Source of the DNA: Leptolyngbya sp. 'hensonii'
GTDB lineage: Bacteria > Cyanobacteriota > Cyanobacteriia > GCF-001939115
DNA: 36,018 nucleotides
Assembly (NCBI RefSeq): GCF_001939115.1
Contig: NZ_MQTZ01000064.1
Coordinates: 1 to 36,018 of the forward strand
Direction of reading: 5' to 3'
The translations under genes and the position numbers were made by a program. Positions 1 through 36,018 of the stretch are shown here, in pieces (position 1 is the stretch's first letter; each line of letters opens with the position of its first letter). The notes below the pieces were generated by a model that did not search any database, was not told the DNA's origin, and saw nothing but the letters and a program-made list of their open reading frames with translations.

Positions 1-192
1 TAAACTGGTGCCCTCACTGTGAGCTTGCAGGACTTGTTGAATTTGCTCTGGACTGACGTGACGGTAGTAGTAGAGGGTGTCAAAACTCTCTGAGAAGGTT
101 TGTTGGCACCCCAGGCAAAAGTAGCGTTGATGCCCATTCGGCATCTTGCCATGCTTGTGAGTCTTAGAATGACCGCAGAGCTTACATTCCAT
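1..192 (-). CDS. IS1-family transposase, N-terminal part (InsA-like zinc ribbon)
   Basis: The frame starts with ATG at 192 and stays open to the window edge, giving 64 residues. They carry two CxxC pairs (CKLC at residues 3-6 and CLGC at 26-29) in the spacing of the IS1 InsA N-terminal zinc ribbon, followed by the start of a helical region that would lead into the helix-turn-helix. Family knowledge: IS1 transposases bind the terminal repeats with this region and catalyse transposition through a DDE domain, which here would lie outside the window. Whether the element is intact or frameshifted cannot be judged. Confidence 0.75.
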   Translation of the reverse strand, partial: MECKLCGHSKTHKHGKMPNGHQRYFCLGCQQTFSESFDTLYYYRHVSPEQIQQVLQAHSEGTSL

Positions 193-256
193 AGCTTGAG
201 TAGGTGAATCGTTGATTCCTTACTCTACCAGACCCACATCAGTTTGACGCACTACC
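1..256 (-). mobile_element. IS1-type insertion sequence, one end (partial)
   Basis: The transposase start lies about 60 bases inside a likely element end. Reading inward from about position 256 the minus strand begins GGTAGTGCGTCAAACTG, which has the look of an IS1-family terminal inverted repeat. The other end lies outside the window, so neither the inverted repeat nor a target-site duplication can be confirmed; the boundary is an inference. Confidence 0.45.
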
Positions 257-621
257 GTGCATTGTCAGTAACGTGCATTCCTCCATTTAACTAATTAGCC
301 ACTTCAATCAGCCACTTACTGAGGTAGATCAGCCATGAATCAGACACTTAACAGAGCATTGCTTAAGCTATCTAATCCATCCATTTACTCACTAACCCAC
401 AATAAATTAGTGACTTGAATGGGTGACTTTAGGTTGGTGGTTGAGTCCTCTGCTTTAGTTCAAGGTTGTGCAAGGTAAGACACGCAGGAAAAGAGACAAA
501 AACGCTCAATCTTTACCAAATCACGCACAAGCCGACCAAAGCACGTCCTCTCCTATTTTGATGGTTGCTACGAACTGTTGCTGCAAGACGAATGTTGGAA
601 ATCAAATGCAGAAAACAAATG

Positions 622-669
622 TTGCTAGATCTGTTGCTAGATTTCTTGCTAGATCTGTTGCTAGATTAG
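622..669. repeat. 12-bp tandem repeat, four copies
   Basis: Four contiguous 12-mers begin TTGCTAGAT and end CTG, TTC, CTG and TAG. Copies one and three are identical. There are no spacers, so this is a minisatellite-like tract, not a CRISPR array. Confidence 0.9.
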
Positions 670-927
670 TCTACTGTAAGGGGTTCAGGGAAGGAGGCAT
701 TGCCCTGAAAGCCAAGCTTTTCGTATGCCTGTATTTAAGATAACAAGTTCCCCTGCAAAGGAGAATGGAGGTTAACAGAAGTTTGCAAGCATTCACTTCG
801 AGCAGGATAAATCTGGGAGTAAGCGAGACGCTATCACTGGCGTAGATGCCAGCATGACCCTGGGGTTTTCCCTGCAGTTGCCTTGACCCTCCCATGGCAA
901 ATTGCCATAACGGGTGAAGATACCCTC

Positions 928-968
928 AAAGCAAATGGAGGGGGTCATTGCCCCCCTCCATTTGCTTT
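928..968. terminator. Perfect 17-bp inverted repeat, possible bidirectional terminator
   Basis: The arms 928-944 and 952-968 are perfectly complementary around a 7-base loop. The stem is rich in G and C at its centre with AAA and TTT at its feet, which is the shape of a bidirectional Rho-independent terminator, though the T run is only three bases. The minus-strand DUF4278 gene ending at 1087 would read toward it. It could equally be part of a mobile repeat. Confidence 0.5.
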
Positions 969-1026
969 AACCCCTTGCTTTAACCCCTTGCTTTAACCCC
1001 TTGCTTTAACCCCTTGCTTTAACCCC
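962..1026. repeat. 13-bp tandem repeat, five copies
   Basis: The unit TTGCTTTAACCCC is repeated five times without change and followed by a partial copy. The first copy overlaps the right arm of the hairpin at 928-968, so the array may have grown from that arm. The perfect identity suggests a recent or unstable tract. Confidence 0.95.
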
Positions 1027-1086
1027 TTGCCCAAAAAGCCTCTGCAGGGATGTAATGTCTAGCGCTAAACAAGCGGTGCGCTGGTT

Positions 1087-1521
1087 CTAGTAATTCCAGG
1101 CAGTAATTTGCTTTTGTTCTGCTTCCAACAGAACCACCAGAGCTTGATTTCCCTGTTCCCGGGCAATTTCTAACCGGTGCTGCAGGTTATTTAGCAGATT
1201 GGCCTGATGAATTTTGGACACATATTGCTTCGGCAAAGTTGACGGGACAGAAACTGGCTTGGCTGCAGCCTTGCTAGCCGGTTTTACCGTTGTTGTCACC
1301 GCACCTTGAGTATTGCGACTCACATGGTAAGAGACACCCCGATAGATCAAGTCACACTCTGCTGGCGCGGGAGGCTGATGGGAAGGTGCCTTCGGATCAA
1401 TTTGAATATTGACTCCCCGATAGGTCAGTGTGTAGGGGGCTTGAGGAAACAGGTCAGGGTTAACCGCTTTGGGTTCGCTGAGATCGTACTCGTAAACAGT
1501 GCCACGATAGATGAGTTTCAT
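1087..1521 (-). CDS. DUF4278-domain protein
   Basis: The 144-residue product starts MKLIYRGTVYEYD and repeats the LxYRGVxxxx theme at about residues 30-40 (LTYRGVNIQ) and 60-66 (LIYRGVSYHV). This is the signature of DUF4278, a small family seen mainly in cyanobacteria and of unknown function. The C-terminal half is an Ala/Lys/Pro-rich linker followed by a helical stretch rich in Leu and Gln. ATG at 1521 is preferred over an upstream frame extension because it gives the canonical N terminus and has GGAG upstream. The upstream DNA carries an AATTGCAA palindrome that may be an operator. The gene is monocistronic as far as can be seen. Confidence 0.8.
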   Translation of the reverse strand: MKLIYRGTVYEYDLSEPKAVNPDLFPQAPYTLTYRGVNIQIDPKAPSHQPPAPAECDLIYRGVSYHVSRNTQGAVTTTVKPASKAAAKPVSVPSTLPKQYVSKIHQANLLNNLQHRLEIAREQGNQALVVLLEAEQKQITAWNY

Positions 1522-1583
1522 AGTTTCGCTTCTCCAACGACTTTTTGTTTGCAATCTTCTGTCTGCAATCTTTATTTGCAGGT

Positions 1584-1602
1584 AATTGCAATATTTGCAA
1601 TT
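1584..1602. promoter_or_regulatory. Palindrome AATTGCAA-N3-TTGCAATT upstream of the DUF4278 gene
   Basis: A perfect 8-3-8 inverted repeat lies 63-81 bases upstream of the ATG. It sits in a stretch (1548-1612) where TGCAAT recurs several times. This is the layout of a dimeric regulator site, but no known regulator is recognised. Confidence 0.4.
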
Positions 1603-1813
1603 ACTTGCAATGCGTTGCCTTCAGGTGAAGAGAAGCGCGTTCCTTCAGGAATGACCCTTACTTCCGTCCCCTTCTTGGGATAGACCTTATCCTTTCAGAC
1701 TAGTTATACTTACCTAGTGGGGATGAACGATTTTTCTTCTGTATCTAAATTTACCATTTTATAAAAAAAATGGCAAATCACCCTTGAGGGTGAATTTCTC
1801 AATTCTGATCCAT

Positions 1814-2725
1814 TCACCCCTGCTGACAGTCCTGGTTGACAGGGTCTGGTTGCCAATTTGAGCCTGCAATCTCCAGAAAACGCTGAACGGTGGGAGAGGG
1901 ATGAACTCGCCAGATCAGGGCGAGTTCTACGGTTGGGGTCTCCTCCTGGAGTGTCTTGTAGACCACACCCTGGCGCTGGAGATTTTGCAGGGATGCTGGA
2001 ACGATCGCCACCCCCATTTCTGCTGCAACCAGGCTCACGATCGTCTGCATCTGGATAGCCTCCTGAGCAATCTGAGGGCTAAATCCGGCCTGACGACACA
2101 GACTGATGATGGGGTCATACAAACCCGGGGCTAAAGAGCGTGGAAACAAAATGAAGGACTCCTGGAACAGAGATTTAGTCGCAACGTGAGTCTGAGTTGT
2201 CAAGATGTGAGATTCGGGTAAGGCAACGATCAGGGATTCTTGAAAAATCACCGTTGAATGGATGGTGCTCCCCTTTACAGGGGGGCGTACAAAACCAATA
2301 TCTATTCGTCCTTCCTGTAGCCAGCGCAGTTGTTGATCTGTGGTTAATTCTTGCAATTCCAGCGTAACGGTAGGGGTTTGGGAACGAAAGGCCCTCAGAA
2401 TCGGTGGTAAAACATTGTAAGCAGCAGAGCCAACAAACCCAACCCGCAAGTGTCCAGCTTCCCCCCGGTGAGCCTGTTGCCCTAACTGAATCGCTTGTTC
2501 CAGTTGCTGCAAAATATCCTGACATCGCCCCAAGAACAGTTGTCCAGCTTCTGTCAGTTGAACCTTGCGCTTGGTTCGATAAAAAAGCTGAAATCCTAGT
2601 TCCACTTCCAGTTGACGGATCTGTTGACTGAGGGGAGGCTGGGCAATGTGCAGTCTCTCTGCGGCGCGACCAAAATGCAATTCCTCAGCCAGAATAATAA
2701 AGTAGCGCAGGTGTCGCAATTCCAT
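1814..2725 (-). CDS. LysR-family transcriptional regulator
   Basis: The 303-residue protein has the full LysR layout. An N-terminal winged helix-turn-helix occupies about residues 1-60 (MELRHLRYF, then RAAERLHIAQPPLSQQIRQLE, the classic recognition-helix region). A linker helix follows, then a two-lobed periplasmic-binding-like effector domain (about 90-295). Length is standard for the family. ATG at 2725 gives the canonical LysR N terminus; a longer frame to 2845 would run into a repeat element and is rejected. The target and inducer cannot be deduced. The next gene upstream (3040, plus strand) is divergent, the arrangement in which LysR proteins often control the neighbour, here an O-antigen polymerase-like protein, but a repeat element separates them. 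Confidence 0.9.
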   Translation of the reverse strand: MELRHLRYFIILAEELHFGRAAERLHIAQPPLSQQIRQLEVELGFQLFYRTKRKVQLTEAGQLFLGRCQDILQQLEQAIQLGQQAHRGEAGHLRVGFVGSAAYNVLPPILRAFRSQTPTVTLELQELTTDQQLRWLQEGRIDIGFVRPPVKGSTIHSTVIFQESLIVALPESHILTTQTHVATKSLFQESFILFPRSLAPGLYDPIISLCRQAGFSPQIAQEAIQMQTIVSLVAAEMGVAIVPASLQNLQRQGVVYKTLQEETPTVELALIWRVHPSPTVQRFLEIAGSNWQPDPVNQDCQQG

Positions 2726-3039
2726 AATGTTAGGCTTCAGTAATCTCCAACGTCTGATTGACCGACACAACTGCTGAAACCCTGATTGACTGACAAAACC
2801 TTTCCCGTCGGCTAGGTGAAACAGAGCAAAACCCAACAGGGTCAAGGCTTTTACCTTGGGTTTCGGACCTCAACCCCACGGACGAGATTTCCAGGGTTTC
2901 AGGGGTTGTGTCAGTCAACCAGGCTGAAACCAGGTTTCATGCTAACTTTTTGAGGGATAGGCTTGATTAAGCCCTAACATAGATCACACTTTAAACAGGC
3001 CCATCTGGAACACTTCCCCGTATTTATTAAGACCAGCTT
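2726..3039. other. Divergent intergenic region occupied mostly by a repeat element
   Basis: About half of this gap between the LysR gene and the divergent membrane-protein gene is the inverted-repeat element at 2758-2918. The remaining 120 bases before 3040 show no clear promoter or ribosome site. Confidence 0.6.
2758..2918. repeat. Inverted-repeat element, copy A (composite)
   Basis: The ends are 27-bp inverted repeats (2758-2784 and 2892-2918) matching at 24 positions, both beginning TTGAC(C/T)GACACAAC when read inward. A second left end, TTGACTGACAAAACC, begins at 2786, so the copy looks nested or composite. Its right half matches the left half of copy C (CCCCTGAAACCCT...GAAATC), and its inner left half matches copy B (TTTCC...CAGAGCAAA). 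No coding capacity, so it resembles a MITE. Confidence 0.8.
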
Positions 3040-4368
3040 ATGGAGTCAACTCTCACTAAATCTGAGCAGAAAAAGGGGTATATTTCAAACTCCACTTTAA
3101 CCTTGGTAGCTATCGCTACTACATTCTTTCCGCGTGTCTTGATTTCTTTGAAAATCCCCTCCCTGATTAACTTCCTTCACTTTGCAGCTGTTCCCTTAGC
3201 CTGTGGCTCTACACTTTTAAAATCTCGCAGCAAGGATCCAAGGCAAATTGCAACAGCCCGATCGATTCTGATCGGATTATTCCTGCTTCTGGGAACCATC
3301 TTTGCCAGTGCCTTACTGAATGACGCAGGGTTTATTAATGCTGTCCTCAGCTTTCTACTATTAGCTGAGCCTTTTATGTTGTTGCTAACTATTGTTAGTC
3401 TACCCCTGACAGCAGAAAATTTTATTCGATTTCGAACCTTGATCATTCGATTTGCCCTAACCAATATCATATTTACCTACATTCAAAGATATGTTTTCCA
3501 GCGCCATAAGCTACCTGGGCTGGAAGACAATATCACGGGCGTTTTCATTGGGCAAGGTGCAGGGCATGTCATTTCATCATCGATTTCTTTGACTTTTGCT
3601 GTTTACTATTTTGTTGGGATGAAAAGCCAACCCATCTGGCTCAGAGGGTTGATAGTTTTGATTATTTTCAATCAGGTTATTATTTCTGATACAAAGCAGG
3701 TTTTACTATCCTTTATTGTTGGTTATATGCTTTTGCATCTAATTAACATCAAAAATCCTGCAAAAACTTTAATATATCTAATTGCAGGAAGTTGTTTTAT
3801 TGGCATCTTTCTTTGGGCTATCTATAACTTTGAATTCCTTAGTGGTTTCACGACCTGGATTCGCCCTGAGATCTACGGCCCAGATGGCGAAGCAACGCGA
3901 CTAAAATTTGCAGCTTTCCGAATAGCTCCCCAATATTTTACCTCTCCCCTTAACTGGCTATTTGGCCTTGGTCCGGGGCATACTGTAGGCCGATTAGGAG
4001 GCTGGATGTTAGAGATCTATTGGGATTTGCTAAAACCCCTTGATGCTACGGTTCATCCTGTCAGTGTTCTTGTTTGGAGAGCAGTAGGTGAAAGTTGGCT
4101 AGGCAACCAATCCAGTATGTTTTCGCCGTTGTTTGGCTGGGCAGGAATTTGGGGAGACCTGGGGTTTGTAGGCCTAGGTGTGTACTTTTATCTTGGCTTT
4201 CTGATCTGGAATTATGTTTGTTTAGGAGAAATTGCCAAATATTTAGTCCTAACCATTTTCGTTTTTGGATGTATCTTTTCTCAGTTAGAGGAACCTAGCT
4301 ATATGCTCTTTGTAGTTGCAATTATCGGCTTACAATGGCACGAACATCGCAATAAAAATCTGGTTTAA
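3040..4368 (+). CDS. O-antigen ligase/polymerase-like integral membrane protein
   Basis: The 442-residue product is strongly hydrophobic, with roughly ten to eleven predicted membrane segments. A larger non-membrane loop around residues 270-350 contains FGLGPGHTVGR and the run GNQSSMFSPLFGWAG. Multi-spanning proteins with one large loop near the C terminus and glycine-rich motifs of this kind belong to the Wzy polymerase/WaaL ligase superfamily, which joins polysaccharide units on the outer face of the inner membrane. No glycosyltransferases are adjacent, so the polymer is unknown. ATG at 3040 has no clear Shine-Dalgarno. Its codon use looks more A/T-rich than the surrounding kinases, which could mean a separate origin. 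A hairpin at 4399-4427 follows. Confidence 0.55.
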   Translation: MESTLTKSEQKKGYISNSTLTLVAIATTFFPRVLISLKIPSLINFLHFAAVPLACGSTLLKSRSKDPRQIATARSILIGLFLLLGTIFASALLNDAGFINAVLSFLLLAEPFMLLLTIVSLPLTAENFIRFRTLIIRFALTNIIFTYIQRYVFQRHKLPGLEDNITGVFIGQGAGHVISSSISLTFAVYYFVGMKSQPIWLRGLIVLIIFNQVIISDTKQVLLSFIVGYMLLHLINIKNPAKTLIYLIAGSCFIGIFLWAIYNFEFLSGFTTWIRPEIYGPDGEATRLKFAAFRIAPQYFTSPLNWLFGLGPGHTVGRLGGWMLEIYWDLLKPLDATVHPVSVLVWRAVGESWLGNQSSMFSPLFGWAGIWGDLGFVGLGVYFYLGFLIWNYVCLGEIAKYLVLTIFVFGCIFSQLEEPSYMLFVVAIIGLQWHEHRNKNLV

Positions 4369-4398
4369 TATACTAAGGATCGAAAACTAAATAAAGTA

Positions 4399-4427
4399 GG
4401 GGTTTGGGGGCAACGCCCCTGCACCCC
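4399..4427. repeat. Two-tier GC hairpin downstream of the membrane-protein gene
   Basis: The sequence folds as GGGGT-TTG-GGGGC-AAC-GCCCC-TGC-ACCCC, two perfect 5-bp stems stacked around a 3-base loop. It lies 31 bases after the stop at 4368. No T run follows, so it is more likely a dispersed hairpin repeat or an mRNA 3'-end stabiliser than a standard terminator. Confidence 0.6.
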
Positions 4428-4464
4428 AATTGTTCATCTTATTTAATTCGTGATCCTAAATCCT

Positions 4465-4659
4465 ATGACAATATATCGACGATTTATTCTGTCACTATAC
4501 TTTTTTATCCTTCTGGGCTTAATCCAGATGGATGCAGCATTTGCACAGACTGAGGGGACGGCAAAAAGAGACAAAAGACAACCCCCTGCTCAAGTTGCCG
4601 TGCAAATTGTAGTATCTGTGGTTATTCTTAAATTGATCGAAAATTGGGTTATCCCCTAA
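4465..4659 (+). CDS. Small exported or membrane protein, unknown
   Basis: A 64-residue frame begins MTIYRRFILSLYFFILLG and reaches an AFA-Q site that fits signal peptidase cleavage after about residue 28. A short charged stretch (KRDKRQ) follows, then a C-terminal hydrophobic segment (VAVQIVVSVVILKLIENWVIP) that could be a membrane anchor. The ATG at 4465 is preferred to an in-frame GTG at 4450 because it directly starts the signal peptide; neither has a good ribosome site. No family is recognised. Convergent with the kinase gene ending at 4753. Confidence 0.45.
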   Translation: MTIYRRFILSLYFFILLGLIQMDAAFAQTEGTAKRDKRQPPAQVAVQIVVSVVILKLIENWVIP

Positions 4660-4752
4660 TTACCCTCCAGTGGTTTCCAGGGTTGGATCTGGTCATTGCA
4701 GCAGCTTTCACGAGTATAGGGCAATGGGGGTGCGGTCTTTCCCCCAGCCTTC

Positions 4753-6444
4753 TTACCCAGCAATAATTTGACCCACAATCTCATTCTGCGCCTGGTTGCT
4801 TCTGCGGGCCGGTTGTAATAGGGGGAGCAGGACGGTAAAGGTGGCCCCCCGATCTTTGCCTTCGCTATGGACCTGCACCCTGCCTCCATGCAATTCCACC
4901 AAATGCCGGACGATCGCCAATCCCAGTCCCAATCCCCCATGGGAGCGGGTACTGCTGCTATCCGCCTGACGGAAGCGATCGAACACATAGGGCAGAAAAT
5001 CCGGTGAAATACCGATACCGGTATCGGTGACCGTGAGTTGCGCGTAGGTGTCATTGGTCACGGGTTGTTGATCATTCGTCATTAATTCTGGATTGGATTT
5101 AGAACTATGGCCCCATGACGATTGCCCCGTAACCAATAGCAAGTTGATCTCTACTTGGCCTCCCTGGGGAGTGAACTTGATGGCATTGGAGAGCAAATTC
5201 CAAATAATTTGTTTGAGTCGTTCTGGATCTCCTGAAACCGTACAGGTTGTGGAGTCTAGCCGGGTTTTCAGACCTATGGATTTGGCCTCGGCTTGGGGAT
5301 GCATCGCTTCCACAGTGACTTCAATTACCCCTACCAGATCAACCGGCGAGATCGACAGGTGAAGCTTGCCCCGAATGATGCGGGAAATATCCAGGACATC
5401 ATCAATCAGGCGAGCCTGAGATCGGGCATTCCGTCCGATCGTTTCCAGCGCTCGGGCCGTGGTTGCTGCATCCAGGTTTCTGGTTTGCAGTAGCCTGGAC
5501 CAACCCAGAATTGAATTCAGAGGGGTCCGCAGTTCATGGGAAACAAGGGCGAGAAACTCATCTTTCATTCGGTTGGCCGCTTCTGCCTGCTGACGAGCAG
5601 CCTGTTCCTGCAGCACCTGCTCCCGAATGGCTTCTGCCTGCTTCCGTTCTGTGATGTCTTCCAGGGTACCCACATGGCCCATCAAGGCCCCGTGGTCAGA
5701 GAACAGGGGCGATGTCCGAACATGGGCCCAGCACAAGCTACCATCCCCCCGTTGAAAGCGGTATTCATAGGAGAAGGTCTGGTGGTTTCGGATATTCTGG
5801 GTCCAATCTGCCATCGCCCTTGCCCGATCGTCAGGATGGAGGAATTGAGTCCAGCCTTCCTCCAAACTCTCTTCCAGGGTGAATCCACAGATAGCCTGAC
5901 ATTGGGGATTGGTGTAGGTACAGCGTCCGGCAATATCCAGCAGAAAAATACCCACGGGAGAACAGGCACTGAGGGAGCGGAAGCGGGCTTCACTCTGGCG
6001 CAATTCTGCATTGATGACCATCAACTGCCTGGATTGCCGTTCGACCTCAGCCGTTTTCTTATACAGGTCCACAAACACCGAGACTTTGGAAAGCAAAATC
6101 TCCGGATTAATCGGCTTCATCAAATAATCCACAGCCCCTAGGGCATATCCCTTGAAAATCAAAGTATCACTGGTGTTAAAGGCTGTCAGGAAAATGATGG
6201 GGGTATTCCGCGATCGTTCCCGCTGTCGGATCAGGGTGGCCGTTTCGAATCCGTCGAGCATGGGCATCTGCACATCCAGCAAGACCACGGCAAAATCCTG
6301 ATTCAGCAAGCATCGGAGTGCTTCCGTACCCGACTGCGCTTTCACCAAATTTTGACCCAGTCTGCCTAAGATAGCCTCTAGCACCAGCAGATTTTCTGGA
6401 TGGTCATCAACCAGGAGCACATTAACGGTCAACTCGTCCTGCAT
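4753..6444 (-). CDS. REC-PAS hybrid sensor histidine kinase
   Basis: The 563 residues divide into a receiver (about 7-125, phospho-acceptor D57 in LLDVQMP, T87, K110), a PAS domain with PAC (about 150-275, ending DITERKQAE), a short coiled coil, a HisKA dimerisation domain with H303 in [10 protein letters not shown], and a HATPase_c domain (N box NLLSNAIKF at 416-424, G1 DTGIGI at 474-479, G2 GLGLGLA). All catalytic motifs are present. No membrane segment is seen, so it is probably cytoplasmic. The gene starts 10 bases after the stop of the poly-HAMP kinase and is almost surely co-transcribed and functionally linked, for instance as a relay partner through its N-terminal receiver. An unusual stretch of about 25-30 residues (about 440-466, with TNDQQPVTND) interrupts the ATPase fold. 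Confidence 0.93.
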   Translation of the reverse strand: MQDELTVNVLLVDDHPENLLVLEAILGRLGQNLVKAQSGTEALRCLLNQDFAVVLLDVQMPMLDGFETATLIRQRERSRNTPIIFLTAFNTSDTLIFKGYALGAVDYLMKPINPEILLSKVSVFVDLYKKTAEVERQSRQLMVINAELRQSEARFRSLSACSPVGIFLLDIAGRCTYTNPQCQAICGFTLEESLEEGWTQFLHPDDRARAMADWTQNIRNHQTFSYEYRFQRGDGSLCWAHVRTSPLFSDHGALMGHVGTLEDITERKQAEAIREQVLQEQAARQQAEAANRMKDEFLALVSHELRTPLNSILGWSRLLQTRNLDAATTARALETIGRNARSQARLIDDVLDISRIIRGKLHLSISPVDLVGVIEVTVEAMHPQAEAKSIGLKTRLDSTTCTVSGDPERLKQIIWNLLSNAIKFTPQGGQVEINLLLVTGQSSWGHSSKSNPELMTNDQQPVTNDTYAQLTVTDTGIGISPDFLPYVFDRFRQADSSSTRSHGGLGLGLAIVRHLVELHGGRVQVHSEGKDRGATFTVLLPLLQPARRSNQAQNEIVGQIIAG

Positions 6445-6454
6445 GGAACTATCC

Positions 6455-9400
6455 CTATCGATATAACCAAACTCGGAGCAAAGAAATCAAGTGTTCTGTA
6501 TCCACGGGTTTTGTAATGTAATCAGAAGCGCCTGCTGCCAGACACTTTTCCCGATCCCCCTTCATTGCTTTTGCGGTCAGGGCAATGATGGGCAGGGTTT
6601 CCCGTGAGGGCATCTGACGCATGGCCTGCATGGTTTCGTAACCATCCATCTCCGGCATCATCACATCCATCAGGACAATGACGATCGCTGCATCACCCTC
6701 TAACAGAGCAATTCCATCCTGACCATTCTCGGCATACAGCACCTGCATCTGGTAGCGCTCTAGCAGGCTGGTGAGGGCAAAAATATTGCGGACATCATCA
6801 TCCACAATCAGAATTTTTTTGCCTGCCAGAATGGGATCAGTTTGATGGAGTTGAACCAGCATCAGTTGCTGGGTAGTGGGCATATTGGTCTGAATGCGAT
6901 GTAGAAAAAGAGCTGTTTCATCCAGCAATCTTTCTGGTGACTGGGCATCTTTCATGATGATGCGATCAGCGATGCATTGGAGTTCAGCCGTCTGCTGAGG
7001 GGTCAGATCTTGCCCGGTGTAAATGATAATGGGCAAGCGTTCCGACGCGAATTCCTGCCGGATCCGCTCAATCAGTTCCGGGCCACTCATATCAGGCAGC
7101 CCCAGATCTAGCACCATACAGTCAAATTGATCGGCCTTCAAGGCTTCCAGAGCTTCTGCGCCAGTACCCACAGCCGTACTACTGACATCTTCGGCCCCAA
7201 CCAACTCCTGAATACTGTGTCGCTGGCTGGCGTCATCTTCCACAATCAGCAGATGCCTGACGGGTCGTTCCACAAACTCCTTCAGTCGGGCCAGAGCCTG
7301 GGCCAGAACTTCGCTGCGAATGGGTTTTTCTAAAAAGGCGATCGCCCCCTGCTTCAGACCTCGTTGTTCCCCGGCTTCGGCAGACATCAAATGCACAGGA
7401 ATATGGCGGGTGCGGAGGTTGTGTTTCAAGCGATCAAGAACCATCCATCCGTTCAGACCGGGCAAGCACAGATCCAGCATGATCGCAGCCGGTTGAAACT
7501 CCTGGGCCATCGTCAGTCCCACATCCCCTCTGGGAGCTACCAGTCCCTTGAATCCCTGACGGCGAGCCATGTCTAACAGAATGCGGGCAAAGTGGGTGTC
7601 ATCTTCGATCACCAGCAGGATCCGATCGCCAGGTTGGATGGTTTCCCGATCGTCCTCCAACTCATTTTCCAGCAGCCAGGCAGCCGTCTGGGCCTGGGAC
7701 GTGTGCAGGGGCAGGGGTTCCCAAGCCCCTTCTCCCGATCGTCCCCCGGCCAGTATCATCCCCTCTCTGGACCTGCCGATCTCTGGTGACAGGTACGTTT
7801 GGGGTAGGTAAAGGGTAAATGTACTGCCCTGACCCAATTCACTGACCAGACAAATTTCACCCCCCAGCAACCGGGCAATTTCCCGACTGATCGAGAGGCC
7901 CAGTCCTGTCCCCCCATACTTGCGGGAGGTGGTGCCATCGGCCTGCTGGAAGGCTTCAAAAATCACCTGCTGCTTTTCAGCAGCAATTCCCACCCCCGTA
8001 TCGCTAACCGCAAAGGCAATCACCGTATCGGCGCGATTCAGGGTCTGTTGTTCCGCACTCCAGCCTTCCGTGGCTACAGTGACATCCAGGCGCACCTGGC
8101 CCTGGTCGGTGAACTTAAAGGCATTAGAGAGCAGGTTTTTCAGCACCTGCTGTAATCGTTTGGAATCAGTGTAAATACTGCGCGGTACCTGGGGACCGAC
8201 GCTGATCGTGAAGTCAAGCTTTTGATCTTGAGCCACCTGGCGGAAGGTCTGCTCAATCTGGTTCCGTAAATCCGTAAACAGGGTCTGATCAATTTCCACG
8301 GACATCGTGCCGGACTCAATTTTGGCCAGATCCAGAATGTCGTTAATCAGCTCCAGCAGATCATTTCCAGCCGCGAAGATAGTGCGGGTATATTCCACCT
8401 GTTTGGGCATCAGGTTGCCTTCGCTGTTCTCCGCCAGCAAACGGGCCAGAATCAGCAGACTGTTCAGGGGAGTTCGCAATTCATGGGACATGTTAGCCAG
8501 GAATTCTGACTTGTAGCGGGAACTCAGGGCTAATTGTTCAGCCTTTTCCTCCAGAGATCGTCTTGCCTGTTCAATTTCCCGGTTCTTCCGCTCCACCTCC
8601 CGGTTTTGCATCGCCAGCAGTTCGGCTTTTTCTTCCAGTTCCTCATTGGTCTGTTGCAGTTGTTCCTGCTGTTGTTTCAGCAGTTCTTCCGACGCCTTCA
8701 AGGATTGGGCCTGTTGCTCCAGGCGTTTGTTGGTGCCCGTGAGTTCTTTCTGCTGGGTTTGCAGTTCTTCAGCCAGAGATTGGGATTGCTTCAGCAGTTC
8801 CTCTGTTCGCATGCTGGCTGCGATCGTGTTGAGGACGATCGCGATACTTTCTGTCAGTTGGTCAAAGAAAGTCAGGTGAATTTCACTGAAGCGCCGGAAA
8901 GAGGCCAGCTCGATCACTGCCGTGACCTGACCCTCAAACAACACGGGCAGGACCACCACATTCAGGGGAGTCGCTTCCCCCAGCCCAGAACTGATCTTGA
9001 TGTAATCACCAGGCACTTCACTCAATAAGATCCGCTCCTTCTCCAGAGCACATTGCCCCACCAGCCCTTCCCCCAACTGGAAACGGTTTGCCAGATGCTT
9101 GCGTTCCCGGTAGGCATAGGTGCTGAGCAGCTTCAGATAAGACGAATGGGATTCACTGGTTTCCATCAGGTAGAAGACGCCATGCTGGGCTGACACCAGA
9201 GGAGCCAGTTCCGACAGGATCAATTTGGAAACCGTTTCCAGATCCCGCTGTCCCTGGAGCATGCGGGTGAACTTGGCCAGGTTGGTTTTCAGCCAGTCTT
9301 GCTCGGTGTTCTTCTGCGTCGTTTCCCGCAGGTTGGCAATCATCTGGTTAATGTTGTCCTTCAGGATGGCCACTTCTCCTTCGGCCTGCACGTTGATCGA

Positions 9401-12274
9401 TCGGGTCAGGTCGCCCTTGGTCACTGCAGTGGCAATTTCAGCGATCGTTCGAATCTGGGTGGTCAGGTTGGCCGCCAGTTCATTCACGTTATCCGTCAGC
9501 GCCCGCCAGGTTCCAGAGGCCCCGGGTACTTTGGCCTGACCTCCCAGTTTCCCCTCAATCCCGACTTCCCGCGCCACCGTGGTCACCTGGTCGGCGAAGG
9601 TGGCCAGCGTATCGATCATTTCGTTAATCGTATCGGCCAGGGTTTCAATTTCACCTTTTGCCTCCAGCATCAACTTTCGCTTCAGATCCCCGTTGGCCAC
9701 CGCCGTCACCACCTTGGCAATCCCCCGCACCTGGGCTGTCAAGTTGCCCGCCATGAAATTCACCGAGTCCGTCAGATCCTTCCAGGTGCCCGCTACCCCT
9801 TTCACATCCGCCTGACCCCCTAGAATGCCTTCCGTGCCCACCTCCCGGGCCACCCGCGTTACCTCGGAGGCGAAGGAGTTGAGCTGGTCCACCATGACAT
9901 TGATCGTGTCCTTCAGTTCCAGAATCTCACCCTTCACATCCACCGTGATCTTCTTCGACAGGTCTCCATTCGCCACCGCCTTGGTCACTTCCGCGATGTT
10001 CCGCACCTGGGCCGTCAGGTTGCCCGCCATCGAATTCACCGAGTCGGTCAGGTCCTTCCAGGTGCCCGCCACCCCCCGCACATAAGCCTGCACGCCGAGT
10101 TTCCCTTCCGTGCCCACCTCCCGGGCCACCCGCGTTACCTCCGAGGCAAAGGAACTCAACTGGTCCACCATCGTGTTGATCGTATTTTTCAGCTCCAGAA
10201 TCTCACCCTTCACATCTACGGTGATCTTCTTGGACAAGTCCCCATTGGCCACCGCCGTCGTCACCTCGGCAATGTTCCGCACCTGGGCCGTCAGACTACC
10301 CGCCATGGAGTTCACGGAGTCGGTCAGGTCTTTCCAGGTGCCCGCCACTCCCGGCACCTGGGCCTGCACCCCCAGCTTTCCTTCCGTGCCCACCTCCCGG
10401 GCCACCCGTGTCACCTCGGAGGCAAAGGAGTTGAGCTGGTCCACCATCGTGTTGACGGTGTTTTTCAGCTCCAGAATCTCACCCTTCACATCCACGGTAA
10501 TTTTCTTCGACAAGTCCCCATTGGCCACCGCTGTCGTCACTTCGGCAATGTTCCGCACCTGGGCCGTCAAACTACCGGCCATGAAGTTGACGGAGTCGGT
10601 CAAGTCCTTCCAGGTGCCCGCCACGCCGCGTACCTCCGCCTGGCCGCCCAGCTTTCCTTCCGCCCCCACCTCCCGGGCCACCCGCGTCACCTCGGAGGCA
10701 AAGGAGTTGAGCTGGTCCACCATGATGTTGATCGTGTTTTTCAGCTCCAGGATCTCACCCTTCACATCTACAGTGATCTTCTTGGACAAGTCCCCATTGG
10801 CCACCGCCGTTGTCACCTCGGCAATGTTCCGCACCTGGGCCGTCAGGTTCCCCGCCATCGAATTCACGGAGTCAGTCAGGTCCTTCCAGGTGCCCGCCAC
10901 CCCTGGCACCTCTGCCTGCACCCCCAGTTTTCCCTCTGTTCCCACCTCCCGGGCCACCCGTGTCACCTCGGAGGCAAAGGAGTTGAGCTGGTCCACCATC
11001 GTGTTGATTGTGTTTTTCAGCTCCAGAATCTCGCCCTTCACATCCACCGTGATCTTCTTGGACAGGTCCCCATTGGCCACCGCTGTCGTCACTTCCGCAA
11101 TGTTCCGCACCTGGGCTGTCAAACTACCGGCCATGAAGTTGACGGAGTCGGTCAGGTCTTTCCAGGTGCCCGCCACGCCGCGTACCTCCGCCTGGCCGCC
11201 CAGCTTCCCTTCCGCCCCCACCTCCCGGGCCACCCGTGTCACCTCGGAGGCAAAGGAGTTGAGCTGGTCCACCATCGTGTTGACGGTGTTCTTCAGCTCC
11301 AGAATCTCGCCCTTCACATCTACAGTGATCTTCTTGGACAGATCCCCATTCGCCACCGCCGTCGTCACTTCCGCGATGTTTCGCACCTGCCCCGTCAGGT
11401 TCCCCGCCATGGAGTTCACGGAGTCGGTCAGGTCCTTCCAGGTGCCCGCCACCCCCGGCACCTCTGCCTGCACCCCCAGCTTTCCTTCCGTGCCCACCTC
11501 TCGCGCCACTCGCGTCACCTCCGAGGCGAAGGAGTTGAGCTGGTCCACCATGACATTGATCGTGTCCTTCAGCTCCAGGATCTCGCCCTTCACATCCACT
11601 GTAATTTTTTTAGACAGATCCCCATTGGCCACTGCTGTCGTTACTTCCGCGATGTTCCGCACCTGGGCCGTCAGGTTCCCCGCCATCAGATTCACGGAGT
11701 CGGTCAGATCCTTCCAGGTGCCCGCCACCCCTGGCACCTGAGCCTGTACCCCCAGCTTTCCTTCCGTGCCCACCTCCCGGGCCACCCGCGTCACTTCCGA
11801 GGCAAAGGAGTTGAGCTGCTCCACCATCGTATTGACGATCCGGGCTGTTTGCAGGAACTCACCCTGCAACGGTCTGCCATCGATTTCTGTCGCGATCGCC
11901 TGAGACAAATTTCCATTCGCTACCGCCCGGATCACCCGAGCCGTCTCTGCTGTGGGCTGCACCAAATCTGTGATCAGGGTGTTCACCGAATCCACACTGG
12001 CTCGCCAGGAGCCTCTGGCACTGCCCAGAGAGGCCCGCTCGTTAATTTTGCCCTCCTTCCCGACGACCGTCCCGATGCGCTCCACTTCATCCGCCATACG
12101 CTCATTCATTTCAATGATGTCATTGAGGGTATCTGCAATCTTGCCTGCCATGCCGGTCTGTTCGATCGGCATACGAACCGTGAAATTCCCCTTCTTGACC
12201 TCGGTTAAAATCTTCAACAGTTGTTTCAAGTCAAGATCATCTGGACTTTCGGCTACTTGTACAGGGGATGGCAT
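6455..12274 (-). CDS. Giant poly-HAMP hybrid histidine kinase with three receivers (Nik1-like)
   Basis: The 1939-residue protein opens with a divergent HAMP-like segment (1-152), followed by nine tandem 92-residue units (153-980), the first eight nearly identical ([16 protein letters not shown]...). A GAF domain follows (about 1000-1155), then a long coiled coil (1158-1250), HisKA with H1264 in [10 protein letters not shown], HATPase_c ([21 protein letters not shown]) and three receivers with D1601, D1723 and D1870. There is no membrane segment, so it is likely cytoplasmic. The 92-residue HAMP repeat pattern is that of fungal group III osmosensing kinases (Nik1/HogA-type), where the array itself is the sensor. 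The second receiver lacks the usual KP (it reads IMKDAQSP), so it may be atypical. The downstream REC-PAS kinase follows after 10 bases. ATG at 12274 has AGGAAT upstream. Confidence 0.93.
9335..11818 (-). repeat. Tandem array of nine 276-bp units inside the poly-HAMP kinase gene
   Basis: Each unit encodes 92 residues. Units 1-8 (residues 153-888) differ at only a few positions; unit 9 is clearly diverged ([17 protein letters not shown]). Units 3 (10991-11266) and 5 (10439-10714) share the variants [14 protein letters not shown] and FMAGS as well as silent changes in the DNA, while units 2, 4 and 6 carry [10 protein letters not shown]. This points to recent duplication or gene conversion with a two-unit period. 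Confidence 0.95.
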
Positions 12275-12611
12275 GGCTCTATTCCTCTAGTGGATTGCTT
12301 TAAAACTATTTCTCAAGGGACCGGGATAGCTTTCTGACCACAGGTTCAACCTCGATCTTTAGTAATTTTTATTGCAGTTGCTCACAGACATTGATTGCCA
12401 AAAGACTAAAGATTATAGACCGCGATGCCTTTGACTGAGCCTATCCAGCGATCCTATCATCAGATATTTTTGATCAGCTTCAATCTCTATCGAAGGACAG
12501 AAAATCACTTTCCTAGTTCTGTCTAAAGAAGGATTTTTAGAGAGTTAGGAAAATTTCTATCCTGGGAGAGAGGCAGGAGTGCATCCCACTTTTGTAGCCC
12601 TCTCCCTAAAT

Positions 12612-12676
12612 CCCTCTCCCAGAACGGGAGAGGGACTTTGAATCTGGCTCCCCTTCTCCCTCTTTGGGAGAAGGGG
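12612..12676. repeat. Double hairpin repeat of the CCCTCTCCC/CCCCTTCTCCC type
   Basis: Two perfect hairpins lie side by side: a 9-bp stem (12612-12620 with 12626-12634, loop AGAAC) and an 11-bp stem (12650-12660 with 12666-12676, loop TCTTT). From general knowledge, pyrimidine-rich hairpins of this kind are dispersed in many cyanobacterial genomes; the number of copies here cannot be judged. Confidence 0.75.
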
Positions 12677-12905
12677 CTGGGGGATGTAGACGCGCAGCGG
12701 CTTCCCCTTGGGTGGGCAACCTTGCAAAACTGGGATGCTCTCGAGAGGCAGAAGAATCTTATTTCTTTCCTGGGGTTCAAATCGCGAATTCATCCCATCT
12801 TTGATCGCCAAATTCTTGCAGAAGTGGGCGATCGGGTTCCAAAAGTTGGAGATCCCCCAAAATTGCTGAATACCCCCCAATCAGGATGGATTGCCTGAAG
12901 CCTGG

Positions 12906-12995
12906 TTGACTGACAAAACTTTTCCTGTAGATTGGGCAGAGCAGAGCAAACCCCAACCTTGTTAGGTTTGGGGTTTGAGGAATTTTGCCAGTCAA
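12906..12995. repeat. Inverted-repeat element, copy B (90 bp)
   Basis: The left end is TTGACTGACAAAACTTTTCC and the right end, read inward, is TTGACTGGCAAAATTCCTC. Flanking CTGG and CCAG extend the symmetry. The interior (GGCAGAGCAGAGCAAA, then CCCCAACC and GGTTTGGGG) folds on itself and resembles copies A and C. It lies 55 bases upstream of the TTG start at 13050. Confidence 0.85.
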
Positions 12996-13049
12996 CCAGT
13001 CCTGGAGCTTCAAGTTAAAGTAGCAGTAATATCATCAGGAGGAATTCCC

Positions 13050-13391
13050 TTGCAAGATCAGCCCTCTCCAGAATCTGCCGGTGCAGATACTTCGAATGCC
13101 TTAGCCAAGGAAATTCGCACCCTGGTGGAAGCTGTTACTAAAGCCGTGATTTTAGTGGGGCAGAACCACGATCGGGATAATGCCCTCATCATTCGTGATC
13201 AGCTCCGACAGTTACCTGACGCCTTTACCACAGAAGTACTCAACGGCATGATTTTGAATCTGGTCAAAATAGATCCGGAGCTGTGTCGCTGGTTCATTGT
13301 GGATGTTTTCCTCCAGGACGCGAACCTGGAAGGCAAGGCGGATGTGGCAGAACGGATCAATCTATTGCTAGATGATTTGCGATCGCTCTAG
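13050..13391 (+). CDS. Conserved-looking hypothetical protein, TTG start
   Basis: The product is 113 residues, acidic and helical, with a central stretch LRQLPDAFTTEVLNGMILNL and the C terminus VAERINLLLDDLRSL. No family is recognised. The start is decided by the ribosome site: AGGAGG at 13037-13042 lies 7 bases before TTG at 13050, while an earlier in-frame TTG at 12975 lies inside the inverted-repeat element and has no such site. The 3' end overlaps the end of the convergent sensor kinase gene by 24 bases. The promoter may lie within or beside element copy B. Confidence 0.65.
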   Translation: MQDQPSPESAGADTSNALAKEIRTLVEAVTKAVILVGQNHDRDNALIIRDQLRQLPDAFTTEVLNGMILNLVKIDPELCRWFIVDVFLQDANLEGKADVAERINLLLDDLRSL

Positions 13392-14825
13392 GGTCCGATC
13401 GGGCTCCTCCCGCAGGGGTAAGTAGAGGGTAAAAATTGCGCCCTGCCCAGCATCACTACTGGCCGTAATGCTCCCCCCATGGGCTTCAATGATCCGTCGG
13501 GCGATCGCCAGTCCCAATCCGGCACTGTTCCCTTGGCGAGACGGATCCGAACTGTAGAATTGCTCAAAAATCCGGGGTAAATCACTGGCATGGATACCAG
13601 GCCCCTGATCCCGAATTGCAAGCTGAGCCCACTTTCCCTCTCTGCTCCCAGAAATAAAGATAGAGGAGTTGGGCCGAGAATATTTGATGGCATTATCGAG
13701 AATATTGAGAATAGCCTGCAACAATCGTTCTGGATCAACATTGACGCAAATGGGCGCAACATTGACCTGGGTAGCGATACCCTGTGCTTGCATTCGAGAT
13801 TCCATCGCCATGACGGCTCGGGTTACCAGGCTGGGCAGGGAAATGATCTGTCGCTCTAAATGACTCACCCCTGCTTCCAGACGGCCTAAATCTAATAGAT
13901 CGTGAAGGAGGCGAGACAGGCGTTTCGTTTCATCCTCAATGGTCTGAAAAAAGCGATCGCGCAGTTCCGTCTCCTCATAGGCTCCATGCTTCAGGGCCTC
14001 AACCGTCACCTGCACGTTGCTGATGGGTGTGCGTAGTTCGTGGGAGACATTGGCCAGAAAAGCTCGCCGCTCCTGATCCAGGGAAGCTAAGCGGGCACTC
14101 ATGCGGTTTAGTTCCGCCGCCAATTGCTCCAGTTCATTACTCTGTCGAATGATTAATTTGTCATCAAAATGGCCGCTCCCTACCCGAATAGCAAAATGCT
14201 GCATCAATTCTACGGGCCTGGACAGGCTGCGGGCCAACCGTTCACTGATCAGGGCACAGAGCAGGATCGTACCCACCAACGTACCGAGAATGGTCCAGAT
14301 CACCTGGGCAAATTGCCGCTGGAACTGTTTCAGGGTAATGGACATGCGCAAGATACCCAAAACCTGATCATTGTGAGTGATCAGTCGAGTGCTATAGAGG
14401 CGATCGTCATCCGAAAAAATCCCCTTGGCAATCCCTCGCGATGATTGGTCTTGCAATGCCTCCCTCATCCCAGGAATCTGCAGCCATTGAGTGACCTGCC
14501 AATCTGTCTGGGGACTGGAGGTGGCCAGCAACCGTCCATCTGGCGTCAGAACGCGCAGGGTGACATTATCCGGGGCTCCGTAGCGTTGTACCAGAATCTC
14601 AACCCGTCGCCTGTCCTGATCTGCCAGCGCATCCGCCACAGTCTCAGTCAAAGCAGCCGTCCAGTTCTCCAGGTCTGACTGTCGGACCTGAATGAAGTAG
14701 TCATAGAAGGACAACAGGATATACCCTGCCATCAGGGTGGTTGCCAGGGTGGTTAACAACAGGTAGGTCGCTAGCAATCTGGCATAAATTGAATTCCATC
14801 GCTTCGGCAGTCGCAGTCTCCCCAT
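13368..14825 (-). CDS. Membrane sensor histidine kinase with HAMP domain
   Basis: The 485-residue protein has two membrane segments (about 17-40 and 174-195) enclosing a periplasmic sensor of about 130 residues. A HAMP domain follows (about 196-250), then HisKA with H262 in VSHELRTPIS and HATPase_c (NILDNAIKY, DQGPGI, SAGLGLA). This is the standard orthodox inner-membrane kinase. ATG at 14825 is preferred to TTG at 14843 because GGAG sits 5 bases upstream and this start clears the regulator's stop codon. It lies 14 bases after the receiver-only regulator at 14840-15196, clearly a two-gene operon and probable cognate pair. The ligand is unknown. Confidence 0.92.
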   Translation of the reverse strand: MGRLRLPKRWNSIYARLLATYLLLTTLATTLMAGYILLSFYDYFIQVRQSDLENWTAALTETVADALADQDRRRVEILVQRYGAPDNVTLRVLTPDGRLLATSSPQTDWQVTQWLQIPGMREALQDQSSRGIAKGIFSDDDRLYSTRLITHNDQVLGILRMSITLKQFQRQFAQVIWTILGTLVGTILLCALISERLARSLSRPVELMQHFAIRVGSGHFDDKLIIRQSNELEQLAAELNRMSARLASLDQERRAFLANVSHELRTPISNVQVTVEALKHGAYEETELRDRFFQTIEDETKRLSRLLHDLLDLGRLEAGVSHLERQIISLPSLVTRAVMAMESRMQAQGIATQVNVAPICVNVDPERLLQAILNILDNAIKYSRPNSSIFISGSREGKWAQLAIRDQGPGIHASDLPRIFEQFYSSDPSRQGNSAGLGLAIARRIIEAHGGSITASSDAGQGAIFTLYLPLREEPDRTLERSQII

Positions 14826-14839
14826 TCCAGCTCCGGAGG

Positions 14840-15196
14840 TCAACGCCGCAGAACGGCCTTGATGCGCGCTAGCAATTCCCTGGTGTTGAAAGGCTTGGTC
14901 ACATAGTCATCCGCACCTGCTTCCAGGCCCCAGACCTTATCGATATCCTGATCTCGGGCCGTTAGCATGACGATCGGCACATTAGAAAAAGCCCGAATCC
15001 GCCAGCAGACCTCCATGCCCCCCACTTCAGGCAACATCAGATCCAGCAGAATGATATCGGGCACCTGCTTATGGAATTGCTTGATCGCGCTGAGGCCATC
15101 TTCTGCAGTCGTTACGGAATAGCCCTCCCGTTGCAAAGTGTAGCTCAGGCTATCTCGCAGGGGAGCCTCATCATCAACTAAAAGAACATGGGCCAT
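14840..15196 (-). CDS. Receiver-only response regulator, OmpR-type lacking a DNA-binding domain
   Basis: The 118-residue protein is a complete receiver: acidic pocket D8/D9, phospho-acceptor D52 in LLDLMLP, T79 in MLTARD, and K101 in VTKPF. The sequence most resembles OmpR/PhoB-type receivers (AGADDYVTKPFNTRELLARIKAVLRR), where the final RIKAVLRR is normally followed by a linker and winged-helix domain. Here a TGA follows at once, and the kinase gene begins 14 bases later, so there is no room for the missing domain. It may be a genuine single-domain relay protein or an old truncation fixed in place. Confidence 0.9.
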   Translation of the reverse strand: MAHVLLVDDEAPLRDSLSYTLQREGYSVTTAEDGLSAIKQFHKQVPDIILLDLMLPEVGGMEVCWRIRAFSNVPIVMLTARDQDIDKVWGLEAGADDYVTKPFNTRELLARIKAVLRR

Positions 15197-15260
15197 GGTT
15201 CGTTCACATCATCGCTCTTTCCCCGACTATGTCACAGCCCCTATCTCAGGAGTATCCTTC

Positions 15261-15647
15261 TCAAGACGGAATCTGAATCAGCTCAACTTTATAGCCATTG
15301 GGGTCTTCCACAAAAGCGATGACCGTGGACCCATGTTTCATCGGCCCCGGTTCACGGGTGACTTTGCCGCCGCGCAATCGGATGTTGGCACAGGTTGTGT
15401 AAATGTCTTCGACCCCGATCGCAATATGCCCATAGCCCGTTCCCAGGTCATATTGTTCCACACCCCAGTTGTAGGTTAGCTCCAAAACAGTATGATCGAC
15501 TTCATCCCCGTAGCCCACAAAAGCCAGGGTGAACTCTCCACCGGGATACTCTTTCTGTCGCAGCAATTTCATCCCCAGCACGTCACAGTAAAACTTGAGA
15601 GAGTCTTCCAAGTTGCCCACTCGCAACATTGTGTGCAGTAATCGCAT
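15261..15647 (-). CDS. gloA: Glyoxalase I (lactoylglutathione lyase)
   Basis: This 128-residue enzyme isomerises the hemithioacetal of methylglyoxal and glutathione to S-lactoylglutathione in the cytoplasm (EC 4.4.1.5). The four metal ligands fall at exactly the positions known for the Escherichia coli enzyme: H5, E56, H74 and E122. The length is that of the Ni/Co-dependent bacterial type. ATG at 15647 ([10 protein letters not shown]) has GGAG 8 bases upstream and is preferred to TTG at 15659. It sits between signalling genes, 30 bases after the degenerate kinase gene, so co-transcription with the kinases is possible. Confidence 0.95.
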
Positions 15648-15677
15648 CGATCGCTCCAAATAGTGTCCCCTCCAATT

Positions 15678-16805
15678 CTATGAAACCCGGTGTAAAGCAG
15701 GGAGAAAAAGATAAAAATGGGTCCAGCCATTTTCGCTCATGACTTGGATACTTCCTTCCAGTCGTTCCACCAGCTTCTTAACTAGCGTCAGCCCCAAACC
15801 ACTGCTTCCCTGGTTCCATCGATCGCCCCCTGGAACCCGATAGAATTGATCAAATAACTTGGGAATCACTTCACTTGCAAGGTCAGCTTCATTACTGACG
15901 GCAATCATAACCCCTGATATCCCATTTTCCCCCCCAGGGTTTTGCAGGGGAGCCCGATAAATTTCTAAGATGATTTTCCCCTTGGGAGCTGTATATTTAC
16001 AGGCATTATCCAGCAATTCTTCCAGCACATACTGTAAGTCCGCCCGATCGGAGAGCAAGTCCGGTAAATAGGGAGAAATCGTCACTTGCAGGCTTTGTTG
16101 ACGATCTTTAACCCGACGATAGAAAGGTTCAAGCACAATGGGAGCCCATTTCTGCAGGGTCAGAGATTCCAGTCTGGGCACTCGCCCATGGGCTGCTAAT
16201 TTTTGTAAGAGAATTAAGTCATTGAGCAGCTTAATTTCACGGGTGCATTCTGTTTCCAGCAGATCAAGATATTTTTTCTGTTGTTCTAAGGTTGGGATTC
16301 CCCGTAACATTTGAATAGCAATTTTAATATTGGTAATGGGTTCTCTCAGTTCATCCGCAGCAGTTTCAAGAAATTGCTCCTGAAAAAAATTGGTTTGATT
16401 TAATTGCACAATTCTGTCCTGTAATTGTAAGAAAACAGTCTGTTTCTTAAGGCGAACGGCGATCGCAGTTAAGAGATCAGCCTGTTTGAAGGGTTTGGCA
16501 ATATAATCATCTGCGCCCAAATTCATTCCCTGACGGAAATCATGGGTGGTCCCTTTCGCAGTTAAAAAAATGAAGGGAGTGAGGGCGGTGCTGGCATTGT
16601 TCCGGATCTGGGACAACACAGCATGGCCGTCTAACCCCGGCATCAGAATATCACAGATAATCAAGTCAGGCAGGAGCTGAAGTGCTTTTTGGAGGCCGAT
16701 TTGCCCATTTTCAGCTCCAACTGCCTCAAATCCCTCTGTATTGAGTAATTCAACAATATTTTCTAGTAAAGAGAATTCATCTTCAATGACAAGGATTTTC
16801 GGCAT
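15678..16805 (-). CDS. Receiver plus degenerate histidine-kinase protein (probable pseudokinase)
   Basis: The 375-residue protein starts MPKILVIEDE and has a normal receiver (D52 in ICDILMP, T82, K104). A HisKA-like helical hairpin and a HATPase_c-like domain follow. In the H box, AADELREPITN stands where SHELRTP is expected, so the phospho-accepting histidine is replaced by aspartate (D151). The G1 box is also lost: VSNEADL stands where D-x-G-x-G is expected. The N box (ELLDNACKY, N267) and G2 box (SSGLGLT) remain. It is probably unable to autophosphorylate and may act as a phosphorylation-dependent scaffold or regulator. The ATG overlaps the end of the CBS-PAS-PAS kinase gene by 23 bases, implying translational coupling and joint function. 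Confidence 0.88.
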   Translation of the reverse strand: MPKILVIEDEFSLLENIVELLNTEGFEAVGAENGQIGLQKALQLLPDLIICDILMPGLDGHAVLSQIRNNASTALTPFIFLTAKGTTHDFRQGMNLGADDYIAKPFKQADLLTAIAVRLKKQTVFLQLQDRIVQLNQTNFFQEQFLETAADELREPITNIKIAIQMLRGIPTLEQQKKYLDLLETECTREIKLLNDLILLQKLAAHGRVPRLESLTLQKWAPIVLEPFYRRVKDRQQSLQVTISPYLPDLLSDRADLQYVLEELLDNACKYTAPKGKIILEIYRAPLQNPGGENGISGVMIAVSNEADLASEVIPKLFDQFYRVPGGDRWNQGSSGLGLTLVKKLVERLEGSIQVMSENGWTHFYLFLPALHRVS

Positions 16806-18831
16806 GATCACCTGATACTTTCCCAGCAGGGAGCGTTACTGTAACCAGAGTCCCCCTGCCCGATTCACTTGCAACTGCAATATGGCCATGATGTAAATTT
16901 ACACATTGTTGCACGATCGTCAATCCTAAGCCTGTACCGGGTATTGTCCCCACATTAGTCCCACGCACAAAGGCAGTAAAGAGTTGTTTCTGGTCTTCCA
17001 TGGCAATGCCAATGCCATGGTCCTGGACCTGGATCACCAATTTTTCAGGATCACAGGTCAGTGTGAGTGAGACTTCCCCGCCTTCAGGAGAATACTTGAT
17101 AGCATTGGAAACGAGATTGATCAAAATATAGGTGAGAAGTTTTTGATCCAGACAAAAAAACTCACAATTTCCCAGGGAGGCAAACTTCAGAACATGCTGC
17201 GGGCCGCTCTGCAACTGGAAATCTTCCAATAAGGCATGACAGAATTCAATTAAATTCACAGGCGCGGGATTAAATTTTAGCCTTCCAGCTTCTGCTTGAC
17301 CCACAAACAAAACATCACTTAAAACTCTTGCGATCTGATCTACAGCATCAATAATTCTTTGCAACCGCAATTGTCGTTTTTCCTCCGTCCATTGCTGACC
17401 ATATCGTTGTAGAAGTTCAGTAGATGATAAAATCGTGCTCAGGGGGGTGCTAAACTCATGGGAAACGAGGGTAATAAATTGGGACTTGAGCTCGCTCAGC
17501 TCCCTTTCCTGGCGCAGGGCACTGAGGATTTCAGCTTCCGCCTGTTTACGATCGCTGATATCAATGCCGGTGCCCCAAATCTCCCACCCCGGCACCGGAA
17601 ATTTCTCACAGATACTGGACCAGGCGATCGTTTTAACCTGGCCATCTTTGCAGGTAATCGCCCATTCCCAATCCCGATAATACTTGCCTCGTCTGGCCCA
17701 CTCGACTAGCATGTGCTGGCGATAGGTTGGATCTGGATAAAGCAGCTCCATGGCTTTGGGGTTGTCCACAATCTCTGTTGCTGTATAGCCAGTGATCCTT
17801 TCACACTCTTGATTCCAGGCAATGATCTGCCCTGCGGCATTGAATGCATTCAGCATTACAGGCATGTTTTGCAACACCATGTGCAATCGCTCCTCACTTT
17901 CTCGGAAAGCCACTTCAATGGATTGGCGGTTGGCAATTTCCTGTTGTAACTGCGAGATTGTAGCGCTGAGTTCAGCCGTTCGCTGATTCACTCTGGCTTC
18001 CAGGTCAAGGTTCAATCGGCGCAGGGACAATTCTGCCTGTCGTTGTTCTGTAATATCCTGGACAACTGAGATGCTGAGGCGATCGCCCTCTGGCGTGGTG
18101 ATGACGACACAATTCTGGACAGCGTCCATTAGACTGCCATCCTTTTTAATGTACTGAAACGTTAGATTATTGGCGTAACAGTTACGCCAGAATTCGTCTC
18201 CCATGGTGTGAAAGGATTGAGCTGACTCAGAGGTCATGAACTGGTCTGCTCTCAACCCGATCACCTCTTCACGGTGGTAGCCCATGACCTCCAGCCACTT
18301 CAAATTGACATAGCAAAAACATCCCTCTTCGTTCAAGGAGTGCATCATCACAGGGGCATGTTCATAAAGTTGACGAAATCTGGCTGCACTCTCCTTGAGG
18401 GCCAGTTCCACCTGGCTGGCTACAACATCCAATTGTTCCAGATTCAGGGCCTGGAGTACCGAAGCTTTGGTAATCAAACCCACTACCTGTCTGGCAACGT
18501 TCACTACAGGGAGATAGTGAATGTGGGGATGCTGGATTAATCTGAGGACAAAAACAGTATCTGCAGCAGTAGCCTCAAACAGAGTCAGATAGCGGGTCTG
18601 CATCATCGCTGCAACGTCGATCGCCTTCAAGTCAAGGCCCAATTTCACAGCTCGCATCAGGTCTTTTGTGGTGAATAGACCCACAAGCTGCTGGTGGGTC
18701 ACCACTAGCAGGCAGCAGTTCCCAGACTCTTCCATCAGCATCAGGGCCTCAAATAGGCTCGTGTCTAACTCAATGATCATGGGCTTGGTATTGACCCAGG
18801 GCAAGATGGATAGCATCAGTTCTGATGTCAT
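16783..18831 (-). CDS. CBS-PAS-PAS sensor histidine kinase
   Basis: The 682-residue soluble protein begins with a pair of CBS domains (about 5-130), which in other proteins bind adenine nucleotides. A PAS domain (about 148-265) comes next, then a coiled coil (270-310), a second PAS (about 314-430), HisKA with H458 in VSHEFSTPLS, and HATPase_c (NLVSNAIKY, DHGIGI, GTGLGL). All catalytic motifs are present. The CBS pair suggests energy-status sensing, and PAS domains may add redox or ligand input; this is inference. ATG at 18831 is chosen over TTG at 18849; neither has a strong ribosome site. It overlaps the following degenerate kinase gene by 23 bases. Confidence 0.9.
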   Translation of the reverse strand: MTSELMLSILPWVNTKPMIIELDTSLFEALMLMEESGNCCLLVVTHQQLVGLFTTKDLMRAVKLGLDLKAIDVAAMMQTRYLTLFEATAADTVFVLRLIQHPHIHYLPVVNVARQVVGLITKASVLQALNLEQLDVVASQVELALKESAARFRQLYEHAPVMMHSLNEEGCFCYVNLKWLEVMGYHREEVIGLRADQFMTSESAQSFHTMGDEFWRNCYANNLTFQYIKKDGSLMDAVQNCVVITTPEGDRLSISVVQDITEQRQAELSLRRLNLDLEARVNQRTAELSATISQLQQEIANRQSIEVAFRESEERLHMVLQNMPVMLNAFNAAGQIIAWNQECERITGYTATEIVDNPKAMELLYPDPTYRQHMLVEWARRGKYYRDWEWAITCKDGQVKTIAWSSICEKFPVPGWEIWGTGIDISDRKQAEAEILSALRQERELSELKSQFITLVSHEFSTPLSTILSSTELLQRYGQQWTEEKRQLRLQRIIDAVDQIARVLSDVLFVGQAEAGRLKFNPAPVNLIEFCHALLEDFQLQSGPQHVLKFASLGNCEFFCLDQKLLTYILINLVSNAIKYSPEGGEVSLTLTCDPEKLVIQVQDHGIGIAMEDQKQLFTAFVRGTNVGTIPGTGLGLTIVQQCVNLHHGHIAVASESGRGTLVTVTLPAGKVSGDHAENPCH

Positions 18832-18946
18832 GATCAAATCCGCAATCAAGAGATCGGCACAACTAAACTCGCAATTCTGCTGGCTTCAACTCCCCAGCAC
18901 AGGTTCAAGGCAAGCCACCCAGTTAGCAGACTCTTCACCTTCTTTC

Positions 18947-20692
18947 TTAGGCAACTTCCAGCGGAAACAGACCTCTCCCCTCTGCCAACAGAACTTCATA
19001 CTCTGCGACTGGCAAAGGCCGACTAAATAAAAAACCCTGCATCGTTTGACAACCATGATTTTGCAAGAACTCCAACTCTGCTGGGATTTCCACCCCCTCC
19101 GCAATCACCTGTAAATTCAACCGTTGCGACATTTGCAAGACTGCCATCGTAATCGCGTTATTATAGCTTTCACTATGGACATTGTGAATAAAGCAACGAT
19201 CGATCTTGAGCGTATCAAAGGGAAATTGCTTCAGGTAACTGAGGGAGGCATAGCCGGTACCAAAATCATCGATCGCGATCTGGATGCCCAGCTTTTTTAG
19301 ATCATTCAGGGTTGAAATCGCCTCTGATTGATTCTGTAGTAGCGTGGTTTCCGTCAATTCTAGTTCCAGAGCTGTGGGGTCTAGATGGGTGATTTTCAAG
19401 ATTTGGGAAATAGTCTGAACCAGATGGGATTGAGAAAACTGCTGCCCAGAAAGGTTTACAGCTATCCGGAGGGTAGGAAATCCCCGTTCTCGCAATCGCT
19501 GAGTTTGCTGGCAAGCCGTTTGTAACACCCACTCCCCGATGGGGTTGATCAAACCGCTTTCTTCGGCCAGGGGAATGAAGTCTGCCGGACAAACCATCCC
19601 CCGCTCTCGATTGTGCCAGCGTAACAGGGCCTCTGCCCCTAACACCTTGCCCGTTTGCAAATCTAATTGGGGTTGATAGTAGACCTGGAACTCGGCATTT
19701 TCCAGGGCCGATCGCAGACTGGCTTCCAGGGCCAGTCGCTCCACCTGAAGTGGATTCACACTCGCCGTGTAGAAGCGGTATTGATTGCCACCCTGTTGCT
19801 GCACATGATGCATCACCAGATTGGCCTTATGCATCAACCCGTTAAGTTCAGGGCCATGTTCCGGATAAAGGGCAATCCCAATGCTGAGGGTGAGAAATAC
19901 ATCCTGTTGCTCTAACTGGAACGGTTGGGACAGTAAAACCAGAATCTGCTGACAGATGGCATGAATCGACTGTCTGTGCTTAATATTGGTGAGCAGAATT
20001 ACAAACTGGTCATCGCTTAAACGAGCCAGAAAGTCGTCCATATCCAGACAGGCCAGCAACCGTTGCGTGATGACACGAAGTAAATCATCTTCGGTATAGT
20101 CTGAACAAAAACAAAGCGCATCGAAATGATCAATCTTCAAAGATAAAATCGGAGTTAGGGCCTGATTGGCACGGATCTGGTTGAACTTTTCCTGCAGCAA
20201 TAGACGGGTGGGGAGACAGGTGACCGGATCATAATTGAGCCGCTCGCTGAATTCTGCCGTGATCGATTGCAGGACCTGGATATAGGGTTGGGTAATGGCA
20301 GCATGTTTGGCCAATCGGGTGGCGATCGCGGCCAGCAAATCATCCTGGGAGAAAGGTTTGGTTAGATAGTCATCCGCTCCCAGGCGCATTCCCTGTCGGA
20401 AGTCATGGGGGGCCGATCGAGCCGTCAGAAAGATGAGTGGAATGCCTGCAGTTCTAGGACTCTGGCGGAGTTGTTCCAGTACCGAAAACCCGTCTAGCTC
20501 CGGCATTGAAACATCACACAAAATCAGATCGGGCAACTCTTCCTGGGCCAGTTGAACACCCCTACGGCCATTCTCAGCTGCGATCGCTTCAAAACATTCC
20601 AGTTCCAGCAATTCCAAGAGATTTTCGCGAACCGAGTCTTCGTCTTCTATGACTAAAATCTTCGTCATTGGTTGTTCTAGTTGGGTTGTCAT
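18947..20692 (-). CDS. REC-GGDEF-EAL response regulator, likely c-di-GMP phosphodiesterase
   Basis: The 581-residue protein has a receiver (D60 in LCDVSMP), a GGDEF domain (about 150-310) and an EAL domain (about 320-570). The GGDEF motif is degenerate, reading SDDQF at 226-230, so cyclase activity is unlikely and the domain may serve as a regulatory site. The EAL domain keeps its signature E354-A-L and other expected residues: N413, E448, D475-D476, K496 and E532. It should therefore hydrolyse c-di-GMP under control of receiver phosphorylation. It is the last gene of the run starting at 24607, 6 bases after the REC-PAS kinase, and is the only clear output domain of the whole island. ATG at 20692; an ATG at 20668 is possible. 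Confidence 0.92.
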   Translation of the reverse strand: MTTQLEQPMTKILVIEDEDSVRENLLELLELECFEAIAAENGRRGVQLAQEELPDLILCDVSMPELDGFSVLEQLRQSPRTAGIPLIFLTARSAPHDFRQGMRLGADDYLTKPFSQDDLLAAIATRLAKHAAITQPYIQVLQSITAEFSERLNYDPVTCLPTRLLLQEKFNQIRANQALTPILSLKIDHFDALCFCSDYTEDDLLRVITQRLLACLDMDDFLARLSDDQFVILLTNIKHRQSIHAICQQILVLLSQPFQLEQQDVFLTLSIGIALYPEHGPELNGLMHKANLVMHHVQQQGGNQYRFYTASVNPLQVERLALEASLRSALENAEFQVYYQPQLDLQTGKVLGAEALLRWHNRERGMVCPADFIPLAEESGLINPIGEWVLQTACQQTQRLRERGFPTLRIAVNLSGQQFSQSHLVQTISQILKITHLDPTALELELTETTLLQNQSEAISTLNDLKKLGIQIAIDDFGTGYASLSYLKQFPFDTLKIDRCFIHNVHSESYNNAITMAVLQMSQRLNLQVIAEGVEIPAELEFLQNHGCQTMQGFLFSRPLPVAEYEVLLAEGRGLFPLEVA

Positions 20693-20698
20693 GATAAG

Positions 20699-22243
20699 TC
20701 ACTCGATCGAGTCGGAGACTGGCATGAATTTTCGGGAAATCACTCCTTCTGCTTCAACCAATCTGGCAACGACGGGAACCACAACTTTGAACACGGTACC
20801 TTTACCCACCTCACTGGTGACTTCAATTTTGCCCTGATGCAACTCTACGCATTGGTGGACAATAGCCAGCCCTAGCCCTGTTCCGGGAATATTGCCCACA
20901 TTACTGCCCCGACGAAAGATACTAAACAGCCGTTCCAGATCTGCTGGGGGAATCCCAATTCCCTGATCCGCAATCGAAAAATGAACTGCTTGGGGTTCAC
21001 AGACCAAGTTGACGAAAACCTTGGAACCCGAGGGTGAGTATTTAATGGCATTGCTGATTAAATTGGTCAGGATATGTCTGAGCAAATTCTCATCCAGTCG
21101 GTAGCACTGTCCCTGGGATCCTGGATGGCTGAAAATAATCTGGTGGGTGTCTCCCGCCTGCAACTGCATTTCCTCAATCAGCCCATGGCAGAATTCCAGC
21201 ACATCTAAAAGGACCGGGTTAAAGGGTAATTTACCAGCTTCAGCCTGATTAAACACCAGGACATGATTGAGCAGATGGGTCATCCGCTTCACCCCATTCA
21301 CAATATGGCGAAACCGCAATTGATTTTTCTCAGTGGAGACCTGATGGCTGTATTTCTGGAGCAGTTCCACTGAAGAGAGGATAGTCGTCAGAGGAGTCCG
21401 AAATTCATGGGAGACAATGGACAGGAAATTTGATTTCAACTCATTCAGCTCTTTCTCCCGCTCCAGGGTTTGCAAAATTTCTGCTTCAATCCGCTTACGC
21501 TCGGTCACGTCCCGCACATTGCAGACAAAGCCCCCATCATTCAAAGCTGTAATCAACAGTTCCTGGTAGAAGATCTCCTGGTTCAGGCGGCGGGCTATTA
21601 ATTCACCCCGCCAGTGACCGTCTCGCTGAATAGCTGGTTCAACCCATCTCCAGAGGGAGCCAAAACCAGAGTGCTGATGGAGCGCATCCAGGGTTGTTCC
21701 GAGAATGTCATCGGCAAACTGATAACCGTATAGATTCAGAAAAGCCTGGTTGACATAAATGTACTCCTGTCGGTCATTCAAAATCGCAATGCCTTCCATG
21801 GAGGCTGCCATTGCCGCCGACTGTTGATATAATACCTGCTGAATTTGCGATCGTTCGATCGCATACCGAATCGTACGAATCAGTAACTCTGGTTGAATCT
21901 GGCCCTTGACCAGATAATCCTGAGCCCCCTGTCGTAAGGCGGCCAGACCAATATCGGTATTGTTCAGCCCCGTCAACACCACAATAGGAAGCTCAGGGGC
22001 TGCCGCCCGTAGTCCAATCACACTCTCTAAACCCTGGGCATCCGGCAAAGACAGATCGGACAAGATAATCTCAAAAGGTTCCTGGTGAATTGCCGCAATT
22101 GCTGCATCAAGTCGTTCTACATGGCTAACAGTCCAAGTCAGAACTCCAGCCTCCTCCAGAGTTTCCTGTAGCAGGTCTGCATCAGCCGGATTGTCTTCAA
22201 CCAGGAGAATCCTCAAGTCTTGCTGCATAACACTACTGGCCAT
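20699..22243 (-). CDS. REC-PAS hybrid sensor histidine kinase
   Basis: About 514 residues from the ATG at 22243: receiver (about 9-130, D63 in LSDLSLP, T91, K113), PAS (about 138-248, ending DVTERKRIE), HisKA with H279 in [10 protein letters not shown], and HATPase_c ([21 protein letters not shown]). All motifs are intact and no membrane segment is present. The start overlaps the stop of the Rcp1-like regulator by 11 bases; an ATG at 22228 just after that stop is the alternative, and neither has a good ribosome site, consistent with translational coupling. Its kinase core closely resembles that of the CBS-PAS-PAS kinase (both have SSVELLQ/SSTELLQ, FCHxLxE and [15 protein letters not shown]), pointing to duplication within the island. 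Confidence 0.92.
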
Positions 22244-22685
22244 TCGGGGGAAGTTTAACCGCTGCCAGCCAGAAAGATTCAATCAACCGGATAATGCCAA
22301 TGAACTCTTCCAAGCCAACTGGCTTGGTAACGTAGCAATTGGCGTGCAACTGGTAGGTTTTCACAATGTCTTCCTCAGCGGAAGAAGTCGTGAGCACCAC
22401 GACGGGAATGGTATTCAATTCGGGGTCTGCTTTAATTTCTAAGAGAACTTCCCGTCCGTCTTTTCGAGGTAAGTTCAAATCTAAGAGAATTAAATCTGGA
22501 CGAGGAGCCTCGGTATAATCTCCTTCCCGGCGCAAAAAGGCCAGGGCCTCTACCCCATCTTCGACCACACTCAGGTTGTTGAGCACCTTACTTTCACTTA
22601 AGGTATCCACCGTCAGGTCAGCATCACTGGGAGAATCTTCCACCAGGAGGATTTCAATAGGTCTAACCGATTTATAAGAAATCAT
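22233..22685 (-). CDS. Rcp1-like single-domain response regulator
   Basis: The 150-residue receiver has D16/D21 near the acidic pocket ([12 protein letters not shown]), phospho-acceptor D69 in [14 protein letters not shown]99/T100 and K121 in [10 protein letters not shown]. This sequence style is that of Rcp1-type regulators, partners of cyanobacterial phytochromes and phytochrome-like kinases. There is no output domain. Its ATG overlaps the TGA of the upstream CHASE3 kinase in an ATGA arrangement, so the two are coupled and probably cognate; the kinase H box ([11 protein letters not shown]) is likewise of the phytochrome-like type. Confidence 0.93.
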
Positions 22686-24607
22686 ACCATCGCCTCCAAA
22701 AGGACTTCGGCTTGAGGTTCATAGCGATCGGGAAGGGCAACATAAAACGTCGAGCCCTGCCCCACCTGAGATTCGACCCAGATACGCCCCTGATGCAGCT
22801 CTACAATTTTTTTGCAGATGGCTAATCCAATCCCGGTGCCACTGTATTTGCGGCGAGTGTGCAGCCGCTGGAAGAGAATAAAGATCCGATCGGTATATTG
22901 GGGATCAATGCCAATGCCATTGTCCTGGATGGAAAAGACCCACTCTGTGGCCTGCTGGGTTGCCGTAATGTGAATCACGGGTGGATCCTCTCCCCGATAC
23001 TTGATCGCATTGCCGATCAGATTTTGCACCAGTTGGGTAAGTTGTGTGACATCAGCCAGGACCGTGGGGAGTGGATCATAGGTAATTGTGGCGTTATTTT
23101 CTGAGATCCCGATCTCCAATGTCTTGCACACCTGCTGCACCACCTGATTACAATCGACTGGTGTCAGTTGCAATGTCTGTCGGCCCACCCGCGAATACAT
23201 CAACAGGTCATTAATCAGTTGTTGCATCCGAGATGCCCCATCCACCACATAGTTGATGTACTTTTCCGCCTTTTCATCCAGTTGACCTCGATATTTCTTG
23301 GCCAGCAGTTCTGTATAGCTGGCAACGGTTCGCAAGGGTTCCTGCAGATCATGGGAAGCAACGTAGGCAAATTGCTCCAGTTCCTGATTGGAGCGCAACA
23401 ATACTCCATTTAACTGATGGAGTTCAGCGGTTCGCTGTTGAATCCGTTCTTCCAGTTCGGCATAAACCTGAACATTTTCTATCGCCACAGCAGTGGTATC
23501 TGCCAGGGCCTGCAGCAACTTCACCTGGTCCACCTGAGGCTGATGGGGTTCTACCCAGTAATTCCCGATCGCCCCAATCGGCTGCATCGTCCGAATCGGC
23601 ACCATGACCATACTTTTCACGAAGGTCTGCTGATAGACTTCCTGGGGAATGCGGGCATCCTGCAAGATATCTTCGATCACCGCAGCCTGACGATTTTGCA
23701 TGGCCCAACCGCTAATGCACTGGTCTATGGGAAACCGTTCCCCTTTCCAGAGGGGGGCGATCGCATTCTCCTCAATGTAGTAGCACTGATCCTGTTCCCG
23801 CAAAACCAGGGTCGCGCCGTCAGCCCCAGTCAATTCCCGGGCCGCCTGCTTCACCACCGTCAGGATTGTATCCAGATCCCTTGCCATAGAGAGTTTCTGG
23901 ACTGCATTGACCAATTGTTCCATCCCGTGGGTGTAGCGTTCCAGTTTCTGGTTACTTTCCCGTAACGATCGTGCCTCCCGGTTCAATTGCAGAATTATCC
24001 CCGTAATCAGCAGAATCTGGAGCACCACACTCCCCACTGTGATCCAGGTAGCCAGGTCTCCCTGTTGTTCCTCATAAGAAGTTCGCTGATCCAGAAGCAG
24101 TCGCTGCTCGGATCGAAGCACGGTTGCAATGGCCCGAATCTCATCCATCAACTGCTTGCCCCGACCTATCTCCACGATTTTCTGCGCAGCTTCAAACCCC
24201 TGGGTCTGGCGGAGTTCAATGGTTTGCCCCATATTGAAGACCTTAGCCTGAACCCGCGATTGCATCTCCGTCAGTCGTTGTGCCTGGGCGGGCCGATCCC
24301 TGACTAAGGTGGCGAGCAGTTCTAACTCAGGTACGATCTTTCCAGTTGCTTCATCATAGGGCTGGAGGTATTGCTGGTTTCCCGTCAGCAGGTACCCTCG
24401 CTGTCCAGTCTCCGCATCCTTGAGATGGGACATCACCAGATCAATTTGCTCCAGGGTTTGATGGGCCTGCCGAACCTGCCTTGTGGTTTCGTGCAGTCGC
24501 CTCAGGCTGAAGTAGGAGAGCAGGGCAAGCCCGACTAAGGTTGCGATCGTAATTCCAAATCTAACTGTATTGAGCTTATCTACAGACCATTTCAAAGTCA
24601 GTCCCAT
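22682..24607 (-). CDS. CHASE3-GAF sensor histidine kinase of phytochrome-like type
   Basis: The 641-residue protein has membrane segments at about 15-34 and 187-207. They flank a mostly helical extracytoplasmic CHASE3 domain (about 36-185, with the motif [14 protein letters not shown]). A GAF domain follows (about 240-380), then HisKA with H419 in [12 protein letters not shown] and HATPase_c ([21 protein letters not shown]). The GAF domain lacks an obvious bilin-binding Cys-His context, so light sensing is not supported. ATG at 24607 has AAGG about 9 bases upstream and is preferred to TTG at 24613. It heads a compact four-gene run down to 18947. Inverted-repeat element C lies 40 bases upstream. 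Confidence 0.92.
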
Positions 24608-24646
24608 GTTCAAAGACCTTAAATCACGGTTGGCAATGAGACGTAG

Positions 24647-24737
24647 TTGACTGACAAAACCCCTGAAACCCTTGAAATCCTGTCGGCTGGGTTTCGCTCT
24701 GCTCCACCCAACCCACGAGAAAAGTTTTGTCAGTCAA
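24647..24737. repeat. Inverted-repeat element, copy C (91 bp)
   Basis: Both ends are perfect 14-bp inverted repeats, TTGACTGACAAAAC at 24647-24660 and its complement at 24724-24737. The interior holds GGCTGGGTTTCGC and GCTCCACCCAACCC, which resembles the core of the other copies and the solo hairpin at 30191-30236. It is the cleanest copy and defines the ends of the family. Confidence 0.88.
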
Positions 24738-25499
24738 TTAGCACTGAGACTAACCTCGGAGTTAATTCTTCCCAGCTCTTTTCCTTAACTCAACTCCCAC
24801 CCCTTCCCGATCGAGAACTCGACAGAATGGAGCACGCAACCCCACAAGCTAAGGCAACCGGACATCTTTCCTGATCAATGGGCTTTGAGCATGAGCATAA
24901 GAGCTCTTATCGATGAATTTCATGTGAGAAATCACTAGAAAACCCCGACTCCCCTGAAGAAAAGGGGTAGCTACGCAGACACACTGAGTCCATTTTGGAC
25001 ATACGTAAGTGTTTCTACTGCATGAAATTTGCCGGGATAGCGATTTTTAGAATTCTTTAAAAATGCAGTCTGCTCAACCTATCGCTGAATGAGACCAAAG
25101 CCCTTGAAGACAGCCTACTTTAGAAGACCTGTACTGTTCTATTGCGGCCCATGATTCAGTCTCTCACAGTTGTGCAACTTTACTAAAAACTTTTTAAAAT
25201 AACTTAAGCTTGCGGAAAAAACGACTATCTCAAGTTAGGACCTCTGCAATTCCAGGACCAGGGCCTCTCGATCGCGCCCTGAGCGGCATCGAAGAGTCCA
25301 GAGCCACAAGGAATGGGATGGGAGCAGGGCCTCAAGCCGGTTTCGACTTCCTGCGACAGGCTGAGGACAAGCTGCCCTTACTTGGGTTGCGATCGCGTCA
25401 ACCTGTTCGCGTCGATCGATAAATTTCGGGTTTTCCCTTCTCCTTTGCCAATCTGACCACCCCTAAACCTGGAAACAGGCTGAAACTGTTGACTTAATG

Positions 25500-25508
25500 T
25501 GTTATATT
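25500..25508 (+). promoter_or_regulatory. Possible extended -10 promoter of the RRM gene
   Basis: TGTTATATT reads as an extended -10 element (TGn plus TATATT). It would place the transcript start near 25515 and leave a leader of about 118 bases, in keeping with the long leaders reported for cyanobacterial cold-inducible rbp genes. There is no good -35 at the right distance. Two copies of CT(A/G)GTATTGGC in the leader (25545-25555 and 25569-25579) may be regulatory. Confidence 0.35.
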
Positions 25509-25632
25509 GTTGGCGAGGATAAGTATCGGTTGAAGAATTTGTTTCTAGTATTGGCGAATTTTTTGCGTCTGGTATTGGCAGGCTTCTCTCCGAAATCTAA
25601 CTCTCTACACTTTTCCGATTTTGGAGAAAATT

Positions 25633-25950
25633 ATGTCGATTTATGTAGGTAACCTGTCTTATGAGGTTACGGAGGCTGACCTAACTTCTGTATTTGCAGA
25701 ATATGGTTCAGTCAAGCGCGTTCAGCTTCCCGCTGATCGGGAAACGGGTCGTCCCCGTGGTTTCGGTTTTGTGGAAATGGGTACCGATGCTGAAGAAGCA
25801 GCGTCCATTGAAGCTCTGGATGGTGCTGAATGGATGGGTCGCAGCCTGAAAGTCAACAAAGCGAAGCCTCGCGAAAATAGAGGGACTTCCTTTGGTGGCG
25901 GTGGTGGTGGCGGCGGTGGCCGGAGAAACAACTACTCCCGCAGCTACTAA
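25633..25950 (+). CDS. RRM-type glycine-rich RNA-binding protein (Rbp family)
   Basis: This 105-residue protein has one RNA recognition motif with RNP2 (IYVGNLSY, residues 3-10) and RNP1 (RGFGFVEM, about 43-50), then a run of nine glycines and an RRNNYSRSY tail. That is the layout of cyanobacterial RbpA-type proteins, which bind single-stranded RNA and are often induced by cold. ATG at 25633 has GGAG 6 bases upstream and starts the canonical MSIYVGNL; a TTG at 25621 is rejected. A strong terminator follows at 26003-26033, so the gene is monocistronic. Confidence 0.95.
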   Translation: MSIYVGNLSYEVTEADLTSVFAEYGSVKRVQLPADRETGRPRGFGFVEMGTDAEEAASIEALDGAEWMGRSLKVNKAKPRENRGTSFGGGGGGGGGRRNNYSRSY

Positions 25951-26002
25951 GCTAAAGCCCTGGTCTACAGAGATATCTGGACCATAGATTTGCTTTAATT
26001 GG

Positions 26003-26033
26003 AAAGCTCAGGTTATTTAGCCTGAGCTTTTTT
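26003..26033 (+). terminator. Rho-independent terminator of the RRM gene
   Basis: The stem AAAGCTCAGG / CCTGAGCTTT closes an 8-base loop and runs into six T residues. The right arm and the T run lie inside the last codons and stop of the convergent glutamine amidotransferase gene (ending at 26017). On the minus strand the same stem ends in only three T residues, so it may work weakly there. Confidence 0.88.
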
Positions 26034-26826
26034 GATGCGATCCCTGGGGAAGTTGCGCCCATTTGAGGGGCAGACCGTCCTGGAATACCAGCAGTTCATG
26101 AGCCTCGATCGGGGTCCAAACCTCATTATCCGTCAGGGGTGTGGTGGCAATAATGGCAACCCGGTCTTCAGATGTGGTCACTTCTTGAAAATCTACAGTC
26201 ATGTCCTCATCAATCAGATGGGCAGCCGCAAAGGGAGCCTGCCGGACAATGTAGCAGAGCTTCGTAGAACAATGGGCGAAAAGGTGTTCTCCATCAGACA
26301 GCAAATAGTTGAAGATACCGTAGCGGGCGATCGTCTGGGTGACTTGCTGTAACAGCAGATATAGCTTTGCTAGCGGGGGTTTCTGATCTGGAAAGCTCTG
26401 CCGTAGCGTATTCAGGATCAGACAAAATGCCCGTTCGCTATCCGTCTGACCTACAGGGCGATAAAAGGGATAGTTCTCTAGCTGTAAATCAGGCAAATCC
26501 CCATTGTGGGCAAATACCCAATATCGACCCCATAACTCTCGCTGAAATGGATGGCAATTTTCTAGTTGAATTGGCCCCACTGTAGCTTTGCGGATGTGGG
26601 CAATCACATTCATCGATTTAATCGGATATTGTCGGACAAAGGCTGCGATCGGAGACACGATCGAGGGTTTGTCATCCAAAAATACACGGCAGCCTGCTCC
26701 CTCAAAGAAAGCAATTCCCCATCCGTCCTTATGCTCGTCGGTTTTACCGCCCCGGGCACAAAATCCTTCAAACGAGAAGCAGATGTCCGTCGGGACGTTA
26801 CAGTTCATCCCCAACAATTGGCACAT
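26017..26826 (-). CDS. Class II glutamine amidotransferase (YafJ-like)
   Basis: The 269-residue protein begins MCQLLGMNCN. Removal of the initiator methionine exposes Cys2, the N-terminal nucleophile of class II (Ntn) glutamine amidotransferases. Supporting motifs are HKDGWGIAFFE (about 32-42), IAHIRKATVG (about 76-85), NCHPF and FAHNGDL, the last a conserved glutamine-site element. Only the glutaminase domain is present, as in YafJ proteins, whose ammonia acceptor is not known. ATG at 26826 is certain because it alone places Cys second. The gene is convergent with the RRM gene and shares its terminator region. No partner synthase lies nearby. Confidence 0.9.
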   Translation of the reverse strand: MCQLLGMNCNVPTDICFSFEGFCARGGKTDEHKDGWGIAFFEGAGCRVFLDDKPSIVSPIAAFVRQYPIKSMNVIAHIRKATVGPIQLENCHPFQRELWGRYWVFAHNGDLPDLQLENYPFYRPVGQTDSERAFCLILNTLRQSFPDQKPPLAKLYLLLQQVTQTIARYGIFNYLLSDGEHLFAHCSTKLCYIVRQAPFAAAHLIDEDMTVDFQEVTTSEDRVAIIATTPLTDNEVWTPIEAHELLVFQDGLPLKWAQLPQGSHQKSSG

Positions 26827-26994
26827 GAATGCTAACGGATCTATTTCCAATTAATCTTCTTTCAAATATAGCGGTTCCCATCTGATTCGAATCGAGGAGA
26901 AAAGACTGAACCCATTGAACCTTTCTCGAACCCTCCCTGTCTAATGCTGTAATTCAACCCATTAGGGTTTAACCCCACTTAAAAAGTTAGAGCT

Positions 26995-27438
26995 ATGAAG
27001 ATGAAATCCTTTTCTCTCTTGTCTGGTGCGATCGCGCTCATGTTAACCGCTGCTCCCTTGCTGCCTGTCTTTACGAATCCAGCCATGGCTGGTCCTGGTC
27101 GGGGTAACCATCAGGAACAGATCATGAAAAATTTGAACCTGAGCGAAGACCAGAAGGCTCGGATCAAAGCAATCCGAGAGGAGGCCAAGAGTAAGATGGA
27201 AGCTGTCCTGACAGAGCAGCAGAAGCAACAACTGCAACAAGCCAAACTGAACAGACAGAATGGGCAGAAGGGACAACGGCCCCAACTGAACCTGAGTGAG
27301 GATCAAAAGGCCCGGATGAAAGCGATTCGGGAAGAGACCAAGACCAAGATGGAAGCCGTTCTGACAGAGCAGCAGAAGCAACAACTGCAGCAAATGCGTG
27401 AGCAACGCCGTCAAAACCGTCAGCAACAACCCCGTTAA
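26995..27438 (+). CDS. Spy/CpxP-like periplasmic protein with two duplicated modules
   Basis: The 147-residue protein has a signal peptide ending at PAMA-G (about residue 32). Two 36-residue modules follow, at 47-82 and 98-133, each starting LNLSEDQKAR and ending LTEQQKQQLQQ and matching at 33 of 36 positions. LxLSxxQ and LTxxQ helical motifs recall the Spy/CpxP (LTXXQ) family of periplasmic chaperone-like stress proteins, but those have a different arrangement, so the link is tentative. The tail is rich in Arg and Gln. ATG at 26995 and 27001 are both possible starts. No ribosome site is strong. A 13-bp inverted repeat follows the gene. Confidence 0.75.
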   Translation: MKMKSFSLLSGAIALMLTAAPLLPVFTNPAMAGPGRGNHQEQIMKNLNLSEDQKARIKAIREEAKSKMEAVLTEQQKQQLQQAKLNRQNGQKGQRPQLNLSEDQKARMKAIREETKTKMEAVLTEQQKQQLQQMREQRRQNRQQQPR

Positions 27439-27449
27439 TCAATCCCCCC

Positions 27450-27493
27450 ACCGGTGGGTAGAAACGTTGCCTGCAAAGTCTCTACCCACCGGT
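27450..27493. terminator. Inverted repeat between convergent genes
   Basis: The perfect 13-bp arms 27450-27462 (ACCGGTGGGTAGA) and 27481-27493 flank an 18-base spacer, between the ends of the Spy-like gene (27438) and selD (27502). The position suggests a shared transcription end, but there is no T run on either side. Confidence 0.5.
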
Positions 27494-27501
27494 AGGGCTG
27501 T

Positions 27502-28536
27502 TCATTGGACTTCAATGCCGGGTGTGCCTGTTTTACATTCCCCAATCACAGTTGCATGCTCATACCCTTCCCGGGCCAGAAGTGTCAGGATATCGGCCAC
27601 TCCCTCAGGAGCAACAGCCAGAAGCAGGCCCCCACTGGTTTGGGGATCAGTCAGCAAGAGGGTTTCCCAGTCTGGACGGGCTAGAGCCAGGATCACCCCA
27701 TCCCGGTAACTGTTCCAGTTACGTTCGGCAGCCCCCGGAAAAATCCCCTGGGCTGCGAGAGTCCTCGCTGGGCTCAAAATTGGAATCTTGCTGGCAGTAA
27801 TCTGGGCTTTCACCTTACTACCCCGACAAACCTCCAGCAGGTGTCCCAATAGCCCAAACCCCGTCACGTCAGTCATGGCATGCACCATGGGGTTGGCCCC
27901 CAACTGGATTCCAACCCGGTTTAACTGGGTCATGACGGTCAAGACTTCCCGGTAAGCCTCAGGGCTCAATTTCTCTTTTTTAAGCGCAGTTGTCATCACC
28001 CCAATGCCCAGGGGCTTGGTCAAGATCAACCGATCACCAACCTGAGCGGTTGAATTCTGGCGCAGGTGTTGAGGATGAACAATACCGGCTGCCACCAATC
28101 CAAAGATTGGTTCTGGGGAGTCGATCGAGTGTCCCCCAGCCAGGGGAATGCCAGCCGACTGACAGACGGCAGCCCCTCCCTGCATGATGGCCTGAATCAC
28201 CTCGGTCGGGAGCTTGTTAATCGGCATGCCCAGGATCGTCAGGGCCAGGATCGGGGTTCCGCCCATGGCATAAACGTCAGACAGGGCGTTGGTGGCGGCG
28301 ATACGACCAAAATCCACTGGATCATCTACGATCGGCATAAAAAAATCAGTCGTCAGTACTAACGCCTGATCGGGGTTGAGGAGATAGACTGCCGCATCAT
28401 CACTGGTGCCCGCTCCAACCAGGAGGCGATCGTTACCCAGATCGAGGGGAACCTGGTGCAGGATTTGCTGCAATTTTTCCGGGGCAATCTTACAACCACA
28501 GCCTCCCCCATGGGAGTATTGGGTCAAACGAATCAT
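27502..28536 (-). CDS. selD: Selenide, water dikinase
   Basis: This 344-residue enzyme makes selenophosphate from selenide and ATP (EC 2.7.9.3). The N terminus SHGGGCGCKI holds C13, C15 and K16, matching C17, C19 and K20 of the Escherichia coli protein. The catalytic position is cysteine, not selenocysteine. The motifs GTSDDAAVY, TTDFFMPIVDDP and MTDVTGFGLLGH, and a C-terminal TDPQTSGGLL, complete an AIR synthase-like fold. It is a stand-alone SelD without the NADH dehydrogenase-like fusion seen in many cyanobacteria. No selA, selB or 2-selenouridine synthase gene lies in the window, so the use of the selenophosphate is open. Convergent with the Spy-like gene. Confidence 0.97.
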   Translation of the reverse strand: MIRLTQYSHGGGCGCKIAPEKLQQILHQVPLDLGNDRLLVGAGTSDDAAVYLLNPDQALVLTTDFFMPIVDDPVDFGRIAATNALSDVYAMGGTPILALTILGMPINKLPTEVIQAIMQGGAAVCQSAGIPLAGGHSIDSPEPIFGLVAAGIVHPQHLRQNSTAQVGDRLILTKPLGIGVMTTALKKEKLSPEAYREVLTVMTQLNRVGIQLGANPMVHAMTDVTGFGLLGHLLEVCRGSKVKAQITASKIPILSPARTLAAQGIFPGAAERNWNSYRDGVILALARPDWETLLLTDPQTSGGLLLAVAPEGVADILTLLAREGYEHATVIGECKTGTPGIEVQ

Positions 28537-28628
28537 AGTTTTCTAACCTATAGAACCCATATTTTATAAGTTGAGTCACCGATGCGGACGAGTGCATCCC
28601 ATCCGCAAAGGAATTGGGAGAGCTGACT

Positions 28629-28952
28629 TTAAACGAAAAAAGGGCCTGACTTCAAAAACGTAATGACTTTGAGGACCGAAGATAAAAGGGATTGGGAATT
28701 AGCTGCACGACCTATTTCTTGATGGATTGCTTTCATGTTTTGGACATCCCCACTGGTTGTAATCACCCCTTTTTTCAGGAGTTTGATCACAGCATCTGAA
28801 TATTTATCATTCAGTTCCTGGATGGGCTCCCAGAGGTCTAATGTTTCGTCTGGTGGCAGCAGTCTGAATTTGACATTCGCCTTAATCACGGCTGCTCCAA
28901 GTTCTTCCAGGGTAAGGGTATCTGAATCTTTAGGGATCGAGCTATCTGTCAT
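28629..28952 (-). CDS. Hypothetical protein
   Basis: The 107-residue frame starts MTDSSIPKDSDTLTLEELG and contains an acidic N terminus, a basic centre (DAVIKLLKKGVITTSGD) and a Leu/Ser-rich C-terminal helix. No family or catalytic motif is recognised. ATG at 28952 is preferred to GTG at 28964; the ribosome site is weak for both. It lies between selD and a lipoprotein on the same strand, but with gaps of about 90 bases, so operon membership is unclear. Codon use and length make a real gene likely. Confidence 0.55.
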   Translation of the reverse strand: MTDSSIPKDSDTLTLEELGAAVIKANVKFRLLPPDETLDLWEPIQELNDKYSDAVIKLLKKGVITTSGDVQNMKAIHQEIGRAANSQSLLSSVLKVITFLKSGPFFV

Positions 28953-29050
28953 GGTTATTCTCACTAGGATGAGGTCAGGGTTTTAGAGGATGTTTGAAAA
29001 GGCCCTGGGGGTTCAAATCACACCTCCAGGAGCAAAGTCCACACCGGCAG

Positions 29051-30028
29051 CTAAAAACCGATACATTGCTCAGGTAAATTAACGGTTGAATCTGGAATGA
29101 CCGGGGGCTGAGTTCCCTGTAAAGCCGTTTCAGCCACTCTTCGAAAATCAGGATCGGTTTGAATAACAGTTAAAATCTCAGATGATTTCTGCTGTAATTT
29201 TTTTGTATCTGCTCCCGTCAGCGTAGTCAGGATGTTAAAGGATTTCGATATTAAAAAGCCAAGATCCTCTAGGGAATTGGTACGCTTAAACTGGTCAATT
29301 TGCTTGAGTAGATCCATTCCTAAGGCCGCCGCCTTAGTCGTCTGTTCGATCGTATCTCTTTGAATCGCCCGTTCCTGTTCCTGAATTTGTCGGAGCAACA
29401 TTAGTTGCTGCTTGAGATTATTTTTGATCGTTTCTCGCTCAACCTCATTAGAGGTGGCCATAAATTTCTGGCGCAACTGTAGCACTCCCGCCACAAACTC
29501 TGCTCTCTGTGCCGTCAGCAACGGTGGATAGGCTTCTACACACAGGGAAAAATATGCCATCTGAGCGGTTAATTTCTGTAGGGGTTCCCTGGATTTTGCC
29601 ACCGCATCTTGGGCAAAAAGATATCCTCGATCGAGATCCTCATAAATTGTAGAGAGGGTGTTATATTGTTCCCGCAGACTATTAATGAATTTCAGAATCC
29701 TTTGATCAGCCTGATTACTTCTGCCTGGAAAAGGCTGCAAAGGTTGCTGACTGAGTAAATAGTTTTCTAAAGCTTCTTCGGTTACTTTCTTGCTGAGAAC
29801 AATAGTGAGAAAACGTGCTTCAATTTCCTGATCTGTGGGTTGAGCAATGTCTGTCTGACTCCGAATGTAGCGATCGAGGGAATCGATCGCCAGGGAAGAT
29901 TGATGCTTAAAAGAAAGAGCCATTTCTTTTAAGGTGGCGGCCTCTCTAGGGGAACAACTGCTCATCGTTACGCTGGCTAAGAGGAGACCCGTTAGTAAGA
30001 GATAGCGGGGATTCAATATTTTGACCAT
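29051..30028 (-). CDS. Predicted lipoprotein with long helical region
   Basis: The 325-residue protein starts MVKILNPRYLLLTGLLLASV and reaches TMSSC at about residue 25, a fair lipobox for lipid attachment at the cysteine. The rest is mostly helical and rich in Gln, Leu and Lys, with coiled-coil tendency around residues 200-245 (LLRQIQEQERAIQRDT). No known domain is recognised. A longer frame to 30217 is rejected because the ATG at 30028 starts directly at the signal peptide and the upstream part crosses a hairpin repeat region. A role in the cell envelope is inferred from the lipobox only. Confidence 0.65.
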   Translation of the reverse strand: MVKILNPRYLLLTGLLLASVTMSSCSPREAATLKEMALSFKHQSSLAIDSLDRYIRSQTDIAQPTDQEIEARFLTIVLSKKVTEEALENYLLSQQPLQPFPGRSNQADQRILKFINSLREQYNTLSTIYEDLDRGYLFAQDAVAKSREPLQKLTAQMAYFSLCVEAYPPLLTAQRAEFVAGVLQLRQKFMATSNEVERETIKNNLKQQLMLLRQIQEQERAIQRDTIEQTTKAAALGMDLLKQIDQFKRTNSLEDLGFLISKSFNILTTLTGADTKKLQQKSSEILTVIQTDPDFRRVAETALQGTQPPVIPDSTVNLPEQCIGF

Positions 30029-30341
30029 GTTTTTGTCAGGCTTGGGACTCGATTTCCAAGGCAATCCAGAAAATTCACTACAAGTTTTACACGCAAACCC
30101 GTAATGTTCCCTTTTCCTGAAAGAAATGTGAACAACTCCAAATCTCCCATTGCCTGAAGAATTTAGCCTGATTGTCTGACCAAACATGTTCTCAAGGCTG
30201 GGTGAGCAAAGCTCCACCCAACCTTGTATCTTGAGGATGAGGCAACCTGTCCCACGCCCTCACCTGCATTGGGCCGCCCATGAACCAGGGCTCCTTGCCA
30301 CAGGGCTGAGGAAGTCCTGGTTTTGGCTGCGGACCTCTGGC
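30029..30341. other. Intergenic region with a hairpin repeat
   Basis: This gap between two minus-strand genes contains the repeat-like hairpin at 30191-30236. The rest shows no gene, clear terminator or promoter. Confidence 0.55.
30191..30236. repeat. Solo hairpin related to the inverted-repeat element core
   Basis: Outer arms CTCAAG (30191-30196) and CTTGAG flank an inner stem TGGGTG-AGC / GCT-C-CACCCA. Read on the minus strand, the core GGTTGGGTGGAGC...ACCCAGCC matches the centre of element copy C, but the TTGACTGACAAAAC ends are absent. Confidence 0.6.
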
Positions 30342-31442
30342 TTAATTGCTTCCCACCAGTTGACTGTCCAGAGCCGGGTAATCCGTATACCCCTGCTCAC
30401 CCCCCCCATAGAAAGTGTTGCGATCGTAGGGATTCAACTCTGCATTGTGGGCCAGCCGTTCCACCAGGTCTGGATTGGCAATATAGAGGCGACCAAAAGC
30501 AATCAGGTCTGCTTCGCCAGCAGCCAGGGTTTGATTTGCCAGATCCCGATCGTAGCCTCCGGCAGAAATCAGCGTGCCCTGGTAGATGGGCCGGAAATAG
30601 GCTGCCCCTAACTGCACCGGGGGGTTCATGTCAGCACGAGGCTCTACCAGGTGCAGGTAGGCCAGTCCCAGGGGATTCAGTTGTTCCACCACATAGGTAA
30701 ATAGCTCCTGCCGATTGGAATCTCCCATACTGTTGAAGGTGCCACTGGGGGAGAGCCGCAGCCCCACCCGATCGGCCCCCCAGACGCCAGTGACTGCCGC
30801 CAGCACCTCCAGTAGCAGTCGGGTCCGGTTGGGGATGGACCCTCCGTAGGCATCGGTGCGGTGGTTGGTATTGTCTTGCAGAAACTGATCCAGGAGATAG
30901 CCATTAGCCCCATGGACTTCCACCCCATCAAATCCAGCCTCCAGGGCATTCTGGGCAGCTTTGCGGTAATCCTCGATGATGCCAGGAATTTCCTCCAGGG
31001 TGAGGGCGCGGGGGGTGACAAAGGGCTGTTCTCCACTGTAGGTGCTGGCCATCCCTGCGGGGGCGATCGGACTGGGGGCAACGGGCAGTGCCCCATCTGG
31101 TTGCAGAGACGGGTGGGAAATCCGGCCCACATGCCAGAGTTGCAAGAAGATATGACCTCCCAGGGCATGGACCGCCTCTGTGACCATGCGCCACCCCGCG
31201 ACCTGTTCGGCACTGTGGATGCCGGGAGTAGCGGGATAACCCATCCCCTGGGGGGAAATCTGGGTCGCTTCGGTGACAATCAACCCGGCAGAGGCTCTCT
31301 GGCTGTAGTAGGTCACATTCAGATCATGGGGCACATTCCCCACTGCGGCCCGGTTACGGGTCAGGGGAGCCATCACGATCCGATTGGGTAACTCATAGGG
31401 ACCCAGTTTTACAGAAGAATGTAGATTAATCTTAGAACTCAT
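30342..31442 (-). CDS. Old yellow enzyme family ene-reductase (NADH:flavin oxidoreductase)
   Basis: This 366-residue FMN enzyme reduces activated C=C bonds of enals, enones, maleimides and quinone-like electrophiles with NAD(P)H. Family features are the start LGPYELPNRIVMAPLTRNRA (flavin-site T28), QLWHVGRISHP, and VEVHGANGYLLDQF, in which H177, N180 and Y182 keep the spacing of the His/Asn/Tyr set of yeast OYE1. Length fits the classical OYE subgroup. ATG at 31442 has GGAG 8 bases upstream; a longer frame to 31499 would overlap the thioredoxin gene. It starts 28 bases after the thioredoxin stop, so the two form an operon divergent from the ArsR regulator. Confidence 0.95.
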   Translation of the reverse strand: MSSKINLHSSVKLGPYELPNRIVMAPLTRNRAAVGNVPHDLNVTYYSQRASAGLIVTEATQISPQGMGYPATPGIHSAEQVAGWRMVTEAVHALGGHIFLQLWHVGRISHPSLQPDGALPVAPSPIAPAGMASTYSGEQPFVTPRALTLEEIPGIIEDYRKAAQNALEAGFDGVEVHGANGYLLDQFLQDNTNHRTDAYGGSIPNRTRLLLEVLAAVTGVWGADRVGLRLSPSGTFNSMGDSNRQELFTYVVEQLNPLGLAYLHLVEPRADMNPPVQLGAAYFRPIYQGTLISAGGYDRDLANQTLAAGEADLIAFGRLYIANPDLVERLAHNAELNPYDRNTFYGGGEQGYTDYPALDSQLVGSN

Positions 31443-31470
31443 GAAAAGTGCTCCAGGGTTGATAAAAGTC

Positions 31471-31821
31471 TCAGGCAGCCTGGGGTTGGATCCAGGCATT
31501 CAGTCGATCGATCAGCGCCGCAATAGACATAACACCAACTATTTCATCCACCACCTGCCCCTGCCGAAACAGCAGCAGGGTCGGCAAAGCCCGGATATTG
31601 TACTGGGTCGCAAGCTGCTCATGCTGATCAATATTGAGTTTGGCAACTTTCACTTCACCAGCCAATTCAGCGGCCAGGGTTTCAATGGTGGGGATCATAA
31701 CCCGACAGGGACCACACCAGGGAGCCCAGAAGTCTACCAGAACCGGCAAGGAACTGCTCAACACTTCTGAGGCAAAATTTTCGTCATTCAAACCTATCAA
31801 TGCTGGGGCGCGAGAGAGCAT
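31471..31821 (-). CDS. Thioredoxin
   Basis: The 116-residue protein has the canonical redox site WAPWCGPCRV with C36 and C39, the cis-proline segment RALPTLLLF, and the usual C-terminal helix. It would reduce protein disulfides in the cytoplasm using thioredoxin reductase. ATG at 31821 has GGAGG upstream. It is the first gene of an operon with the old yellow enzyme and lies head-to-head with an ArsR regulator, so it is likely a stress-linked rather than housekeeping thioredoxin; this is inference. The specific subfamily (m, x, y or other) was not determined. Confidence 0.95.
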   Translation of the reverse strand: MLSRAPALIGLNDENFASEVLSSSLPVLVDFWAPWCGPCRVMIPTIETLAAELAGEVKVAKLNIDQHEQLATQYNIRALPTLLLFRQGQVVDEIVGVMSIAALIDRLNAWIQPQAA

Positions 31822-31859
31822 AGAACCCTCCTGTAGAGTTGGAACGCACAGTCAGGCTG

Positions 31860-31878
31860 TTAACTCTTTTACAGTTAA
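31860..31878. promoter_or_regulatory. Inverted repeat TTAACT-N7-AGTTAA, candidate ArsR operator
   Basis: The symmetric half-sites lie in the 142-base gap between the divergent thioredoxin and arsR genes, with a further related half-site TTTTAACT about 12 bases on (31885-31892). ArsR-type proteins usually bind imperfect inverted repeats overlapping promoters. The site lies 39-57 bases upstream of the thioredoxin ATG. Confidence 0.45.
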
Positions 31879-31963
31879 ACAACCTTTTAACTAAATTCTA
31901 GGCACCGATCGAAGAATAGTCAAGTAGTTATTTGAGTGTTTCACGACTGGCCCTGGAGGCTCT

Positions 31964-32284
31964 ATGATAAGAACAGCAAGCTCGATTAATTCCTCCAATA
32001 GTATGGTGACTGATACTGAACAACGGGCTAAAATCTTTGCGGCTTTGGCTGACCCCACCCGACTTCGGATGGTGGAGTTGTTGAATCGGCAAAGTGAAGT
32101 CAGCGGGTCTGACCTGGCCCATCAGTTGGGAATCAGTCTGGCCCTCTTCTGCCACCACAGCAAGATTCTGGCGGAAGCAGGGGTCATTCAGGTCCGCAAG
32201 GAAGGGCAGACCAAGTACAACTCTCTCAACCGATCGGTCCTGACCACCTGCTTTACTGACCTGGCCATTGCACCAGACAAATAA
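31964..32284 (+). CDS. ArsR-family transcriptional regulator
   Basis: The 106-residue protein has the winged helix-turn-helix of ArsR/SmtB repressors: AKIFAALADPTRLRMVELL, then SGSDLAHQLGISLALFCHHSKILAEAGVI (recognition helix) and VRKEGQTKYNSLN (wing). The classic metal motif ELCVCDL of ArsR is absent. Two cysteines are seen, C64 or thereabouts in the recognition-helix region (LALFCHHSKIL) and one near the C terminus (LTTCFTDL), so a thiol- or electrophile-responsive switch is possible. ATG at 31964 has GGAGG 4 bases upstream; an ATG at 32003 lacks one. It precedes the glutathionyl-hydroquinone reductase gene by 21 bases and faces the thioredoxin/OYE operon, making it the likely local regulator. 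Confidence 0.92.
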   Translation: MIRTASSINSSNSMVTDTEQRAKIFAALADPTRLRMVELLNRQSEVSGSDLAHQLGISLALFCHHSKILAEAGVIQVRKEGQTKYNSLNRSVLTTCFTDLAIAPDK

Positions 32285-32305
32285 GCGCTCATAGAGGATA
32301 ATCAA

Positions 32306-33277
32306 ATGGGTTTGGGTCTCTTAAAAGCAGGTCAGTGGGTGTCCGATCGGGAGCAGGAAGATGCTGGGGGCCGCTTTGTTCGTCCTTCCACCACCTTCCG
32401 CCATCGCATCACCGCTGATGGATCGAGTGGATTCCGGGCTGAGGCGGGTCGCTACCATCTGTATATTTCCTGGGCCTGTCCCTGGGCTCATCGCACGGTA
32501 ATTATGCGTCAGCTCAAAGGCTTGGACGCAGCGATCGGACTCTCCGTCGTAAATCCAATCATCAATCAGAATGGCTGGGAATTTTCGGATGCGCCTGGCT
32601 GTATCCCAGATTCAGTGAACCAGGCCCAGTATCTCTGGCAGATTTACCATAAAGCGGAACCGGATTACATTGGTCGGGTGACGGTACCAGTGCTGTGGGA
32701 TAAGCAGATGGGCACGATCGTCAACAACGAATCTCGGGAGATCATTCGCCAGTTGGATACGGAGTTTGAGGCAATTGCAGCGCAGAAGGTGACGTTTTGC
32801 CCAGAGCATCTGAGCGTGGAGATCGATCGGACGATCGATGCCATCTATCAACCCATTAACAATGGTGTGTATCGGGCTGGTTTTGCCACCACCCAACAGG
32901 CTTACGAAGAAGGGGTTACCGATCTGTTTGCAGCCCTGGATCACTGGGAAAGGATTTTGGGCCAGCAACGTTACCTCTGTGGCCATGTTGTGACGGAAGC
33001 AGATTGGTGTCTGTTTACGACTCTGTTGCGCTTTGATCCGGTGTATTACGTGCATTTTAAATGCAATCTGCGTCACATTTATGAGTATCCCAATCTCTGG
33101 AATTATTTGAAGGAGCTGTATCAGTATCCAGGGGTGAAGGAATTGTGTAACTTCGAGCACATTAAAACGCACTATTACAAGAGTCATCCCAAGGTGAATC
33201 CGAGCCGGATTGTGCCCAAGGGACCGCTGCTGGACCTGGACTCCCCCCACGATCGCGATCGCCTGCCCCAATCATAA
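32306..33277 (+). CDS. yqjG: Glutathionyl-hydroquinone reductase (xi-class GST)
   Basis: This 323-residue cytoplasmic enzyme removes glutathione from S-glutathionyl-hydroquinones (EC 1.8.5.7). The hallmark active-site stretch SWACPWAHRT carries catalytic C58. The N-terminal FVRPSTTFRHRIT and the C-terminal region with YLCGHVVTEADWCLF and LRFDPVYYVHFKCN are typical of the xi class (YqjG/ECM4/PcpF). Length matches the family. It sits 21 bases after arsR, and its stop codon shares one base with the Trm1 start, so arsR-yqjG-trm1 is probably one transcript. With the divergent thioredoxin and ene-reductase it suggests a quinone/electrophile defence locus. Confidence 0.95.
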   Translation: MGLGLLKAGQWVSDREQEDAGGRFVRPSTTFRHRITADGSSGFRAEAGRYHLYISWACPWAHRTVIMRQLKGLDAAIGLSVVNPIINQNGWEFSDAPGCIPDSVNQAQYLWQIYHKAEPDYIGRVTVPVLWDKQMGTIVNNESREIIRQLDTEFEAIAAQKVTFCPEHLSVEIDRTIDAIYQPINNGVYRAGFATTQQAYEEGVTDLFAALDHWERILGQQRYLCGHVVTEADWCLFTTLLRFDPVYYVHFKCNLRHIYEYPNLWNYLKELYQYPGVKELCNFEHIKTHYYKSHPKVNPSRIVPKGPLLDLDSPHDRDRLPQS

Positions 33278-34395
33278 TGGGGGATGCGGCATCGGCTTGG
33301 GCTATAGAGGGCAAGGCCAGATTTCAAATTGGGGATAGTTTTTACCGTCCCCAGACTGAAGTGGCTAGGGATCTGGGGGTGCTGGCCGCTGCCCTCCATC
33401 GCCAGGAAATCGGTCGCCTGCGGGTGCTGGATGCCATGGCGGGGTGCGGGGTGCGGGCGTTACGGTATTTCCTGGAAGGTCAGGCTGATGCGGTCTGGGC
33501 AAATGACAGCAATTCAGATATCCAGTCAGTGCTGCAGGGGAATTTACAAACTCTTCCCACCGATCGTTACCTGGTGACCTGCTGGGATGCGAATCGGGTC
33601 TTTTTTGACTGCTACAATCGCCAGGATTTTTACGATTTCATCGATCTCGACTGCTTTGGAGCGGCAGCACCCTATCTCAGTACCAGTCTCTGGGCTGGGG
33701 AGATCGGGGGGCTGCTTTATCTCACCAGTACGGATGGGCGCAGCCTGACCGGACATTCCCCAGAGGTGGCTGTGGCAGCCTATGGCAGCTATACCCGCAA
33801 TCATCCGGCGGCCCATGAACAGGGGTTGCGGGTCCTCATTGGTGCGGCACAGCAACAGGCTGCCGCAAAGGGGCTGGGTATTCAACCCTTATTCTCTTTT
33901 TATTTCAGAAACACCTATCGGATTCTGGTGCGTCTGGTGCCCCAGTCTGGGCTAAGTTCCCAGAACTATGGCTTTTTGGGCTACTGCCATACCTGTGGGG
34001 AGTACCAGCTTGCCAGTTGGCGTCAACTCGGCAAAGTCAGTTGTGCCGAATGTGCATCGATGCTGACGATCGGAGGTCCCCTATGGTTAGGCCCTTTGCA
34101 TGAGGCAGCTTTTCTGGAAGGATTGATGACCCTGGCCCAACAGTGGCACTGGTCAGAGCGGGCTGAGTTGCTGGGTCTGATGGCAGCAGAGGCATCCCCC
34201 GATCTACCTCCTTACTTCTACACTCTGGGAGAAATTGGTCGTCGGGGGCAACTGGATATCCCGCCCCGATCGGCCCTCATTTATCAATTGCAAGACCTCG
34301 GATACCGGGCCTGCCCCACCCACATCAATCCCCAGGCGATCAAAACCAATGCGACCCTCCAGACCTGTATCCAGGCAGCTCGTTCAGGACAATAA
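33277..34395 (+). CDS. trm1: Trm1-type tRNA (guanine-N2)-dimethyltransferase
   Basis: The 372-residue protein resembles Trm1, which makes N2-methyl- or N2,N2-dimethylguanosine at position 26 (and 27 in Aquifex) of tRNA using S-adenosylmethionine. Seen are FYRPQTEVARDL (residues 22-33, counterpart of the FYNP...RDL motif), the SAM site VLDAMAGCGVRALRY (50-64), the acidic WANDSNSD, and DLDCFGAAAPYL (123-134), where most family members have DLDPFG. Paired cysteines at 237/240 and 256/259 form a likely zinc knuckle. Trm1 is mainly archaeal and eukaryotic, with few bacterial lineages. The ATG overlaps the preceding TAA by one base. The gene ends 12 bases into the convergent aldolase-like gene. Confidence 0.9.
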   Translation: MGDAASAWAIEGKARFQIGDSFYRPQTEVARDLGVLAAALHRQEIGRLRVLDAMAGCGVRALRYFLEGQADAVWANDSNSDIQSVLQGNLQTLPTDRYLVTCWDANRVFFDCYNRQDFYDFIDLDCFGAAAPYLSTSLWAGEIGGLLYLTSTDGRSLTGHSPEVAVAAYGSYTRNHPAAHEQGLRVLIGAAQQQAAAKGLGIQPLFSFYFRNTYRILVRLVPQSGLSSQNYGFLGYCHTCGEYQLASWRQLGKVSCAECASMLTIGGPLWLGPLHEAAFLEGLMTLAQQWHWSERAELLGLMAAEASPDLPPYFYTLGEIGRRGQLDIPPRSALIYQLQDLGYRACPTHINPQAIKTNATLQTCIQAARSGQ

Positions 34396-35145
34396 GTCTG
34401 GTTCCTGGCGCACAATCATGGCGTAAAGGGATTGAAAGCTGAACCAGCCAATCTGGGAGGTGCCAACTTGACTGTAGGTGAGGGCAGCGGTGGCTGGCTC
34501 GATCGGGATGGGTGTCCCGACTGCCTCTGCCATCAGTTGAGCCTGACAGGACCGCTCCATCGTGATGAACCACCAGGCTGCTTCGTCTACGGTCTGGCCT
34601 ACGGTGAGTAACCCATGGTTTTGCAAAATGATTGCTTTTCGGAGTCCCAAGGTTTGGGCCAGCCGCTTGGCTTCCTGTAGATCCAGGATAACGCCACTGT
34701 AGCGATCGAGCAGGGCATGATCCTTGTAAAAAGCACAGGCATCCTGGGTCAGAGGATCCAGCAAACGACCCAGAGTGGACCAGGCTTTGCCATAGAGGGA
34801 ATGGGCATGGGCAGCAGCGATCACATCCGGACGGGCTGCATGAATCCGGGAGTGGATCGCAAATCCGGCACTGTTGATCACCCCTTCCCCCTCGATCACC
34901 GTACCCTCGGCATCCACCAGCAGCAAATCAGAGACGCGAATATGGCCAAAGTACATACCAAAAGGATTGACCCAAAAGCGATCGGGAAACTCTGGATCGC
35001 GAGCCGTGATATGTCCGGCCACACCCTCATCAAAGCCGTAGCGGCCAAAGAGCCGAAATGCGGCTGCCAGTCGTTGCTGACGATGGAGCCGCTCATCCTT
35101 AAGGTGTTCGAATGCAGGGGGAGATGGAATTGTGAGTACTGGCAT
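34384..35145 (-). CDS. Class II aldolase/adducin-family protein
   Basis: The 253-residue protein has the fold signature EGVAGHITARDP near residue 40, then a zinc-type triad: HAH at 113-115 (AAAHAHSLYGK) and H177 in LQNHGLLTVG. These match the three metal-binding histidines of class II aldolases. The acidic residue four positions before H98, which acts as the catalytic base in L-fuculose-phosphate aldolase, is glycine here (INSAGFAIH), so a sugar-phosphate aldolase reaction is uncertain and the substrate is unknown. ATG at 35145 is preferred to TTG at 35151. It overlaps the trm1 3' end by 12 bases. Confidence 0.88.
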   Translation of the reverse strand: MPVLTIPSPPAFEHLKDERLHRQQRLAAAFRLFGRYGFDEGVAGHITARDPEFPDRFWVNPFGMYFGHIRVSDLLLVDAEGTVIEGEGVINSAGFAIHSRIHAARPDVIAAAHAHSLYGKAWSTLGRLLDPLTQDACAFYKDHALLDRYSGVILDLQEAKRLAQTLGLRKAIILQNHGLLTVGQTVDEAAWWFITMERSCQAQLMAEAVGTPIPIEPATAALTYSQVGTSQIGWFSFQSLYAMIVRQEPDLLS

Positions 35146-35269
35146 AAACAACTGACTCGATCCTAGAGATAGACTCTCCCGTTATAACGCTTTGGGTCCA
35201 GAGCCCTCACCCCTTCAGGAATTTCTTAAAATGATGTAAACTTATATTAAGGTTTCAGGATAAATAGCG

Positions 35270-35698
35270 ATGACGACAAGCTCCGGATTCGGCAAAACCA
35301 AGTCTCAGCCCAAAGTGTCTCAACGCGCGATCGAACGGGCGGAAGCTGGTAAAAAGTTTGACCAGATGAAAGCGGAAGGGTTGCCAGAGTTTGAGATTTA
35401 TATTCGTATTCAGGGGAAAAAGAACTGGTATCCGGTCGGGGTCGTTGCAGTCAAGCGTTCGGCTCAGATTAATCAGGCTATTTTTGATAGTCAGAAAGAT
35501 CTGCTGCAGGGAGCGTTTCGTCTGTTTCCCAGTCTGCGAAAGCATCAGCAGCAATTGGAATATGGCTATCGCTTAAAGGAATTTAAGGACGAACCGATTC
35601 AGATTGCAGAACCTCCGAAAACAGCGGCTACTGGTGCCCTGCAATCGGTGCTGACTGGTGTTAAAGATCGGATTTCATTCCTGCTACAGCGCCCCTAG
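35270..35698 (+). CDS. HHL1-like protein (photosystem II high-light protection)
   Basis: The 142-residue protein has a basic N terminus followed by GLPEFEIYIRIQGKKNWYPVGVVAVKRSAQINQAIF, LLQGAFRLFP and LEYGYRLKEFKDEPIQIA (about 50-112). This pattern is that of cyanobacterial relatives of plant HHL1, a thylakoid protein linked to photosystem II repair in high light. The plant role is known; the bacterial role is inferred. The plant protein has a membrane segment, whereas none is evident here. The upstream TATATTAAGG near 35242 may be a promoter -10. Its stop TAG overlaps the stop of the convergent nuclease gene at a CTAG palindrome. Confidence 0.75.
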   Translation: MTTSSGFGKTKSQPKVSQRAIERAEAGKKFDQMKAEGLPEFEIYIRIQGKKNWYPVGVVAVKRSAQINQAIFDSQKDLLQGAFRLFPSLRKHQQQLEYGYRLKEFKDEPIQIAEPPKTAATGALQSVLTGVKDRISFLLQRP

Positions 35699-36018
35699 GA
35701 TCGACACCGTTCCACAGTCTCGCAGGTGAGCCGTTGTTGCCGCAGAGCCACGATATAGATTACAGATTCACGCATGGCCCTCTCCCGAAACAGTTGACGA
35801 ATGATCGTTTTCTTAAATCGTAAGCCTGCCAGCAACTGGGTGTAAGCAGACACCTCTCGCTGCTGTTGCATTGATTCTATCCTGCTTACCTGTTGTGCCG
35901 TCTGGGCCAGGAGCGGTTCCGGATTGGCAGCCGCAGCTAAGGGAGCCAGGGGCAAGAGTGCATTATCCTGCAAGAAAAGGGCCGGGTCCTGTTCCCACAT
36001 CGGGATGACGCGATACTC
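35695..36018 (-). CDS. Rpn/DUF4351-type nuclease-transposase, C-terminal part (partial, possibly degraded)
   Basis: The frame is open from the window end (EYRVIPMWEQDPALFLQ) to a TAG at 35695, giving about 107 residues. The stretch ANPEPLLAQTAQQVSRIES, VSAYTQLLAGLRFKK and IIRQLFRERAMRESVIY is that of cyanobacterial Rpn-like proteins (PD-(D/E)XK nuclease/putative transposase), which usually continue into a DUF4351 domain. After RESVIY the reading frame becomes unrecognisable; a shifted frame (HLRDCGTVSI) resembles the start of DUF4351 (xLxRRFGTVSP), so a frameshift and truncation are likely. The N-terminal catalytic part lies outside the window. Confidence 0.65.
   Translation of the reverse strand, partial: EYRVIPMWEQDPALFLQDNALLPLAPLAAAANPEPLLAQTAQQVSRIESMQQQREVSAYTQLLAGLRFKKTIIRQLFRERAMRESVIYIVALRQQRLTCETVERCRS

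Follow-up and report, generated by a model that had tools for sequence, protein, structure and literature searches.

A candidate receiver-gated pseudo-histidine kinase encoded beside an intact kinase in Leptolyngbya sp. 'hensonii'

Described systems and the layout of P0001

The domain order of the protein studied here, a receiver (Rec) followed by the DHp and CA domains of a histidine kinase (HK), is shared by LvrB of Leptospira (8vc9), a Rec-controlled histidine kinase (Rec-HK). Receiver helix α5, the linker, and DHp helix α1 of LvrB are described as one helix, and linker lengths in the class are reported to favour steps of seven; LvrB is fed by an upstream histidine kinase, LvrA, has a phosphoacceptor, His161, and autophosphorylates (PMC13269768). 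Worked cases of pseudo-histidine kinases are few, chiefly DivL of Caulobacter. According to the published account, DivL has a HisKA/HATPase fold in which the phosphoacceptor is replaced by Tyr550, does not need its CA domain for activity, and binds the receiver DivK~P (PMC4211667). The CdgK–CdgS pair of Anabaena consists of a kinase encoded in one operon beside a receiver-GGDEF protein and is reported to control c-di-GMP; CdgK is a hybrid CHASE-PAS-GAF kinase with an Hpt domain, and the available part of the report mentions no pseudo-kinase for this system (PMC9927289).

We analysed a 36,018-nucleotide stretch of Leptolyngbya sp. 'hensonii' DNA (contig NZ_MQTZ01000064.1, positions 1 to 36,018), referred to below as the window. 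An open frame on the minus strand (15678..16805) runs without a stop for 375 codons from an ATG at 16805, with a GTG at 16811 as a possible alternative start, and encodes the 375-aa protein P0001; the prediction that the gene is intact was borne out. Three Pfam domains, all above their cut-offs, were found on this strand: Response_reg (residues 4–115, 16461..16796), in which alignments place D52 and K104, both present; HisKA, the DHp domain (residues 142–204, 16194..16382; 41.5 bits against a cut-off of 26.9); and HATPase_c, the CA domain (residues 253–370, 15696..16049; 61.4 bits). The Rec-DHp-CA order of an LvrB-type Rec-HK is therefore present, by Pfam assignment, in a single chain.

In an AlphaFold2 model of P0001 (16-sequence alignment, pLDDT 85.3, pTM 0.59), receiver α5, the linker helix, and DHp α1 were predicted to form a single continuous helix of residues 108–168 (16302..16484, minus strand), resembling the fused helix of LvrB. 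The nearest solved folds to the model included YycG/WalK, CusS, DivL, and full-length LvrB. DivL (4q20) matched with a Z of 23.5 and an rmsd of 2.4 over 223 aligned residues. Full-length LvrB could be aligned over 351 residues with 20% identity, and the rmsd of 22.2 over this length implies that the domains are placed differently in the P0001 model and in LvrB.

Phosphoacceptor and G1 positions in the full-length family

The H box of P0001 reads LETAADELREP. Asp151 (codon GAT, 16353..16355, minus strand) occupies the place of the phosphoacceptor histidine, as the original prediction had read from the AADELREP segment. Pfam assignment, alignment, and structure comparison agree on a histidine kinase fold with a residue other than His at the phosphoacceptor position, a feature shared with DivL. 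LvrB, in contrast, has His161 where P0001 has Asp. Judged from the sequence, self-phosphorylation of P0001 on the usual histidine cannot occur, since that residue is absent. P0001 is thus a Rec-HK by descent and architecture and a pseudo-histidine kinase by acceptor loss; it is not an active Rec-HK, because Asp151 replaces the phosphorylatable His.

Full-length-type matches (E ≤ 1e-75) were found in 32 of 388 genomes of the class, and this search, together with further ones, yielded an alignment of 33 full-length proteins including P0001; a stop-containing copy from genome G246 was excluded from the trees. Histidine is present at the H site in 25 of the 33 proteins, the rest having Glu (4), Asp (2), Gln (1), or Leu (1), so that no single replacement residue is fixed. 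DivL differs from the P0001 family both in this respect, its Tyr being near-constant, and in input, which is by PAS domains in DivL and by a receiver here. A published census of HisKA domains gives a background of 0.9% without His (722 of 76,471; PMC12632262). The eight His-less (H-less) proteins among 33 therefore exceed what chance would give, all the more so as the closest homologue of P0001 also has Asp.

That homologue, G179a, comes from another family, is 63% identical to P0001, and uses the same GAT codon. Because an independent genome carries the identical Asp codon, a sequencing error was rejected. On the 33-row tree, G179a is the sister of P0001 (support 99/98, end branches 0.44 and 0.24). 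As to whether the aspartate is conserved in homologues, it is shared with this closest homologue only, while the other H-less relatives have Glu, Gln, or Leu and most of the family retains His. Parsimony on the tree required at least four changes between His and non-His; a single clade of the seven Asp/Glu/Gln rows is nonetheless compatible with the data (p-AU 0.50), so all seven may go back to a single loss.

Other H-less or paired copies were seen along the way. Two of the eight Rec-HisKA-HATPase proteins inspected in the source genome lack His; the second (L214:2808-3950, G000:C5:48861-49892) has the H box FALPRALTSP, with Arg at the H site, and a relative, L030, has Gln there. Genome G179 holds Asp-type and His-type Rec-HK copies tail-to-tail (L123:7881-10420), a natural test of hetero-partnership. 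Upstream of its Asp copy lies a gene for a 1099-aa protein with TPR-S and SLATT_1 domains (L123:4233-7529), a kind of protein that occurs in defence-like systems.

The N box (N267, A268, K270) and the G2 box (G336, G338) of P0001 are intact, and their persistence had been correctly foreseen. The G1 position, on which the protein had been described as lacking its box, does read NEADL (residues 305–309, 15879..15893, minus strand; placed by family and CusS alignments), but the loss cannot be tied to the missing histidine. All 33 full-length members, 25 of them His-keepers, begin G1 with Asn and continue with x-[A/G/S/V], and this form is also present in all three His-keeping GAF-HK paralogues of the source genome. 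CusS of E. coli (7zp0), a membrane sensor kinase that provides the best match to the P0001 core among solved structures and that, unlike P0001, keeps its His, has Asn at this position too (VENPGTPI). Since His-keeping relatives and CusS share the Asn, this form of G1 is old and is no evidence for a dead kinase; as a mark of a pseudokinase it was rejected. More particular to P0001 are the Leu for Ile and the Ala for Pro that follow (NEADLA versus the commoner NxAEIP).

The spacing from K104 to the H site is 47 residues in all eight H-less proteins and in 24 of the 25 proteins with His (32 of 33 in the family). The connection between receiver and DHp thus keeps its register despite the lost histidine. 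The suggestion that the receiver serves as the switch fits the model, in which a complete receiver is joined to the DHp by a single predicted helix of conserved length.

Relatives without a CA domain and the gene neighbourhood

Another gene of the source genome, located between two Rec-HK genes (L135:11937-12758, G000:C47), encodes a receiver-DHp protein of 242 aa that lacks a CA domain and has Gln at the H site. When this protein was used as a query (E ≤ 1e-50), matches were found in 74 of the 388 genomes. A short frame was present in 71; judged by open-frame length, the other three (G065, G027, and G093) matched solely via a full-length protein. No plasmid relatives were found at E 1e-50. 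Among the 53 matches whose DNA was read, a subset of those in the 388-genome search, the H site is occupied by Gln in 26, Glu in 14, Asp in 4, Val in 3, His in 2, and Met, Leu, and Ile in 1 each, with 1 gap; one Gln row, L156:1-663, is cut by the end of its locus and is likely to be a member of a different Rec-HK subfamily, and without it Gln accounts for 25 of 52. His is absent from 50 of the 52 readable rows. The codons read show that Asn, Tyr, Arg, and Pro, all single-step changes from His codons, do not occur at this site.

Residues of the docking face are largely kept in these proteins: an acid at H+1 in 43 of 53, Arg at H+3 in 37 of 53, and Pro at H+5 in 40 of 53. The spacing from the K104 position to the H site is 51, 58, or 65 residues, one class modulo 7, in 42 of 51 rows without His (a count that, like that of neighbours below, includes L156:1-663 and the gap row). 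Like P0001, the Rec-DHp proteins combine a receiver with an H-less DHp and are often encoded immediately after a kinase of the same type; unlike P0001, they have no CA and fall across a branch with 100/99 support from the full-length clade.

In the window, the P0001 gene is overlapped from upstream by that of P0002 (16783..18831, minus strand), a CBS-CBS-PAS-PAS-HisKA-HATPase kinase whose H, N, G1, and G2 boxes are all intact, in keeping with its earlier description as a normal CBS-PAS-PAS kinase; P0002 is the probable phosphodonor. The ATG of P0001 sits 23 nt within the 3' end of the P0002 gene, whose stop is at 16783. Of the predicted translational coupling, the overlap is the part that the sequence shows. 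Further upstream on the same strand are genes for a Rec-GGDEF-EAL protein, P0003 (18947..20692), which shares 56% identity with P0001 over the receiver, and for a Rec-PAS-HisKA-HATPase kinase, P0004 (20699..22282), of the same SHEF-type subclass as P0002. LvrB, too, has an upstream HK that feeds it, and the juxtaposition of a kinase and a receiver-GGDEF protein recalls CdgK–CdgS. The operon is preceded, at 20699-24613 on the minus strand, by genes for a Rec-PAS-HK, a 150-aa single receiver, and a CHASE3-GAF-HK, which makes one long two-component cluster. On the other side, a gene on the same strand (15261-15659), which we take to be glyoxalase I-like, starts about 20–30 nt past the P0001 stop and, given this short gap, may be co-transcribed with P0001.

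A histidine kinase gene lies directly upstream on the same strand in 4 of the 8 full-length H-less cases, in none of the 25 His-keepers, and in 26 of the 51 Rec-DHp rows without His. The difference between the first two groups (Fisher p 0.0017) stays suggestive, because the rows are related and provide just two to four independent pairs on the tree. The kinases upstream of the four full-length H-less genes, those of the window and of genomes G376, G027, and G093, have SHEF[RS]TPL H boxes and a D-x-G-x-G motif. G179a has no upstream HK, three copies in a related genus, g3, are stand-alone or without a readable flank, and the flank in G055 is too short to judge its neighbour. In G027, a kinase, an H-less Rec-HK, and a Rec-GGDEF-EAL protein follow one another in a tightly packed array; the same three kinds of gene occur in the window in another order.

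We found no description of cyanobacterial H-less Rec-HK or Rec-DHp proteins in the openly licensed literature, and no characterised Rec-DHp member. Tentatively, cyanobacteria may hold many response regulators of a class that seems not to have been described, in which an H-less DHp, with or without CA, serves as the output; Gln, Glu, or Asp stands for His, the helix is in heptad register, and the gene often follows that of an intact SHEF-type kinase. Such proteins could work as subunits whose docking is switched by phosphorylation (or that dephosphorylate receivers). They would then parallel DivL, with a receiver as the gate and in large numbers, and P0001 would be their full-length form.

Maintenance and possible roles

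Direct dN/dS estimates bearing on maintenance come from the related genus g3. For its three H-less copies, values were 0.071–0.077 for the whole protein, 0.035–0.051 for the DHp (versus 0.034–0.052 in His-keepers where computable), and 0.131–0.195 for the CA (versus 0.024–0.140). For the window/G179a pair, dN/dS was computable in the CA part only, since synonymous sites were saturated elsewhere. On a fixed tree, no significantly faster evolution was found in H-less branches for the DHp (DHp/Rec ratio 1.62 versus 1.28, Mann-Whitney p 0.29), nor was CA found to be significantly faster after His loss (CA/Rec ratio 1.96 versus 1.75, p 0.93). On the branch of P0001 itself, the DHp/Rec branch-length ratio reaches 2.42, which is high. 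P0001 and its H-less relatives appear, from these comparisons, to be under maintenance rather than decay.

Because the histidine is lost while P0001 and many relatives appear maintained, its probable role is switchable docking, not enzymatic catalysis. With moderate confidence, we view it as a receiver-gated pseudo-histidine kinase, with the architecture of LvrB and a DivL-like principle, that serves the upstream kinase and has binding, not phosphotransfer, as its output. The gene order points to P0002 as the enzyme that probably phosphorylates the P0001 receiver, presumably at D52. The signal would then travel down the helix, as in LvrB, and alter a DHp-CA dimer that has become unable to accept phosphate. 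The DHp docking face, with its kept H+1 acid, H+3 Arg, and H+5 Pro, may as a result be offered to another receiver or kinase, in the way DivL meets DivK~P. A candidate client, guessed from gene order, is the neighbouring P0003, which would act in c-di-GMP turnover. The idea that P0001 dimerises with its coupled kinase was not favoured, because the two proteins belong to different kinase subclasses and because Rec-DHp relatives beside the same type of kinase have no CA. Here the histidine is lost in a family with receiver input, often beside an active kinase, and a related class is without the catalytic domain. The H-less series provides a natural set in which to study the function of a DHp unable to carry phosphate, and bears on whether two-component systems use non-catalytic DHp domains as regular outputs.

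The receiver alone might matter, P0001 being a phosphate sink or buffer for P0002 with DHp-CA as a dimerising, solubilising tail. Conservation between P0001 and G179a is indeed highest in the receiver (72% versus 57–58% for the others), the Rec-DHp relatives do without CA, and the F box and ATP lid have been partly lost in the g3 copies. A mere tail would, however, drift more than the DHp and the helix register do, DHp dN/dS in the H-less g3 copies being as low as in His-keepers, and we regard this explanation as unlikely.

The docking role favoured above could also give way to a catalytic one, in which Gln, Glu, or Asp at the His position enters a partner receiver and promotes its dephosphorylation, much like the catalytic Gln in CheZ or Rap proteins. 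The strong bias at the Rec-DHp H site towards Gln, Glu, and Asp over Val, Met, Leu, Ile, and His, even with one Gln row doubtful, and the missing Asn, Tyr, Arg, and Pro speak for such a receiver phosphatase or anti-kinase. No catalytic residue is fixed, however, and H+4, where HisKA phosphatases usually have Thr or Asn, is Glu in P0001 and Val, Gly, Gly, Glu, and Thr in other H-less full-length lineages; this activity appears quite improbable.

We consider it more doubtful still that the P0001 CA acts as a kinase in trans, phosphorylating the His of a heterodimer partner such as a homologous Rec-HK or a GAF-HK. The N and G2 boxes are intact, the source genome has GAF-HK paralogues with 38–44% identical cores, and G179 holds its Asp copy beside a His copy; against this, the H-less g3 relatives have an incomplete ATP lid, the Rec-DHp relatives have no CA at all, and P0002 is of another subclass. 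The view of P0001 as a His-type Rec-HK allele in decay, for which one could cite the 25 homologues that keep His and the stop-broken homologue in G246, is largely refuted and hardly tenable, given the open frame, the Asp shared at 63% identity, the purifying selection in H-less relatives, and the lack of significant acceleration in DHp and CA. The G246 homologue itself (L120, G246:C49:2901-3695), which is of the His type and contains two in-frame stops, does look like a truly decaying copy.
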